Of a DNA stretch of 64,000 nucleotides, positions 1 through 64,000 are shown piece by piece. Under the pieces are notes generated by a model. The model was given only the letters and a program-made list of their open reading frames with translations. It was not told where the DNA came from and did not search any database. Position 1 is the first letter of the stretch. Every line of letters starts with the position of its first letter. The stretch is from Methyloversatilis sp. (GTDB lineage: Bacteria; Pseudomonadota; Gammaproteobacteria; Burkholderiales; Rhodocyclaceae). The position numbers and the translations under genes are program-made. The stretch is from positions 1 to 64,000 of the forward strand of contig NZ_JAUYNV010000056.1 of NCBI RefSeq assembly GCF_030698125.1, written 5' to 3'.

Positions 1-3000
1 AGCCGATGGACAGCGAGTAGGAACTGGAGCCGTAGCCGAGATAGTTGTTGGCGCGCACGGCGTTGTGCGAACCGCCGAAGAGGATGGAGCCGTTACCGCC
101 GATGGACCAGGGACCGGTGATGCTGCGCAGGTAGGTGCCGCCGTTGTCGGAGGCGAGGGTGATGTCGGCGTTGTCGAGCGTGAGCGCCCCGGCCACGCGC
201 AGGTCGCCGTTGTTGCCGATGAGTACCTGCCCCGCCCCGACGCTGCTGCCCAGCCGCGACAGCGTGACATTGGCCAGTGAGCCTCCGCTCGCGTTGAACT
301 GCGTGCCGATCATCAGTTGCAGCGCGTTCAGTGTGCCGCCAGTCATGACGTTGCTGCTGCCCGCAGCGAACAGACGACCTCCCGAGATGGTGCCACCCGA
401 AATCGCCAGTGAGCCGGTGTGTAGTTCTGTGCCAATGTTCAGCGTGCCGCCGGACATCGTGAGCCGGCCATTGATGACCGAATCGTCGCTCAGCGTCAGC
501 CCGCCGCTGACGATGGAAATGTTTTCGTTCGAGAACAGGCTGTTCACGGTGAACGGGCCGCTTGTCGCGGTACGCACCGTGACCGTCAGGTCACCGGCCT
601 GGTCGATGACCACATCGTTGCCGGCCGTCGGAATCAGGCCGCCTGCCCAGTTGGCGGCAACGTCCCAGAAGCCCGAAGCGGTCGAGGTCCAGGTACTGGA
701 AATGGTGCCGGTGGCAAAACTCAGCGCGTTCGAGAAGGTCGTTGCGGTCGCCGTCAGGCCGTTGGTGTCGATGTTGGCGAAGCTGCCGCTCAGGCAACCG
801 TCTGCGTTGCAGGACAGGGCGGTGTAGCGATCCTGCGCGCTGAAGCTCAGACCCGCTGCAGGCGACAGCACCAGATCGCCACCCAGTGTCATGGTGCCGC
901 TGACCTGTACACGATCCTGCTGGGATGCCGACACGCCCAGCACATCCGCTTCGATGCGACCGGCTGTGGTCTGCACGAAATTGCCGGTGATGTTCAGCGT
1001 GCCGGCCGCCAGGGGGCCGCCCGGGCGGACGACCCCGGCATTGGTCAGCGTGCCGCCGGCAACGCTGATGCTGCCGCTGCCCTGTATCGTTCCGGTGTTC
1101 TGCAGGTTGCCGCCGGTGATCAGCGAAGCGCCGCTGAATACATCCAGCGTGCCGGCGTTGACCGGGAAGCTGCTGGCGGTCAACACACCCTCTTCGACAC
1201 GCAGCGTGCCGGTGTTGGTCAGCGGCATCGCCAGCGTCGTCGCTGCGGTGCCGGTCTTGCGCATCAGTCCGGCGTTGTCGATGCGGCCGTTGCCGCCCGC
1301 ATTGATGTCGGCGACATTGTTCAGCACGAATTCGCCGGACGACAGCACCGAAATGCGTCCGTCGCCCGAGAATTGCAGAGCGCCACTCGAGTTGCTGGCC
1401 GTCAGGCGACCACCGACTTCCAGCGTGCGCGACAGCGTCTTGGTGCTGCCGGACAGGATGCGGCTTTCGCCGTTCAGGCGGGTCACACCCAGGCCACTCT
1501 GCGTGCCGGCGCTCCAGTCGAAGCCCGCGTTCACGGTAAGTCTGCCGATGCCGCTGATCGTGCCCGACGTGAAGCGCAGTGTGCCTGCGCCGTCGAAGCT
1601 GCTGTCGCCGGTTGTGCTCAGCGTGCCGCCCGACAACTCGAAAATGCCAGCGGCGACGCTGGCCGATTCTCCGGTGTTCAGTGTGAGCAGGCCGGAATCG
1701 ACGCTCAGCACGCCGCTGCCGGTGGTCGAGAACACGGCGCCGTCGATGCTGCTGCCGGCCGTGTTGCCGTAGATCGACAGCGTGCCGCTGCTCGACGAAA
1801 TATTGCCGCGCAGATCGAGGTAGCGCACGTAGGCGGTACCGGTGCCGCTGGACTTGGTGAGCGAACCCAGCGCAACGATGCCGCCGGTGCCTCCATTGCT
1901 GGTCGCGCGCTGGATCAGCACGTCGTTGCCGAGGTTCAGGCTGGCGCCCGCCGCGATCTCCAGCGTGCGGTTAAGCGTGCGCGTGCCGCTGCCGGTCAGG
2001 CTGACGTCGCTGACCAGACGGGTGACACCGGCGCCGGACATCGTGCCGGCTGTCCAGTTGAAACCGGAACCGATATTCAGCGTGCCGGCGCCGTCCAGCG
2101 TGCCGGACGACAGCAGGAAGGTGCCGGCACCGATGATCGACGACGTCCCGGCGGTCGACAGCGTCGCACCGGACAGGTCGAGCGTGCCCGCAGCGACGGT
2201 TGCGGTCTGCCCGTTGGTCAGCGTGAACAGGCCGGAATCCATCCGCATCAGACCGGTTCCGGACGTGGAGAAGCTCGCGCTGCCCAGACTGGTGCCGGCC
2301 GCGTTGCCGTAGAGGGACAGGATGCCGCTGCTCGACGACAGATTGCCCTGCAGGTCGAGGTACTGGAGGTAGGCAGTGCCGCTGCCGGAGGACTTGGTGA
2401 GCGCACCCAGTGCGACGATGCGGCCGGTGCCGCCACTGCTCGTCGAGCGCTGGATCACCACGTTGTCGCCGATGTCGAGGCTGCCGCCCGCGGCGATTTC
2501 CAGCGTGCGGTTCAGTGTGCGGGTGCCGCCGACGGTGAGGCTGACGGCGTTGACCAGGCGCGTCGTGCCGGTACCCGACATGACGCCGCCGGCCCAGTCG
2601 AAGCCGGAGGCGATGGTCACCAGGGCGCTGCCAGCGAGCGTCGCGCCACTCGAAATCAGCAGTTCGCCGCTGCCGGTGAAGGTGGTGTCGCTGTTGGCGC
2701 TGATCACGCCGGAGTCGAAATGAAAGCTGCCGGCGCCGCTCAGCGCGAACGTGCCGGAAATCAGGTTCCCGGCATTGCTGTCGCTGCGCAAGACCAGCGC
2801 GGTGCCGTCGGCAACGCTGATGTCGGCGCCCGCGGCAGCGCTCAGCACCGCGGTGCCACCGCTGCCCGCAGCCAGGTAGATCATTCCGTTGGTGGTTTCG
2901 GTCGCCAACTGGCCGCTTGCCAGCAGATGCAGCGTGCCGCCGTTGCCGACCTGCACGTAGTAGCCACTCGAATTGCCGAACGCGACCGTGCCGCCGACCT

Positions 3001-6000
3001 CCACCCTGCGGTTGACGAATTTGTAGGCCGAGGTGTTGTCGACGACGGTGCTGCCGGACAGCAGGGTGGTGCCGGTGCCCGACATCGTCCCGCCTGCCCA
3101 GGCGAAGGGGCCGCTGACGGCAAGGTTGCCGGAGCCGCTTATCGTTCCGCTCGAGAATCGCAGCGCGGATGACACCGTCGACGCATGGTTGAACGCAATG
3201 TTCGAACCGCTGATGCGCAGGGATCCCGGACCCGTGAAGTGGGTCGCGGCGGCCGTCGTCAGCAGGCCGGAATCGAACACCAGTTCGCCGGCACCGGTGA
3301 GGCCGAACGTGCCGGAAATCTGGTTACCGGTATTGTTGTCGCTGCGCAGGGTCAGCAAGGTGTCGCTTGCGGTGCTGATGTCCGAACCCGCATCGGCGGA
3401 AATCCGCGCCGTTCCGCCCGCCCCGGCGGCGAGGTAGATGAGCCCGTTGACGGTCGCGGTCGACAACTGTCCGCTGGCCGTCAGATGCAGGGTGCCGCCA
3501 TCGCCGATCTGCAGGTAATACCCGTTTGAATTGCCGAACGAGAGACCCCCCTCCAGTTCCAGCCGACGGTTCAGGAATTTGTAGGCGGACGTGTTGTCGA
3601 TGACGCCGTTGCCCGACAGCACGGTGGTGCCGGTGCCGGACATCGTGCCGCCCGCCCAGGTGAACGCACCGCCGATGTCGACGGCGCCGGAGCCGGCCAG
3701 CACGCCGTTCTCGAAACGGAATGCCGAATCGAATGTGGTCGCGTGATTCAGGTTCAGCGTGGTGCCGCCGACGCGCAGCAGTCCTGCGCCAGTGAAGCTT
3801 GTCGCAGCGTTGGTGGCGAAAGTGCCCGAGTCGAAATAGGTCGCACCGGCACCGGTCAGCGCGAAGGTTCCGCCGATCTGGTTGCCGGCATTGCTGTCGC
3901 TGCGTACGGTCAGCAATGTGCTTGCGCTCACGGCAATCGAAGATCCGGCGTCCGCGGTCAGACGCGCGAGGCCACCCGCCCCGGCCGCCAGGTAGATGAA
4001 GCCACTGGTGCCGGCGGTGGTCAGCTGTCCGCCCGACAACAGGTGCAGCGTGCCGCCGTCTCCGATCTGCAGGTAATAACCGACCGAATTGCCGAAGGTG
4101 AGGTCACCGGACACTTCGACCCGGCGATTGACGAATTTGTAGGCCGTGGTGTTGTCGATCACCGCGTTGCCCGACACGACCGTGACACCGGCGCCGGAGA
4201 AGGTTCCCCCCGCCCAGTCGAACAGGTTGTCCAACGTCAGTGTGCCGGCGCCGGCGATCGTACCGCCCGCAAAGCGGAAGCGACCGGCACCTGCGAAGCG
4301 GGTGGCGGCAGATACATCGATCACGCCGGAGTCGAACACCAGCGCACCCGCGCCCGACAGGCCGAAGGTGCCGGACATGCGGTTTCCGGCGGTGCCGTCG
4401 GTCCGCAGGGTCAGCAAGGTGCCGTCTGCGACATCGATGACCGAACCCGCGGCGGCCGTGAAGGCCGCCACGCCGCCGGTGCCCGCGCTCAGATACAACA
4501 GGCCGTTGCCGGTGCTGGTCGTCAGACTGCCGGTTGCGCCAAGATGCAGCGTGCCGCCGTTGCCGACCTGCAGGTAGTAGCCGCTGGTGTTTCCGAAGGC
4601 GAGGTTGCCGGTGACTTCGAGCCGGCGGTTCAGGTACTTGTACGTGCTGGTGTTGTCGATCGCGGTGCTGCCCGACAGCACCGTGGTGCCGGTGCCGCTC
4701 ATCGTGCCGCCCAGCCACTCGAAGTCGCTGGCGATCGTCAGCAGGTGCGAACCGCCCAGTGCCCCGCCACTGGTCATGCGCAGCAGGCCGCTGCCGGAAA
4801 TTGTCGTGTCTGCGCCGGTGGTGATCACACCGGAATCAAGCAGCAACGCACCATCGCCGGCCAGCGAGAACACGCCTGATATCAGATTGCCGGTGGTGCT
4901 GTCGCCACGAAGATTCAGCGTCGTCCCGCCGCCGACGTCGACGACTGCGCCGGCATCCGCGCTCAATGCGGCAGTTCCGCCATTGCCGGCGGCCAGGTAG
5001 ATGAGGCCATTCGCGGTGCCGGTCGTCAGCGCACCGCCTGCGTTCAGATGCAGGGTGCCACCCGCCTCCACGTCGAGATAATAGCCGGACGAATTTTCGA
5101 GGCTGAGACTGCCGGACACGTTCAGGCGCCGCGCCAGATAACGGTAGGCGCTTGAATTGTCGATGACGCCGGCACCGGTCAGCGATACGGCACCGCCGGC
5201 GAGCATCCGGCCACCGCGCCAGTCCAGACCGCCCAGTGTCAGCGCTGCGTCGCCGCCGAGATTGCCCGTCAGGGTGAGGGTGCCGCTGATCGATGATGCC
5301 CCGCCCTGGAAGGCCAGCGTGCCGCTGCTTGCGACATAGTTGCCGATAATCTGCGTACCGCCCGCCGCGTTCAGCGTGGCGCCACCGGTGACCGTGTCGG
5401 ACGCGATCTGGATGCTGCCGCCCGAGGTGTAGCCGGCGCCGAGCAGTTGCACGGTCGAGCCGTCGGAGGCACGCACGAGGATGCTGCCCGATGCCGTGCC
5501 CAGAACCGGCAGCAGTATGTTCGCGACCTGGTTGCCGACCTTTTCGCCGTTGCTGTAGCCCGTCTGCAACGTGATGTCGCCATCGCCCCGGGTGGTGATC
5601 TGCAGCGTGGTACCGTGCGCGCCGCCGGTGACCAGATCGATGCCGGCGCTGGCGCCGCCTTCTCCGGCGCCGAGATTGCGTGTTTCGATCAGCAGACTGC
5701 TGTTGCTGGCCAGCGCCAACTGACCGGTGGTTTCTTCGGCAACATTGCCGCTGGCGGTGTAGTTGAAGGCACTGCTGCCGACCGTCACGGAGCGCTGTGC
5801 GCGCAGGATGATGTCGGTGGTCTTGCTCTGTTCTTCGATCTCGCTTTCGAAAATGACCGTGGGGCCCAGTGCGTCTGCCGTGATCGTCCCCGGCGTCACG
5901 CCACCGCTGAAAAGCAGGCTACCGTCGTTGCTGCCGTCACCACTGCCACCCTGGATGATGATGGCCAGCGGGTCGAGCAGCAATTCGCCATTGCGGCCGC

Positions 6001-7546
6001 GCGCGGCGCGGGTGTCGGTGCGGCCGCGGTAGAGCAGGGCCACCTTGCCGGACACTTCGACCTGACCGCCGTTGCCGCCCTCGCGACCACCGCGTGCCCA
6101 GATGCTGCCGGCAAAGGCGGTGGCTTCATCGGCCCATACGACGATCTTGCCGCCATCACCGTTCAGCAGCGCATCGGACAGCAGGCTCACGCCATGTCCG
6201 ACCCAGCTGACGCGCGCGTTGCGGACCTCCGCATTGGCGCCTTGCCAGTCGCCACCGACCAGGATGGAACCGCCGCCGGCATCGCCGGAAGCGTCGAGTA
6301 CCGCATCGCCATCGAGCACGACCGTGTCGGCCGTGACGACGATGACGCCGCCCTGACCGGCTGATGCGCTGACCGGTGCCGCGGGAGCGGGGCCGGCAGC
6401 GGTGACCGGCAGGTCGAGGTCGTCGTCGGCGACGGATGCTGGAACGGGTGCGGCAACGGGTACGGGCGTGACTGCCGCAGTGGGCGCATCCACGCGGCCG
6501 ACCGCACGCAGCGTGCCTTCGACCGTCGCGCGCTGTTCGGCGCTGACTTCGATACGGCCGCCCGAAGTGCCGCTCGCATCCACCAGGGCACCCGCATCCA
6601 CCTTCACTTCGGGGGCGCTGATGTCGATCGAGCCGCCGGCGCCGTCGGCGGTTTGTGCAACCGTTTCCGACTGTGCGGTGAGCGTGACGGACTTCGAGCC
6701 GCGCAGCACGATGCGGCCGTCTTCGGTGCGGTGGGCACCGGTGGCCGATATCTTGCCGGCCTGCGTGAGCGCCGCGCCGAACATGCCGACACTGCCGCCG
6801 TGTGCAATCAGCTGACCGAGATTGATCGCCTCGCCACCGGCTTCGACCCTGACGCGCAGCGATGGCTGATGCGGATCGGCGATTTCGACACTCTTGCCCG
6901 CCGCCAGCACGATGTCACCGTTCTCGGCGGTGATCAGTCCGGTGTTTTCGACGTCGGTGGCGATCAGGATCAGCGGGCCGCCGGTCGTTTTCAGTGTGCC
7001 GTCGTTGCGCAGCTTGCCGGCATTGCCGTCGGCGTCGAACTTCATCCTGCCGGCGAGGAAGTCTTCATTCCGGATGTTGAGTGTCGACGCAACCAGCCCG
7101 GCGGTGTCGACCTTCGCGCCGGCACCGAACAGCACGCCATTCGGGTTGATCAGGAAAACGCGGCCGTTGGCGATCAGGTTGCCAAGGATTTTCGACGGAT
7201 CCTGACCGACCACGCGATTGAGTACGCTGGCGGTCGAGCCCGGCTGAATGAAGCGGGTGGTTTCGCCCGGCTGGATCGAAAACTGCTGCCAGTTGATGAT
7301 GGCCTTGTCGCTGGCCGTGATGTTCAGCGTGCTGCCCTGGACCTGAACGCCGACGTTGCCGTGCACCACCTGATGACCGGTCGGGTTCGCGATCGCAAGG
7401 CCGGGCAAAGCAGCCGCCATGGCCGCCACGACACGACGCAGCGCACGTGCGCCGCCGCCCTTGCCGCGTGCCTTCGTTTCTTCCGGCACCGGGACGTAGC
7501 CGCCCTTCTCTTCGGAAAAAACCAGTCTGTAGCGACCCTTGTTCAT
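1..7546 (-). CDS. TpsA-type filamentous haemagglutinin-like exoprotein (3' end outside window)
   Basis: This is the secreted partner of a two-partner (type Vb) secretion system, expected to form a long beta-helical surface or released filament. The ATG at 7546 begins MNKGRYRLVFSEEKGGYVPV, which resembles the extended signal-peptide region of large type V proteins, followed by a basic and then hydrophobic signal core. A TPS domain follows, with an NPNG motif near residue 133. After a Pro/Ala-rich stretch (around residues 360-400) the protein is Gly/Ser/Thr-rich with beta-strand repeats. I translated most of the frame, including the window edge, and saw no stop, so at least 2,515 residues are encoded and the C-terminus is missing. 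The transporter gene lies just upstream on the same strand. Target and function (adhesion, biofilm, toxin) cannot be told without the C-terminus. Confidence 0.88.
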   Translation of the reverse strand, partial: MNKGRYRLVFSEEKGGYVPVPEETKARGKGGGARALRRVVAAMAAALPGLAIANPTGHQVVHGNVGVQVQGSTLNITASDKAIINWQQFSIQPGETTRFIQPGSTASVLNRVVGQDPSKILGNLIANGRVFLINPNGVLFGAGAKVDTAGLVASTLNIRNEDFLAGRMKFDADGNAGKLRNDGTLKTTGGPLILIATDVENTGLITAENGDIVLAAGKSVEIADPHQPSLRVRVEAGGEAINLGQLIAHGGSVGMFGAALTQAGKISATGAHRTEDGRIVLRGSKSVTLTAQSETVAQTADGAGGSIDISAPEVKVDAGALVDASGTSGGRIEVSAEQRATVEGTLRAVGRVDAPTAAVTPVPVAAPVPASVADDDLDLPVTAAGPAPAAPVSASAGQGGVIVVTADTVVLDGDAVLDASGDAGGGSILVGGDWQGANAEVRNARVSWVGHGVSLLSDALLNGDGGKIVVWADEATAFAGSIWARGGREGGNGGQVEVSGKVALLYRGRTDTRAARGRNGELLLDPLAIIIQGGSGDGSNDGSLLFSGGVTPGTITADALGPTVIFESEIEEQSKTTDIILRAQRSVTVGSSAFNYTASGNVAEETTGQLALASNSSLLIETRNLGAGEGGASAGIDLVTGGAHGTTLQITTRGDGDITLQTGYSNGEKVGNQVANILLPVLGTASGSILVRASDGSTVQLLGAGYTSGGSIQIASDTVTGGATLNAAGGTQIIGNYVASSGTLAFQGGASSISGTLTLTGNLGGDAALTLGGLDWRGGRMLAGGAVSLTGAGVIDNSSAYRYLARRLNVSGSLSLENSSGYYLDVEAGGTLHLNAGGALTTGTANGLIYLAAGNGGTAALSADAGAVVDVGGGTTLNLRGDSTTGNLISGVFSLAGDGALLLDSGVITTGADTTISGSGLLRMTSGGALGGSHLLTIASDFEWLGGTMSGTGTTVLSGSTAIDNTSTYKYLNRRLEVTGNLAFGNTSGYYLQVGNGGTLHLGATGSLTTSTGNGLLYLSAGTGGVAAFTAAAGSVIDVADGTLLTLRTDGTAGNRMSGTFGLSGAGALVFDSGVIDVSAATRFAGAGRFRFAGGTIAGAGTLTLDNLFDWAGGTFSGAGVTVVSGNAVIDNTTAYKFVNRRVEVSGDLTFGNSVGYYLQIGDGGTLHLLSGGQLTTAGTSGFIYLAAGAGGLARLTADAGSSIAVSASTLLTVRSDSNAGNQIGGTFALTGAGATYFDSGTFATNAATSFTGAGLLRVGGTTLNLNHATTFDSAFRFENGVLAGSGAVDIGGAFTWAGGTMSGTGTTVLSGNGVIDNTSAYKFLNRRLELEGGLSFGNSNGYYLQIGDGGTLHLTASGQLSTATVNGLIYLAAGAGGTARISADAGSDISTASDTLLTLRSDNNTGNQISGTFGLTGAGELVFDSGLLTTAAATHFTGPGSLRISGSNIAFNHASTVSSALRFSSGTISGSGNLAVSGPFAWAGGTMSGTGTTLLSGSTVVDNTSAYKFVNRRVEVGGTVAFGNSSGYYVQVGNGGTLHLLASGQLATETTNGMIYLAAGSGGTAVLSAAAGADISVADGTALVLRSDSNAGNLISGTFALSGAGSFHFDSGVISANSDTTFTGSGELLISSGATLAGSALVTIASGFDWAGGVMSGTGTTRLVNAVSLTVGGTRTLNRTLEIAAGGSLDIGDNVVIQRSTSSGGTGRIVALGALTKSSGSGTAYLQYLDLQGNLSSSSGILSLYGNAAGTSLGSASFSTSGTGLMRMDSGLFTLTNGQTATVAAGTLDLSGATLSTAGTSSIIGAGTFLLSSGTLDGAGTLNIGSGFNWTAGTMSGAGVTRLVSDVSLTGSGTRTLNRTLEIAAGASLNLGNDVLIQRATSNGGTGGIVALGSLTKSSGTGTAYVRYLDLRGNISSSSGTLSIYGNTAGSSIDGAVFSTTGSGVLSVDSGLLTLNTGESASVAAGIFELSGGTLSTTGDSSFDGAGTLRFTSGTISGIGRLTVNAGFDWSAGTQSGLGVTRLNGESRILSGSTKTLSRTLEVGGRLTASNSSGALQFSGDGRISVLSSGEFVLNNVADINAGGNGRIDNAGLMRKTGTAATTLAMPLTNTGTLRVEEGVLTASSFPVNAGTLDVFSGASLITGGNLQNTGTIQGSGSISVAGGTLTNAGVVRPGGPLAAGTLNITGNFVQTTAGRIEADVLGVSASQQDRVQVSGTMTLGGDLVLSPAAGLSFSAQDRYTALSCNADGCLSGSFANIDTNGLTATATTFSNALSFATGTISSTWTSTASGFWDVAANWAGGLIPTAGNDVVIDQAGDLTVTVRTATSGPFTVNSLFSNENISIVSGGLTLSDDSVINGRLTMSGGTLNIGTELHTGSLAISGGTISGGRLFAAGSSNVMTGGTLNALQLMIGTQFNASGGSLANVTLSRLGSSVGAGQVLIGNNGDLRVAGALTLDNADITLASDNGGTYLRSITGPWSIGGNGSILFGGSHNAVRANNYLGYGSSSYSLSIG
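1780..2420 (-). repeat. Second class of internal TpsA repeat, 540-bp spacing
   Basis: A different module, recognisable by gacttggtga at 1851 and again at 2391 (540 bp apart), encodes segments of the form GxIVALGxLTKSSGxGTAY followed by LQYLDLQGNLSSSSG or a close variant. Both copies are in the same frame. They lie C-terminal of the 558-bp modules in the protein, so the passenger is built from at least two module families. Confidence 0.7.
2930..5110 (-). repeat. Tandem ~558/~501-bp coding modules inside the TpsA gene
   Basis: The motif encoding FGNSxGYYLQxGxGGTLHL recurs in frame. Its DNA anchor aattgccgaa starts at 2971, 3529 and 4087, exactly 558 bp apart. Degenerate copies lie near 4587 and 5091, about 501 and 504 bp further on. 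All spacings are multiples of three, so the modules are about 186 or 167 residues. Each module carries an AGGTxSGxGxT segment, an NTSAYKFxNRRxEV segment and the FGNS motif. Such arrays in exoproteins usually reflect repeated internal duplication that extends the beta-helix. Confidence 0.8.
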
Positions 7547-7722
7547 TTCGGCCTCAAGTTCTTCTCCGCGAGGCCGTGAACACGATCACCGCTGCTTCGG
7601 GTAATCCGGTTCAGGCCCGCGCGGGCCAACGCAAAAATTCCGACTGCATCCCCGCATGTCGTAATGCATGTCGTAATGTCTGGAGTGAGCGATACCGCTT
7701 CCGCCCCTTTTGATGCTGCTGC
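7547..7722. other. tpsB-tpsA intergenic region
   Basis: This 176-bp gap holds no gene. It contains a perfect 12-bp tandem duplication of gcatgtcgtaat (7654-7665 and 7666-7677) and a 14-bp GC-rich palindrome (7614-7627) without a following T-run on the coding strand. The tpsA ribosome-binding region lies at its left end. The palindrome could be a processing or attenuation structure between transporter and exoprotein, but nothing proves it. Confidence 0.4.
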
Positions 7723-9309
7723 CTAGAAACTCAGGCTGAACGACGCGTGAACCCGGTGACTGCCGGACGCGTAACGGTCTGCGCCATCGATCAGACGAGC
7801 GTAGTCGATCCGCCCCGAGAGCCATGTGGAATAGTTGACGCGCAGGCCCACGCCGGCCGAGAGCACGCCATCCCCTGCAGTTTCCCCCGGCAGCGGATTG
7901 ACTCTGTAAAGATGTGCAACGTCGCCGAACAGCACGCCGCGCATCACCCAGATGTCCTCCGTCCAGGCCGGTGTATCGAGGTCGGCGCTGATCCGCCAGC
8001 CCCGATCGTTGGCCAGCACGCGCTCGCGCAAGCCGCGCACAGACTCGGCTCCGCCAATACCGAACTGTTCGCCGGACACCAGTTCGTCGCGGGTGTATTG
8101 CCCCTGTGCCTGCAGACGCACGCGCCAGTCGCGCGGCAACAACTGGAACCACGAAGCGCTGGCGCGCATCACCGCGAAGCGCGCGTTGGCACCGGCGCGC
8201 AGAGCGTTAAAGTCTGTGTCGCGTCCATGTTCGCCGCCCTGCAGGTTGCGCGCGACGCTGATCTGCACGCCGGCTTCGCGCGTTTCGCCGAGCCAGTTGC
8301 CGCTCCACGACAGGGAAACCGGATGCGTGATGACGCGCGGCACGAGATTGCCGGGTGTGTTGTCGAGCAGGAAGCTGCTGTCGAAGTCGCGCCAGTCGGC
8401 GGCCAGGCTGATGCGCTGCGACAACTCGCCGATGCGCGGCAGGTGCCAGTTGTGGCGCGCGGAAAAGATGCGGCCGCTGCCCGACACGGTTGCGGTCGAA
8501 TTCAGTACCTGCACCTGACCTGAACTGACGCTGGAAAAGCCGGCCACCAGATCGATGGAGTTACCGCTTTGGTATAACGGAATGCGGTAGCCGAGGCCGA
8601 CGATGGTCACGTCGGACGGCTGTTCGATCGAGGTCGTGTATTGCACCGTTGCGACGTGGTCGCGGTTGAACAGGTTGTTGTGTTGCAGACCGACCGAAAC
8701 GCGGTGCGTACCGGTCGATGGCGTGCCGCTGTTGTCCACGGTCACGAATCTGCGCAGCGGATTGCTGTCCGTGACCGATACGGTTGCCGCGATTTCGCCC
8801 GGTTTGCGCGCCGAGCGGAACGTCACGTCGGTCCGCTTCGAAGCATTTTCATTGGCCAGCGCCAACTGGTGCGCGACGGCTTCTGTATTGGGCATGCTGC
8901 CTTCCTCAAGGGCGGGCAGGCTGCGCCGGATGTTCTCGTCGTCGTGGTGCATTGCGCCCTGCAGCGTCAGCGCTTCGAGCTTCGGCTCGAGCACCTCGAG
9001 CGTGACCGTGCCGCTGCTCAGTTCCTGTTCGGGAATGCCGACCTGCGCCGCGCCGAAGCCGCGCTGGTGGTAGGCGGACTGCAGCGCAGTGCGCGCCGCT
9101 TCGATCTCGGCAAATCCGACCGCCTTGCCGACATAGGGGGTGAGCAGCGCATCGACTTCCGGCGGCCGGAAAACCGTACCGCCAGCGACCGCGTAGCTCC
9201 GGACTTCGAATCGCGGACCGTCGGAGGATTCTTCCGCGCGCACATCCGCCGACGCGAATACAGCCCCGCCCACGATCGCGAATGCAAGTCCCGCGTTGAC
9301 AATCGACAC
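7723..9309 (-). CDS. TpsB/FhaC/ShlB-family outer-membrane transporter
   Basis: This protein forms the 16-strand outer-membrane beta-barrel that recognises the TPS domain of its partner in the periplasm and moves it across the outer membrane. The 528-residue product starts at a GTG; an in-frame TAA lies just upstream, which limits the choice of start. A signal peptide ends near ADVRAEE. Two POTRA-like regions cover about residues 34-185, and the rest is barrel. The VRGL motif at 424-427 is the conserved L6-loop signature of the Omp85/TpsB superfamily, and the protein ends in the barrel-type Phe (SLSF). Length and domain order match FhaC-type transporters. It is co-directional with the tpsA gene 176 bp downstream, so the two probably share a transcript. 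Confidence 0.92.
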   Translation of the reverse strand: MSIVNAGLAFAIVGGAVFASADVRAEESSDGPRFEVRSYAVAGGTVFRPPEVDALLTPYVGKAVGFAEIEAARTALQSAYHQRGFGAAQVGIPEQELSSGTVTLEVLEPKLEALTLQGAMHHDDENIRRSLPALEEGSMPNTEAVAHQLALANENASKRTDVTFRSARKPGEIAATVSVTDSNPLRRFVTVDNSGTPSTGTHRVSVGLQHNNLFNRDHVATVQYTTSIEQPSDVTIVGLGYRIPLYQSGNSIDLVAGFSSVSSGQVQVLNSTATVSGSGRIFSARHNWHLPRIGELSQRISLAADWRDFDSSFLLDNTPGNLVPRVITHPVSLSWSGNWLGETREAGVQISVARNLQGGEHGRDTDFNALRAGANARFAVMRASASWFQLLPRDWRVRLQAQGQYTRDELVSGEQFGIGGAESVRGLRERVLANDRGWRISADLDTPAWTEDIWVMRGVLFGDVAHLYRVNPLPGETAGDGVLSAGVGLRVNYSTWLSGRIDYARLIDGADRYASGSHRVHASFSLSF

Positions 9310-9494
9310 TGACGACCCCCGTCCATCTTAAGTTCTTGTATCTGGCGGAGTTTAGAGGGTTTGCGGCGGATTTACACCCCGCCGAACAGCCTAGGTTGAC
9401 CGACAGCGGGTTTTGCCGTTGCGTGGATGCAAAAGGGTGAGCCCGTCACACGGCAATCAGGGTGTGCGGGAAGTGAAAGCGAGCTGAAAAAGCC

Positions 9495-10196
9495 TCAGTC
9501 AGCTGCGGCCGCGGCCTCCATGGCAGCCAGCCCGGCATGTCTCACATCGGTTCCCTTGACCATGAACACGACGTACTGCGCCATGTTCTTCGAGTGGTCG
9601 CCGATGCGCTCGATCGCCTTGGCGATGAACAGCATGTCCAGCCCGCAGGAAATCGTGCGCGGGTCTTCCATCATGAACGTGATGAGCTGGCGCATGATGG
9701 ATTTGAATTCTGCGTCGACTTCCTTGTCCTGGCGCACGACTTCGGTGGCGCTGACCAGATCCTGGCGGGCCAGTGCATCCAGCGTGCGGCGCAGCATGTC
9801 GACCGCCATCGACGCGGCGTGGCGCAGCTCGACGCGCGGCACGAAGATGGCGTCGGACTCGAGAATGTGCCGCCCCATCTTGGCAATCTTCTTCGCTTCG
9901 TCGCCCACGCGCTCCAGATCGGTGATGGTCTTGACCATTGACATGATCACGCGCAGGTCGCTGGCGGCCGGCTGACGCTTGGCAATCAGGTGATTGCACG
10001 CCTCATCCAGCTCGATTTCCATCGCATTGACCCTTTTTTCGGTCGCGATGACTTCTTCGAGCAGCGGCAGGTTGCGCTCGATCACGCCGCGCATCGCGTG
10101 CTCGATCTGCTGTTCGATCAAACCGCCCATCTGCAGCAAGCCGGTCCGCAGGCCTTCCAGTTCGTGGTCATAGCGCTTGGAAATGTGCTCGCTCAT
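9495..10196 (-). CDS. phoU: Phosphate-specific transport system accessory protein PhoU
   Basis: PhoU is a cytoplasmic dimeric helical protein that couples the PstSCAB phosphate transporter to the PhoR/PhoB two-component system and limits Pho regulon activity. The 233-residue product shows the two repeated three-helix units of the family, with acidic metal-binding signatures near DLERVGDEAKKIAK in the first half and AIERIGDHSKNMAQ in the second. It starts at the ATG at 10196, 55 bp after rpiA on the same strand. No pst or phoBR genes lie in this window, so this copy is separated from the transporter it is expected to regulate. Family assignment is firm; regulation is not visible. Confidence 0.95.
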   Translation of the reverse strand: MSEHISKRYDHELEGLRTGLLQMGGLIEQQIEHAMRGVIERNLPLLEEVIATEKRVNAMEIELDEACNHLIAKRQPAASDLRVIMSMVKTITDLERVGDEAKKIAKMGRHILESDAIFVPRVELRHAASMAVDMLRRTLDALARQDLVSATEVVRQDKEVDAEFKSIMRQLITFMMEDPRTISCGLDMLFIAKAIERIGDHSKNMAQYVVFMVKGTDVRHAGLAAMEAAAAAD

Positions 10197-10251
10197 GTCG
10201 GTGCGTTCCGGAAGGTGGTTTGGGGATGAGACTGCCTGTGAGCCAGAGTGT

Positions 10252-10923
10252 TCAGCCGCGCAGCGTTTTCACGCCATCGGGCGAGGATATCAGTGCAATG
10301 TCGGCGCGGCGACGGGCGAACAGGCCATTGGTCACAGTGCCGGTCAGGTGGTCCAGCTCGGTTTCGAGCGCGACCGGATCGGTGATGGACAGGCCGGATA
10401 CGTCGATGATCAGGTTGCCGTTATCGGTCACGAAGCCTTCGCGCACCTTCGGCACACCGCCCAGACGGAGCAATTCCCGCGACACCAGCGCAACGGCCAT
10501 CGGAATGACTTCGATCGGCAGCGGGAAGCGTCCCATCACGTCGACGCACTTCGACGCGTCGGCGATGCACACGAAGCAGTCCGACGCCGCGGCCACGATC
10601 TTCTCGCGCGTCAGCGCGCCGCCACCACCCTTGATCAGATGCAGGCCGGGGTCAATCTCGTCCGCGCCGTCGACATAGACCGGAATGCGCCGTCCCGAGG
10701 CGATCGCCTCGTCGAGCGACAGCACGGCGACGCCATGACCGCGCAGCCGCGCAGCCGACGCTTCCGAACTGGCGATTGCCCCGGCGACATTGACGCCTTC
10801 GGAGGCCAGCAGGTCGATGAAGTGATTGGCGGTCGAACCGGTGCCGACTCCTAGCAGTTCGCCCTCGACCACATGTGCCAGTGCCGAACGGGCCACAGCC
10901 TTCTTCAGATCATCGTTGTTCAT
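10252..10923 (-). CDS. rpiA: Ribose-5-phosphate isomerase A
   Basis: RpiA interconverts ribose-5-phosphate and ribulose-5-phosphate in the non-oxidative pentose phosphate pathway. The 223-residue length is typical. Family motifs are visible: GVGTGSTANHFIDLLA (phosphate-binding loop), VDGADEIDPGLHLIKGGGGA with the conserved catalytic Asp/Glu cluster, and TREKIVAAAS. The ATG at 10923 lies three bases after the stop of the nucleotidyltransferase gene upstream (TGAGCGATG), so it probably shares a transcript with the HprK-like cluster, although the functions are not obviously linked. Confidence 0.96.
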   Translation of the reverse strand: MNNDDLKKAVARSALAHVVEGELLGVGTGSTANHFIDLLASEGVNVAGAIASSEASAARLRGHGVAVLSLDEAIASGRRIPVYVDGADEIDPGLHLIKGGGGALTREKIVAAASDCFVCIADASKCVDVMGRFPLPIEVIPMAVALVSRELLRLGGVPKVREGFVTDNGNLIIDVSGLSITDPVALETELDHLTGTVTNGLFARRRADIALISSPDGVKTLRG

Positions 10924-10926
10924 CGC

Positions 10927-12042
10927 TCATCTTGCGGAATCGGTTTCAGCGTCATTATCGGTCTTTTTCGTCAGCTTCATGACGGCTTTGCGGCTCAGGT
11001 GGACGACCAGCAGATGGACCGGCATACGCAGCCAGTGACCGCGTAGATAAAGGAGGAACTGGCTGACGGGTGTCAGGGCATCCATGGCGCTCTCGTGTTG
11101 GGGCGACAGCGCACGTGTGAACAAAGTGTCCAGTACCTTCAGATGCAACGGACCCGGAGCCATGCCCTGTAGCGCCGACGCTGTGACGGGCGGTATCTCG
11201 AGCGAAAGTATCCGCTCCAGATAACGGAAGGCAAGATAGATGGGGCGCCTCAGGCCGACGCCGGCTGCGCGCGCAAGCAGCTTTTGGTCGAAGCATGCGT
11301 CGCGGCTGCGGAATTCCGTGATCAGCGAGTAGAGGTCGAAAAGATCGCGCAACCCGCTGTGAAACTCGCTTTCCAGAAACAGGTGTGTTGCGCTGTGCAG
11401 CACCATGTCCTGCGGTGAAAGTGTCATCAGCCGGCTGTCGGACGCAAGCGGTTCGGCTGCCGCGAGCATCGCCGACGAATCAGCAAGAATTCGCGACGTC
11501 AGCGGCGTCAGTGCGTGATGGATATCGAGCGTGGTGCCGCGACGAATGTGCGACATCGGCGGAATCTCGTGCATCCATTGCCGGTAGTAACGTTGGTCGT
11601 AAGCGTCACGATGCTGACTGACCCAACCATCCACCATGAGTCGTGCTTCGACTTCTCCCAGCTTTTCGCGGGGCACCAGGATATCGATGTCGGAAAAGGT
11701 CCGTCCATGACCGGCCTCGAGACCGCGAAGGACGTACGCGCCGCCCTTCAGCACCACTATCCGGTCATCGAAGGATTTCAGTGCGTCCAGTATCTGACGT
11801 ATTTCATGACCCAGCGACAAATGCTGCTCCGCCACCAGTTGCGCGGCCGAGGCGAGGTGGAGCCACACCCGTTCCGGCACGTGATGCGCATGTCCGCTCC
11901 GGGAAATGACATGATGCAAAAGCCCGAGCAACTTCGACTTTCGGGCTTGCACGATGACCGTCTCCCACTGCCGCAAGGACATGTCAGCGGCACGCCCAGG
12001 GGCCACGAGCAGGATGCAGAGCGGCAGTTTTATTGCGGTCAT
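10927..12042 (-). CDS. Nucleotidyltransferase-fold protein (NTP_transf_5-like)
   Basis: This 371-residue protein resembles the uncharacterised nucleotidyltransferase family often found in capsule, exopolysaccharide and HprK-related loci. LKGG at residues 98-101 and SDIDILV at 117-123 match the Gly-rich strand and the DxD metal-binding pair of the polymerase-beta fold. The remainder is mainly helical. Its ATG overlaps the TGA of the upstream HprK-like gene (ATGA), indicating translational coupling, and rpiA follows after three bases. The substrate is unknown. Pairing with an HprK-like kinase suggests transfer of a nucleotide or phosphate to a small protein or peptide, but that is inference. 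Confidence 0.75.
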   Translation of the reverse strand: MTAIKLPLCILLVAPGRAADMSLRQWETVIVQARKSKLLGLLHHVISRSGHAHHVPERVWLHLASAAQLVAEQHLSLGHEIRQILDALKSFDDRIVVLKGGAYVLRGLEAGHGRTFSDIDILVPREKLGEVEARLMVDGWVSQHRDAYDQRYYRQWMHEIPPMSHIRRGTTLDIHHALTPLTSRILADSSAMLAAAEPLASDSRLMTLSPQDMVLHSATHLFLESEFHSGLRDLFDLYSLITEFRSRDACFDQKLLARAAGVGLRRPIYLAFRYLERILSLEIPPVTASALQGMAPGPLHLKVLDTLFTRALSPQHESAMDALTPVSQFLLYLRGHWLRMPVHLLVVHLSRKAVMKLTKKTDNDAETDSAR

Positions 12043-12947
12043 CGCGTCGCGCGCATGTCGGCGAGCGCATCGAAGCAGGCTATCGCTTCGTCAAGGATGC
12101 TGTACTCGAACTCGAAACATCCGCTTGCGGCTGCGGTGCTCGCCAGTGTGCGGAAGGCCTGCTCGCCGAGACGGTCGCTGTTGAACGAGTTGTCGGCAAG
12201 CGCGATCACGGTGCGCGCACGGGTCATCGGCGACAGACGCAGCGCACTGCCCGCCCGGTACTTCGGAAACGCGATCCAGCCGGGGCGCGCCCGGACGTGT
12301 GTATCAGCGAGTGCCGATGACGGTACCTTCATGTGCGCCACGTCACCCTTGTGGGTATCGGCAAAAACAGGCCCGATGACGTCGACGCCCGCATATTCAC
12401 GCATGACGTCGATCGACCGGTTCTTCAGGCTGATCGGGCGCGGAAAAGGAATCAGTTCCAGTGTATCCGGGGTGATCATGGCGAGCTCATCGGACAGCAG
12501 TCGCCAGCCGCGCGCAGTCAGGCCGGCGCACAGCGTACTTTTGCCGGAACCCGGCGGTGCCGGAAGAATGAGGCCGAAGCCGTTGCGCTCGACCACCGCA
12601 GCATGAATCAACACGCAACGGTGCATGTGCATCGCGATGCACCAGTTCAGGCCCCACTCGAAAAGCGGAAAGGCCTGGTGTTCCGGCAGTGGCTTGAACG
12701 GACGTACACCATCGAGATCGAACGTGATCTGCGGATGGATCGGTCTGCGGAGAAATCCCGGCGTGACCAGCCTTACGGAAAAATCACAAAACCCGTCAGC
12801 CGGCTCGGGAGGGTTGTCCGCATAAAAAAAATCGAACGCACGCCAGAACGCGGGCAAATCACATTGCACGCGTACCGAAAAGCTTCCGATTCTGATCTGG
12901 GAGTGTTTCAGGGGAACAACCTGCTGCGCGGATGGGTGGTCGGCCAC
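12039..12947 (-). CDS. HprK-related kinase (HprK-related kinase A type)
   Basis: The 302-residue protein has a P-loop APPGSGKST (Walker A at residues 132-138) in the context of HPr kinase/phosphorylase, followed by LLSDELAMI with the acidic pair at 153-154. Canonical HprK phosphorylates Ser46 of HPr. This shorter, diverged form matches the HprK-related A family known from conserved clusters with a nucleotidyltransferase and a small PqqD-like protein. No HPr (ptsH) gene lies nearby. The start is a GTG at 12947 with no strong ribosome-binding site. The gene overlaps the downstream nucleotidyltransferase by four bases. Its phosphorylation target is unknown; the small ORF and exported protein just upstream are candidates by position only. 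Confidence 0.8.
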   Translation of the reverse strand: MADHPSAQQVVPLKHSQIRIGSFSVRVQCDLPAFWRAFDFFYADNPPEPADGFCDFSVRLVTPGFLRRPIHPQITFDLDGVRPFKPLPEHQAFPLFEWGLNWCIAMHMHRCVLIHAAVVERNGFGLILPAPPGSGKSTLCAGLTARGWRLLSDELAMITPDTLELIPFPRPISLKNRSIDVMREYAGVDVIGPVFADTHKGDVAHMKVPSSALADTHVRARPGWIAFPKYRAGSALRLSPMTRARTVIALADNSFNSDRLGEQAFRTLASTAAASGCFEFEYSILDEAIACFDALADMRATR

Positions 12948-12977
12948 GCAGCTTAACGGCTTGTGACGCCTGCTGCC

Positions 12978-13124
12978 TTACTGCTGCAGTACTTCCACGA
13001 CAGCGAGTGTGCAGTGCGCCGCGTCATAGACCACGGCTTCCGTTTCGTCAGCAAACCGGGCCACAAGAAGACCTTCAGTTTCGATGAACTCTACCCGACA
13101 GGGCGGGTTGTCGCTTATCCCCAC
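12978..13124 (-). CDS. Small 48-residue ORF, possibly a shortened PqqD-like protein
   Basis: A GTG at 13124 overlaps the end of the upstream exported-protein gene by 10 bp and opens a 48-codon frame ending in TAA at 12978, 30 bp before the HprK-like start. The product contains VARFADETEAVVYDAAH and then VVEVLQQ, which resembles the first part of PqqD-like proteins encoded in HprK-related A clusters (usually about 90 residues). If the resemblance is real, the C-terminal half is missing. No continuation was seen in another frame. It may be a remnant, a minimal partner or a chance frame. Position and protein-like composition are the main support. Confidence 0.4.
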   Translation of the reverse strand: MGISDNPPCRVEFIETEGLLVARFADETEAVVYDAAHCTLAVVEVLQQ

Positions 13125-13891
13125 GTGGTGTTCAGGTAGTCCTGGATCTGACCGGCATCGAGTCCTGTTCCCATCAACTGGTATTGCCCTGAGGTGCTCG
13201 TGCCGCCACCCGTGATCGAATTCCAGATCGCACGAAGCTGGAGGATCGTGACCGGGTAGGTCGTCGGGTAGGCCTTTGCATTCAATACCGCTGCTGCAAT
13301 ATGGCGGGCGAATTGTCCGATCGGTTGTGGAAAGGCCTCTGCGTTGTTGCCGTAGGCGACCAGTTCCCAAAGACTCACCTGACGGGTTCCGTTGCCGCCA
13401 AGACCCGGTATGCCGGTCAGACCGACCGTCGTACCCAACGCGGTAGCAAGCGTTGTGCCGAGCGTACATGCGACAGTCGAGCCACTGACCGTGACCGTGC
13501 CGGATACCCTCCACTTCGAGGTGTCCTTGATTTCGGGGAAGGGCGGCGGGTTGGTGCTTGTGTAGATGTTCCAGCGGCTACTGACCTTTTGGCAGATTTT
13601 CGGCGCCGGCACCGGCCAGTCGCTCGTGAAGCGGCTGCACTGTTGCCAGAAGCCGGGTGACAAGCCGATCTTGCAGTTCGGTGTCGTTCCATCGTTCCGG
13701 CTTACGTTGCCCGACATCTGCCCGGACAGCGTGCATTGGTAGGGCGTTTCGAACGTGGATTTCGCCTGCCGCGCCATCAGCACGCCGCCTACCGCGAACC
13801 CGGCCTTGAGCAGGCTGCGGCGCAGTGCCGTCTCCTGCGGTGTCGGTAACGAAGCGTCGCGAGTGCGATCGATTTCCGATTTATTTTCCAT
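13115..13891 (-). CDS. Exported protein of unknown function in the HprK-like cluster
   Basis: The ATG at 13891 gives 258 residues; the frame continues upstream only to a TTG. The N-terminus contains RRSLLKAGFAVGGVLMA (residues 24-40), a twin-Arg followed by a hydrophobic segment, so Tat or Sec export is likely. tatABC lie at 59.6-61.2 kb. The mature part has a cysteine-containing core (YQCTLSGQMSG, CKIGLSPGFWQQC, CQK, VACTL), and a segment SPGFWQQ resembling SPGYWK motifs of uncharacterised secreted proteins. It ends DYLNTTWG. It is the first gene of a minus-strand cluster that continues with the 48-residue ORF, the HprK-like kinase and the nucleotidyltransferase. The function is not recognised; it could be the substrate or surface product of that system. 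Confidence 0.7.
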   Translation of the reverse strand: MENKSEIDRTRDASLPTPQETALRRSLLKAGFAVGGVLMARQAKSTFETPYQCTLSGQMSGNVSRNDGTTPNCKIGLSPGFWQQCSRFTSDWPVPAPKICQKVSSRWNIYTSTNPPPFPEIKDTSKWRVSGTVTVSGSTVACTLGTTLATALGTTVGLTGIPGLGGNGTRQVSLWELVAYGNNAEAFPQPIGQFARHIAAAVLNAKAYPTTYPVTILQLRAIWNSITGGGTSTSGQYQLMGTGLDAGQIQDYLNTTWG

Positions 13892-14122
13892 TTGTTCGTT
13901 GCCCAATATGTTGTAACCGCCATGCGTGCCGGAGTCTATCGTCAAACATGGGACTCATGCCTGTGCAGACGATCACGTAACGCTACGGTATCGAACAGAG
14001 GGTATGCAAGAAACAGGCCGTCGATTGGCGCTTTGCCAACACTCTGTTTTTAAAAAATTAATTTAATCTTCGTCCCTTTTTCCCTGGGTTTTGTAAGAAA
14101 AGTCGACAAGCGTGCGCTGTAG
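13892..14122. other. AT-rich intergenic region upstream of the exported-protein gene
   Basis: This 231-bp gap separates the end of lpdA from the start of the exported-protein gene; both genes are on minus. The patch at 14046-14070 (poly-T, then taaaaaattaatttaat) is strikingly AT-rich against the GC-rich surroundings. It could be an UP-like promoter element or mark the edge of an inserted segment. No convincing -35/-10 pair or T-tailed hairpin was found. Confidence 0.35.
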
Positions 14123-15928
14123 TCATCGGGTCGATCGGGGCAGATCGGTGCAACTTCCTTCCGCCACTTCAGCGGCCAGTCCGATCGATTCGCCAAGCGT
14201 GGGATGCGGATGGATCGTGTGGCCGATATCGACCGCATCGGCCCCCATTTCGATCGCCAGAGTGATCTCTCCGATCATGTCGCCAGCCGATACGCCGACG
14301 ATGCCGCCGCCCGCGATGCGACCGCTCTCGGCGTCGAAGATCAATTTGGTGAAGCCCTCGTCGCGGCCGTTGGCGATGGCGCGGCCGCTGGCGGCCCAGG
14401 GGAATTTTCCGATCGTCACCTTGCGGCCCTGCGCCCTGGCGTCGTCTTCGGTCAGACCGACCCAGGCCACTTCAGGGTCGGTGTAGGCGACCGACGGAAT
14501 CACCGTGGCGTCGAATTGGCGCTTGTGGCCGGCAATCACCTCGGCCGCGACATGGCCTTCGTGCACCGCCTTGTGCGCCAGCATGGGCTGACCGACGATG
14601 TCGCCGATGGCATGGATGTGCTCGACATTGGAGCGCATCTGGCTGTCGACCGGGATGAAGCCGCGCTCGTCCACGCGCAGGCCGGCAGCTTCGGCGTTCA
14701 GCCTGCGTCCGTTCGGCGAGCGCCCGACCGCGACCAGCACGCGATCGTAAACCTGCGGCTCCGCTGGCGCCTTTGCACCTTCGAACGTCACCCGGATGCC
14801 GTCCGCGGTGGCTTCGGCGCCGGTGACGCGGGTATTCAGCATGACGGCGTCGAAGCGGTGGGTGTTCTTCTTCTCCCATACCTTGGCGAGGTCGCGGTCA
14901 GCACCCTGCATCAGGCCGCCGGTCATTTCGACCACCTCGATGCGGGCACCCAGCGTCGAATACACCGTGGCCATTTCCAGCCCGATGATGCCGCCGCCGA
15001 TCACCAGCATGCGCTTCGGAATGTCGGCCAGCAGTAGCGCGCCGGTCGAGTCGACGACGCGCGGGTCGTCCGGCATGAAAGGCAGTTTCACCGCCTGACT
15101 GCCGGCGGCGACGATGCAGTGGCCGAACTTCAGCACGGTCTTCTCGCCGGTTTCGGTCCTGCCGTCGCCGGAGGTGAGGGCGACCTCAACATGGTTCGGA
15201 TCGACGAAGCGGGCGGTGCCGCGCACCACTTTCACCTTGCGCGCCTTTGCCATGCCGGACAGGCCGCCAGTCAGTTTGCCGACCACCTTGTCCTTCCAGC
15301 CGCGCAGGGCGCCGAGGTCCACTTCGCGCGCGCCGAACCTGATGCCGTGCGCGGCCAGTGCTTCGGCCTCGTCGGCCACTGCCGCGACGTGCAGCAGCGC
15401 CTTGGACGGGATGCAGCCCACATTCAGGCAGACGCCGCCCAGTGTCGCGTAGCGCTCGACGATGATCACGTCCAGACCGAGGTCGGCGGCGCGGAAGGCC
15501 GCCGAGTAGCCGCCGGGGCCGCCACCGATCACCAGCACGGTGCAGCTTTCGTCGGCTTTGGCCGGTGCGCTGCCCGTGGCCGGGGCAGGTTCGGCGACCG
15601 ATCGCGGCGAGGACGCCGCGCCCACAGGGGATGCTTCCACCAGAGCCGCTTCCACCGGGGTGACTCGTGCAGGCATCGCTCCAGCGGACGCCGCGGCCTC
15701 CATCGTCAACACGACGCTGCCTTCTGACACGCGGTCGCCCACCTTCACATTCAGCTCGACGATGCGGCCGGCCTGCGGCGCGGGGATGTCCATTGTGGCC
15801 TTGTCGGACTCGAGCGACATCAGCGGTGCGTCGGCCTCTACGGTGTCGCCCGGCTTCACCATGATTTCGATGATGGGTACGTCGTTGAAGTCGCCGATGT
15901 CGGGGATTTTTACAGTCAATGTGCTCAT
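14123..15928 (-). CDS. lpdA: Dihydrolipoyl dehydrogenase (E3) with N-terminal lipoyl domain
   Basis: E3 reoxidises dihydrolipoamide of the pyruvate dehydrogenase complex using FAD and NAD+. Residues 1-75 form a lipoyl domain with the lipoylation Lys at 43 in ESDKATM. An Ala/Pro linker follows to about residue 127. Then come an FAD-binding GGGPGG (135-140), the redox disulfide in CLNVGCIPSK (Cys167/Cys172), an NAD-binding GGGIIGLE and the C-terminal HPHPTLGE with the catalytic His-Glu pair. At 601 residues it is longer than classical E3 (about 475) because of the lipoyl domain, a known arrangement in betaproteobacteria. AAGGAGAC precedes the ATG, 10 bp after aceF. Confidence 0.96.
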   Translation of the reverse strand: MSTLTVKIPDIGDFNDVPIIEIMVKPGDTVEADAPLMSLESDKATMDIPAPQAGRIVELNVKVGDRVSEGSVVLTMEAAASAGAMPARVTPVEAALVEASPVGAASSPRSVAEPAPATGSAPAKADESCTVLVIGGGPGGYSAAFRAADLGLDVIIVERYATLGGVCLNVGCIPSKALLHVAAVADEAEALAAHGIRFGAREVDLGALRGWKDKVVGKLTGGLSGMAKARKVKVVRGTARFVDPNHVEVALTSGDGRTETGEKTVLKFGHCIVAAGSQAVKLPFMPDDPRVVDSTGALLLADIPKRMLVIGGGIIGLEMATVYSTLGARIEVVEMTGGLMQGADRDLAKVWEKKNTHRFDAVMLNTRVTGAEATADGIRVTFEGAKAPAEPQVYDRVLVAVGRSPNGRRLNAEAAGLRVDERGFIPVDSQMRSNVEHIHAIGDIVGQPMLAHKAVHEGHVAAEVIAGHKRQFDATVIPSVAYTDPEVAWVGLTEDDARAQGRKVTIGKFPWAASGRAIANGRDEGFTKLIFDAESGRIAGGGIVGVSAGDMIGEITLAIEMGADAVDIGHTIHPHPTLGESIGLAAEVAEGSCTDLPRSTR

Positions 15929-15938
15929 GTCGGTCTCC

Positions 15939-17276
15939 TTACATCAGCACGCGGCGCATGTCGGCAAGCAGCGCCGCGACATGGGCATTGAAGCGGGTGG
16001 CCGCCGCGCCGTCGACCACGCGGTGGTCAGCGGTCAGCGAAAGCGGCAATATCAGGCGCGGCTGGAAGGCCGAGCCGTCCCACACCGGCTTCATCGTGGT
16101 GCGGCTGACGCCCAGGATGGCGACTTCCGGCGCGTTGATGATGGGCGCGAATCCGGTGCCGCCCAGACCGCCGACGCTGGAAATGGTGAAGCAGGCGCCC
16201 TGCATTTCGGCAGCAGACAGCTTCCCGTCGCGCGCTTTGGCCGCCAGGTCGCCGCATTCGGCGGCCAGCTGGGCCACGCCCTTTTTGTCGGCGTCGCGGA
16301 TGACCGGCACCATCAGCCCGCCCGGCGTGTCGGCAGCGAAACCAATGTGGCAGTACTGTTTCAGGATGAGCGCCGGTTCTTCGGCCTGCAGGTCAATCGA
16401 ACTGTTGAAGTCGGGAAACTTCTTCAACGCCGAACACACCGCCTTGATGATGAACGCAAGCATGGTCAGCTTGACGCCGCCCTTGGCCTGTTCCGCGTTG
16501 ATTTGCTGGCGGAAGGCTTCGAGGTCGGTGACGTCGGCGTCCTCGTGATAGGTGACTGCCGGGATCATGACCCAGTTGCGCGACAGGTTCGCCGCGCTCA
16601 GTTTGCGGATGCGCGACAGTGGCTTGCGTTCGATGTCGCCGAACTTCGTGAAATCAACCTTGGGCCAGGGCAGCAGATCCAGCCCGGTGCCGCCACCGGT
16701 CGCTGCCGGCGCGGCGGCCGGCGCTTGCAGCGCACCCTTGACGAAGGCGTTGATGTCCTCGCGCATGATCCGGTTCTTCGGTCCGCTCGCCGCGACCCGG
16801 GTCAGATCGACCCCCAGTTCGCGGGCGTAGGCGCGTATCGACGGACTGGCATGTGCCTTGCTGCCGCCGAGCCGTTGTGCTGCGGCGTCGGCGGCAGCCG
16901 GCTTGGAATCGCCGGGCGTCGACTGGCCGGTCGCGGCCGGGGCGGCGGTCGCGACCGCCATCACCGGTGGTGGCGCAACCGGCAGCGCTGCCACGCCGGC
17001 CGATGGAGCGGTCACCGACGCAGTGGCCGCCTCCGGCGCGCCCGCTTCCATCGTGCCGATGATCGCGCCCTGCGACACGCGGTCGCCGACCTTGACGGTG
17101 ATCTGACCGATCACGCCGGCGGCCGGCGCCGGAATGTCCATCGTGGCCTTGTCGGATTCGAGCGTCACCAGCGGTGCGTCCAGTGCAACGCGGTCGCCCG
17201 GCTTTACCAGGACTTCGATGACCGGCACATCGGCGAAGTCGCCGATATCAGGTACTTCTATATTGATCGTGCTCAT
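15939..17276 (-). CDS. aceF: Dihydrolipoyllysine acetyltransferase (E2 of pyruvate dehydrogenase)
   Basis: E2 transfers the acetyl group from lipoamide to CoA and forms the core of the complex. The order is one lipoyl domain (residues 1-75, Lys43 in ESDKATM), an Ala/Pro linker, a peripheral-subunit-binding domain around SPSIRAYARELGV (about 142-175), then the catalytic CoA-acyltransferase domain ending with HRVVDG (His418, the general-base HxxxDG motif). At 445 residues it has a single lipoyl domain where E. coli AceF has three. A second lipoyl domain is carried by E3 downstream. The ATG at 17276 follows a GAGG. Confidence 0.96.
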   Translation of the reverse strand: MSTINIEVPDIGDFADVPVIEVLVKPGDRVALDAPLVTLESDKATMDIPAPAAGVIGQITVKVGDRVSQGAIIGTMEAGAPEAATASVTAPSAGVAALPVAPPPVMAVATAAPAATGQSTPGDSKPAAADAAAQRLGGSKAHASPSIRAYARELGVDLTRVAASGPKNRIMREDINAFVKGALQAPAAAPAATGGGTGLDLLPWPKVDFTKFGDIERKPLSRIRKLSAANLSRNWVMIPAVTYHEDADVTDLEAFRQQINAEQAKGGVKLTMLAFIIKAVCSALKKFPDFNSSIDLQAEEPALILKQYCHIGFAADTPGGLMVPVIRDADKKGVAQLAAECGDLAAKARDGKLSAAEMQGACFTISSVGGLGGTGFAPIINAPEVAILGVSRTTMKPVWDGSAFQPRLILPLSLTADHRVVDGAAATRFNAHVAALLADMRRVLM

Positions 17277-17425
17277 TCATGCCTCGCATTCGGGTGCAGC
17301 CGCCCTGTCCGGGCGGGAGGTGTTCGGGAAGGGCCCTGACGCTGACAAGCACCGAAAAATCGGTTGCTGGCGGTCAAGGTCGTGACCCGACCACCGCGTT
17401 CATCTCGGGCAGGCCCTTTCTTCGC

Positions 17426-20101
<2,676 letters not shown>

Positions 20102-20118
20102 AGAACTTCTCCTCTTGT

Positions 20119-20138
20119 TTGATCGACCGTTCGATCAA
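20119..20138. promoter_or_regulatory. Perfect inverted repeat upstream of aceE (candidate operator)
   Basis: TTGATCGACCGTTCGATCAA is a perfect palindrome with 8-bp arms and a 4-base centre. It ends 18 bp before the aceE start codon and directly abuts the ribosome-binding site. A repressor bound here would block aceE expression. The arms do not match the PdhR box known from E. coli (ATTGGTnnnACCAAT); the overall form is more like TetR-family or small HTH operators. The bound regulator is not encoded adjacent. Confidence 0.55.
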
Positions 20139-20483
20139 CTGCACTGCCGATGCACAACCCGACCGGGGCATGGAGCCCGTCCGGGGTGGTCAGCGTGCCG
20201 GGCGAAGAGAGGCTCGTCCGGGGCGCCTGTCCGTCTGCGCATGGGTGATGCAAGTGTCGACAGCTCTGAAACGGCAGCGGGTGGCTGCCAGGGCAGCGCC
20301 GTACGCAGGGATCGCCCGCGTCAGCGTGACCGCATTATGGGACACGCCCGGGACCGGCGACCAGTCGTGGATAACCGAAACGCCACACCGGGCACAAGGC
20401 GCATCACGAATGCTTCCCGGTGACATCAAGTTTTGCTGCGAGGTGTCGATAGGTTTGCAGACCATCCATTTCCGGAGTGACAG
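20139..20483. other. Divergent aceE / PilZ-gene intergenic region
   Basis: This is the remaining 345 bp between the divergent aceE and PilZ-protein genes. It should contain promoters for both directions. On plus, TTGCTG near 20435 and GATAGG about 17 bp later are a weak sigma-70 candidate for the PilZ gene, and a CGGAG lies before its ATG. No small ORF with convincing protein character, no RNA gene and no T-tailed hairpin was seen. Confidence 0.35.
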
Positions 20484-21380
20484 ATGATTCCTGTTCGAAA
20501 GTCAGACGTCGCGATCGGCAAACCGTTGCCGTATTCACTGTTCGACCAGAACAACAAGCTGCTGCTGAAAGCCGGCGTGATCGTGCAGACGCAGAACCAG
20601 CTTGATGTGCTGAGCGAACGGGGGCTCTACCGGGACACGGTCAGTACCAGCCTGCCGTCGGTGACGGCGCGCGCCGGTCAGGAAAACGAGTCCAGACGAG
20701 AGGGCGAGAAAGCCGGCGTTCAGCTCGAACTGGAGGACATCCGCCTGCAGATCGGCGACATCTTCCAGCTTCAGGGCGCCGGCGACGACGCGCAGCGCTA
20801 CACGGTCCGGCTGCTCGGCTATTCCAAGGGCCGCAGCATCATGGTGACTGCGCCGATGGTCGAAGGCAGCTATGCGATCGTGAAGCAGGACGCCGCGTTT
20901 GTCGTCCGGCTGTTTTCCGGCAAGAGCGTTTACGCATTTTCAGCGCATGTACTGAAGATGGCGAACACCCCTTTCCCCTACCTGCACCTGAGCTATCCGA
21001 AGAAAGTCAGCGGCATGCGTGTGCGTCAGGCGCAGCGGGCAGCGGTCCGGATCATTGCTGCGGTGACCGACGCGACCGGCACTGCGCATGCGGCGACGCT
21101 GATCGACATCAGCAAGGGTGGCGCGCTGCTGGCCGGCAAGTCGGCGCTGGGCGCAACCGGCAGCTCATTCACCTGCAAGTTTCGCCTGCAGTTCGACGAC
21201 ATCGACCAGTTCGTGCAGGTGGGCGGCGTCATCCGTTCGGTCACGCACGCCAGTGACCCCGAAGGCGAGCAGGCCATCCTGAACCACGGCGTTGAATTCA
21301 CCGATATTCCCGAGCAGGACCGACTGGCGCTGACCGCTTTCGTCTACAACAGGATCATCGCGCTCAGCGAAGGCGGCTGA
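20484..21380 (+). CDS. PilZ-domain protein, YcgR-like flagellar brake type
   Basis: PilZ proteins bind cyclic di-GMP and alter motility or polysaccharide output. The N-terminal third (PVRKSDVAIGKPLPYSLFD, then LLLKAGVIV) is a domain common in betaproteobacterial PilZ proteins. A YcgR-N-like beta domain follows (GYSKGRSIMVTAPMVEG). The PilZ domain begins at RQAQRAAVRI, giving the RxxxR c-di-GMP motif, with the second motif DISKGGALL (D/NxSxxG). No transmembrane segment is seen. It is divergent from aceE and 86 bp upstream of nrdR. Whether it acts on flagella or on the MSHA-type pilus encoded at 28-42 kb cannot be decided. Confidence 0.85.
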   Translation: MIPVRKSDVAIGKPLPYSLFDQNNKLLLKAGVIVQTQNQLDVLSERGLYRDTVSTSLPSVTARAGQENESRREGEKAGVQLELEDIRLQIGDIFQLQGAGDDAQRYTVRLLGYSKGRSIMVTAPMVEGSYAIVKQDAAFVVRLFSGKSVYAFSAHVLKMANTPFPYLHLSYPKKVSGMRVRQAQRAAVRIIAAVTDATGTAHAATLIDISKGGALLAGKSALGATGSSFTCKFRLQFDDIDQFVQVGGVIRSVTHASDPEGEQAILNHGVEFTDIPEQDRLALTAFVYNRIIALSEGG

Positions 21381-21466
21381 TCAACAGGGGGCGCATGGTT
21401 TCGTGCAGGGTGCCGTAGCGTCCTGTCAGGCGTACCATCGCCGCGGATCAAGCACGGAGCGCTCCG

Positions 21467-21946
21467 ATGAAATGTCCCTTCTGCAGTTCGCCCGACACCC
21501 AGGTCGTCGAAACCCGTGAAAGCGAGGACGGCGACATCATCCGCCGCCGCCGCCGCTGTGCTGCCTGTGACAAGCGCTTCACGACCTATGAGCGGGTCGA
21601 CCTGAAAATGCCGCAGGTGGTGAAGAAGGACGGCCGGCGCGCCGACTACGACCGCGAAAAGCTGCGCGCCAGCATGATGCTGGCGCTGCGCAAGCGGCCG
21701 GTTACGACCGAATCGGTCGATCTGGCGATGGATCGCATCGAGGAGCGGCTGCTCACGATGGGCGTGCGCGAACTGGCGACCGACCGTCTGGGCGAACTGG
21801 TGATGCGCGAGTTGAAGAAGCTCGACAAGATCGGCTACATCCGTTTCGCCAGCGTCTATCGCAATTTCGAGGACGTCGACGAGTTTTCGGAAGTGGTGCG
21901 CGAAGTCACCAAACCGACGCGCGCGCCGCGCAAGGCGGCCAGTTGA
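21467..21946 (+). CDS. nrdR: Transcriptional repressor NrdR
   Basis: NrdR represses ribonucleotide reductase genes in response to ATP/dATP bound to its ATP-cone. The 159-residue protein has an N-terminal zinc ribbon (Cys3, Cys6, Cys31, Cys34 in CPFC and CAAC) with an Arg-rich loop, followed by the ATP-cone beginning [20 protein letters not shown]. Length and motifs match the family throughout. The stop codon abuts the ATG of ribD (TGAATG), so the two are probably co-translated. The glyA gene often found before nrdR is absent; a PilZ gene is there instead. No NrdR boxes were found in the window. Confidence 0.97.
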
Positions 21947-23041
21947 ATGGCGGGCGACGCACACCACATGGCGCGTGCGCTGCGGCTGGCGGCGCGCGGC
22001 CTGAACACGACGACGCCGAACCCGCGCGTCGGCTGCGTCATCGTGCGCGACGGACAGGTCGTTGGCGAGGGCTGGCATGTCAGGGCCGGCGAGGCGCACG
22101 CCGAAGTGCATGCGCTGCAATCCGCCGGTGATGCAGCGCGCGGTGCTACCGCATATGTGACGCTGGAGCCGTGCAGTCACCACGGCCGTACGCCACCGTG
22201 CGCCGACGCGCTGATCAGGGCCGGTGTGGCGCGCGTGGTGGCCGCCATGCCGGACCCGAACCCGCTGGTCGCCGGTCAGGGGCTGGCCCGGCTGGCCGCC
22301 GCCGGCATCGCGACCACCTGCGGCGTGCTGGAGCAGGAGGCACGCGAACTGAACATCGGCTTCGTGTCGCGCATGACGCGCGGTCGCCCCTGGGTCAGGC
22401 TGAAAACCGCATCGACGCTGGATGGCGTGACGGCGCTCGACAATGGCGTCAGCCAGTGGATCACCGGCCCGGCGGCGCGGCGCGACGGTCACCGCTGGCG
22501 CGCCCGCGCCTGTGCCGTGCTGTCCGGCATCGGCACCGTGCAGGAAGACAATCCGTCGCTGACCGTACGCGAGGTGCCCGTGGAGCGCCAGCCGCTGCGC
22601 GTCATCGTCGACGCCCGGCTGGCGCTGTCACCCGCGGCGAAGCTGTTTGCGGACATCGACCGCGCGCCCGTGCTGGTGGTGTGCGCATCCGACGACGTGC
22701 CGAACGCCCGCGCGCTGCGCGACGCCGGTGCCGAGCTGCTGGCACTGCCGAACGACGGCGGCAAGGTCGACCTGCCGGCCCTGCTGCAGGCGCTCGGCGC
22801 GCGCGGCATCAACGAACTGCATGCCGAGTCCGGCCACAAGCTCAATGGCTCTCTGCTGCGCGAAGGCTGCGTCGATGAATTGCTGATGTATGTCGCGCCG
22901 ACCGTGCTCGGCCGCGGCATGGGTCTGTTCAACCTCGGCCCGTTCGACACGCTGGATCAGCGTCTCGATGTCGATATCCGCGACATCCGTGCCGTCGGGC
23001 GCGATTGGCGCATCCTGGCGCGGTTGAGATCGTCGAAGTAG
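21947..23041 (+). CDS. ribD: Bifunctional riboflavin deaminase/reductase RibD
   Basis: RibD deaminates the pyrimidine intermediate made from GTP and then reduces its ribosyl side chain in riboflavin biosynthesis. The N-terminal deaminase domain has the zinc site HAEVHAL (His51, Glu53) and PCSHHGRTPPC (Cys76, Cys85). The C-terminal reductase domain begins near RPWVRLKTASTLDG and continues to the end. At 364 residues it is full length. The ATG directly follows the nrdR stop. The TAG stop at 23039-23041 lies inside the first copy of the 112-bp repeat array. No ribE or ribBA follows, and no FMN riboswitch was seen. Confidence 0.96.
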   Translation: MAGDAHHMARALRLAARGLNTTTPNPRVGCVIVRDGQVVGEGWHVRAGEAHAEVHALQSAGDAARGATAYVTLEPCSHHGRTPPCADALIRAGVARVVAAMPDPNPLVAGQGLARLAAAGIATTCGVLEQEARELNIGFVSRMTRGRPWVRLKTASTLDGVTALDNGVSQWITGPAARRDGHRWRARACAVLSGIGTVQEDNPSLTVREVPVERQPLRVIVDARLALSPAAKLFADIDRAPVLVVCASDDVPNARALRDAGAELLALPNDGGKVDLPALLQALGARGINELHAESGHKLNGSLLREGCVDELLMYVAPTVLGRGMGLFNLGPFDTLDQRLDVDIRDIRAVGRDWRILARLRSSK

Positions 23042-23297
23042 GAGCGCACCCTGTCCGCGATCCGCACGCCGATCAAGCGCGGTCGGTGTCCGAAGACCGG
23101 ATCGCCTGCAGGGCAGGCTCCTACGAAAACCGCGATGGTGTTGCCCTTCGTAGGAGCGGACCCCGTCCGCGATACGCGCGTCGATCAAGCGCGGTCGGTG
23201 TCCGAAGACCGGATCGCCTGCAGGGCAGGCTCCTACGAAAACCGCGACGATGTTGCTTTTCGTAGGAGCGGACCCTGTCCGCGATACGCGCGTCGAT
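23038..23297. repeat. Array of 112-bp REP-like palindromic repeats
   Basis: Units start with gtaggagcg at 23038, 23150 and 23262, exactly 112 bp apart. The first two end with the inverted counterpart gctcctac at 23124 and 23236, so each 87-bp unit is a long imperfect hairpin, followed by a 25-bp spacer. The third unit is cut after its left half at about 23297. The array fills the space between convergent ribD and degP, and its first bases form the ribD stop codon. The GTAGGAGC...GCTCCTAC ends resemble REP/BIME-type extragenic repeats. It may act as a bidirectional terminator or mRNA stabiliser; no transposase gene is nearby. Confidence 0.85.
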
Positions 23298-23334
23298 TCC
23301 GTGTGTCGCGTCCGTGACGAGGCAGTCGATGCGA

Positions 23335-24846
23335 TCAACCCGCCCGGATCGGCACGAACAGCCGGTTGTCGCCGCGCTGGATCAACAGGGCGACGCGGCC
23401 CTTGGCGCGTTCGACCAGGCGCGCCAGTTCTTCGGCGCTGCCGACCGGCTGACCATTCACCGCAAGGATGGCGTCGCCCGGCTGGATGCCGGCCTGGGCG
23501 GACGGACCCGCCGCGTCGGAAACGACCAGGCCGCGATTCACGCCCAGTTGCTGGGCTTCGCCGCCGGTGAGCGGACGCACCACGAGACCCAGACGGTCGC
23601 GCGCCGGTTGCGCGTCGCGCCCGGGATCAGCCTGGGCGACCGCTTCGGCTTCGCCCTGTTCGCCCAGCGTCGCCGTCACGGTACGTTCCGCGCCCTGACG
23701 CCATACCTTGAGCTTCACCGGCTTGCCCGGCGGCAGATTGCCGATCACCTTGGGCAGGTCGAACGAATCCGCCACCTCGCGACCATCGACCGACAGCACC
23801 ACGTCACCGGGCTGCAGGCCCGCCCGGTCCGCCGGACCGTCCTTCTCGACATTGGCAACCAGCGCGCCGCGCGCGCGGTCCAGCCCGAAACTGTCGGCCA
23901 GGTCGCGCGTGATCGGCTGGATGCTGATGCCCAGGCGCGCATGCTTGGCGCGGCCGAACTGCTTGATCTGGTCGGCCACGCGCATGGCCACGTCGATCGG
24001 AATGGCGAACGACAGCCCCATGAAGCCGCCGGTGCGCGAGTAGATCTGCGAATTGATGCCGATCACCTCGCCCTTCAGGTTGAACAGCGGCCCGCCCGAA
24101 TTGCCCGGGTTGATCGCCACGTCGGTCTGGATGAAAGGCACCAGCGATTCGTCCGGCAGCGCGCGCGACTTGGCACTGACGATGCCGGCGGTCACCGTGT
24201 TCTCGAAACCGAAAGGTGCGCCGATTGCGGCCACCCACTCGCCGACGCGAACCTGGTCGGCATTGCCCAGTTTCACGGCCGGAAGGTTTTTTGCCTCGAC
24301 CTTGATCAGCGCAACGTCGGTGCGCTTGTCGCTGCCGATCACGCGCGCCTTCAGTTCGCGCTTGTCGGTGAACTTCACCGTCACTTCCGCGGCTTCCGAC
24401 ACCACGTGCGCGTTGGTCAGGATGTAGCCATCCTGGCTGATCACGAAGCCGGAACCGATCCCGCGTGGCGTCGGGCCCTGTCCATTGCCCGGCCCCTGCC
24501 CGCCGCGCGGGTCCTGCGGCACCGGAATACCGAAGCGGCGGAAAAATTCGTACATCGGGTCGTTCGGATTCATGCCAGGCGTTCTGGTCGCCTTGCCAAC
24601 GACGCTGATGTTCACGACCGAGGCGGAAGTCTGGTCGACCAGCGTCGCGAAGTCGGGCAGGCCGGTCACGAGGTTGCCGGTGACCGGAGCGGCCGCGGCG
24701 GGTGCAGCCTGCGCCAGCAGCAGCGGCTTGCCGTCGGGTGCCGCTTGCGCCGCGTGCATCCAGTCGATCGTGGTCGCCGTCGCGCCAAGGCCGAAAGTCG
24801 TGGCGGCGATGGCCGCCAGTGCGGTACGTGACAGGTTGATCTTCAT
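23335..24846 (-). CDS. degP: Periplasmic serine protease/chaperone DegP (MucD/HtrA family)
   Basis: This trypsin-like periplasmic protease and chaperone degrades misfolded envelope proteins. A signal peptide precedes about residue 36. The catalytic triad is visible as His147 (TNAHVV), Asp177 (RTDVAL) and Ser250 (GNSGGP). Two PDZ domains follow (about residues 295-385 and 410-500). The 503-residue length and two PDZ domains match DegP/MucD rather than DegS. AGGAGAGG precedes the ATG. It is a single gene, convergent with ribD across the repeat array. A second, shorter HtrA protease is encoded at 61.2-62.4 kb. Stress regulation is expected but no sigma-E promoter could be proven. Confidence 0.94.
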   Translation of the reverse strand: MKINLSRTALAAIAATTFGLGATATTIDWMHAAQAAPDGKPLLLAQAAPAAAAPVTGNLVTGLPDFATLVDQTSASVVNISVVGKATRTPGMNPNDPMYEFFRRFGIPVPQDPRGGQGPGNGQGPTPRGIGSGFVISQDGYILTNAHVVSEAAEVTVKFTDKRELKARVIGSDKRTDVALIKVEAKNLPAVKLGNADQVRVGEWVAAIGAPFGFENTVTAGIVSAKSRALPDESLVPFIQTDVAINPGNSGGPLFNLKGEVIGINSQIYSRTGGFMGLSFAIPIDVAMRVADQIKQFGRAKHARLGISIQPITRDLADSFGLDRARGALVANVEKDGPADRAGLQPGDVVLSVDGREVADSFDLPKVIGNLPPGKPVKLKVWRQGAERTVTATLGEQGEAEAVAQADPGRDAQPARDRLGLVVRPLTGGEAQQLGVNRGLVVSDAAGPSAQAGIQPGDAILAVNGQPVGSAEELARLVERAKGRVALLIQRGDNRLFVPIRAG

Positions 24847-25143
24847 CGGATGTCCTCTCCTGACTGTTATTGCCCGCAGCAGCGAGGCGCTGCGGGGCTT
24901 GTGAGCGAACGATGGAGCCGCGCGGGCGACAGGCTGTTCCGGCGGTTTACATCCCGAAACAATGGGGTCGTCGCGCGGGTTCGATGGGAATCTGGGGAGC
25001 TAAATTGACATATCAAGGGTCCGAGTCGATGAACCGCACTTGAAAACAGGTGGCCGCGCCGCCACCATGCTCAGTCCGGGTGTCAGGCAGCGGCATCGCA
25101 CCATGATCGCGCCGCTCTATATATAAGCAAAAACAGGATGACC
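24847..25143. other. Divergent degP / folE intergenic region
   Basis: This 297-bp region should hold promoters for both genes. TTGACA at 25005-25010 is a perfect -35 on plus, but the base run 17 bp downstream (gatgaa) is a weak -10. A second AT-rich element, tatatataag (25118-25127), lies too close to the folE start to leave a normal leader. A GC-rich hairpin ggtggccgcgccgccacc lies near 25050. No ORF or RNA gene was recognised. Confidence 0.35.
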
Positions 25144-25749
25144 ATGAACCATTCAGACACCACACGCCCGAGCCGGGAAGAAGCCGAGGCGGCTGTCCGT
25201 ACGCTTATTCAGTGGGCCGGCGACGATCCGACGCGCGAAGGCCTGCTCGACACGCCGTCGCGCGTCGTCAAGTCGTACGAGGAGTTCTTCGCCGGCTATT
25301 TGATCGACCCGCGCGAAGTACTGTCGCGCACCTTTGAAGAGGTCGAAGGCTACGACGAGGTGATCGCGCTGACCGGCATCCGCTTCGAAAGCCATTGCGA
25401 GCATCACATGGTGCCCATCATCGGCAAGGCGCATATCGCCTACCTGCCGGATCGGCGCGTCGTCGGCATTTCGAAGCTGGCGCGCCTGGTCGAGGTGTTC
25501 GGCAAGCGCCTGCAGATCCAGGAAAAGATGACCGTGCAGATCGCGGACGCGCTGTACGAGGTGTTGCAGCCGCGCGGTGTCGCGGTGGTGATCGAGGCGG
25601 CGCACGAGTGCATGACCACGCGTGGCGTGCACAAGCCGGGTGTCGCCATGGTCACCAGCCGCATGCTGGGCGCCTTCCGCGACGACGCCAGCACCCGGCG
25701 CGAGTTCTTCAACCTGATCGGCCGAACGGCAGGCGGCTGCGAAGGCTGA
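25144..25749 (+). CDS. folE: GTP cyclohydrolase I (FolE)
   Basis: FolE converts GTP to dihydroneopterin triphosphate, the first step of tetrahydrofolate synthesis. The 201-residue protein has the zinc and catalytic residues in SHCEHHMVP (Cys85, His87/His88) and Cys156 (HECMTTR), plus [11 protein letters not shown] and the C-terminal RxxFFNLIGR type ending. I chose the ATG at 25144 because AGGA lies five bases before it. An in-frame ATG at 25138 would have no spacing from that site. It stands alone on plus, divergent from degP and 378 bp before the porin. Confidence 0.95.
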
Positions 25750-26127
25750 GCCGACACGTCAGGTCCGGCATCGCGGTGAGGCGTCGATCCACGGCACCGG
25801 ATCGCCGGGGCGATGGTACGTCCGGTGCTGCATGTTTATATGCAGAGGAGCGAAGTGGGCTGAATCGGAGCGGCGATCAGACAAGAATTGGGGTGGGGGT
25901 CCTCGCCACGTGGGCTGTGCCCGCCCTGCCGGGCTGTTGCACGAAAACCACAACGGACCGGACGGGTGCATACGTAATTTTACGCATGGCTTGCAGTGAG
26001 CTTTCATGCTTCGGTACAGTGCGATCCACCTTCTGAAGGTCCGAAGGTGAGTAGCCCGGCAGTACAGTCGCTCTGCGATCGAACACGATCCGGGCACCCA
26101 CTATCATCGCAAGAGGAGAATTGCGTA
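25750..26127 (+). promoter_or_regulatory. Porin upstream region with candidate sigma-70 promoter
   Basis: This is a 378-bp gene-free stretch. TTGCAG (25991-25996) and TACAGT (26015-26020), 18 bp apart, are a plausible promoter giving a leader of about 100 bases for the porin. Just upstream, tgcatacgtaattttacgca (about 25967-25986) is a near-palindrome that might be an operator. CTGCAT and ATGCAG form a 6-bp inverted repeat at 25828-25845. AAGAGGAGAA precedes the porin ATG. Nothing else was recognised. Confidence 0.4.
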
Positions 26128-27291
26128 ATGTCCAAGAAATTGCTTGCAGCTGCGATCGCAGCCGCACTCGTACCGACCGCCGTTCTGGCTGAAGCATCGA
26201 ACGTGACCATGTACGGTCGCATCGACTACGGCTTCATGTCGCGTGGTGGTGACAACGGCGGCAACGCCCAAGCCGGTCAGACAGGTCGTCAGAACGGCTT
26301 TGAAGATGGCATCCTCGGCACCAACCGCCTCGGCTTCCGCGGCAGCGAAGCCCTCGGCAACGGCCTGAAGGCAATTTTCGAATTCGAATTCGGTTTCTCA
26401 GGTGATACCGGCACATCCTTCGGCGGCACGACCAACCGTCACAGCTGGATCGGTCTCGAAGGCGCGTTCGGTACCGTGCTCGGCGGCCGCGTTGATGGCG
26501 CCCGCTATTCGTTCGTCGGTCAGTACGACCCGTTCAAGAACCAGACCGTTGCCAACGCCGGTTCGCTGTTCGGCGTGACATCGGGCCTCGGTCAGGCTGA
26601 CCGTGCCGACAACGCCATCGTCTACATCTCGCCGGAAGTCGCTCCCGGCCTGAAGTTCCTGGCGGCCTACACGACCAACCTGCTGGGCGAAGATGGCAGC
26701 AACCCGCTGGCTGGTGCAGGTATCGGTGGTAACGGCACGGATGTCGATGCCGGTGACACCCCCCTGTACGCGCTCGCCGCGATGTACAACAATGGTCCGA
26801 TCAGCTTCACGCTCGATTACGAAAACCTTCAGGTCAAGCGCAGCGTCGCAAACGGTGGCAGCGATCTTGAATTCGACCTGTGGGTCGTTGGTGCCAGCTA
26901 CGACTTCGGCGTTGCCAAGCTGTCGGCCTACTACGAAAACGTTGAAGGCGATAACACCGCATCCAAGGCGATTTCGGAGAGCGATGGCTGGCTGATCGGC
27001 TTGACCGTTCCGGTTACGTCCAACTTCCTGCTGAAGACCAGCTACGTGAAGGCCAACGACGACGCTCGCAACAACGCCGATTGCAAGAAGTGGGGCTTCG
27101 GTGGTGAGTATTCGTTCTCGAAGCGCACGGTTGCCTACGCGACCGTTGCCAAGCTGAGTGCTGACAGTGCAGCGACTTGCGCGATCTCGAAGAATGCTTC
27201 GGGCGCGAGCGGTACGGCTACTGCGAACGGCAACAGCGGCGCAGGTTACGGCGACACCGGCTTCAACATCGGTCTCGCACACACGTTCTAA
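26128..27291 (+). CDS. Gram-negative general porin (Porin_4 family)
   Basis: This is an outer-membrane trimeric beta-barrel for passive diffusion of small hydrophilic solutes. The ATG at 26128 follows AAGAGGAG and starts a signal peptide MSKKLLAAAIAAALVPTAVLA (cleavage about 21/22). Mature EASNVTMYGRIDYGF is the classic first strand of betaproteobacterial porins. GxRGSEALGNGLKAIFEFE and WIGLEGAFGTVLGGR are conserved family segments, and the protein ends in Phe (GLAHTF). The length, 387 residues, is typical. Codon choice is less GC-biased than in neighbouring genes, as expected for a highly expressed porin. A strong intrinsic terminator follows. Confidence 0.94.
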   Translation: MSKKLLAAAIAAALVPTAVLAEASNVTMYGRIDYGFMSRGGDNGGNAQAGQTGRQNGFEDGILGTNRLGFRGSEALGNGLKAIFEFEFGFSGDTGTSFGGTTNRHSWIGLEGAFGTVLGGRVDGARYSFVGQYDPFKNQTVANAGSLFGVTSGLGQADRADNAIVYISPEVAPGLKFLAAYTTNLLGEDGSNPLAGAGIGGNGTDVDAGDTPLYALAAMYNNGPISFTLDYENLQVKRSVANGGSDLEFDLWVVGASYDFGVAKLSAYYENVEGDNTASKAISESDGWLIGLTVPVTSNFLLKTSYVKANDDARNNADCKKWGFGGEYSFSKRTVAYATVAKLSADSAATCAISKNASGASGTATANGNSGAGYGDTGFNIGLAHTF

Positions 27292-27318
27292 TCGGTTTCC
27301 GATCAGAAAGCTGTGCTG

Positions 27319-27346
27319 AAACGGGCGCCTTCGGGCGCCCGTTTTT
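27319..27346 (+). terminator. Intrinsic terminator after the porin gene
   Basis: A perfect stem acgggcgcc (27321-27329) and ggcgcccgt (27334-27342) encloses a TTCG tetraloop, with flanking AA/TT pairs, and runs into five consecutive T (27342-27346). It begins 28 bp after the porin stop codon. This is the clearest factor-independent terminator in the window. Confidence 0.9.
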
Positions 27347-27387
27347 CGTTGACGCTTTGTGCCCCGTGATGCCGGGCCGAACTACGC

Positions 27388-27450
27388 TTGACCAAGGATG
27401 TCGGCTTGGCTAATCTTGGCTAAGTACAGTTCGAACATACGGAGCGAGCA
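27388..27450 (+). promoter_or_regulatory. Candidate toxin-antitoxin promoter with tandem operator
   Basis: TTGACC (27388-27393) and TAATCT (27411-27416) are 17 bp apart. Two identical CTTGGCTAA repeats (27405-27413 and 27415-27423) lie one helical turn apart across the -10 region. Such tandem sites fit autorepression by the antitoxin or the toxin-antitoxin complex. CGGAG precedes the antitoxin ATG at 27451. Confidence 0.5.
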
Positions 27451-27702
27451 ATGGAATCCCACGTGAACATGCTGCAGGCAAAATCAAACCTTTCGCGTCT
27501 GGTCGAGGCCATAGAGCAGGGGCGTGAACGGGAGATCGTCATTGCTCGCAACGGCAAGCCGGCGGCGCGTCTGGTGCCCATCGAAACGGTGCTGCCGCAG
27601 CGCCGCCTGGGTTTCGCCAAGGGACTGTTCGTCGTGCCCGATGACTTCGATTCGACGAATGAAGAGATCGAACGAATGTTTTCTGGCGACGCGCAGCGGT
27701 GA
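27451..27702 (+). CDS. Phd/YefM-family antitoxin
   Basis: This 83-residue type II antitoxin has the Phd/YefM N-terminal DNA-binding fold: NMLQAKSNLSRLVEAIEQG followed by EIVIARNGKPAARLVPIE, the standard family signature. The acidic C-terminal tail (PDDFDSTNEEIERMF) is the part expected to wrap around and neutralise the toxin. Its stop overlaps the GTG start of the PIN toxin (GTGA), the usual translational coupling. It probably represses its own promoter through the tandem CTTGGCTAA sites upstream. Confidence 0.92.
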   Translation: MESHVNMLQAKSNLSRLVEAIEQGREREIVIARNGKPAARLVPIETVLPQRRLGFAKGLFVVPDDFDSTNEEIERMFSGDAQR

Positions 27703-28085
27703 ATGTACTGCTCGACACTCACATTGCATTGTGGGCCATCGTCGATGACGCCCGTCTGTCAGCCAAGGCGCGCGAGTGGCTGCTCGCGCCCGAGGCGACG
27801 CTCTGGGTCAGTGCAGCCAGCGTCTGGGAAATCGCGATCAAGCACAGTCTGGGGCGCGAACGCATGCCGATATCCGGGCAGATGGCGCTGCACTGCTTCG
27901 AGCAATCGGGTTACAGGATGCTGGCGATCCGTCCTGAGCACGCGGTGGCTGTCGAGCGACTGCCGTTGATCCATACGGATCCCTTTGATCGGCTGCTCGT
28001 CGCACAGGCCGTCCACGAACCGATGCATCTGCTCACGCACGACTCGAAGCTTGTTGGCTACGGCCCCGCTGTAGTGCTGGTGTAG
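27699..28085 (+). CDS. PIN-domain toxin (VapC-like ribonuclease)
   Basis: This 128-residue PIN-domain protein is the likely toxin of the pair; PIN toxins cleave RNA using a cluster of acidic residues and Mg2+. Asp6 (LLDTHIALW), Glu44 (SVWEIAIKH) and Asp94/Asp97 (HTDPFDRLL) are at the expected catalytic positions, so it looks intact. The GTG start overlaps the antitoxin stop by four bases. The pairing of a Phd-type antitoxin with a PIN toxin is common. The RNA target is unknown. Confidence 0.92.
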   Translation: MNVLLDTHIALWAIVDDARLSAKAREWLLAPEATLWVSAASVWEIAIKHSLGRERMPISGQMALHCFEQSGYRMLAIRPEHAVAVERLPLIHTDPFDRLLVAQAVHEPMHLLTHDSKLVGYGPAVVLV

Positions 28086-28095
28086 TCAGGTCGAC

Positions 28096-29418
28096 CTACC
28101 CGGCGTCGAGCAGGATGTCCACACTGCCCGCCGACATCGAAAGTCCTTCTTCCCTGCGTCCGATCAGCCGATACACCACGGTATCGCCCTTGCCTTTCAG
28201 ATAGAGCGTCTGCGGCGGGTGGAAGTCAAAGCGGTTGCGCAGGCGGAGGTAAGTCGTGGTGTCGACCTGCACCATGCCGGGCACGCCTTCGGTCGTGATG
28301 CGACTGGCCAGATTGACGGTGTCGCCCCACAGGTCGTAGATGAATTTCTTCTTGCCCACCACGCCGGCGACGACCGGGCCGGTGCCGATGCCGATGCGCA
28401 GATCGAGCAGCACGCCGGTGCCGGTGGTCTGGTTCCTGAGCCAGTCGCGCATTTCCAGCGCCAGATCGGCCAGCGCGGCGGTGTAGTCCGACGTGTTCTC
28501 GTTCAGGCCACCCGCCACCATGTAGGCGTCGCCAATGGTCTTGATCTTCTCCAGACCGCGCGCACCGGCCTGTTCGTCGAAGCGGGAGAACACGCGGTTG
28601 AGCATCGAGAACACCTGGGCCGGCGTCATGCCTGCGGCGACCTGGGTGAAATTCACGATGTCGGCAAACATGACGCTGACGTCGGCGAATCCGTCCGCGA
28701 TGTTCTTTTCGTTCTGCTTCAGGCGTTCGGCGACCGGACCGGGCAGAATGTTCAGCAGCAGGCGCTCCGAGCGCTCCTGTTCGCTTTCCAGCAGCGCGTG
28801 CGCTTCGGCCAGCTGACTGGCGGTGCGCTGCTTCTGTTCGATCGCAAAGCGCAGCAGCATGAACACGATGGTCGAAATGGCGAGGAAGTTGAGCGCGAAG
28901 AACACCACGCTGGTTTCCACCGACACGGTGGCGTCGCGGTAGGTGCTGGCGTCGGCCAGATAGAAGTCGAATACGCCGGTCAGCACGATCAGGAAGGCAT
29001 AGGCGAAGAACCAGGCGAGTGCCTCGCGCGCGCCGATGCACAGGATGGCGCCAACCGGCGCCAGCAACCCCCATAGCAGGATGCCGCTGGCGGTAATGAA
29101 GTTGCCGATGGCCCACTGCGCGACGAAGGGCACGAACAGGAACAGCCCGAGCTGCGTGCTGCGGAACAGTTTGAAGTTGCCGCTGCGGATGTACAGCAGC
29201 AGGTTGCCGGCCAGCAGCAGCTGGTACGCGAAAGGCAAGGTGGCAGACAGCTGCGGGCCGATCGACCAATACACCGCCAGCCACAGCATCGACGCCACGC
29301 AGACCAGACCGGTCGCCAGCACCAGCAGCGACTTGTTCAGCCGCTCTTCCGGGCTGTCGCCGGGCAGGATGCCGCCGCTGCGCAGGCGCGACAGGAAGCC
29401 GGGTGCCGCTGCGCTCAC
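28096..29418 (-). CDS. Membrane-bound adenylate/guanylate cyclase (class III)
   Basis: The N-terminal half has about six transmembrane segments (from LLVLATGLVCVASMLWLAVY to the FFALNFLAISTIVFML helix). A coiled linker (SQLAEAHALLESEQERSERLL) then leads to a class III cyclase catalytic domain: VSVMFADIVNFT with the metal-binding Asp, GDAYMVAGG and IGTGPVVAGVVG followed by WGDTVNLASR. cAMP is the likely product, but substrate specificity cannot be settled by eye. I chose the GTG at 29418 because it overlaps the upstream pilin stop (GTGA); an in-frame ATG at 29472 would overlap that gene by 58 bp. As the last gene of the MSHA-type operon it may link pilus state to a second messenger. Confidence 0.88.
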   Translation of the reverse strand: MSAAAPGFLSRLRSGGILPGDSPEERLNKSLLVLATGLVCVASMLWLAVYWSIGPQLSATLPFAYQLLLAGNLLLYIRSGNFKLFRSTQLGLFLFVPFVAQWAIGNFITASGILLWGLLAPVGAILCIGAREALAWFFAYAFLIVLTGVFDFYLADASTYRDATVSVETSVVFFALNFLAISTIVFMLLRFAIEQKQRTASQLAEAHALLESEQERSERLLLNILPGPVAERLKQNEKNIADGFADVSVMFADIVNFTQVAAGMTPAQVFSMLNRVFSRFDEQAGARGLEKIKTIGDAYMVAGGLNENTSDYTAALADLALEMRDWLRNQTTGTGVLLDLRIGIGTGPVVAGVVGKKKFIYDLWGDTVNLASRITTEGVPGMVQVDTTTYLRLRNRFDFHPPQTLYLKGKGDTVVYRLIGRREEGLSMSAGSVDILLDAG

Positions 29419-30140
29419 GGCAATTGCCCCGCGTTCATCATGCGACCGAACAGCACGAAGCGCGATTCCCACACCACCAGGTCATCGAATTCGCCGCCGC
29501 CCGCGGCGCTGTTCACGCTGCCGTCGCGCGCGTACAGCACGGTCGATGTACCCGGCTGGGAACTGTTGGCCTGCTCGTCGGCGTTGCTGGCCGAATCGTG
29601 GGCGATCAGACTGCCGATCGCCGTCGTGGCGCCGCGCCCGTTTTCACCATGCGACCACAGTGCGAAGGCCACTGAGGTGCCGCTGTTCAGCTGCACTTCG
29701 GCGCCGGCTGCGTCGCGGGTACGGATCGTGACGTCGCCTTCGCCAGTCAATGCGATGCGCTGGCCGGGTGCGACGACCAGACTGCGCGCCGCGGTGGTGT
29801 TCTGCGACACGACATAGCCCAGCCGGTTGCCCCAGCCGTCGAGACCGCGCACGCCCAGCGTCTGCCAGGGCAACAGGCCGCGACGGTTGGCGCAGTTGCC
29901 ACCGGCGCGGCTTTGTTCGGTGCCGTCGACCTCCGACACGGCCGGGCAGGGCAGCGAGCGGTTGACCACGGCGAACGCCACGACCGCTTCACGTGCCTCG
30001 CGCAACGCCGCCTGCGTATCGGCGATGCGCGTGCGCAGCATGGCGAGCTGCAGCGCGGCGATCGCACCCACGCTGAGCAGCGCGACGATGGTCAGCACCA
30101 CCGCGATCTCGATCAGGGTGAAGCCGCGCTGACGCGTCAT
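29415..30140 (-). CDS. Type IV prepilin-like protein (MSHA-type minor pilin)
   Basis: The ATG at 30140 overlaps the upstream stop (ATGA) and starts MTRQRG|FTLIEIAVVLTIVALLS, a textbook prepilin leader with Gly at -1, Phe at +1 and Glu at +5 followed by the hydrophobic stalk. At 241 residues it is longer than a major pilin. The globular part contains SLPCPA and LLPWQTLGVRGLDGWGNRLGY, a segment shared in altered form with the neighbouring 305-residue protein. It is most likely a minor pilin of the MSHA-like apparatus. The prepilin peptidase gene is not in the window. Confidence 0.85.
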   Translation of the reverse strand: MTRQRGFTLIEIAVVLTIVALLSVGAIAALQLAMLRTRIADTQAALREAREAVVAFAVVNRSLPCPAVSEVDGTEQSRAGGNCANRRGLLPWQTLGVRGLDGWGNRLGYVVSQNTTAARSLVVAPGQRIALTGEGDVTIRTRDAAGAEVQLNSGTSVAFALWSHGENGRGATTAIGSLIAHDSASNADEQANSSQPGTSTVLYARDGSVNSAAGGGEFDDLVVWESRFVLFGRMMNAGQLP

Positions 30141-31054
30141 GATCCGGTGCACACGCTGGCGCAGACCGGCAGCAGCGACAGCGCCCGCGCCACGCGCGAA
30201 CCATCTGCCAGCGCGACGACGCCCTGCGTCCCTGACGTGCAGACGTGGGCGCACCACTGATTGTTGATCCACCAGGCGTACGGCGGTGTGCCGTCGCTGG
30301 CGATCGAAATGTCGCCCAGCACGCGCGCACCGGCGCTGGCGAACAACCGGCTGGTGGTGAGCGTGAGCACGCGGTCGTTGAAGTCGTCCTGCGCGCGCAG
30401 CGCGATGGCATGCTCACCGCCGATGTGCGTAAAGGCGTTGCCGGCCACCGTCGCCCCTTCGACGAATTGTTCGATGCCGCCTTCGCGGCAGCCGGACTCG
30501 CCGAAGCCGCCGCTGCGCGACTGACCCGGCAGCGCGGGGCCAGGCGCGATCAGTACTGCCGCCACCGGCTGGCCGGCGCCCGCGGCGCTGACTTCGACGA
30601 TGCCGCCCGGCGTTGCCGGGTTCAGTGCCGGCTTGTCGGCGCTGCTGCCGCGCTCGCTGGTCTGTATGTTGTTGCTGAAGCGGGCGCTGCGCGCGTACCA
30701 CAGGCATTCGCCTGCGCCATCAAGCACCGGGCCCATGCCCAGCGTGCGCCAGGGCAGACGACCGATGTGGCCGCTGCAGTTGAAATCGGACACGCCGTCG
30801 TTGTCGAGGTCCGGGCAGGGCAGGGCGCCCGGTGAGTTGTCGTGGTTGCCGGCGACATTGCCCAGCGCCCCATAAGCCGCCAACGCATCGCGCGCCCTGG
30901 CCAGTGCGCGCTCGGTGGCCAGTTCGCTGTCGGTGCCTGCAGGCGACGACAGCGCGCGGGCCAGCGTGGCAATCGCCAGCAGACCGAGCAGCGCGATGGC
31001 GATCAGCAGCGCGGCGCCGCCCTGCCGTTGCCGTGTCGACGGCCATGCGCTCAT
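30137..31054 (-). CDS. PilX/MshP-like membrane-anchored pilus assembly protein
   Basis: The 305-residue protein starts with a basic segment, RQRQGGAALLIAIALLGLLA, an N-terminal hydrophobic helix of the PilX/MshP kind that lacks the Phe-Thr-Leu-x-Glu motif. The globular domain contains ALPCPDLDNDG and GRLPWRTLGMGPVLDGAGECLWYAR, paralogous to the downstream pilin. Several Cys pairs suggest periplasmic disulfides. It overlaps the downstream pilin by ATGA and the upstream small exported gene by a similar four-base overlap. It probably acts as a minor pilin or tip component. The function is inferred from context. Confidence 0.72.
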   Translation of the reverse strand: MSAWPSTRQRQGGAALLIAIALLGLLAIATLARALSSPAGTDSELATERALARARDALAAYGALGNVAGNHDNSPGALPCPDLDNDGVSDFNCSGHIGRLPWRTLGMGPVLDGAGECLWYARSARFSNNIQTSERGSSADKPALNPATPGGIVEVSAAGAGQPVAAVLIAPGPALPGQSRSGGFGESGCREGGIEQFVEGATVAGNAFTHIGGEHAIALRAQDDFNDRVLTLTTSRLFASAGARVLGDISIASDGTPPYAWWINNQWCAHVCTSGTQGVVALADGSRVARALSLLPVCASVCTGS

Positions 31055-31455
31055 CGGCTGCGCCCCGGCTGCACGTCGATCACGCCCGACGCCGGCGCTG
31101 CCTGACCGGCTTCGTCGACGGCGGTCTGCTCGCCCGGGCGCAGCCTGACCGCCCGACCGGCATTGCCCGGCAACTGAAGTGCGGTGCCCGCCGGCTGCGC
31201 CTGCAGCGACGGCAGGGCGCGCGCGTCGAAAGAGCCGCCATTGACGAACCAGGTCACCGGGCCGGAAGAGCGGACGACGATGCCGTCGTGCCGCACCGTG
31301 CCGACGGCGCGCGGCGCAGAGGCTGCCTGTACCGGCTGGCCGCGCTGCTGTTCCAGCCGCACGCGCTCGGCCTCGCTGTAGAACAGCCGACCGAGCGGCT
31401 GCGCCGCCGCCGCATGCGCGACGCAGCAGAACAACAGAATCAGTGCGCGCCTCAC
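31051..31455 (-). CDS. Small exported protein of the MSHA-type operon (MshK-like position)
   Basis: The 134-residue protein has a signal peptide (MRRALILLFCCVAHAAAAQ, cleavage about residue 18-19). It then has a short region LFYSEAERVRLEQQR followed by VGTVRHDGIVVRSSGPVTWFVNG and LRPGEQTAVDE. Its place after the MshJ-like gene matches mshK in MSHA loci, which encodes a small periplasmic/PilP-like component. Sequence similarity to MshK is not obvious by eye. It overlaps both neighbours by about four bases, so it belongs firmly to the operon. Confidence 0.65.
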   Translation of the reverse strand: MRRALILLFCCVAHAAAAQPLGRLFYSEAERVRLEQQRGQPVQAASAPRAVGTVRHDGIVVRSSGPVTWFVNGGSFDARALPSLQAQPAGTALQLPGNAGRAVRLRPGEQTAVDEAGQAAPASGVIDVQPGRSR

Positions 31456-32054
31456 GACGCTCCCCCCTCTTTCGGACGGAAGGTGATCCAGTCCAGCAGG
31501 CAGTCGGCCTGCAGCGTTTCGGGTGTCGAGTCAGTCACCACACGCCGCACCATGCTGCACTCGCGTACCCGTACCAGGGCCGGCGCGTGCTGGCTCAGGT
31601 CGTCGAGCAGCGTCAGCAGGTCACCTTCGTGCAGCAGCGGCAGGCGCAGGCGCAACGTACTGCTGCTGACTTCGAGTTCGCCGGCGTCAGACGGTGCGAT
31701 CGAACGATCGAGCGGCCGCTGCGGCGAAAATTCGTAATCGAGCGCGCCCAGGCGATGCCGCGCCCGGGTGTCGCGGATCAGTTCGACCCAGGCCAGACGC
31801 TGTTCGGCGCCGATCGCGCCGCGTGCGGCCAGCTGACGGTAGCGGTCGATCTTCTGCGCAATTTCCATCTCTTCGGCCTGCGCTGCGGCCAGGCCGCTCT
31901 GCGCGGCAGCACGCGCAGCGATCGCGCGGATGTGGTCCTGCTTCGCTTCGTCAGCCAGTCGGGCGCTCGCCCACAGCGCTCCAGCGCCGGCCAGTGCCAT
32001 CAGCGCGGCCAGCACGGCAGCGCCGCGCAACTTTTTCAGGTCGGCCGCGTTCAT
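31452..32054 (-). CDS. PilO/MshJ-like inner-membrane alignment protein
   Basis: The 200-residue protein has one N-terminal transmembrane helix (AAVLAALMALAGAGALWASA), a coiled-coil segment rich in Ala/Glu/Gln (about residues 40-85) and an alpha/beta C-terminal domain. This is the layout of PilO, GspM and MshJ. These proteins form the periplasmic alignment ring joining the inner-membrane motor to the secretin. It overlaps the MshI-like gene upstream by four bases (ATGA) and the small exported gene downstream by the same amount. The assignment rests on topology and gene order. Confidence 0.72.
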   Translation of the reverse strand: MNAADLKKLRGAAVLAALMALAGAGALWASARLADEAKQDHIRAIAARAAAQSGLAAAQAEEMEIAQKIDRYRQLAARGAIGAEQRLAWVELIRDTRARHRLGALDYEFSPQRPLDRSIAPSDAGELEVSSSTLRLRLPLLHEGDLLTLLDDLSQHAPALVRVRECSMVRRVVTDSTPETLQADCLLDWITFRPKEGGAS

Positions 32055-33574
32055 GGCGCGAGCCCCCGGCTGATCAGCAGCGCGAACTGCGGCGCGCTGT
32101 CGGCCTCGCTGCGGTCGCTGCGCACCCCGCCGCGCAGCACCTGGCCCGATTCCAGATCGAACGGGGGTCGCGTGACTTTCACCTGCCGGCCGTCCGCTGC
32201 GCGGCCCAGATCGAGGGCGAGGGCGTCCACCAGTTCCAGCGCGCGTCGCTGCTGGGCGCCGTATTCGGCGGGCAGCCGCGCCTGCACCAGCAGTTGTGCC
32301 TCGACCGGCGCCAATCCGTCGGCCGCCGGCATGCCGGCACTGCCCAGCTTCCAGTCGAGACGGTCCAGTTCAACCTGCGGGTAGCGCTCCAGTACGGCGC
32401 CGAGCGGCTGCAGCAGTCCGGCCGGTGCCGCGCTGCGCTGCTCCAGTTGCAGGCTGCGTTCATGTACGACGCGCAGCGTGTCCAGTGGCACCGGCGTCGG
32501 CGGCAGGCGGGCGATGATGTCGCGCCGGGCGGATTCGGCGCGCCGCGCGTCGTCCTGCAGCCGCGCGCTCTTTTCGCGCAGTTCGAGACTGTCGAGCGCG
32601 CTGTGCGTAGCCATCAGCAGGCAGGCCGCCAGCGCCACGCTGCCGGCGGCGAGCAGCGCGAAGCGCGCCTGCCAGACGCGGAAGGCGCGACGTTCGGCCG
32701 GCGGCGCGAACTGTTCGGCCGGCGGCTGACGCATCAGCGCCTGCACGAACAGCGTTTCGCAGTGCAGGTCGTCCGGCGCCGGGCGCAGGCCGAGCCGCTG
32801 GGCGGCCAGATGACTGTCTATCAGCTCGAACTGCAGCATGTCATTGCTGCGGCAAGCCAGCGAGAACTCGTCCATGCGGGCCGGGGGTACGAGCACGCGC
32901 ACGCTCAGCGGCGCGTTGCGGGTGACCAGGCGCTGGCTCAGCAGATAGGGGTGCAGCCGCCGTGCTTCTTCGGCGCAGGCGCGCGGCAGGTCGTTGCTCG
33001 ATAGCGTGCCGAGCGGCGTCAGGCGCGAAAAGCGCAGGCGGCCGTCTTCGAAGAAGCTCTGCCGCACGCCGGTGCGCGTGATGGCCAGCAACAGCGTGCT
33101 GCCCTGCGCGATGCGCAGCCGCTCGAGCACCGGCTCGCTGGCCAGCGCCACGCTGTGGATGCCGCTCAGTGCGACGTCGGCATCGCGCAGCGCCGCCAGC
33201 CAGGGTTCGAGCATGGCCGGCCGGGTCAGCGCGCAGAACAGCATCTGTTCGTCGCGCCGGCCGGCGCGCGAGCGCCCGAGAGAGCGGGCGCAGGTGAGCG
33301 TGGTGCCGAAGAAATGCTGGCCGAGCTTGCGCCGGATCAGTGCCGCGCGGTCACCGCCACGCACGAAAGGCACCATTTCGGCGATGAAGGCTTCGTCGGC
33401 CAGATCGCACAGCATCAGGTACAGGCCGTCACGCTGTGTGCGCAGGAAGTCGGCGAATGCCGTCACGCCGTCGCTCGTCGTCGCGAAGCGGGCGTGCTCG
33501 GTCACCTCGCCGGCGCGCCAACCATAGGCGACAAGCTGCGTCGCGTCGAGATAGAGGACGTGGCGGCGCGGCAT
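32051..33574 (-). CDS. PilM-PilN-like fused assembly protein (MshI-like)
   Basis: The 507-residue protein has an N-terminal actin-like (PilM/ASKHA-type) region (residues 1-290, with an MPRRHVLYLDATQL start). A single transmembrane helix, FALLAAGSVALAACLLMATH, lies near residue 310, and a periplasmic PilN-like domain rich in coiled coil follows. In type IVa pili these two parts are usually separate proteins (PilM cytoplasmic, PilN membrane); here one chain spans both, as in MshI and GspL-like proteins. It overlaps the MshG gene upstream by ATGA. It probably couples the cytoplasmic ATPase to the periplasmic ring. Confidence 0.75.
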   Translation of the reverse strand: MPRRHVLYLDATQLVAYGWRAGEVTEHARFATTSDGVTAFADFLRTQRDGLYLMLCDLADEAFIAEMVPFVRGGDRAALIRRKLGQHFFGTTLTCARSLGRSRAGRRDEQMLFCALTRPAMLEPWLAALRDADVALSGIHSVALASEPVLERLRIAQGSTLLLAITRTGVRQSFFEDGRLRFSRLTPLGTLSSNDLPRACAEEARRLHPYLLSQRLVTRNAPLSVRVLVPPARMDEFSLACRSNDMLQFELIDSHLAAQRLGLRPAPDDLHCETLFVQALMRQPPAEQFAPPAERRAFRVWQARFALLAAGSVALAACLLMATHSALDSLELREKSARLQDDARRAESARRDIIARLPPTPVPLDTLRVVHERSLQLEQRSAAPAGLLQPLGAVLERYPQVELDRLDWKLGSAGMPAADGLAPVEAQLLVQARLPAEYGAQQRRALELVDALALDLGRAADGRQVKVTRPPFDLESGQVLRGGVRSDRSEADSAPQFALLISRGLAP

Positions 33575-34776
33575 CAGGTCTTCAACTTCGTCAGCATGTC
33601 GTACACCGGGCCGAGCACCGCGAAGGCCACCGCCATCAGCAGCAGGCCGAGCACCAGCGTCAGTGTCGGTTCCATCGCGGCCTGCGCGCGCGCGATGGAT
33701 TCACGCACATCACGCGTGTAGAAGTAGGACACCTCGCGCAGCGCGCGGTCGAGCGCACCGGTGCTTTCGCCCACACGCAGCATACGCACGACCAGCGGCG
33801 GAAACAGTCCGACGCTCTGGAACGCGGCCGTCACGTTCTGGCCCTGGCTGATCAGCGCGCCGGCGCGCGCCAGCGCGTCGCGCACGGCCTCGTTGCCGAC
33901 CACATCTTCCGACGTGCGCACGGCGTCGATGATCGGAATGCCGGCGCCGTACATCATCGCGAACATGCTGGCAAAGCGCGACAGCACCACCTTGTGCAGG
34001 ATCGGGCCGATCACCGGTACCGACAGCTTGAAACCGTCGAAGCGCTGCCGGGCGACCGGGTTGTAGCGCAGCAGCGCAACGGCGCCGACGGTCGCCGCGA
34101 CCATCAGAAACAGCACGGCCGGCCACCAGGCCTGCAGGAATTCCGACGTGCCCATCAGGATGCGTGTCTGCAGCGGCAGCTCCAGCCCGGTGTTGCGGAA
34201 GAAGCGCGCGAGGTCGGGGACGACCACCAGCATCAGTACGGCGATGACGAACAGCAGGAAGGTGCCGACGATGGCCGGATAGGTCAGCAGGCGTCGCGTC
34301 TGCGACACCAGTTCGTCTTCCCATTTGAATGCGTCGATCTGTTCGCGCAGCACCTCGGCCAGATTGCCGGTCAGCTCGCCGGCGCGCACCAGTGCGCAGA
34401 ACACCTTGCTGAACGCGGCCGGATGTTCGGCCATGGCCTGCGACAGCGATCGGCCACCCTCGATGCTTTCGACCAGCGAGGCGACGATTTCGCGCATGCG
34501 CGGGTGTTCGGTCGAATCGCGCAGGTCGGTCAGCGCCTCGATCAGCGGCACGCCGGAACGCACCAGCTGTTCGAGGTGGAAGCTGAAATTGATCAGTTCG
34601 AGCCGCGGCAGGCTGTGACCGAACAGCGGCTGCGCGTGCTTCATCGGCTGGCCGTTGACGAAGTCGAGCTGCATGCGCTTCAAGCGCATTTCGAGATCGA
34701 CCAGATTGGCGGCGTCCATGCGGCCGAACACCATGCGGCCCTGCGTGTTCATCGCCTTGTACGAAAACATCGCCAT
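33574..34776 (-). CDS. Inner-membrane platform protein MshG/PilC/GspF family
   Basis: The 400-residue protein has two T2SSF domains (about residues 60-190 and 265-385), each with conserved helices (FHLEQLVRSGVPLIEAL and FASMFAMMYGAGIPIIDAV). The first is followed by a transmembrane segment and the second ends in the C-terminal hydrophobic helix LTLVLGLLLMAVAFAVLG. It is the integral membrane platform that assembles or disassembles pilin. I placed the start at the ATG at 34776, two bases after the ATPase stop; an ATG at 34770 is equally possible, and the longer upstream frame overlaps the ATPase gene. It overlaps the next gene by ATGA. Confidence 0.9.
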   Translation of the reverse strand: MAMFSYKAMNTQGRMVFGRMDAANLVDLEMRLKRMQLDFVNGQPMKHAQPLFGHSLPRLELINFSFHLEQLVRSGVPLIEALTDLRDSTEHPRMREIVASLVESIEGGRSLSQAMAEHPAAFSKVFCALVRAGELTGNLAEVLREQIDAFKWEDELVSQTRRLLTYPAIVGTFLLFVIAVLMLVVVPDLARFFRNTGLELPLQTRILMGTSEFLQAWWPAVLFLMVAATVGAVALLRYNPVARQRFDGFKLSVPVIGPILHKVVLSRFASMFAMMYGAGIPIIDAVRTSEDVVGNEAVRDALARAGALISQGQNVTAAFQSVGLFPPLVVRMLRVGESTGALDRALREVSYFYTRDVRESIARAQAAMEPTLTLVLGLLLMAVAFAVLGPVYDMLTKLKT

Positions 34777-34778
34777 CG

Positions 34779-36518
34779 TCAGCGTGCGTACCAGTCCGGA
34801 CCGCTCTGGGCCATGCGTTCGGTGAGATCGACCACGCGCGCCAGCTCGTCGAGCGAAGTCGAGCCGTCGATGACGCGCCGCAGCCCATCTTCGGCCAGCG
34901 AGCGGAAACCCTTGGCACGGGCGGCGTTGCGCAGCTCGCGCGCGGTGGCGCGCCGGGCCACCAGTTCGTCGAGGTCGGAATCCATGCGCAGCAGTTCCAT
35001 CACTGCAAGGCGGCCGCGGTAGCCGGTGAATTCGCAGGCCGGGCAGCCGACCGCGTCGTGGATGTCCGGCGCTGCGCGGTCCTCGCGCAGACCGAGCAGA
35101 TGCAGTTCGTGCGCCTCGGCCGGTCGCGCCTTCCGGCAATACAGGCACAACTTGCGCAACAGACGCTGCGCCATCACGCCGATGATGTTGCCGGCCATGA
35201 TGTCGGGCAGGATGCCGATGTCGAGCAGGCGCGGAATCGCGCCGAGCGCCGAGTTGGTGTGCAGCGTGGAATACACCTGGTGACCGGTCATCGCGGCGCG
35301 AAAGGCCATCTCGGCGGTTTCGGCATCGCGGATTTCGCCCACCAGGATGATGTCCGGATCCTGCCGCATCATCGAGCGCACGCCGTTCGCGAAATCGAGC
35401 TTCACCGCCTCGGCGACCGAAGTCTGGCGGATCAGCGCCATCGGGTATTCGACCGGATCTTCGAGGGTCATGATGTTCACGCCCTCGGAATTGATGTGGT
35501 TGAGCACCGAATACAGCGTGGTGGTCTTGCCGCTGCCGGTCGGGCCGGTGGCGAGGATGATGCCTTCGGGTCGCGCGATCATCAGCTTCAGCTGGTCGAG
35601 CTGCGAATCGGCCAGCCCCAGTTCGTCGAGCGCGACGATGCCGCGCGCCCGGTCGAGGATGCGCAGCACGATGTTTTCGCCGTGCAGTGTCGGTTGCGAC
35701 GACACGCGGAAATCGACCGGCCGGCCGCTGATGGTGAGCGAAATGCGCCCGTCCTGCGGCGCGCGCATTTCGGCGATGTTCATGCCGGCCACCACCTTGA
35801 TGCGCACCGCCATCGCCGGCCAGTACGAGCGATGCAGCGCGCGGATCTGCCGCAGCAGGCCGTCGATGCGGTAGCGGATGCGCAGGAAGCCGGCTTCCGG
35901 CTCGAAGTGGATGTCGGAGGCGCCGCGCTTGACCGCATCGGTCAGCAGCGCGTCGATCAGGCGCACCACCGGCTGGCTGTATTCGTCGGCCGAGGAGGCC
36001 AGTGCGCGGTAATCGACCTCGCCGGTTTCCAGTTCGGTCAGGATGCCTTCGATCGACAGTTCGTGGCCGTAGGACTGATCGATCGCGTGCGCGATTTCGG
36101 TCTCGCCGGCCAGTACGGTTTCGAGCTCGACGCCTTCCGGCAGCAACGCACGCAGCTGGTCGAGCGCGACGATGTCGTTCACGTCGGACACGGCGACCGT
36201 CAGTTTGCGCGCACTGGCCAGGTAGTTCAGCGGCAGCAGCCGGTGCCGCTTGGCCAGCGCCTGCGGCACCAGTCGCAGGGCGTCGGCGTCGATCAGCGCA
36301 TGCGACAGATCGACCGTGCGCTTGCCCAGCGTGACGCCAAGTGCTTCGCGCAACGTGGCTTCGCTGACGAAGCCCAGCTGCACCAGCAGGCGGCCCATCG
36401 GAATGTTCAGCTTCTGCTGTTCCTGCAGCGCGATGCGCAACTGGTCTTCGGTCACCAGCCCCTGCGCCAGCAGCAACTGGCCGAGCGGACGGCGCGGTGC
36501 GTTGGCCGGCGCGTTCAT
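34779..36518 (-). CDS. Pilus assembly ATPase MshE/PilB/GspE family
   Basis: This is the hexameric ATPase that powers pilus extension. The N-terminal MshEN region (RPLGQLLLAQGLVTEDQLRI and its second copy RLLVQLGFVSEATLREAL) is of the type that binds c-di-GMP in MshE. The catalytic core has Walker A GPTGSGKTTT, an Asp box and Walker B region (RQDPDIILVGEIRDAETAEM) and a His box. A tetra-Cys zinc site (CLYC ... CPAC) is near the C-terminus. At 579 residues from the ATG at 36518 it is full length. The PilZ gene at 20.5 kb is another c-di-GMP-linked protein in the window. Confidence 0.93.
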   Translation of the reverse strand: MNAPANAPRRPLGQLLLAQGLVTEDQLRIALQEQQKLNIPMGRLLVQLGFVSEATLREALGVTLGKRTVDLSHALIDADALRLVPQALAKRHRLLPLNYLASARKLTVAVSDVNDIVALDQLRALLPEGVELETVLAGETEIAHAIDQSYGHELSIEGILTELETGEVDYRALASSADEYSQPVVRLIDALLTDAVKRGASDIHFEPEAGFLRIRYRIDGLLRQIRALHRSYWPAMAVRIKVVAGMNIAEMRAPQDGRISLTISGRPVDFRVSSQPTLHGENIVLRILDRARGIVALDELGLADSQLDQLKLMIARPEGIILATGPTGSGKTTTLYSVLNHINSEGVNIMTLEDPVEYPMALIRQTSVAEAVKLDFANGVRSMMRQDPDIILVGEIRDAETAEMAFRAAMTGHQVYSTLHTNSALGAIPRLLDIGILPDIMAGNIIGVMAQRLLRKLCLYCRKARPAEAHELHLLGLREDRAAPDIHDAVGCPACEFTGYRGRLAVMELLRMDSDLDELVARRATARELRNAARAKGFRSLAEDGLRRVIDGSTSLDELARVVDLTERMAQSGPDWYAR

Positions 36519-36522
36519 GTGC

Positions 36523-37767
36523 TCAGGGCCCATCCTGCGCGGCCTGCAGCGCGGCGACGCGGGTGGCCACCGCGTCTGCGTCGAAGGCGGCCGAGCGCTG
36601 GCTGCGCAAGGTGAGGGCTTCGCGGTAGTACTGCAGTGCGAGCTTCGACTGGCGTAGCTGGTCGAGGCTGACCGCAAGGTTGTAGGCGTGGTCGGGCTGG
36701 TCGGGCGCCAGTGTCCACGCATTGAAATAGGCCTGTTGCGCTTCGCGCCAGCGCGCCTGTCCGGCATACAGATTGCCGAGCGCGAACGCCGCGGGTGCCG
36801 ATTGCGGCTGCGCCGCGGCGATGTTCAGCAGCCGTGCCTCCTGCGCGGCCGGATCGACGTTTTCACTCATCGCCACCTGCACCGACGGGTCGGCCGGATC
36901 GATTTCGGCGATACGCCGCAACAGCATGCGTGCCTGCTGCGCATCGCCCCGGACGTCAGCCAGCGCCATCAGGCCGTGCAGCGCATCCGGATTGCGCGGA
37001 TCGGCACGCAGCGCACGTTCGTAGGCGACTCGCGCGCGATCGTACTCGCCTGCATTGAACGCCGCATAGCCTTCGTTGATGTCCTGCGGAATGACCGGCG
37101 CATTGCGGGTGATGCGGATCGGCGGCGCAGCGGGCGCTGCCGCGGGCGGCGGCGTCGGTGCCGGCTTATCGGCGGCGAGCTGACCGGACAGGAAGCGGCT
37201 CGATGGCGCGGCCGCCAATGCGTCATCGGGCAGTGCTGCGGGGGCGGTCACGGGTGCACCCGCAGCCAGGGACGACGGTGCGACCGCGGCGGCGGACGCA
37301 GTGGGTCGTTCAGGCGAAGGACCGGTGACGGGCGCTGGCGCCGCGATGCGCGCCGCCGGCGGCGGCAGGGAGGCGGCCGGTGCGACGGCCCGTCCGCCGT
37401 CCAGCAGGCCGATCTGCCACATGACCCAGCCGACGATGCCGAGCAGCAGCACACCGGCTGCGCCGAGCAGCCAGGTGAGCGGCGACTTGCCGCGTGGTGC
37501 CGGTCGCTTGGCGTCGAACAGCACGCGTGCTGCTTCGGCGCCCGGCTGAGGTGAGGGGGGCGTGGCCGGTCGCGGCTCCGGTACGTCGAGCCCGGCGAAG
37601 CGCGCGGCCTGGGCGAATTCGTCGTCGATCAGTTCCAGTTCATGGGCCGGCGTAATGCGCGCCGGTGGCGCGACCGCTGCCGGCGCAGCTTCGCTTTCGG
37701 CTGCCGGGTCTTCCTCGCGCCGCTTGGCGGCCTCGGCCTTCTTCAGCGCTTCGAGCAGCAGGCTCAC
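36523..37767 (-). CDS. TPR-containing MshN-like pilus assembly protein
   Basis: The 414-residue protein has an N-terminal cytoplasmic part, a transmembrane helix (WLLGAAGVLLLGIVGWVMW, about residues 85-105) and a Pro/Ala-rich periplasmic linker. The C-terminal half contains TPR repeats (DINEGYAAFNAGEYDRARV, ALRADPRNPDALHGLMALAD and APAAFALGNLYAGQARWREA). This matches MshN in topology and position between the secretin and the ATPase. Its ATG overlaps the secretin stop (ATGA). It probably anchors or positions the secretin. Confidence 0.82.
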   Translation of the reverse strand: MSLLLEALKKAEAAKRREEDPAAESEAAPAAVAPPARITPAHELELIDDEFAQAARFAGLDVPEPRPATPPSPQPGAEAARVLFDAKRPAPRGKSPLTWLLGAAGVLLLGIVGWVMWQIGLLDGGRAVAPAASLPPPAARIAAPAPVTGPSPERPTASAAAVAPSSLAAGAPVTAPAALPDDALAAAPSSRFLSGQLAADKPAPTPPPAAAPAAPPIRITRNAPVIPQDINEGYAAFNAGEYDRARVAYERALRADPRNPDALHGLMALADVRGDAQQARMLLRRIAEIDPADPSVQVAMSENVDPAAQEARLLNIAAAQPQSAPAAFALGNLYAGQARWREAQQAYFNAWTLAPDQPDHAYNLAVSLDQLRQSKLALQYYREALTLRSQRSAAFDADAVATRVAALQAAQDGP

Positions 37768-39506
37768 TGCGCGGGCTCCACTTTGCGGTTCGCGCCGGGC
37801 AGCGGGAAGGTCGATCTCATGAAGCGCTCGTCCGGCAGCGAATCGACCAGCGACCGGTAGTCGCCGTCGAGGCTGGCGTCTTCGATCACGACCGGACGGA
37901 TCAGCACGACCAGTTCGGTCTTGCGCGAAGTTTCATTGCGCGCCGACAGCAATGCGCCGATGAAGGGCAGCGCCGACACGCCGGGAATGCTGTCGCGGCG
38001 GTAGTTCAGTTCGTCCTGCATCAGGCCGCCAAGCACCGCGGTTTCGCCGCTGGCCACGCGCATGACCGATTCGAGTTCGCGCGTCTGGATGACCGGCACC
38101 AGATTGGGCGAGCTCAGGTCGGGCGTCGGATCCTGCGCATCACCCACCTTGCGCGAAATGGTCGGCCGCACGTTCAGCAGCACGAAGCCGTCGGCGCTGA
38201 TCTGCGGCGTGACCGCCATCACCAGACCGACCGATACCGAACGCGGCGTGGCGGTGAAACTGCGCACGGCCTGCGTGTTGGTATTGGCGACCACGTCGGA
38301 CTTGATTTCGAAATAGACGATGTTGTTGACGACCTTCAGCAGCGCGGTCTGGTTGTTCAGCACCGACAGCTTGGGGCTCGACAGCACCTTCACGTCGCCG
38401 TAGGTTTCAAGCAGCTTGATGCTGTCGACCAGCTCGCGGTTGCGGCCCAGACCGATGGCGAACGGCGCATTGGTGGTCAGATCGGTCGAGGTGGTATTCA
38501 GCGACACCGTGGCACCGCCGCGCTTGCCGCCGCCGGCGAAGGCGGTCCAGTCGATGCCCTGCTGGTAGTTGTCGGTCAGCTGCACCTCGGCGATGGTCGC
38601 TTCGATCAACACCTGGCGACGCGCGATGCGCGTCACCTGGCTGATGAATTCCTGCACCTTCTCGTGTTGGCGCGAGGTGGCGCGCACGTTGATGACGCCG
38701 GTTTCGGCGTTCAGGATGACCGACGCCGCTTCGCGGAAAGTGGCGCGTCGCTCGACCGGCGGGGCGGCGACTGCAGGATCGGTGCCGGCGACCGGCGCGG
38801 CTGCCGGTTCGCTCATCGTGTCCGGCATCAGCTTGTCGGTTTCGTGCAGCAGGTCGCGGATGTTGCGTTCCAGCGATTCCCAGAAGCGGTTCTTCGCGAC
38901 GTTCTCGATCCGGGTGCTGGAGCTGTTGCCGGCATTGCCGGTCTGCGTGGCGATGTTCGCAGTGCCGCCGGTGCCGGTGACCGCGGCCGAACTGGTCGAG
39001 GCGATCTGTGTGTTGATCGACACCGCACCGGTCACGTCGCGCGACATGTTGACGTAGTCGACCCGGTAGCTGCGCAGGTAGGGCGCGTCGGGCATCACGA
39101 CCAGATTCGGTCCGTCGAGCTCGAAACGCATGTCGACCTGGGTGGCGATGCGGGTGAGCAGCTGCGGCAGCGTCTGGTCGATCGCGTTCAGCGTCACCGC
39201 ACCCTCGATGCCGGGGTGGATGTCTACATTCACCTTGGCGTCACGCGCCAGCGCGAACAGCAATTCATTCACCGGCACCCGGTTGACGACCACGCTGTAG
39301 GTTTCCGACTTGTGCCGCGGCTGCGGTTGGGGCGGCGACAGCGGGCGGGCGACTGGCGGCGGGATGCCTTCGCGCGCTGCGGCGCCATCGGTATTTTTTG
39401 CCACGACGTGGGCATCCGACATCGGCTGGGGGGTATGCGCCGCACAACCGGCAAGCAGGGCCGCCATCACGGCGCAGGGCAGAACGGGGCGCAGCAATGC
39501 TGTCAT
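37764..39506 (-). CDS. Pilus secretin MshL/PilQ family
   Basis: MshL is the outer-membrane secretin ring through which the pilus exits. The ATG at 39506 gives 580 residues with a lipoprotein signal (LLAGC, Cys21); a GTG two codons upstream is possible. An N-terminal periplasmic domain near VNELLFALARDAKVNVDIHP is followed by N-domains and the C-terminal secretin domain (QTRELESVMRVASGETAVL, then GLMQDE). The order mshM-mshL-mshN-mshE-mshG matches MSHA loci, which supports the MSHA rather than PilQ assignment. It overlaps mshN by four bases. Confidence 0.9.
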   Translation of the reverse strand: MTALLRPVLPCAVMAALLAGCAAHTPQPMSDAHVVAKNTDGAAAREGIPPPVARPLSPPQPQPRHKSETYSVVVNRVPVNELLFALARDAKVNVDIHPGIEGAVTLNAIDQTLPQLLTRIATQVDMRFELDGPNLVVMPDAPYLRSYRVDYVNMSRDVTGAVSINTQIASTSSAAVTGTGGTANIATQTGNAGNSSSTRIENVAKNRFWESLERNIRDLLHETDKLMPDTMSEPAAAPVAGTDPAVAAPPVERRATFREAASVILNAETGVINVRATSRQHEKVQEFISQVTRIARRQVLIEATIAEVQLTDNYQQGIDWTAFAGGGKRGGATVSLNTTSTDLTTNAPFAIGLGRNRELVDSIKLLETYGDVKVLSSPKLSVLNNQTALLKVVNNIVYFEIKSDVVANTNTQAVRSFTATPRSVSVGLVMAVTPQISADGFVLLNVRPTISRKVGDAQDPTPDLSSPNLVPVIQTRELESVMRVASGETAVLGGLMQDELNYRRDSIPGVSALPFIGALLSARNETSRKTELVVLIRPVVIEDASLDGDYRSLVDSLPDERFMRSTFPLPGANRKVEPAQ

Positions 39507-39621
39507 GGGCACGGAGACGGACGGTGACTCGGAATGAAACTGAATTCGGATGGTACGCGGAATCCGGGGTCGATCAACATGATGCGCAGCCGGCCCTGTT
39601 CAGTCAATGCCTTTGGCATTT

Positions 39622-41079
39622 TCAGGGCTGGCGCAGGCTGCGTACCTGCCGCGCAATCGGCCGCGCGGTGGCGATCCAGTCGGGCAGCGTGGCGAGCGCC
39701 TGCTGCGCAGTGCGCTGATCCGGGAAGTCGCCGTAGATCACCGCCAGCTGGGTGCCGCCTGCAGTGTCTGCGCGATAGGCCCGCAACTGCTGTGCGTCGA
39801 GGGTACGCCGGGCGCGCCGGACATAGCGCTCGACCTGTTCGCCCTGGGCGACCGGGGCCGACATCAGCTGGATGAACCAGCGGTCGTCGGGCGCCGAGGT
39901 CGTCCATGACTTGCTCGATGCCAGCAGCGACGTCAGGTCATCGGCAGGCGCAGGGGGTTGCGCAGCCGGTTCCGGTACAGCGTCGGGCGGGGTTGAAGTG
40001 ATGGCATCCGGCATCGCGGCAACCGGCGGGACGGCGGGTTCGCTAGCCGAGGCTGCCGGTGGGGTCTGTTCAGGCTCTGGCGCGGCAGTGGGCGGCGGCT
40101 CCGGTGCGGCGGCCGTCGTGCCGCCGGCGGTCGCTGCCGGGAGGGGTGTTTCGGGGGGCACTCGGTCGATGCTGCGCCCGAGCAGAAAACCGGCCGCCAG
40201 CAGCACGACAGATGCCGCGACCGCCAGCGCCAGCCGTGTCGGGGTGACGCCGCCCGCTGCCGGCACGCGCAGTTCGGTGTCGGCGAACGCACGCGTGGCG
40301 TCGGCTGCCGTGACGCCGTGTGCGCCGCGCGCGAACGCCGCCAGCAGCGCCTTGTCGGCCAGGATATTGATGCGTCGTGTCAGGCCGCCCGAATCACGCG
40401 CGATGCGTGTCACCGAGGCGGCGTCGAACACGTTCGGTCCGCGATAGCCGGCGGCACGCATGCGGAAATCGATGTAGGTGCCGACATCGTCCGGCTGCAG
40501 CGGGTCGAGCCGGAAATGCTGGGTGATGCGGTCCTTCAGTTGCCGCATGTCGGTGCGCGCCAGCAGGTCGTCCAGCTCCGGCTGGCCGAACAGCGCGATC
40601 TTGATCAGCTTGTGGCGTTCGGATTCGAGGTTGGACAGCAAGCGGATCTGTTCCAGCGTTTCCGCCGGCATCGCATGCGCCTCGTCGATCAGCAGCACGA
40701 TCTGGCGGCCGGCGGCGAATTCGGCCACCAGCGCCTCCTGCACCGCGCGCAGCAGCCGGTGAGCGCTGCCATCGCTGCCGGTGGCGGGCGCGCAGCCCAG
40801 CTCGTCGGCCAGCACGGCGAGCAGTTCGCCGCGGTTCATCAGCGGGTCGGCGAGATAGATGGCGCGCAGATGGGCGGGAAGGTGATCGATCAACACCCGC
40901 GCCAGCATGGTCTTGCCGGTGCCGACTTCGCCACTGACCTTGACCAGCCCCTCTTCGCGTCCGAGCGCATAGACCAGTGCGTCGAGCAGTGCCCGGCGGT
41001 TCGCGCCGCCGAAGAAGAAATCGGCATGCGGGGTGATGCGGAACGGCGATTCGCGCAGGCCGAAGTGGTCGAGGTACAT
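39622..41079 (-). CDS. MshM/ExeA-like AAA+ ATPase with C-terminal SPOR domain
   Basis: The 485-residue protein starts MYLDHFGLRESPFRITPHAD, the characteristic ExeA/MshM N-terminus. It has Walker A GEVGTGKTM and Walker B IVLLIDEAHAMP, a helical lid, then one transmembrane helix (LALAVAASVVLLAAGFLLG). A long Pro/Ala-rich periplasmic linker ends in a SPOR-like domain (WFIQLMSA ... AVIYGDFPDQRTAQQAL) that could bind denuded peptidoglycan. ExeA-type proteins help assemble the secretin through the cell wall. The ATG starts one base after the response-regulator stop. The linker is longer than I expect for this family. Confidence 0.88.
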   Translation of the reverse strand: MYLDHFGLRESPFRITPHADFFFGGANRRALLDALVYALGREEGLVKVSGEVGTGKTMLARVLIDHLPAHLRAIYLADPLMNRGELLAVLADELGCAPATGSDGSAHRLLRAVQEALVAEFAAGRQIVLLIDEAHAMPAETLEQIRLLSNLESERHKLIKIALFGQPELDDLLARTDMRQLKDRITQHFRLDPLQPDDVGTYIDFRMRAAGYRGPNVFDAASVTRIARDSGGLTRRINILADKALLAAFARGAHGVTAADATRAFADTELRVPAAGGVTPTRLALAVAASVVLLAAGFLLGRSIDRVPPETPLPAATAGGTTAAAPEPPPTAAPEPEQTPPAASASEPAVPPVAAMPDAITSTPPDAVPEPAAQPPAPADDLTSLLASSKSWTTSAPDDRWFIQLMSAPVAQGEQVERYVRRARRTLDAQQLRAYRADTAGGTQLAVIYGDFPDQRTAQQALATLPDWIATARPIARQVRSLRQP

Positions 41080-41080
41080 G

Positions 41081-42532
41081 TCAGTCGCCGCGGCCGGCGT
41101 CGGCGTCCGGGGCGTCCATGCGGTGGTACAGCGTCGTGCGCGCGATGCCCAGCAGACGTGCCGCCGCGCTGACATTGCCGCGCGCCAGACGCATCGCAGC
41201 ATCTATATAGGCGCTTTCCCATTCGCGCAGCCGGGCGTCGAGCCGGAAGCCGCCGGCGCGCAGCTCGTCGAGTGCGATATCCGCCAGTTCGCGCATCTCC
41301 GTGTCATGAACGCCCGGCGCTGCCGGCGCGCTCCCGGCCGGGTCGAATTCCGCCTGCAGTTCGGCCAGACCGACTTCGCGGCCTGGATACTTGGTCGACA
41401 GCCGGATGACGATGTTGCGCAGTTCGCGCACGTTGCCGGGAAAGCCGTAGGCCAGCCACCCCGCACGCGCGTCGGCCGCCAGCGAAAACGGCTGCCGTTC
41501 AAGCTGGGCGCTGAACTGCCAGCGGAAGTGCTCGAGCAGCTGCAGCCGGTCGCTGCCCATGTCGCGCAGGGCCGGCAAGGTGATCGTGAACACGCTGAGC
41601 CGGTGGTAGAGATCCGACCGGAAGCGCCCGGCGCGGACCTCCTCGCTCAGATCGCGATTGGTGGCCGCGATGATGCGTGCGTTTGAACGGCGCAACTGCG
41701 TTTCGCCGACCCGCTGGTACTCACCGTTCTCGAGCACGCGCAGCAGCTTGGCCTGGAGGTCGAGCGGCAGCTCGCCGATCTCGTCGAGGAACAGGCTGCC
41801 CGACGCGGCCTCCTCGAAATAGCCGGTACGTGCCGTCTGTGCGCCGGTGAACGCGCCGCGCGCGTGGCCGAACAGCGTCGGCTCGACCAGACTGGGCGAA
41901 ATGGCGGCACAGTTGAGCGCCAGAAAGGGCTGGCCGCCACGCGTCGTGCCGGCGTGCAGGCAGTTGGCGACAATGTCCTTGCCGGTGCCCGATTCGCCTT
42001 CCACCAGCACCGGATACGGCAGATCTGCGTACTGCACGATCTGTGCGCGCAGCCGGATCACCGGTTCGCTGTCGCCGATCAGCGCCGGCAGGGCGGGAGG
42101 CGGCGGGCTGCAGGTTTCAGCCAGCTGGCGCAGCAGCGCATGCAGCGCTGCGGGCTGCGCCGGTTTGGACACGAATTCCGTGGCGCCAAGGGCGCGCGCA
42201 TGGCGAGCGAGGCCTTCCTCCCCCTGGCCGGACAGCACCACGATGCGGGTGTCCGGCGCGTGGGCCAGCAGGTCGGCGATCAGTGCGTAGCCTTCATCCG
42301 GCCGATGCGGGCAGGGCGGCAGGCCAAGATCGATCAACGCCAGTTTCGGTGCCGCCGGTTGTTCGCGCAGCCATGCGATGGCCGCACCGCGAGAGGCGCG
42401 GCTGGTGACGAGGAAATCCGCCTCGAGCAGGAAGCTGAGTGAATCGGCAATCAGCGGGTCGTCGTCGACGATCAGCAGTCCGGGCCGCGGCGCTTCGGTT
42501 TTCGTCGGGCGGGCAGCGTTCGCGAAAGTCAT
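41081..42532 (-). CDS. Sigma-54-dependent response regulator (NtrC/PilR-like)
   Basis: The 483-residue protein has a receiver domain (Asp68 as the likely phosphorylation site in LIDLGLPP; acidic residues at 23-25). An AAA+ sigma-54 interaction domain follows (Walker A GESGTGKD, the sigma-54 contact loop GAFTGA, and the Walker B segment [10 protein letters not shown]). A Fis-type helix-turn-helix ([20 protein letters not shown]) ends the protein. It is the first gene of the MSHA-type operon and probably activates it or other pilus genes. The cognate histidine kinase is not adjacent. The ATG at 42532 was chosen over a longer upstream frame because it starts just before the receiver domain. Confidence 0.9.
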
Positions 42533-42575
42533 GACCGATGATAGCGCACGCCGATGGCGCATCCGGAAGCGTCGC

Positions 42576-42604
42576 TGCGGCCTGTAGGGCGCCTCTGCTA
42601 CAAT
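42576..42604 (+). promoter_or_regulatory. Candidate extended -10 promoter of the mla operon
   Basis: TGCTACAAT (42596-42604) matches an extended -10 element (TGnTATAAT, one mismatch). The -35 position 17 bp upstream (tgcggc) is weak, as is usual for extended -10 promoters. It lies 33 bp before the mlaF GTG, in the 104-bp region divergent from the response-regulator gene. This is a prediction from sequence only. Confidence 0.45.
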
Positions 42605-42636
42605 CGCGCTCCCTGTTACCCGCATACACTGTTCTC

Positions 42637-43458
42637 GTGTCACTGTCCCCTCCGGCCGAAGACATCCTGGTCGACTTGAAGAACGTCGACTTTGCCTACG
42701 ACACGCGGCCCATTCTTTCCGGCATCAATCTGCGCATTCCGCGCGGCAAGCTGGTCGCCATCATGGGCGGCAGCGGCTGCGGGAAGACGACATTGCTGCG
42801 CCTCATCGGCGGCCAGCTCAAGCCGACTGCGGGCCACCTGACGGTGGACGGCCAGGAGCTTGCGCGGCTGTCGCGTCGCGAAATGTATGCGGCCAGGCGG
42901 CGCATGGGCATGCTGTTCCAGTTCGGCGCGCTGTTTACCGATCTGAACGTGTTCGACAACGTGGCCTTCCCGTTGCGCGAACACACCGACCTGCCGCCCG
43001 ACATGATCCGTGATCTGGTCATGACCAAGCTGCATGCCGTCGGGCTGCGAGGCGCGTGGAAGCTGATGCCGGCCGAACTGTCGGGCGGCATGGCGCGTCG
43101 CGTTGCGCTGGCCCGCGCCGTGGCGCTCGACCCGATGCTCATCATGTACGACGAACCCTTTGCGGGCCTCGACCCGATTTCATTGGCTGTGGTCGGTCAG
43201 CTGATACGCCGGCTCAATGACGCACTTGGCGCCAGTTCGATCATGGTGACGCACGACGTGCACGAATCGCTGGAAATCGTCGACTACCTGTATTTCCTTT
43301 CAGCCGGCAAGGTGGTGGCCGAAGGGACGCCGGACGAGATCCGTGCCTCGACCGATCCGTTCGTGCATCAATTCGTCAATGCGGAGATCGACGGGCCGCT
43401 GCCATTCCATTTTCCGGGTGACGATTACCGGACAACCCTGATGGAGACGCACGCATGA
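42637..43458 (+). CDS. mlaF: Phospholipid ABC transporter ATP-binding protein MlaF
   Basis: MlaF is the ATPase of the MlaFEDB complex that moves phospholipids between the inner and outer membranes. The GTG at 42637 (VSLSPPAED) gives 273 residues, close to E. coli MlaF. Walker A is GGSGCGKTT, the signature is LSGGMARR and Walker B is LIMYDEPFAGLDP; the switch His lies in VTHDVHES. It is the first gene of mlaFED-mlaA-mlaC-mlaB, and its stop overlaps the mlaE ATG. Confidence 0.94.
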   Translation: MSLSPPAEDILVDLKNVDFAYDTRPILSGINLRIPRGKLVAIMGGSGCGKTTLLRLIGGQLKPTAGHLTVDGQELARLSRREMYAARRRMGMLFQFGALFTDLNVFDNVAFPLREHTDLPPDMIRDLVMTKLHAVGLRGAWKLMPAELSGGMARRVALARAVALDPMLIMYDEPFAGLDPISLAVVGQLIRRLNDALGASSIMVTHDVHESLEIVDYLYFLSAGKVVAEGTPDEIRASTDPFVHQFVNAEIDGPLPFHFPGDDYRTTLMETHA

Positions 43459-44243
43459 TCGCCCGGGTGCTTCGCTCGATGGGGGCGCGCACGCTCGACG
43501 GTCTGTGGCGGCTTGGCTTCGCCAGCCGCTTCTTCGTTGCCGTGCTGATGCGCTCGGGTACCGCCTTTTCGCGCTTCTCGCTGACCATTCGCGAGGTGTT
43601 TTCGACCGGCGTGCTGTCGCTGATCATCATCATGGTGTCCGGCTTCTTCGTCGGTCTGGTGCTCGGTCTGCAGGGCTACGAAACGCTGCAGCGCTACGGT
43701 TCGAGCGAGGCACTGGGCATTCTGGTGGCGCTGTCGCTGGTGCGCGAACTGGGGCCGGTGGTTGCCGGGCTGCTGTTCGCCAGCCGCGCAGGTTCTGCGC
43801 TGACGGCCGAAATCGGCCTGATGAAGACGACCGAGCAGCTCAAGGCGATGGACATGATGGCGGTCGATCCGATTGCACGCGTCGTGGCACCGCGTTTCTG
43901 GGGGGGCGTCATTTCGATGCCCTTGCTGGCGGCGCTGTTTTCGATGATGGGCGTGTTTGGCGCCTGGTTCATCGGTGTCGTGTTCATCGGCGTCGATGAC
44001 GGAGCCTTCTGGTCGCAGATGCAGGCATCGGTCGATTTCCGCTACGACATCGTGAACGGCATCATCAAGAGCGTGGTGTTCGGCTTTGCGGTGTCGCTGA
44101 TCGCGGTTTTCGAAGGTTACGATTCGGCGCCGACCGCCGAGGGCGTGTCGCGCGCGATCACGCGAACTGTTGTCAATTCGGCGCTCACCATACTGGCGCT
44201 GGATTTTGTGCTTACATCCTTCATGTTCAGGGGTAACGGATGA
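43455..44243 (+). CDS. mlaE: Phospholipid ABC transporter permease MlaE
   Basis: The 262-residue integral membrane protein is the permease of the Mla system. The family motif region FFVGLVLGLQGYETLQRYGS and the coupling segment AEIGLMKTTEQLKAMDMMAV (contacting MlaF) are visible, with about five hydrophobic segments. Its length matches MlaE. It overlaps mlaF and mlaD by four bases each, so the complex is coordinately translated. Confidence 0.95.
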   Translation: MIARVLRSMGARTLDGLWRLGFASRFFVAVLMRSGTAFSRFSLTIREVFSTGVLSLIIIMVSGFFVGLVLGLQGYETLQRYGSSEALGILVALSLVRELGPVVAGLLFASRAGSALTAEIGLMKTTEQLKAMDMMAVDPIARVVAPRFWGGVISMPLLAALFSMMGVFGAWFIGVVFIGVDDGAFWSQMQASVDFRYDIVNGIIKSVVFGFAVSLIAVFEGYDSAPTAEGVSRAITRTVVNSALTILALDFVLTSFMFRGNG

Positions 44244-44716
44244 ACCGTACTGTGCTCGACCTCTGGGTCGGTGTGTTCGTGGCGATCGGCGTGGCCGCAG
44301 TGTTGTTTCTGGCACTAAAGGTCGGCAACCTTGCGTCCGCTAACATAGGCGAGACATACAGGCTGCAAGCCAACTTTGATAACATCGGTGGCCTGAAACC
44401 GCGTGCGCCCGTGAAAAGTTCGGGAGTTGTGGTCGGGCGGGTGACGGAAATCACCTTTGACCCCACTCTTTATGTCGCGGTGGTCAAGATGGATGTCGAT
44501 AAGCGGTATGTTTTCCCGCGTGACACGTTTGCGACCATCCTGACGTCAGGGTTGCTTGGCGAGCAGTACATCGGTTTTGAAGTCGGTGGCGATACGGAAA
44601 TGCTCGCCGCCGGCGCAACGATAACGAAGACGCAGTCTGCGGTAGTGCTTGAAAAGCTGATCAGTCAGTTCATGTTCAACAAGGCTGCCGAGAGCCCGCA
44701 GGCTCCCGAGCAGTGA
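44240..44716 (+). CDS. mlaD: MCE-domain phospholipid-binding protein MlaD
   Basis: MlaD is anchored in the inner membrane by its N-terminal helix (LWVGVFVAIGVAAVLFLALK) and forms the hexameric MCE ring that receives or delivers phospholipids. The MCE domain runs from about residue 38 (YRLQANFDNIGGLKPRAPVK) to about 118, with the SGLLGEQYIGFE segment typical of the family. The length is 158 residues. The short C-terminal tail is Ala/Pro-rich. It overlaps mlaE by four bases and is followed by mlaA. Confidence 0.95.
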   Translation: MNRTVLDLWVGVFVAIGVAAVLFLALKVGNLASANIGETYRLQANFDNIGGLKPRAPVKSSGVVVGRVTEITFDPTLYVAVVKMDVDKRYVFPRDTFATILTSGLLGEQYIGFEVGGDTEMLAAGATITKTQSAVVLEKLISQFMFNKAAESPQAPEQ

Positions 44717-44748
44717 TGCGCACAATGCATAGCCGGGAAGCTCGCCAG

Positions 44749-45612
44749 ATGATCGATACAAAAAAGCAGACAACCAATTTTCGACCGGTGCTCGCTGCAG
44801 CCATTGCTGCAACGCTGATGACCGGTTGCGCGACCTCCGGCAATCCGAAGGATCCGATCGAAGGGTTCAACCGCGCGGTCTTTTCGTTCAACGAAACGGT
44901 CGACAAGGCGCTCATCAAGCCCGTCGCGCAGGGCTATGACTACATCACGCCGACGCCTGTCCAGACCGGGGTTTCGAATTTCTTCGGCAACATTGCGGAT
45001 CTGTGGATCGGTTTCAACAACCTGATCCAGGGCAAGCCGGGCGAGGCACTGTCCGACGTCGGGCGTGTGGTGATCAATACGACCATCGGCATCGTCGGGC
45101 TGTTCGACGTGGCTACGGGCATGGGGCTCGAAAAGCACGAGGAAGATTTCGGCCAGACGCTCGGTCGCTGGGGCGTTGGCGATGGCGCGTATGTCGTGCT
45201 GCCGATCATCGGACCGCGTACCCTGCGTGATACCGGCGGTTTCCTGGTGGATGTCTGGATCGACCCGGTCGCCAATCATGATCCGGTCTCGGTCCGGAAT
45301 TCCGCCCTTGCTCTGCGTGCCATCGATATGCGTGCCGATTTCCTGAAGGCCGAAAGCGCAATCGAAGCTGCCGCACTCGACAAGTACGCCTACGTGCGCG
45401 ATGCGTATCTGCAACGTCGCCGCAGCCTCATCCATGACGGAAATGCACCGCGCGAAAGCCCGTTCGCACAGCTTTCGCCGAGCGAAAACCTGATGACCAT
45501 GTTACCGATTGAATCAACTTGGTGCTTCATGCTTGTCGGCACACCTGCCACCATGGCCGTTGATGCCATCAGTGCGCAGACTTCGACGGAGCTTGCCGTA
45601 GTGTCGAACTGA
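44749..45612 (+). CDS. mlaA: Outer-membrane phospholipid transport lipoprotein MlaA (VacJ)
   Basis: MlaA sits in the outer membrane and removes surface-exposed phospholipids to MlaC. From the ATG at 44749 (GGGAAG eight bases upstream) the protein is 287 residues with a lipobox MTGC (Cys27). In-frame GTG/ATG codons at 44713-44728 would add up to 12 residues and overlap mlaD. The MlaA core is clear: DPIEGFNRAVFSFNETVDKA, DVGRVVINTTIGIVGLFDVA and GPRTLRDTGGFLVD. The last 40 or so residues are a tail of unclear role. Two hairpins follow before mlaC. Confidence 0.92.
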   Translation: MIDTKKQTTNFRPVLAAAIAATLMTGCATSGNPKDPIEGFNRAVFSFNETVDKALIKPVAQGYDYITPTPVQTGVSNFFGNIADLWIGFNNLIQGKPGEALSDVGRVVINTTIGIVGLFDVATGMGLEKHEEDFGQTLGRWGVGDGAYVVLPIIGPRTLRDTGGFLVDVWIDPVANHDPVSVRNSALALRAIDMRADFLKAESAIEAAALDKYAYVRDAYLQRRRSLIHDGNAPRESPFAQLSPSENLMTMLPIESTWCFMLVGTPATMAVDAISAQTSTELAVVSN

Positions 45613-45622
45613 CCGATTCATT

Positions 45623-45644
45623 GCCTCGCCCGGTCGGGCGAGGC
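45623..45644 (+). other. Hairpin downstream of mlaA
   Basis: gcctcgccc (45623-45631) and gggcgaggc (45636-45644) form a perfect 9-bp stem with a ggtc loop, 11 bases after the mlaA stop. It has no T-run of its own. Together with the terminator-like hairpin 14 bp further on it separates the mlaFEDA and mlaCB blocks. Confidence 0.7.
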
Positions 45645-45658
45645 GGCATGGTCATGAC

Positions 45659-45686
45659 GGCCTGTCGCGTGGCGACAGGCCTTTTT
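45659..45686 (+). terminator. Intrinsic terminator-like hairpin between mlaA and mlaC
   Basis: ggcctgtcgc (45659-45668) and gcgacaggcc (45672-45681) form a perfect 10-bp GC-rich stem with a 3-base loop, followed at once by TTTTT (45682-45686). It lies 15 bp before the mlaC start. This is a strong terminator structure inside what is otherwise a continuous operon. It may reduce readthrough into mlaCB or act as an attenuator. Confidence 0.75.
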
Positions 45687-45701
45687 CATCTGGGAGAACC
45701 C

Positions 45702-46322
45702 ATGTTCAAACGCATACTTCAACTGTTTTTGCTGACTTTCGCCCTGAGCGCCGGCGCTCAGGCGAACGTCGCGAAGACGCCCGACACGCTCGTGAAGGAA
45801 GTGACCGAAGAGGTGTTGAACACCCTGCGGACCGATGCAGCCATCAAGGCGGGCGACAAGAAGCGCGCGGCGGAACTGGTGGAAACCCAGGTGATCCCGC
45901 ACTTCAATTTTTCGCGCATGACGCAGCTGGCAATGGGTCGCGAGTGGGTGAATGCGTCCGACGAGCAGAAGGGTCAGCTGATCATCGAGTTTCGTACGCT
46001 GCTGGTACGAACCTACTCGAACGCCTTGACGAGCTACAAGAACGAAACGGTCGAATTCGACCCGTTCCGCATGGCGCCGGAGCAGACTGACGTGACTGTA
46101 AAGACGAAGGTCGTTCGCGCAGGCGGGCGTCCGATCCCGATCGACTACGCCCTCGAAAAGAACGGCGAAGGCTGGAAGGTGTATGACGTGAGCGTCGCTG
46201 GCGTCAGTCTGGTGACCAATTATCGCGAAACCTTTGCCGCCGAAATTCGTGCCGGCGGCGTCGATGGGCTCGTCAAGTCGTTGCGCGCCAAGAATTCTCC
46301 GCCGGCAGCCGCTGCAAAATGA
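45702..46322 (+). CDS. mlaC: Periplasmic phospholipid-binding protein MlaC
   Basis: MlaC carries phospholipids across the periplasm between MlaA and the MlaFEDB complex. The ATG at 45702 follows TGGGAGAA and gives 206 residues with a signal peptide MFKRILQLFLLTFALSAGAQA (cleavage about 21/22). The Ttg2D/MlaC fold is recognisable in TRMTQL-type helices (NFSRMTQLAMGREWVNAS), in VKTKVVRAGGRPIPIDYAL and in GWKVYDVSVAGVSLVTNYRE. It overlaps mlaB by four bases. The terminator-like hairpin just upstream may set its level apart from mlaFEDA. Confidence 0.94.
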   Translation: MFKRILQLFLLTFALSAGAQANVAKTPDTLVKEVTEEVLNTLRTDAAIKAGDKKRAAELVETQVIPHFNFSRMTQLAMGREWVNASDEQKGQLIIEFRTLLVRTYSNALTSYKNETVEFDPFRMAPEQTDVTVKTKVVRAGGRPIPIDYALEKNGEGWKVYDVSVAGVSLVTNYRETFAAEIRAGGVDGLVKSLRAKNSPPAAAAK

Positions 46323-46615
46323 TCGCCCTGGATGGAGACGTTCTGCGGGTGACCGGTGCGATGCGTCTGGCCGAGGCGGTCAGTTTGCGCGACGCCGGTC
46401 TCGCATTGATCGGCTCGGCCAGGTCGATCGATCTGTCCGGCGTGAGCGAAGTGGATTCGGCTGCGATCGCCGTTCTGCTTGCCTGGGAACGCGCGTCGTC
46501 GGGCTCGGCAGGCCCGCTGCCGGTCGTCGGTGCCCCTGAAGGACTGCTCAGCCTGTCCAATCTGTACGAAGTGTCGTCGTTCTGCGGACTTGACGCCGCA
46601 TCGGCCGCACGCTGA
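46319..46615 (+). CDS. mlaB: STAS-domain protein MlaB
   Basis: MlaB is the small cytoplasmic STAS protein that binds MlaF and stabilises the transporter. The 98-residue product has the STAS pattern (VTGAMRLAEAVSLRDAG, SIDLSGVSEVDSAAIAVLLA). The Ser of the SGVSEVDS loop is the position that is phosphorylated in related STAS proteins. Its ATG overlaps the mlaC stop (ATGA), and the following ABC gene begins 42 bp later, so transcription may continue. Confidence 0.88.
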   Translation: MIALDGDVLRVTGAMRLAEAVSLRDAGLALIGSARSIDLSGVSEVDSAAIAVLLAWERASSGSAGPLPVVGAPEGLLSLSNLYEVSSFCGLDAASAAR

Positions 46616-46657
46616 TCTCTGTTTTCCCCGGCACCGCTGCGGTGCTCCTCCCGATGC

Positions 46658-47578
46658 ATGTCCATGTCTGATCCGTCCGCCGCCTTGCTGATCGATGGCG
46701 TCTGCAAGCGATACGGTTCGCTTCAGGCGCTCGATCACGTATCGCTGACCGTGCGGCAGGGCGAATTCTTCGGGCTGCTTGGGCCGAACGGTGCCGGCAA
46801 GACCACGCTGATCTCGCTGCTCGCCGGACTCGGACGCGCCGACTCCGGCGTGATAAGGGTGATGGGGCACGACGTGGTTGCCGACTATCGCGACGCACGG
46901 CGCAATCTGGGGGTGGTGCCGCAGGAACTCGTGTTCGATCCCTTCTTCACGGTGCGCGAAACGCTGCGCCTCCAGTCCGGCTACTTCGGCTTGCGCCGCA
47001 ACGATGACTGGATAGACGAAATCCTGCATCACCTCGACCTCCACACGAAGGCTGACGTGAACATGCGAGCGCTGTCCGGCGGCATGAAGCGGCGGGTGCT
47101 GGTCGCACAGGCGCTGGTGCACCGACCGCCGGTCATCGTGCTCGACGAGCCGACCGCCGGTGTCGATGTCGAGCTGCGCCAGGGCCTGTGGGCCTTTGTG
47201 CGCGATCTGAACCGGCAAGGCCACACCATCGTGCTGACCACCCACTATCTGGAAGAAGCGGAAAGCCTGTGCGGGCGCATCGCCATGCTGAAGCAGGGGC
47301 GCGTGATTGCACTCGACAACACGACCAATCTGCTGGCGCGGCCGATCCAGCAGACGCTGCGTCTTCGCCTGCGCGGCGACGTCGCGCTGCCAGCCGATCT
47401 GCGCGCCGTGGCGCGTGCCACGGCAGACGGACGCGTCGCGCTCGTGCTCGAAAACGCCGATGCGGTGAGCGCCTGCCTCGCCCGCCTGCATGCGGCCGGT
47501 GTCGGGCTGGAAGAGATCGAACTGGTCCGCCCGGATCTGGAAGACGTATTCATTTCCATCATGCGGGAGGCCGCGTGA
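46658..47578 (+). CDS. ABC-2 type transporter ATP-binding protein
   Basis: The 306-residue ATPase has Walker A GPNGAGKTT, signature LSGGMKRRV, Walker B PVIVLDEPTAGVD and the switch His in TTHYLEEAE. The C-terminal extension resembles exporters of the YadG/CcmA type. Its stop overlaps the start of the permease gene (GTGA), so the two form one exporter. The location between mlaB and bolA-murA is common in betaproteobacteria. The substrate is unknown; an envelope lipid or polysaccharide is conceivable but unproven. Confidence 0.9.
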   Translation: MSMSDPSAALLIDGVCKRYGSLQALDHVSLTVRQGEFFGLLGPNGAGKTTLISLLAGLGRADSGVIRVMGHDVVADYRDARRNLGVVPQELVFDPFFTVRETLRLQSGYFGLRRNDDWIDEILHHLDLHTKADVNMRALSGGMKRRVLVAQALVHRPPVIVLDEPTAGVDVELRQGLWAFVRDLNRQGHTIVLTTHYLEEAESLCGRIAMLKQGRVIALDNTTNLLARPIQQTLRLRLRGDVALPADLRAVARATADGRVALVLENADAVSACLARLHAAGVGLEEIELVRPDLEDVFISIMREAA

Positions 47579-48333
47579 GCATCGCGTTGCGTACCCTTCT
47601 ATATAAAGAGGTGCTGCGCTTCTGGAAGGTCGGCTTCCAGACCGTCGGCGCACCGGTGCTGACCGCGTTGCTCTACCTGCTGGTGTTTTCGCACGTGCTC
47701 GACCGTCAGGTCGAAGTGTATGGTGGCGTGAGCTACTCGGCCTTCCTGGTACCCGGTCTGGTCATGATGAGCCTGCTGCAGAACGCGTTCTCCAACAGTT
47801 CCTCGTCGCTGATCCAGTCCAAGGTGACCGGCAACATCGTATTCGTGCTGCTGCCGCCGATTTCCTACCGCGAGTTCTACGCCGCGTATGTGCTGGCGGC
47901 CGTCATCCGCGGGCTGGTGGTGGGCGCGGGCGTCTGGCTGGTGACGCTGTGGTTCGTCGAATTGCCGTATGCGCACCCGCTGTGGATACTGTTCTTCGCC
48001 ACGCTGGGCGGTGCCATTCTGGCCAGCCTGGGTGTGATCGCAGGCATCTGGGCCGACAAGTTCGACCAGCTCGCGGCGTTCCAGAATTTCGTCGTGATGC
48101 CGCTCACCTTCCTGTCCGGTGTGTTCTACTCCATCCACTCGCTGCCGGCTTTCTGGCAGACGGTGTCGCACGTCAATCCGTTTTTCTACATGATCGATGG
48201 CTTCCGCTACGGCTTCTTCGGCCAGTCGGATGTTTCGCCGTGGATCAGTGCCCTCGTCGCGGGCGGCAGTTTCGTTGCACTGACCCATGCCACCCTTAAC
48301 ATGCTGGCCCGTGGCTACAAATTGAGAAGTTGA
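47575..48333 (+). CDS. ABC-2 type transporter permease
   Basis: The GTG at 47575 (VSIALRTLLYKEVLRFWKVG) overlaps the ATPase stop by four bases and gives 252 residues with about six membrane segments of the ABC-2 permease type. The family segment FLSGVFYSIHSLPAFWQTVS and the terminal FFYMIDGFRYGFFG are recognisable, as in YadH. Longer upstream frames are the ATPase gene read in another frame. It forms the membrane half of the exporter with the preceding gene; the substrate is unknown. Confidence 0.9.
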   Translation: MSIALRTLLYKEVLRFWKVGFQTVGAPVLTALLYLLVFSHVLDRQVEVYGGVSYSAFLVPGLVMMSLLQNAFSNSSSSLIQSKVTGNIVFVLLPPISYREFYAAYVLAAVIRGLVVGAGVWLVTLWFVELPYAHPLWILFFATLGGAILASLGVIAGIWADKFDQLAAFQNFVVMPLTFLSGVFYSIHSLPAFWQTVSHVNPFFYMIDGFRYGFFGQSDVSPWISALVAGGSFVALTHATLNMLARGYKLRS

Positions 48334-48334
48334 T

Positions 48335-49838
<1,504 letters not shown>

Positions 49839-49902
49839 CCTGCCATCGACGTTCCCGCGGCCGACTCATCCGCCGCCGATCCAACCGCTAACGAGGCACA
49901 CC

Positions 49903-50544
49903 GTGCAAGGCATCACCCTCGCCCTGTCCAAGGGTCGCATTTTCGAAGAAACGCTGCCGCTGCTTGCGGCGGCCGGCATCGAACCGACCGACGATCCCGA
50001 GACGTCGCGCAAGCTCATCATCGGCACCAACCGGCCGGATGTGCGCCTGGTCATCGTGCGCGCGTCGGATACGCCGACCTATGTGCAGTACGGCGCGGCG
50101 GATATCGGCATCGCCGGCAAGGATGTGCTGCTGGAACACGGCGGCGCCGGTCTTTACCAGCCGATCGACCTGAAGATTGCGTGCTGCCGCCTGAGTGTGG
50201 CGACGCAGGCCGGTTTCGACTACGAGCAGGCGGTGCGCCGCGGCGCGCGCCTCAAGGTGGCGACCAAGTATGTGCACACGGCGCGCGAACATTTCGCGGC
50301 CAAGGGCGTCCACGTCGACCTGATCAAGCTGTACGGATCGATGGAACTGGCGCCGCTGGTCGGCTTGGCCGACGCCATCGTCGATCTGGTCAGCAGTGGC
50401 GGCACGCTGCGTGCGAACAATCTGGTCGAGGTCGAACACATCATGGACATCAGTTCCCGGCTCATCATCAATCAGGCTGCACTGAAGGTGAAGCACGATG
50501 CGCTGTCGCCGATACTCGAGGCGATCGCCGGGGCTGTGCAATGA
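49903..50544 (+). CDS. hisG: ATP phosphoribosyltransferase, short form HisG
   Basis: HisG catalyses the first step of histidine synthesis, joining ATP and PRPP. At 213 residues it is the short form that lacks the regulatory domain and depends on HisZ for activity and feedback control; no hisZ lies in the window. Motifs [11 protein letters not shown] and [15 protein letters not shown] are visible. The start is a GTG at 49903 with GAGG upstream. Its stop overlaps the hisD ATG. Confidence 0.95.
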
Positions 50545-51845
50545 GTACCGCCATCCGACGCATGGATTCCGGCGCGCCGGACTTCATCGAACAGCTCGAT
50601 GCGCTGCTCGCCTTCGATGCGTCGACCGACGACGCCATCGAAGCGGCGGTGGCCGGCATCCTGCGCGATGTGCGTGCGCGCGGCGACGAAGCCGTGCTCG
50701 ACTGCACCCGCCGCTTCGACCGCCTCAACGCGGCGTCGATGGTCGAACTCGAACTGCCGCGCAGCGTGCTTGACGAGGCCTACGCCAGTCTGGGCGACGA
50801 GCAACGTGCGGCGTTGGTGGAGGCGGCCGACCGCGTGCGCCTGTATCACGAGCGCCAGAAGCAGGCGTCGTGGGAGTACACCGAAGCCGACGGTACGACG
50901 CTGGGCCAGAAGGTGACGCCGCTTGATCGCGTCGGCCTGTATGTGCCCGGCGGCCGTGCGTCCTACCCCAGTTCGGTGCTGATGAACGCCGTGCCGGCCA
51001 AGGTCGCGGGCGTGTCGGAACTGATCATGGTCGTGCCGACGCCGGGTGGCGAGCGCAATGCACTGGTGCTTGCGGCCGCCGCCATCACCGGCGTCGACCG
51101 CGTGTTCACGATAGGTGGCGCCCAGGCGGTCGGCGCGCTTGCCTACGGCACGCAAAGCATTCCACAGGTGGACAAGATCGTCGGCCCGGGCAATGCCTAC
51201 GTCGCCAGCGCCAAGCGCCGGGTGTTCGGCACGGTCGGTATCGACATGGTGGCCGGCCCGTCCGAGGTGCTGATCATTTCCGATGGCCACGGCAATCCGG
51301 ACTGGCTGGCGATGGACCTGTTCGCCCAGGCCGAGCACGACGAGCTTGCCCAGTCCATCCTGCTGTGCACCGACGCCGCCTTCATCGACCGCGTGCATGC
51401 ATCGATAGACCGTCTGCTGCCTGACATGCCGCGACGCGACACCATCGCCACGTCCCTCGCCAACCGGGGAGCGCTGATCAAGGTGCGCGACCTCGGGGAG
51501 GCGTGTGACATCGCCAACCGGATCGCCCCGGAGCACCTCGAAATCTGTACCGAAACCCCGCGCGACTGGGTGGATCGCATCCGTCACGCGGGTGCGATGT
51601 TCCTCGGTCACTACTCGGTCGAGGCACTGGGCGACTACTGCGCGGGCCCGAACCACGTGCTCCCGACCATGCGCAGCGCGCGCTTCTCCAGCCCGCTCGG
51701 CGTGTACGACTTCCAGAAGCGCACGTCCATCCTCGAAATATCCGCTGAAGGCGCGCAGAAGCTCGGCCGCATTGCGTCGGTGCTGGCGCACGGAGAAGGT
51801 CTGCAGGCACACGCTCGTTCGGCTGAAATGCGTCTGAAGGACTGA
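50541..51845 (+). CDS. hisD: Histidinol dehydrogenase HisD
   Basis: HisD oxidises L-histidinol to histidine in two NAD+-dependent steps with a bound zinc. The 434-residue protein from the ATG at 50541 shows [15 protein letters not shown], the segment [27 protein letters not shown] and the zinc/catalytic AEHDELAQ. The active-site region [18 protein letters not shown] is intact. It overlaps hisG by four bases (ATGA). After hisD the usual cluster order is broken: hisC and two other genes lie on the opposite strand. Confidence 0.96.
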
Positions 51846-51946
51846 TTCCCCCGGCGGCGGCGACTCGGCGTACAGTGGCGCCGGGTCACGCGCCGGCAGG
51901 GTGGTCGGCGCGCATCAATGCAGTGATGCGGATGAGGGGTGTACGC

Positions 51947-52756
51947 ATGCAGCCATCGGAACTGCCGACCGGAGAAAGTCCGGCCCGGGGTGATGCACAG
52001 GGGCTTCCGTTTCCGGTCGTCCGTGAAGTGGCACTGTTCGCGCCATTCGACTGGCTTGCCAAGGGTGCTGCGGATCTTGCCGGCAATCCGGCCGCCAGCA
52101 TTTTCTACGGCGGCTGTTTCGCCTTCATGGGGGTGCTGCTGTCGGTCGTGTTCAGCCACGCGTACCACCTCACCTCGGCGCTGGTCTGCGGCTTCCTGCT
52201 GCTGGGCCCTTTTCTTTCGCTCGGCCTGTACGACCTGTCGCGCCGGCGCGAAGCCGGTGAAACACCCATGCTGGCGCACTCGCTCACCGCCGGTCAGCAC
52301 AATGCCGGGGCAATCGGCGTATTCGCCGTCGTGCTGATCATCATCTTTCTCGTATGGGCGCGCGCGTCGCTGGTTGTGTTCGCGCTGTTCTACACCTCTG
52401 AAATGCCGTCCGTCGGCCGCTTCGTCGAACAGGTGGTCAGCCTGGAGAACGTCGAATTCCTGATGGCCTATGCGCTGGTCGGCTTCATCTTTGCGTCACT
52501 CGTGTTCGGTGCCAGCGTGGTCGCGATTCCGTTGATGCTGGACCGGCGGCAGGACGCGGTGACTTCGATGCTGGCAAGCCTGATCGCGCTCGGTCGCAAC
52601 CCCGGCCCGATGCTGGTGTGGGCCATGCTGATCGTGTTGCTGACCGCAGCCGGATTCGCCACCCTGTTCCTCGGCCTGATCGTGCTGATGCCGCTGATCG
52701 GGCACGCAACCTGGCATGCCTACAGGGCGCTGGTCGAACCGCTGCCAGCGCCCTGA
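51947..52756 (+). CDS. DUF2189-family integral membrane protein
   Basis: The 269-residue protein has six or so transmembrane segments, and the N-terminal LFAPFDWLAKGAADLAGNPA with LGLYDLSRRREAGETPML is typical of the DUF2189 family. I chose the ATG at 51947 for its GAGGGG leader; upstream ATGs at 51875-51929 are in frame but poorly supported. No function is known for the family. It follows hisD by 101 bp on plus and precedes a convergent PEP-CTERM gene, at the left end of the segment interrupting the his cluster. Confidence 0.8.
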   Translation: MQPSELPTGESPARGDAQGLPFPVVREVALFAPFDWLAKGAADLAGNPAASIFYGGCFAFMGVLLSVVFSHAYHLTSALVCGFLLLGPFLSLGLYDLSRRREAGETPMLAHSLTAGQHNAGAIGVFAVVLIIIFLVWARASLVVFALFYTSEMPSVGRFVEQVVSLENVEFLMAYALVGFIFASLVFGASVVAIPLMLDRRQDAVTSMLASLIALGRNPGPMLVWAMLIVLLTAAGFATLFLGLIVLMPLIGHATWHAYRALVEPLPAP

Positions 52757-52780
52757 GCTTTCTCGCCCGGTGCCGGCAGG

Positions 52781-53509
52781 TTATCGGCGCAGGCGCGCGG
52801 CTACCAGCGCAAGGCCTGCCAACATCATCCATCCCCCGGATACCTCCGGCACTGGCGACACCGCTACCGAAAACGCCGCGAGGTTTGGTTGCGCGCTGGC
52901 GTGATCGCCATCCGTGAAGCCGGTCCAGTTCGATGCGGCATTGACCAGCAGCCGATAGGCCGCGAAATCCGCTTCGCCGCTGCGCGGCCCGGTGTATTCG
53001 GCGAAGTCGGTGCTGGCCGGCAGAATGACGGCGTTGACGCCGGCCTGCAGCCCGGCCGCAGACAGCGCGTTCGTGGCAGCGGCGTTTGCTTCGGACGACA
53101 CCGCGGCGAGGAAGGTGGTCGGACTGTTGGCGGCCGTGCCCAGGTAGGCGTACACGGTTTCGGCGGTGCTGCTCAGCGCGCGGTTGCCCGACGAGGTCAG
53201 CGCGCCGATCGACACCGCGCGGCTGGCCTGATCGATCTGGCTGAAGCGGATCACGCTGCCCGCGGCGATCGATGCCGCACCGGTGTTCCAGGTGTGAAAG
53301 CCTTCGGCGCTCGAAAATGCGGCGCCGCCCCAGTTGCTGTCGGTGAAGTAGATCGTGCTGTCAGCCGCCAGGTCGGCCAGGGCCACGATGGCCCAGCCGT
53401 CTTCATCGGTGTTCAGTGCGGTGAACGCAATGTCACCGGTACTCAGTGCGAACGTGTGCTGCGCCGACAGGCACAGCGAGACAGCCAGAAGCTTGCGTGC
53501 TGACAACAT
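52781..53509 (-). CDS. PEP-CTERM sorting-signal protein
   Basis: This 242-residue exported protein has a signal peptide (MLSARKLLAVSLCLSAQHTFA) and an N-terminal domain GDIAFTALNTDEDGWAIVAL, continuing ...STIYFTDSNWGG, which resembles a lamin-tail-like domain seen in other PEP-CTERM proteins. It ends with VPEVSGGWMMLAGLALVAAR and a basic LRR: a PEP-CTERM variant of Pro-Glu box, membrane helix and basic tail recognised by exosortase. AAGGAGAG precedes the ATG at 53509. The exosortase and its polysaccharide locus are not in the window. Confidence 0.85.
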   Translation of the reverse strand: MLSARKLLAVSLCLSAQHTFALSTGDIAFTALNTDEDGWAIVALADLAADSTIYFTDSNWGGAAFSSAEGFHTWNTGAASIAAGSVIRFSQIDQASRAVSIGALTSSGNRALSSTAETVYAYLGTAANSPTTFLAAVSSEANAAATNALSAAGLQAGVNAVILPASTDFAEYTGPRSGEADFAAYRLLVNAASNWTGFTDGDHASAQPNLAAFSVAVSPVPEVSGGWMMLAGLALVAARLRR

Positions 53510-53686
53510 GGGACTCTCCTTGGGAAATGTGACGAGCCACCCCGGTGAGGGCGGATTTCTTCGGGTGTGTCCCTGGCGGCTGTTCAAATGCCGCTGCTCG
53601 AGTTATTCATTGTGCATACACCCGGCCCAAGAGTATTCCATGCGAATGAAATGATCAAACGCGGTACTGGGTAATGCAGGGCGGAG
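53510..53686. other. Intergenic region upstream of the PEP-CTERM gene
   Basis: These 177 bp lie between two minus-strand genes, the end of the lipoprotein gene (53687) and the start of the PEP-CTERM gene (53509). They should hold the PEP-CTERM promoter. The segment around 53600-53650 is less GC-rich than its surroundings. No promoter, hairpin or ORF was convincing. Confidence 0.35.
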
Positions 53687-54304
53687 TCAGCGCAGGGTCA
53701 TGCCGGTCCAGCCGTCCTTGCGCAGGCAGTCGTACAGGCCGCGGGTGACGGTCTTGGCGACCGGATCGGGCTCGTGGCCGGCACCGAGTGTCGACAGGCA
53801 GGCTGCCTGTGAAGCCATCAGTGCCGAGCCGTCGGCGCCGGCTTTGGCCCACATGGCGATGGTGATGCGCGACAGCGGATCTTTCGGCACGGCCGGTTTG
53901 GCGGCCGCTGCGGCGGCCGGTCGGGCGGCGCTGGCCTTCTTCTCTGCCGGAGCAGGGCCGGAAGTGGGTGCCGCAGCCGACTTGGAATCTGCAGCGGCGC
54001 CCGCAGCCCCGGCAGAAGCCGCTGCAGCGGCCACCGGCGCGGCAGCCTCTTCCTCGGCATCGGCTGCATCCTCATCCACCGGCGCGAATCCGAGTTGCGA
54101 CAGTTCTTCCATCGACCGCGTCCACCATCCTTTTTCGTCCATGCACCGGGAGAAGGCGCTGCGCTCCGAAGTGGTGCTCTTGCATTCGGCTTCGGCGCGG
54201 CGGAAGTCCTCACCGCCAGCGCCTTGCTTGAAAGAAATGCCGGTGCAGCCGGCGAGCGCAGCGATCAGGGCGGACTGGAGCAGGGTGCGGGCAAAGCGAT
54301 GCAT
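53687..54304 (-). CDS. Putative lipoprotein of unknown function
   Basis: The 205-residue protein has a lipoprotein signal (LAALAGC type, Cys20) and an N-terminal domain with conserved Cys (EAECKSTTSERSAFSRCMDE). A long Ala-rich, partly acidic linker follows (about residues 75-150), then a C-terminal domain with Cys (AACLSTLGAG and YDCLRKDGWTGMTLR) that resembles a duplicated short motif: RCMDEKGWW near the start and DCLRKDGWT near the end. That similarity may reflect an internal repeat. No family was recognised. It lies between hisC and the PEP-CTERM gene on the same strand. Confidence 0.75.
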   Translation of the reverse strand: MHRFARTLLQSALIAALAGCTGISFKQGAGGEDFRRAEAECKSTTSERSAFSRCMDEKGWWTRSMEELSQLGFAPVDEDAADAEEEAAAPVAAAAASAGAAGAAADSKSAAAPTSGPAPAEKKASAARPAAAAAAKPAVPKDPLSRITIAMWAKAGADGSALMASQAACLSTLGAGHEPDPVAKTVTRGLYDCLRKDGWTGMTLR

Positions 54305-54372
54305 GACTGAACGACCCGGGGATGTGGACCCGACTGCTCTAGCAAGAAGCGCTCCGCAACGGCGACATCAGG

Positions 54373-55449
54373 TCAGGAAATCTCGATGATTTCCCGCAGC
54401 GCGGCGATCAGCGATGCACAGTGCGCATCAGTTCCGATCGTGACGCGCAGAAACTGGTCGATGCGTGCTGCCTTGAAGTGACGCACCAGGATGCGCCGCT
54501 CGCGCAGTGCCAGCGCCAGCGCGGCGGCGTCGTGCGCCGGATGGCGGGCGAACAGGAAGTTGGCGGCAGATGGCAGTACTTCGAAGCCCAGCGCGGCCAG
54601 GTCCGCGCGCAGTGTTTCCCGGCTTGCCATGACGCGCCGGCGCGTCTGGTCGAACCACTCGACGTCCTCGATCGAGGCGGTGGCGCCAACGAGGGCCAGT
54701 CGGTCGAGCGGGTAGGAGTTGAAACTGTCCTTTACCCGCGTCAGCGCTTCGATCAATGCCGGGTGACCCACGGCGAAACCCACGCGCAGCCCGGCCAGGG
54801 AACGCGACTTCGACAGCGTCTGCGTGACCAGCAGATTGGGGTGACGATCGATCAGCGCCACGGCCGACTCGCCGCCGAAGTCGATGTAGGCCTCATCGAT
54901 CACCACCGGGCACTCGGGCAATGCAGCGGCCAGCCGGTCGATGTCGTCCAGCGGCAGCAGGCAGCCGGTCGGTGCGTTCGGATTCGGAAAGATGACCGCG
55001 CCGGGCCGACGGGCGATCAGGTCGTCGACGCGGATCGCGAACTGGGCGTCCAGCGGCACGCGCTCGAAGGCGATGCCGTAAAGCTGGCAGTAGACCGGGT
55101 AGAAGCTGTAGGTGATGTCCGGGAAAACCAGCGGCCGGTCGTGCTTCAGCAGGCCGATGAAGGTGTGCGCCAATACCTCGTCGGAACTGTTGCCGACGAA
55201 GACCTGCGCCGGCCCGATACCGAAACGTGCGGCGATCGCCTCGCGCAGAATCTGACCTGTCGGTTCCGGATACAGCTTCAGCCGGTCGCCGTCACGGCCC
55301 AGTTCGGCCTGTATGGCCGCCACGGCGCGCGGGCTGGGCGGGTAGGGGCACTCGTTCGTGTTGAGCTTGATCAGGCCTTCGATCTTCGGTTGTTCGCCCG
55401 GCGTGTAGGGCGACAGGGTGCTGACGACGGGGCTCCAGAACTGGCTCAT
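54373..55449 (-). CDS. hisC: Histidinol-phosphate aminotransferase HisC
   Basis: HisC is the PLP-dependent aminotransferase that converts imidazole acetol-phosphate to histidinol-phosphate. The 358-residue protein from the ATG at 55449 has the PLP-Lys region [20 protein letters not shown], the motif [12 protein letters not shown] and [10 protein letters not shown]; length is typical. It is on minus, opposite to all other his genes here, and divergent from hisB by 150 bp. The usual place in the order, between hisD and hisB, is kept but the gene is inverted. Confidence 0.94.
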
Positions 55450-55599
55450 GATGATCAAGGCGGTGACGTGTTGAAACGGAGAACGGGCAGCCAGCGCGAC
55501 GAGCGCCGCAAATGACCGGGTCCGAGTCGATGTTATCATCGGGCACTTGCGATTCCGGCGCTGCGCCGGGGCGATTTTCCGACGGCGATCCGACCATCC

Positions 55600-56187
55600 A
55601 TGCGGCAAGCAGACATCACGCGCAACACGCTCGAAACCCAGATCAGCGTGCGCATCAATCTCGATGGCAGCGGTCAGGGCAAGCTCGATACCGGCATCCC
55701 CTTCCTTGACCACATGCTCGACCAGATCGTTCGCCACGGCCTGATCGATCTGGAAGTCAGCGCGAAGGGTGATCTGGAAATCGATGCCCACCACACGGTG
55801 GAAGATGTCGGCATATCACTGGGTCAGGCCTACGCCAGGGCGGTCGGCGACAAGAAGGGACTGCGCCGCTACGGCCACGCCTATGTGCCGCTCGACGAAG
55901 CGATGTCGCGCGTCGTGGTTGACCTGTCCGGCCGTCCGGGCCTTGTTTACAACGTCGATTACACGCGGGCGCGCATCGGAGATTTCGATGTTGACCTGGT
56001 GCGCGAGTTCTTCCAGGGCTTCGTGAATCACGCGCTCGTCACACTGCACATCGACAATCTGCGCGGAATCAATGCCCACCATCAGTGCGAAACCGTGTTC
56101 AAGGCCTTCGCCAGAGCCTTGCGTGCGGCCAGCGAGCGCGATGACCGCGCGTCCGGCCAGATGCCGTCGACAAAGGGCTCGCTCTGA
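55600..56187 (+). CDS. hisB: Imidazoleglycerol-phosphate dehydratase HisB
   Basis: HisB dehydrates imidazoleglycerol phosphate. At 195 residues it is the monofunctional form without the histidinol-phosphatase domain. The metal-binding His motifs are present: [18 protein letters not shown] and [16 protein letters not shown]. The histidinol-phosphate phosphatase must therefore be elsewhere. It begins the plus-strand hisBHAFIE block and is divergent from hisC. Confidence 0.96.
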
Positions 56188-56244
56188 GCGTTCGCCTGAT
56201 TTCAAGCCCCACTCTTACGCGTTCCACTCCTTCCTGCGCCACTC

Positions 56245-56880
56245 ATGACCCGCGTTGTCATCATCGATTACGGTATGGGCAACCTGCGTTCTGTCGCCAA
56301 GGCGATCGGACACATTGCGCCTGCGGCTGACGTCGTCGTCAGCAGCGACCCGCGCGATGTCGCAGCCGCGGACCGGGTCGTGTTTCCGGGGCAGGGTGCG
56401 ATGCCCGACTGCATGCGCGAACTCGATCTGCGCCAGTTGCGCAGTGCGGTGATCGACGCCGCCGCGAACAAGCCCTTTCTGGGCATCTGCATCGGCCTGC
56501 AGATGTTGTTCGAGCACAGCGAAGAGGGCGATCATCCCGGTCTTGGTGTTCTGGACGGCGAAGTCCGGCGCTTCGACAATCCGGTCGATCCGGAGAGCGG
56601 CGCGCGGTTGAAGGTGCCGCACATGGGCTGGAACGGCGTACGCCAGACCGCAAAACACCCGCTTTGGGCTGGCATTCCAGATGAAGAACGCTTCTACTTC
56701 GTGCATAGTTACTATGTGGTGCCGCGGAACGCTGACTTGACCGCAGGTGAAACCTGTTACGGCGCGCCCTTTACCAGCGCCATAGCGCGCGATAATATTT
56801 TTGCCGTTCAGTTCCATCCCGAAAAGAGCGCACACGCCGGACTGCGCCTGCTGGCCAACTTCATCGACTGGACGCCCTGA
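56245..56880 (+). CDS. hisH: Imidazole glycerol phosphate synthase, glutaminase subunit HisH
   Basis: HisH releases ammonia from glutamine and channels it to HisF. The 211-residue class I amidotransferase has the nucleophile Cys82 in FLGICIGLQ and the catalytic His-Glu pair in VQFHPEKS, with the oxyanion strand near [10 protein letters not shown]. It follows hisB by 57 bp and precedes hisA. All three catalytic residues are present. Confidence 0.96.
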
Positions 56881-56955
56881 TGGACGAAGCCGGGCAGCGC
56901 TGCCCGACCTTGATTGCCTCTACATCCCTTATCTGACTCGACCCGACCTCGTGCC

Positions 56956-57702
56956 ATGCTGCTGATTCCTGCCATCGACCTCAAGGACGGCCACTGCGTA
57001 CGCCTGAAACAAGGCGACATGGATGTGGTGACCGTATTTTCGGAAGACCCGGCTGCCATGGCCCGGCACTGGCTGGATGCCGGCGCGCGCCGCCTGCATC
57101 TGGTCGATCTGAACGGCGCCGTGGCCGGCAAGCCGAAGAACGAATCGGCCATCAAGGCCATCGTGCGCGAACTGGGTGACGAAATCCCGATCCAGCTCGG
57201 CGGGGGAATTCGTGATCTCGATACCATAGAACGCTATCTGGATGACGGCATCAGTTACGTCATCATCGGCACGGCGGCGGTGAAGAGCCCGGGTTTTGTG
57301 CATGACGCCTGCGGCGCCTTTCCCGGCCACATCATCGTCGGGCTGGACGCGCGCGACGGCAAGGTCGCGGTGGATGGCTGGTCGAAGATGACCGGTCACG
57401 ACGTCGTCGACCTGGCGAAGAAGTTCGAGGACCAGGGCGTCGAAGCGGTCGTCTACACCGACATCGGCCGCGACGGCATGCTGGGTGGCGTCAACATCGA
57501 AGCGACCGTCAAGCTCGCGCAGGCGCTGCGCATCCCGGTCATCGCCTCGGGCGGCGTGACCAATATGGACGATATCCGTGCGCTGTGTGCGGTCGAGGAC
57601 GAAGGCGTCATGGGTGCCATCACCGGACGCGCCATCTACGAGGGCACGCTGGATTTCGCGGCGGCCCAGGCCGAAGTCGACCGTCTGAACGGCGACACCT
57701 GA
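56956..57702 (+). CDS. hisA: ProFAR isomerase HisA
   Basis: HisA isomerises ProFAR to PRFAR, the step before HisH/HisF. From the ATG at 56956 ([20 protein letters not shown]) the protein is 248 residues, a half-barrel-duplicated (beta/alpha)8 enzyme. The conserved catalytic Asp residues lie in AIDLKDG and [24 protein letters not shown] is the phosphate-binding loop. A longer upstream frame was rejected because it adds non-conserved residues before the MLLIPAID start. Confidence 0.95.
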
Positions 57703-57735
57703 TCCACTTCTTGTCGCGCGCGGCGCGGGAGTTCC

Positions 57736-58502
<767 letters not shown>

Positions 58503-58506
<4 letters not shown>

Positions 58507-58892
58507 GCGGGCCGGCCTGGGCAGACGAAGTTGAGTGGGATGCCAACGGCCTGCTGCCGGTCATCGTGCAGGAGGCGTCCAGCGGCGATGTGCTGATGTT
58601 CGCCTGGATGAATCGTGAAGCGCTGGCCCGCACGGCTGACCTGCGCGAAGCCGTTTTCTGGTCGCGTTCGCGCGGCCGGCTGTGGCACAAGGGCGAGGAA
58701 TCGGGTCACACGCAGAAGGTGCTGGACATCCGCCTCGACTGCGACCGCGACGTACTGCTGCTGAAAGTTGAACAAACCGGCGGTATCGCCTGCCATACCG
58801 GACGTCACAGCTGTTTTTTCCATGCCTTGACGAACGACGGCTGGGAAACGACCGAGCCTGTACTCAAGAATCCGGACGACATCTACAAATGA
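58503..58892 (+). CDS. hisI: Phosphoribosyl-AMP cyclohydrolase HisI
   Basis: HisI opens the adenine ring of PR-AMP using zinc. The 129-residue protein is the stand-alone cyclohydrolase, separate from HisE. Zinc-site Cys and Asp residues are visible in [20 protein letters not shown] and [10 protein letters not shown]. The GTG start overlaps the hisF stop by four bases and the end overlaps hisE by ATGA. Confidence 0.95.
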
Positions 58893-59212
58893 TCGATATT
58901 GAAGTGTTGCATCGAGTGGCGCAGACCATTGCCGAACGCAAGGCGGCCGAACCCGGCTCGTCGTATGTGTCGTCGCTGCTGCACAAGGGCACCGACGCGA
59001 TCTGCAAGAAGGTGGTCGAAGAAGCCGCGGAAACCATCATGGCTTCGAAGGATGGCGACGCCGGTCATCTGGTGAAGGAGGTGTGCGACCTCTGGTTCCA
59101 CAGCATGGTGCTGCTGGCGCACCATGGCCTGACGGTCGATGACGTGCTGCACGAATTCCGTCGCCGCGAAGGCATTTCCGGTCTGGACGAAAAACGTTCG
59201 CGCACGACCTGA
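58889..59212 (+). CDS. hisE: Phosphoribosyl-ATP pyrophosphohydrolase HisE
   Basis: HisE removes pyrophosphate from PR-ATP, the second step of the pathway. The 107-residue all-helical protein has the MazG-like metal-binding motif [17 protein letters not shown] and the second acidic segment [18 protein letters not shown]. It overlaps hisI by four bases and ends the his block; hinT follows after 72 bp. Confidence 0.95.
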
Positions 59213-59284
59213 AGCACTGTTGCCGGCGCACAATACGGTAATACGCGTATCCCAGAATGCGCCCCTCACGGACACACTGACGCC

Positions 59285-59644
59285 ATGCAAGACAACGACT
59301 GCATTTTCTGCAAGATCATCAGCGGCAAGATTCCGTCGCGCAAGCTGTACGAGGATGATCTGATCTACGCGTTCCACGACATCAACCCTGTCGCGCCGGT
59401 GCATTTCCTGATCATTCCGAAAGCCCACATTCCGACGCTGTCGGATGCCAGTCCGGCGCACGAGGCTGCGCTGGGTCGCATGCTCGCGAAAGTCGGCGAG
59501 CTGGCGCGTGAAGCCGGTTGCACCGACGGCTTTCGCACGCTGATCAACTGCGGAAGGGTGGGTCGGCAGGAGGTGTATCATCTTCACATGCATGTCGTGG
59601 GCGGGCCGGATCCCCTGCCGCCCATGCTCGTTTTCGAGAGGTAA
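59285..59644 (+). CDS. hinT: HIT-family purine nucleotide phosphoramidase HinT
   Basis: HinT hydrolyses purine nucleotide phosphoramidates. The 119-residue protein has the histidine triad HLHMHVVGG (nucleophile in the centre) and the N-terminal [20 protein letters not shown]. It is located between hisE and tatA, a position often seen in betaproteobacteria. The tatA ATG begins two bases after its stop, so the two may be translated together. Confidence 0.95.
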
Positions 59645-59646
59645 TC

Positions 59647-59874
59647 ATGGGTTCATTCAGCATTACGCACTGGCTTATCGTTCTGGTCATCGTGCTCCTC
59701 ATCTTCGGCACGAAGAAACTGCGCAACATCGGCTCTGACCTCGGCGGTGCAGTCAAGGGCTTCAAGGACGGCGTGAAAGGTGGCGAGAACGATGCCGCCG
59801 GTACACCCGAGCAGCCGACCCAGCACGTGGGGCGCACCATCGACGTCAAGGCCGAAGAGAAGGTCAAATCCTGA
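59647..59874 (+). CDS. tatA: Twin-arginine translocase subunit TatA
   Basis: TatA forms the membrane-weakening oligomer of the Tat export system. The ATG at 59647 gives 75 residues: an N-terminal transmembrane helix ([20 protein letters not shown]), the amphipathic helix [17 protein letters not shown] and a short polar tail. The FGTKKLR segment is diagnostic. It follows hinT by two bases and tatB by an 81-bp gap containing a stable hairpin. Tat substrates in the window may include the RR-containing exported protein at 13.1-13.9 kb. Confidence 0.95.
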
Positions 59875-59879
59875 TCCTG

Positions 59880-59903
59880 GCGGCCCGCCGCCTGTCGGGC
59901 CGC
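59880..59903 (+). other. Intercistronic hairpin between tatA and tatB
   Basis: gcggcccg (59880-59887) and cgggccgc (59896-59903) form a perfect 8-bp stem with an 8-base loop just after the tatA stop. There is no T-run, so it is not a classic terminator. It may protect the tatA end of the mRNA and favour the higher TatA level the system needs. Confidence 0.45.
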
Positions 59904-59955
59904 GTCGTCACACGGCCACCGGGACGCAGTGCCCGGTGCCACATCCGTCCAGTCC

Positions 59956-60411
59956 ATGTTTGACATCGGTTTTTCCGAATTCCTGATCATCGGCGTCGTT
60001 GCGCTGCTGGTGCTCGGCCCCGAGAGGCTGCCGCGCGCCGCGCGCACGGCCGGGCATCTGCTCGGTCGCCTCAAGCGTTACGTGAGCGATGTGAAATCGG
60101 ATATTTCGCGCGAAATGCAGCTGGACGAACTGCGCAAGCTGCAAGCCCAGGTTGAACAGCAGGTCCGCGATGTCGAACGTCAGGTCGATGAAACCGCGGC
60201 CGGCGTCAATAACGAAGCGACCGGGCTGAGTGACCAGATGCGCGCTGCGATGGCCGAGCAGGACAAATACGCCGCTGTCGAAAACACCCTGATGGACCCG
60301 CCCCCGCCGGCCAACCCTGCCGTGCCGGCCGAAGATCCAGCATCCGGCCAGTTGTCGCTCGACATCCCGCCGCCGGGCGCGACCGAGCCGGCGAATCGCG
60401 AAAAGGCATGA
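59956..60411 (+). CDS. tatB: Twin-arginine translocase subunit TatB
   Basis: TatB forms the substrate receptor with TatC. The ATG at 59956 begins [20 protein letters not shown], the TatB N-terminus with a Glu in the membrane helix, then [18 protein letters not shown] and a long amphipathic helix. At 151 residues with a Pro-rich C-terminal tail it is typical. An in-frame ATG 27 bases upstream was rejected because the family starts at MFDIG. tatC follows after 10 bp. Confidence 0.95.
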
Positions 60412-60421
60412 GACGCCGGGC

Positions 60422-61168
60422 ATGAACGAACAGACCGAAAGCTTCGTATCCCATCTGGTCGAATTGCGAGACCGGCTGCTGCGCGCCGTCATTGCGGTGG
60501 TCGTGGTGTTCGTGTGCCTGATGCCCTGGGCCGCGGACATCTACGACATCCTTGCTCATCCGCTGATGGTGGCGCTGCCCGAAGGCACCAAGATGATCGC
60601 CACCGGTGTGGTGACGCCGTTCTTCGTCCCGGTGAAGGTGACGCTGATGCTGGCTTTCCTGATCTCGCTGCCGGTGGTGCTCTACCAGGTCTGGGCCTTC
60701 ATTGCGCCCGGCCTGTATGCACACGAAAAGCGACTCGGACTGCCGCTGATCATCGCCAGTACGCTGTTGTTCATCGTCGGGATGGCGTTTTGCTACTTCC
60801 TCGTTTTCGGTGTCGTATTCAGCTTCATCGCGGAATTCGCACCGAAAAGCATCACGCCGGCGCCGGATATCGAGCAATACCTGTCCTTCGTGCTGACCAT
60901 GTTCACCGCCTTCGGCGTCACCTTCGAGGTACCGATCGTGGTCATCGTGCTGGTGCGATTCGGGCTGGTGACCATTGCGCAACTCAAGGAAGCCCGGCCC
61001 TACGTGATCGTCGGCGCCTTCGTCGTGGCGGCGATCGTCACGCCGCCGGATGTGGTGTCGCAGTTGCTGCTGGCGATCCCGCTGTGCCTGCTGTACGAGC
61101 TCGGCATCCTGTTCTCGCGCTTCATCAAGGCGTCACCCGAGCGCAGCAAGGCTGCGCAGGACGCCTGA
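60422..61168 (+). CDS. tatC: Twin-arginine translocase subunit TatC
   Basis: TatC is the polytopic receptor that recognises the twin-Arg signal. The 248-residue protein has about six membrane helices; HLVELRDRLLRAV at the N-terminus and the segment LPVVLYQVWAFIAPGLYAHE, continuing KRLG, are signature regions. Its stop is directly adjacent to the stop of the convergent HtrA gene (TGA at 61166-61168, then 61169), with no intergenic space. No terminator is visible there. Confidence 0.97.
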   Translation: MNEQTESFVSHLVELRDRLLRAVIAVVVVFVCLMPWAADIYDILAHPLMVALPEGTKMIATGVVTPFFVPVKVTLMLAFLISLPVVLYQVWAFIAPGLYAHEKRLGLPLIIASTLLFIVGMAFCYFLVFGVVFSFIAEFAPKSITPAPDIEQYLSFVLTMFTAFGVTFEVPIVVIVLVRFGLVTIAQLKEARPYVIVGAFVVAAIVTPPDVVSQLLLAIPLCLLYELGILFSRFIKASPERSKAAQDA

Positions 61169-62371
61169 TCACTCGTCGCGGCGCGGTGCCTGCGCGGTGG
61201 CCGGGCGCTTGCCCACCGTGACCCCCAGGTCCTTCTCGCCGCCGCTGCGGTAGATCTTCAGCGTAGCCTGCTGACCGGGCACCAGAGCCGCGATCAGCTG
61301 CAACATGCCGGACGCGTCCTTCACCTTCCTGCCATCGACTTCCAGCAGCACATCGCCCGGGCGCACGCCGCCGCGATCGGCCGGGCTGCCACGCATCACG
61401 CCTGCGATCAGCGCGCCGCCAGCCGCCGGAACCTTGAAGCTTTCAGCCAGTTCGGGCGTCAGTTCCTGCACCTCCACACCGACCCAGCCACGCGTGACCG
61501 AGCCGTTGGCGACGATCTGTTCCATCACGCTGCGCGCTGTGCTGACCGGAATCGCGAAGCCGATGCCCAGCGAGCCGCCGCTGCGCGAGTAGATCGCAGT
61601 GTTGATGCCGACCAGATTGCCGTCGGCATCGACCAGTGCGCCGCCCGAATTGCCCGGGTTGATCGCGGCGTCGGTCTGGATGAAGTTCTCGAAGGTGTTG
61701 ATGCCCAACTGCGAGCGGCCGAGCGCCGACACGATGCCCATCGTGACGGTCTGCCCGACGTCGAACGGGTTGCCGATGGCCAGCACCACGTCACCGATGC
61801 GCAGGCCGTCGGTTGCACCGAAACTGGCCGCCGGCAATTTCGTCGGCGCCTTGACCTGCAGCACAGCCAGATCGGATTCCGGGTCGCTGCCGATCAGCGT
61901 TGCCGGATACTTGCCGCCGTCGTTCAGCGATACCTCGATTTCGTCGGCTGCCTCGACCACATGGTTGTTGGTCAGCACCACGCCATCTTCGCTGACGATG
62001 ACGCCGGAACCGAGTCCCATCTGGCGCTGCGGCTGATTGCCAAGCCGGTCGCCGAAGAAATGCCGGAACACCGGATCATTCATCAGCGGGTGCTGCGGGG
62101 TCTTCACCGCCTTGGTCGTAAACACGTGGACCACCGAAGGCAGCGCCTTCTGCGCCGCGTCGGCGTAGGTTACGACCCTGGCGGCTTCGACACGCGCGGG
62201 TGGCATCGCCACATCCGGCAACAAGGCCGCCTGAGCCGCAGATACCGCTGCGTTGCCGCCAGTCTGGCCATTGCGTGCCGGCAACCAGTCGGGGCGCAGC
62301 GTCGCAATGACGAAAAGCACGGCCAGCGCGGCCGTGACCGATTGAGCAAAGACAAGCCACAGACGCTGCAT
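61169..62371 (-). CDS. Membrane-anchored HtrA-family serine protease (DegS/AlgW-like)
   Basis: The 400-residue protein has an N-terminal anchor (LWLVFAQSVTAALAVLFVIA), then a trypsin-like domain with His137 (TNNHVV), Asp167 (ESDLAVL) and Ser242 (NPGNSGGAL), and a single PDZ domain (about residues 285-375). One PDZ plus an anchor is the DegS/AlgW layout, distinct from the two-PDZ DegP at 23.3 kb. DegS-type proteases cleave anti-sigma factors to start envelope-stress responses, but no RseA-like gene is here. The ATG at 62371 is 27 bp from the divergent NIF3 gene. Confidence 0.9.
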   Translation of the reverse strand: MQRLWLVFAQSVTAALAVLFVIATLRPDWLPARNGQTGGNAAVSAAQAALLPDVAMPPARVEAARVVTYADAAQKALPSVVHVFTTKAVKTPQHPLMNDPVFRHFFGDRLGNQPQRQMGLGSGVIVSEDGVVLTNNHVVEAADEIEVSLNDGGKYPATLIGSDPESDLAVLQVKAPTKLPAASFGATDGLRIGDVVLAIGNPFDVGQTVTMGIVSALGRSQLGINTFENFIQTDAAINPGNSGGALVDADGNLVGINTAIYSRSGGSLGIGFAIPVSTARSVMEQIVANGSVTRGWVGVEVQELTPELAESFKVPAAGGALIAGVMRGSPADRGGVRPGDVLLEVDGRKVKDASGMLQLIAALVPGQQATLKIYRSGGEKDLGVTVGKRPATAQAPRRDE

Positions 62372-62398
62372 AATCAGGAAATGAAAACCGGGGGGGAA

Positions 62399-63145
62399 AT
62401 GGACACGACGCAGCTGCAAAGATATCTCGACGAACTGCTGGATGCCGCGCGCTTCAAGGATTATTGCCCAAACGGACTGCAAGTGGAAGGCGCGTCAGAG
62501 GTGTCGAAAATCGTCTGCGGTGTCAGTGCCAGCCTGGCCCTGATCGAAGCTGCGATCGAGCGCGGCGCGCAGGCCCTGCTGGTGCACCACGGCTGGTTCT
62601 GGCGCGGTGAGGATGGCCGGGTGACCGGCACCCGACGCGCCCGGATGGCGCGCGTGCTGGCACATGACATCAACCTGTTTGCCTATCACCTGCCGCTGGA
62701 TGCACATCCCGAACTGGGCAACAACGCTCGCCTCGGCAGTCTGCTCGATTTCCGGCCGACCGGCACGACCGGAGAGCAGGGTCTGATATGGCTGGGCGAA
62801 CCTGAACAGCCGGCCACGGCTGCCGCGTTGTGCATGCGTACCGGGAGCGTGCTGGGCCGAACGCCCCTGCTGGTCGGCGACGCGCAGCGCGTGGTGCGAC
62901 GCGTCGCCTGGTGCACCGGTGCCGCGCAGGGATATTTCGAGCAGGCCATCGATGCCGGCGTCGATCTGTTCATATCCGGAGAAATTTCCGAGCCGACCGC
63001 CCATCTTGCGCGTGAGTCAGGGGTGCCCTACATCGCCGCCGGTCATCATGCGACCGAGCGCTATGGCGTCAAGGCGCTGGGCGCACACCTGGCCGAACGG
63101 TTCGGGCTGACGGTCGAATTCGTCGATATCGACAACCCGGCTTGA
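62399..63145 (+). CDS. NIF3-family protein (YbgI-like, dinuclear metal)
   Basis: The ATG at 62399 begins MDTTQLQRYLDELLDAARFK, continuing DYCPNGLQVEG, the same layout as E. coli YbgI; it is 248 residues long. Metal-binding residues are visible at LLVHHGWFW (His63/His64) and in AGHHATERYG near the C-terminus. An ATG at 62381 is in frame but would add MKTGGE before the family start. The NIF3 family may be a GTP cyclohydrolase type or general metal hydrolase; function is not settled. It is 27 bp from the divergent HtrA gene. Confidence 0.9.
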   Translation: MDTTQLQRYLDELLDAARFKDYCPNGLQVEGASEVSKIVCGVSASLALIEAAIERGAQALLVHHGWFWRGEDGRVTGTRRARMARVLAHDINLFAYHLPLDAHPELGNNARLGSLLDFRPTGTTGEQGLIWLGEPEQPATAAALCMRTGSVLGRTPLLVGDAQRVVRRVAWCTGAAQGYFEQAIDAGVDLFISGEISEPTAHLARESGVPYIAAGHHATERYGVKALGAHLAERFGLTVEFVDIDNPA

Positions 63146-63160
63146 TCCGGGTGCGCTGCC

Positions 63161-64000
63161 TTACAGCAGTGCCAGCCGGGAGGTATGGGTTTCGGTGATC
63201 GACGGGTTGGCGATCAGCCATTCGAGCATGGCCTTCAACAGCAGGATGTCGTCGATCACACCGAGCGGGAAGCCGATGCGAGCACCGGCACGGTTGTCCC
63301 GCAGCAACTCCGTCAGGTAGTCCAGACAATCCTGGTTCGGCCAGCTGGCATTGATGCGCGCCATGATGTGGCCGAACTGCTCGACCGATTCCGACGTCGT
63401 GGGGCCGCTGAAATGCTCCCAGTCCGGCACCTTGGCATTGAATGCGCGATTCAGCTTGGGCGCCAGATCGTCGTATTCGCCGCGCCGGCCGCTTGAGTAA
63501 TAAAGATCGAGCAACTTGAGCCACGGAATGATCGATTCCTTCGGGTAGTCGCGCAGGAATTCGGACAGCGTCTGCGCCGCGCCCTCGGCACGACCGAAGG
63601 ACATCATGATTTCGGCCAGTTCGAGCACATGCTCGGAGGACGGCGGTGCTTCCTCATTGGCGGGTCGGGCGGTCTGGTCGAAACTCAGGGCAGCAGGTGT
63701 GGTGCCTGTACTGCTGATCAGCCGCGGCCCGGGCGGCGCAGGGCTGGTTCCGGTTGCGCCAAGGCTGCTCGCCGAACCGGTGAAGCTGTCGAACTCGAGG
63801 TCGAGCCGGATCGGCGTATCCGCTTCGTTTCCGTCGATCTGGCCCAGTTCGAAATCAACGGCCGGCGCATCGTCGGCAGTCCTGGCGTCGCCGACCGGGT
63901 GCTGCTGCGCAATATGCAGGTCCTGGATGTTCTCGGCGGGCGCTTCGCCGGGAAAGTGCCCGAATGACGCAGTGTCGCGCGCGCCGACCGCCGGCCCGAC
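63161..64000 (-). CDS. FimV/TPR-like protein, C-terminal part (5' end outside window)
   Basis: A minus-strand frame is open from 63161 to the right edge, 279 residues visible, with the N-terminus missing. An acidic, Pro-rich region is followed by a conserved domain (VLELAEIMMSFGRAEGAAQT and WLKLLDLYYSSGRRGEYDDL), which is the C-terminal TPR-like region of FimV-type proteins in betaproteobacteria. FimV organises polar pili and c-di-GMP responses in relatives. It could equally be another TPR protein. It is convergent with the NIF3 gene, 15 bp away. Confidence 0.75.
   Translation of the reverse strand, partial: VGPAVGARDTASFGHFPGEAPAENIQDLHIAQQHPVGDARTADDAPAVDFELGQIDGNEADTPIRLDLEFDSFTGSASSLGATGTSPAPPGPRLISSTGTTPAALSFDQTARPANEEAPPSSEHVLELAEIMMSFGRAEGAAQTLSEFLRDYPKESIIPWLKLLDLYYSSGRRGEYDDLAPKLNRAFNAKVPDWEHFSGPTTSESVEQFGHIMARINASWPNQDCLDYLTELLRDNRAGARIGFPLGVIDDILLLKAMLEWLIANPSITETHTSRLALL

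Follow-up and report, generated by a model that had tools for sequence, protein, structure and literature searches.

The window analysed here, a stretch of 64,000 nucleotides from a Methyloversatilis contig, carries four frames on its minus strand that run, 5' to 3', from a putative precursor and candidate substrate (13115..13891) through an ORF of 48 aa (12978..13124) and an HprK-related kinase A (12039..12947) to an NTP_transf_5 nucleotidyltransferase (10927..12042), directly beyond which lies rpiA (10252-10923). The precursor, 258 aa from its ATG, consists of an RR leader and a mature domain without a named family. The GTG start of the 48-aa ORF overlaps the precursor stop, and the nucleotidyltransferase and kinase overlap by 4 bases. 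All the frames that the initial annotation had described, with overlaps or short gaps and leading into rpiA, are present. Among the four closest genomes, pairwise dN/dS is below 1 for all four genes: 0.07-0.13 for the kinase (residue 27 onward), 0.10-0.18 for the nucleotidyltransferase, 0.16-0.34 for the precursor, and 0.04-0.31 for the 48-aa ORF. A search for a fifth conserved gene yielded, among the large clusters outside the genus, only antisense ORFs, housekeeping genes or polysaccharide genes, as judged by eye, and a PHROGs search gave no result.

The two enzymes

The kinase matches TIGR04352 (HprK-related kinase A) with an E-value of 4.7e-108 and 360.5 bits, against a cut-off of 200. Its P-loop (12534..12560, minus strand) is intact, with K136 invariant in 66 of 66 loci, as are H115, D153, E154, K175 and K200, and its AF2 model (pLDDT 94) has a fold resembling PEPCK and HprK. 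The earlier call of an HprK-related kinase with an intact P-loop therefore stands, and both the family match and the model fold set the protein apart from unrelated P-loop proteins. The HprK-like fold, together with a similarity of 20.6 bits to TIGR00679 (canonical HPr kinase/phosphorylase), could also fit an HprK-style regulatory kinase/phosphorylase, that is, a phosphate on/off switch rather than a maturation enzyme. We consider this very improbable: the score falls far under the 240 bits that the HprK model requires, this genome encodes its canonical HprK separately, on a different contig, and the kinase is constantly paired with a PqqD-type protein and a nucleotidyltransferase.

The three closest sister species do not retain the GTG start at 12947; their sequence is frame-shifted there and contains a stop. 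A 60-base stretch (12865-12924) that includes a CTG at 12911 is identical across the four species; to judge from this comparison, CTG 12911 is more likely to be the start than GTG 12947. The TIGR04352 cut-off was exceeded in 51 of the 299 Pseudomonadota genomes sampled, and a literature search by name found no paper that mentions HprK-related kinase A.

The second enzyme had been proposed to be a nucleotidyltransferase of the NTP_transf_5 family, and it matches PF14907 at 2e-49. D118-x-D120 (11683..11691, minus strand) is conserved in 64 of 64 sequences, and these two residues, together with D173, presumably form the catalytic triad of the nucleotidyltransferase fold. A search for relatives with solved structures found none.

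Conservation of the cassette

Kinase loci were compared across Pseudomonadota (n=66; L063, a distant paralogue at about 108 bits with our own profile, is left out of every such count). An upstream RR-leader protein is encoded in 64 of them, 57 of these assigned by rule and 7 by eye; a PqqD-type gene lies between precursor and kinase in 60, according to a profile itself seeded with ORFs from the slot (L131 matches weakly, E 0.0018), and a reduced form in 5 more; and a nucleotidyltransferase directly follows the kinase on the same strand in 58. The pairing of the kinase with a nucleotidyltransferase and a PqqD-like protein, as the initial annotation had suggested, is thus a conserved linkage among relatives, and the precursor shares in it. 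L004-L006 were dropped, their cassette sequences being the same as those of L055, L052 and L057, and L098 was left out of A1, its precursor being identical to that of L097. Among the PqqD proteins of the relatives, 53 of 56 match TIGR04353, the 'HPr-rel-A system PqqD family peptide chaperone', at E <= 0.01.

In a set of 369 class genomes, 0 of the 328 kinase-negative ones matched the precursor profile over its full length, and 34 of the 41 kinase-positive ones match at the kinase locus, with a profile built largely from these same loci. Searches of the kinase-negative genomes of two samples found no full-length leader-bearing homologue. Among 20 phylum-level loci, the profile detected a precursor in 14, and the serine motif described below is kept in 2 of 3 new class I members; since the precursors are homologous, the precursor counts are not independent. 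In one kinase-positive genome (G356), a further precursor of full length is encoded on a different contig (L167).

A reduced ORF in the PqqD slot

Five loci, that of the window and four related ones, have no more than an ORF of 48 to 67 codons where the PqqD gene would lie, a placement that had escaped the initial annotation. The 48-aa ORF does not match TIGR04353, and no match to this family was found at the cassette in the window's clade. Its similarity to a PqqD profile is weak at 4.5 bits, a score that 6 of 2000 shuffled sequences reach, as do 5 of 2231 background ORFs; hhalign of four sister sequences alone is likewise weak against PqqD (probability 7.7%, P 0.0045). The ORF is probably a reduced PqqD/RRE-like protein that comprises the strand part only.

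The lack of a TIGR04353 match at the cassette, the altered leader in this clade and the non-canonical kinase start could together indicate decay, with the 48-aa ORF a PqqD fossil in a cassette that no longer works. We find this quite unlikely, given that dN/dS is below 0.35 in all four genes and the catalytic residues are intact. The 48-codon form is itself under purifying selection: in three of the four pairs compared, non-synonymous changes as rare as those seen would arise by chance with a probability of 1e-4, 3e-5 and 6e-4, and in the closest pair with one of 0.11. The absence of a full PqqD from the window's clade is a point against an RRE-guided reading of the cassette. Read-through of the stop could in principle fuse the 48-aa ORF to the kinase, since the two are in frame; this was rejected, as a further in-frame stop occurs in three sisters and the intervening stretch is unconserved.

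The candidate precursor

Class I precursor ORFs span 185-302 aa and are highly divergent, with a mean column identity of about 16% among 53 aligned sequences. Besides the start Met, only R25, C53, S60 and C73 are invariant. R25 belongs to the leader region (residues 18-45, PQETALRRSLLKAGFAVGGVLMARQAKS; 13757..13840, minus strand), in which R24 is present in at least 90% of the sequences. Two of the four, C53 and S60, fall in a serine patch, C53-x2-S56-x3-S60-x3-S64 (13700..13735, minus strand), in which S56 and S64 likewise reach at least 90% and which we propose as the modification site. The motif C.{1,4}S.{3,4}S occurs in the first 35 mature residues of 51 of 54 class I precursors, compared with 2.2 expected and a maximum of 7 in 500 shuffles (L008, anchored on the wrong RR, was scored as a miss). 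The conserved serine motif and the kinase-negative genomes support the initial annotation's view of the RR protein as a candidate substrate, the chemistry being our inference.

The aligned class I precursors have no match in Pfam, and no precursor-specific NCBIfam family matched class I or class II; in the libraries searched, the likely target protein is without a family name. The AF2 model of the window precursor has a mean pLDDT of 71, with blocks at 77-92 across residues 71-160, so the mature domain seems folded. Compared with the PDB, the model gave no fold match at E <= 0.001 (best E 0.3), and a search for solved relatives returned two matches, at E 0.34 and 1.

Inspected by eye, the leader of the window precursor contains a hydrophobic stretch, which is short, and no cleavage site stands out. 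The RR is present. Even at E 10, the Tat signal model TIGR01409 does not match the window precursor, and at E <= 0.01 it matches none of the 53 class I and 10 class II precursors. TatC is encoded in the genome, within the window at 60449-61081. The idea that a proline in the hydrophobic stretch sets class I leaders apart was dropped because ordinary Tat leaders fit the loose pattern as well, in 14 of 29 among the matches listed (30 loci, L182 skipped), compared with 48 of 74 rows; the latter take in the short peptides, and L008 and L128 among them were anchored on the wrong RR.

Class II precursors frequently end in C-x-x-S: CxxS occurs within the last 22 residues in 6 of 10 and, in a second sample, 11 of 11, with 0.7 expected in each. 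Ten stretches carry divergent kinases: beside these, profile search detects peptides of 57-87 residues in five, one more was found by pattern (L178), and the other four have none.

These features bear on whether the enzymes might act on a small molecule or another cell component, with the linked RR protein as effector or carrier rather than substrate. The mature domains are large and seemingly folded, XrtA/PEP-CTERM exopolysaccharide genes lie near the cassette in at least 6 of 66 loci, and NTP_transf_5 enzymes could, speculatively, produce activated sugars or lipids. Such a role is nevertheless unlikely in view of the PqqD-type, probably peptide-binding protein in most slots, the concentration of invariant residues in the serine patch despite the low overall identity, and the short peptides beside divergent kinases.

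A proposed mechanism

Our preferred reading of the cassette, which we regard as probable, is that of a proteobacterial system for RRE-guided phosphorylation of proteins. The PqqD-type protein (48 aa in the window's clade) would help to bring the N-terminal leader of the precursor to the enzymes; the kinase, with ATP, would phosphorylate, perhaps repeatedly, a conserved serine of the patch just past the leader, S60 being the best candidate; the nucleotidyltransferase may cap or extend the phosphate with a nucleotide or another phospho-group; and the product would leave through Tat and then be cleaved.

A linked nucleotidyltransferase is a feature of the HPr-rel-A system, with which the window shares this gene, the kinase (TIGR04352), the PqqD slot and the usual order. 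Because the slot contains only the 48-aa ORF, without a match to the TIGR04353 chaperone, we class the window cassette as an HPr-rel-A variant. The kinase and PqqD helper families are already catalogued, unlike, in the libraries searched, the likely target protein.

Bufferins and other MNIO RiPPs use Sec, not Tat. As RiPPs with a signal peptide (PMC12452194) they resemble the cassette; their enzymes and chemistry are different. Phosphorylated lasso peptides such as paeninodin likewise combine an HprK-like kinase and a nucleotidyltransferase in a RiPP cluster; there the kinases PadeK and ThcoK place the phosphate on a C-terminal Ser (PMC9266682), a position also proposed for class II precursors. 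The precursor of the cassette is far larger, and no lasso cyclase or B2 protease was noticed next to the cassette.

The nearest characterised analogue is the linear polyphosphorylated peptides (LPP; PMC13381572), which the authors there describe as restricted to Bacillota. LPP clusters likewise combine a precursor, a discrete RRE, an HprK-like kinase and an NTP transferase, with a variable core and a conserved serine right after the leader, and LppK adds several phosphates to core Ser3. They differ in having a dedicated SpI-like peptidase, an MsbA-like exporter and precursors of 35-200 aa, whereas the leader of the cassette is Tat-signal-like and class I precursor ORFs are longer; the LPP leader motif YxxPxVLxHQxIxFETxxS is absent from the window precursor sequence. 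Deletion of LppN had no visible effect in the published host (same source), so the nucleotidyltransferase step proposed here is without precedent.

With a likely substrate, leader and candidate serine named, the system is open to a co-expression test, opens a way to work out what the NTP transferase does in lasso and LPP clusters, and suggests that RiPP-type recognition can work on whole exported proteins. More tentatively, leader-guided phosphoproteins may be widespread in proteobacteria: an RRE-type protein would read the Tat signal as a leader, before export, kinase and nucleotidyltransferase would build phospho- or nucleotidyl-serine on whole proteins, next to their conserved cysteines, related machineries would take anything from peptides of about 57 aa to proteins of about 300 aa, and the Methyloversatilis RRE would have shrunk to a still-serving, strand-only form.

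Leaders of the short peptides contain the RiPP recognition motif YxxPx[LVI]. The form [YW]xxPx[LVIAFY] is found in all 10 profile-detected short peptides and in 0 of 29 ordinary Tat leaders among the matches listed. TIGR01409 scores for nine of the ten are 12.5-15.5 bits, under the cut-off of 16.7, and a Gly-Ser can be seen by eye shortly beyond the leader motif.

Architecture of the cassette and its kinase

The compact minus-strand gene run described in the initial annotation at 10927-13891 is borne out: a protein with an RR leader and candidate substrate (precursor, 13115-13891), a 48-aa ORF (12978-13124), an HprK-related kinase (12039-12947) and a nucleotidyltransferase (10927-12042), bounded by a dihydrolipoamide dehydrogenase-like gene (named by eye) on one side and rpiA (NCBIfam) on the other. 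Both enzyme assignments also stood: the kinase reaches 360.5 bits against TIGR04352 (HprK-related kinase A; cut-off 200), and the nucleotidyltransferase matches PF14907 at 2e-49. The flanking gene families recur within the genus Methyloversatilis, in which 13 of 13 genomes encode a kinase over the cut-off; that of the window shares 95-97% with three named relatives. Nearby, 7723-9309 (-) encodes an outer-membrane transporter of the two-partner-secretion type, judged ShlB/FhaC-like by eye.

The AF2 model of the kinase (pLDDT 94) has its best fold match in PEPCK (E 5e-7, TM about 0.5-0.6) and the next in HprK (3tqf, E 2e-4), two related proteins. Residues H115, K136, D153, E154, K175 and K200 are invariant over 66 loci. 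The first three would fit the essential His-Lys-Asp-Asp set reported for lasso kinases in PMC9266682, with E154 in place of the last Asp. A 60-base stretch at the start of the kinase gene (12865-12924, -) is identical across four species among which synonymous divergence of the kinase reaches 0.37. Because the sole in-frame GTG lies near the end of this stretch, beyond the conserved N-terminal residues, the identity suggests a CTG start for the kinase or a regulatory element.

Linkage and co-occurrence

Linkage of the cassette genes among relatives, which the initial annotation had set as a test, is kept. We examined 67 kinase-bearing loci and left out one distant paralogue (n = 66). A same-strand nucleotidyltransferase gene follows the kinase in 58, overlapping it or within 40 bases of its end; in six it is on the opposite strand, and two loci lack it, with the contig ending close to the kinase. 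A PqqD-like gene directly precedes the kinase in 60 loci (one of them, L131, weak), and an RR-leader protein is encoded upstream of this slot in 64 (57 by rule, seven by eye). The two loci without the leader protein in place are L123, at a contig edge, and L062, whose PqqD-like gene lies elsewhere. Among 20 further loci, which we picked from 51 over the kinase cut-off at phylum level, profiles matched 14 precursors, 15 PqqD-like proteins and 15 nucleotidyltransferases, with one extra precursor seen by eye (L230). In the excluded paralogue (L063:6014-7192, +) the N-terminal part resembles PqqD (E 0.0017), and a nucleotidyltransferase-like ORF lies directly upstream of the gene.

As a single query, the window precursor matched in 16 of 61 relatives, 15 times at the kinase locus of a kinase-positive genome; the sixteenth match (G021, E 0.01, three stops) looks like a chance hit. 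This single-sequence search overlooked nine further kinase-positive relatives. At class level, 41 of 369 genomes encode a kinase over the cut-off. With at most eight candidates scored per genome, the precursor profile matched at the kinase locus in 34 of these 41, largely by construction, since such loci were its source; the remaining seven comprise six with precursors of a second leader type, class II (G051, G075, G151, G194, G273 and G363), and one contig edge (G319). Under the same scoring, four of the 328 kinase-negative genomes had a leaderless match, from profile position 76 on, and four others matched at the leader only, three of them near a sub-cut-off kinase and the fourth (G419, L166) not. 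One kinase-positive genome (G356) encodes a second full-length precursor of the window type, class I, on another contig (L167:5905-7101, -), with no kinase in the 12 kb seen; it is possibly an unlinked substrate.

Two classes of precursor

No Pfam family matches any of 53 class I precursors at E <= 0.01; NCBIfam gave unspecific matches, one in class I and two in class II. Mean column identity in class I is 16%, and R25, C53, S60 and C73 are nonetheless invariant, with R24, S56, S64, G76, P79, G80, W82, W92, L203 and N204 kept at 90% or more. The C/S motif occurs in 51 of 54 class I precursors versus 2.2 expected from shuffled mature parts (maximum seven in 500 shuffles); the misses are L125, L120 and L008, the last a sequence anchored wrongly. 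Two of three class I members of the phylum sample have it. Class II precursors (10 members, 74-258 aa) share the leader PAIxTLHSG, and six of the ten carry CxxS within their last 22 residues; a further set, found by a profile of those ten, has it in 11 of 11, as CWxS (0.7 expected). Some larger leaderless proteins (L168, L169 and L171) also have a C-terminal domain of the mature-precursor type (GYWK ... LNA).

The invariant residues in 64 of 64 nucleotidyltransferases are K99, G100, R114, D118, D120, D173, H175 and H176.

A probable reduced PqqD in Methyloversatilis

At five loci, all in this genus (the window, L052, L055, L056 and L057), the slot between precursor and kinase holds only an ORF of 48 to 67 codons. 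TIGR04353, the PqqD family peptide chaperone, matches at the cassette in eight of 13 genomes of the genus, four of them over the cut-off, and in none of these five. The 48-aa ORF is kept, stop codon included, in three sister species (91.7-97.9% identity). Its substitutions are mainly synonymous: four of the six pairs were tested, and the neutral probability was 0.11 for the closest and 1e-4, 3e-5 and 6e-4 for the others. Its similarity to the strand portion of PqqD (EAVVYD) is weak, with a score equalled in 6 of 2000 shuffles; the ORF is probably a reduced PqqD.

Proposed mechanism, export and context

In the linear polyphosphorylated peptide (LPP) system of Bacillota, as described in PMC13381572, a RiPP recognition element (RRE) presents the leader, the HprK-like kinase LppK puts several phosphates on core Ser3, and deletion of the NTP transferase LppN has no visible effect. 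Judging by homology and anatomy, the cassette would follow this logic, with an RRE-presented leader and a kinase phosphorylating the core; Tat export would stand in for the dedicated peptidase and exporter of LPP. We propose Tat from three features, namely an RR, a hydrophobic stretch and a TatC encoded in the genome; the Tat model TIGR01409 is reached by neither the window precursor nor class I or class II. The tatC gene is at 60449-61081 (+; PF00902, 3.6e-71), about 46 kb from the cassette. The leader is changed and its hydrophobic stretch weak in the window clade, so the kinase may recognise its precursor there with less assistance, or the mode of export may be different.

XrtA/PEP-CTERM exopolysaccharide genes (PrsT, PEP response regulator and EpsB families; ten proteins tested) lie near at least six of the 66 loci (L007, L008, L058, L060, L102 and L113), and LPP and paeninodin clusters are often found in capsule loci (PMC13381572). 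Such neighbourhoods hint at a surface role for the system, and are not evidence of one in the window. The kinase and the PqqD chaperone are already catalogued in NCBIfam. We found no paper that names HprK-related kinase A, TIGR04352, the HPr-rel-A system or its PqqD family peptide chaperone, and TIGR04353 is absent from three papers checked for it; most subscription journals being outside our reach, a prior description is possible. A term search of RRE-Finder (PMC7470986) and PMC12710340 returned no mention of HPr or kinase.

Short leader peptides near divergent kinases

Sixteen more stretches were fetched, partly chosen for hits to the precursor profile or for sub-cut-off kinases, and ten hold a divergent kinase. 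Five of the latter (L163-L165, L172 and L173) yielded leader peptides of 57-87 aa in profile searches, as did L166, which has no kinase within 11 kb: ten peptides in total, up to three per stretch. One more was found by pattern in L178; four divergent-kinase stretches (L174-L177) gave none by profile or pattern. These short peptides approach TIGR01409 but stay short of it. The motif [YW]xxPx[LVIAFY] is in the leader of all ten, which are interrelated so that the counts are not independent; it is absent from all 29 ordinary Tat leaders taken from six genomes. PMC13381572 gives the same motif for the recognition elements of lasso peptides and, partially, for LPP leaders. By eye, Gly-Ser follows within a few residues of the leader motif, placed like LPP Ser3. 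The short RR-leader peptides, mostly beside divergent HprK-like kinases, possibly form a peptide family of their own, with YxxPx[LVI] in the leader and Gly-Ser at the start of the core.
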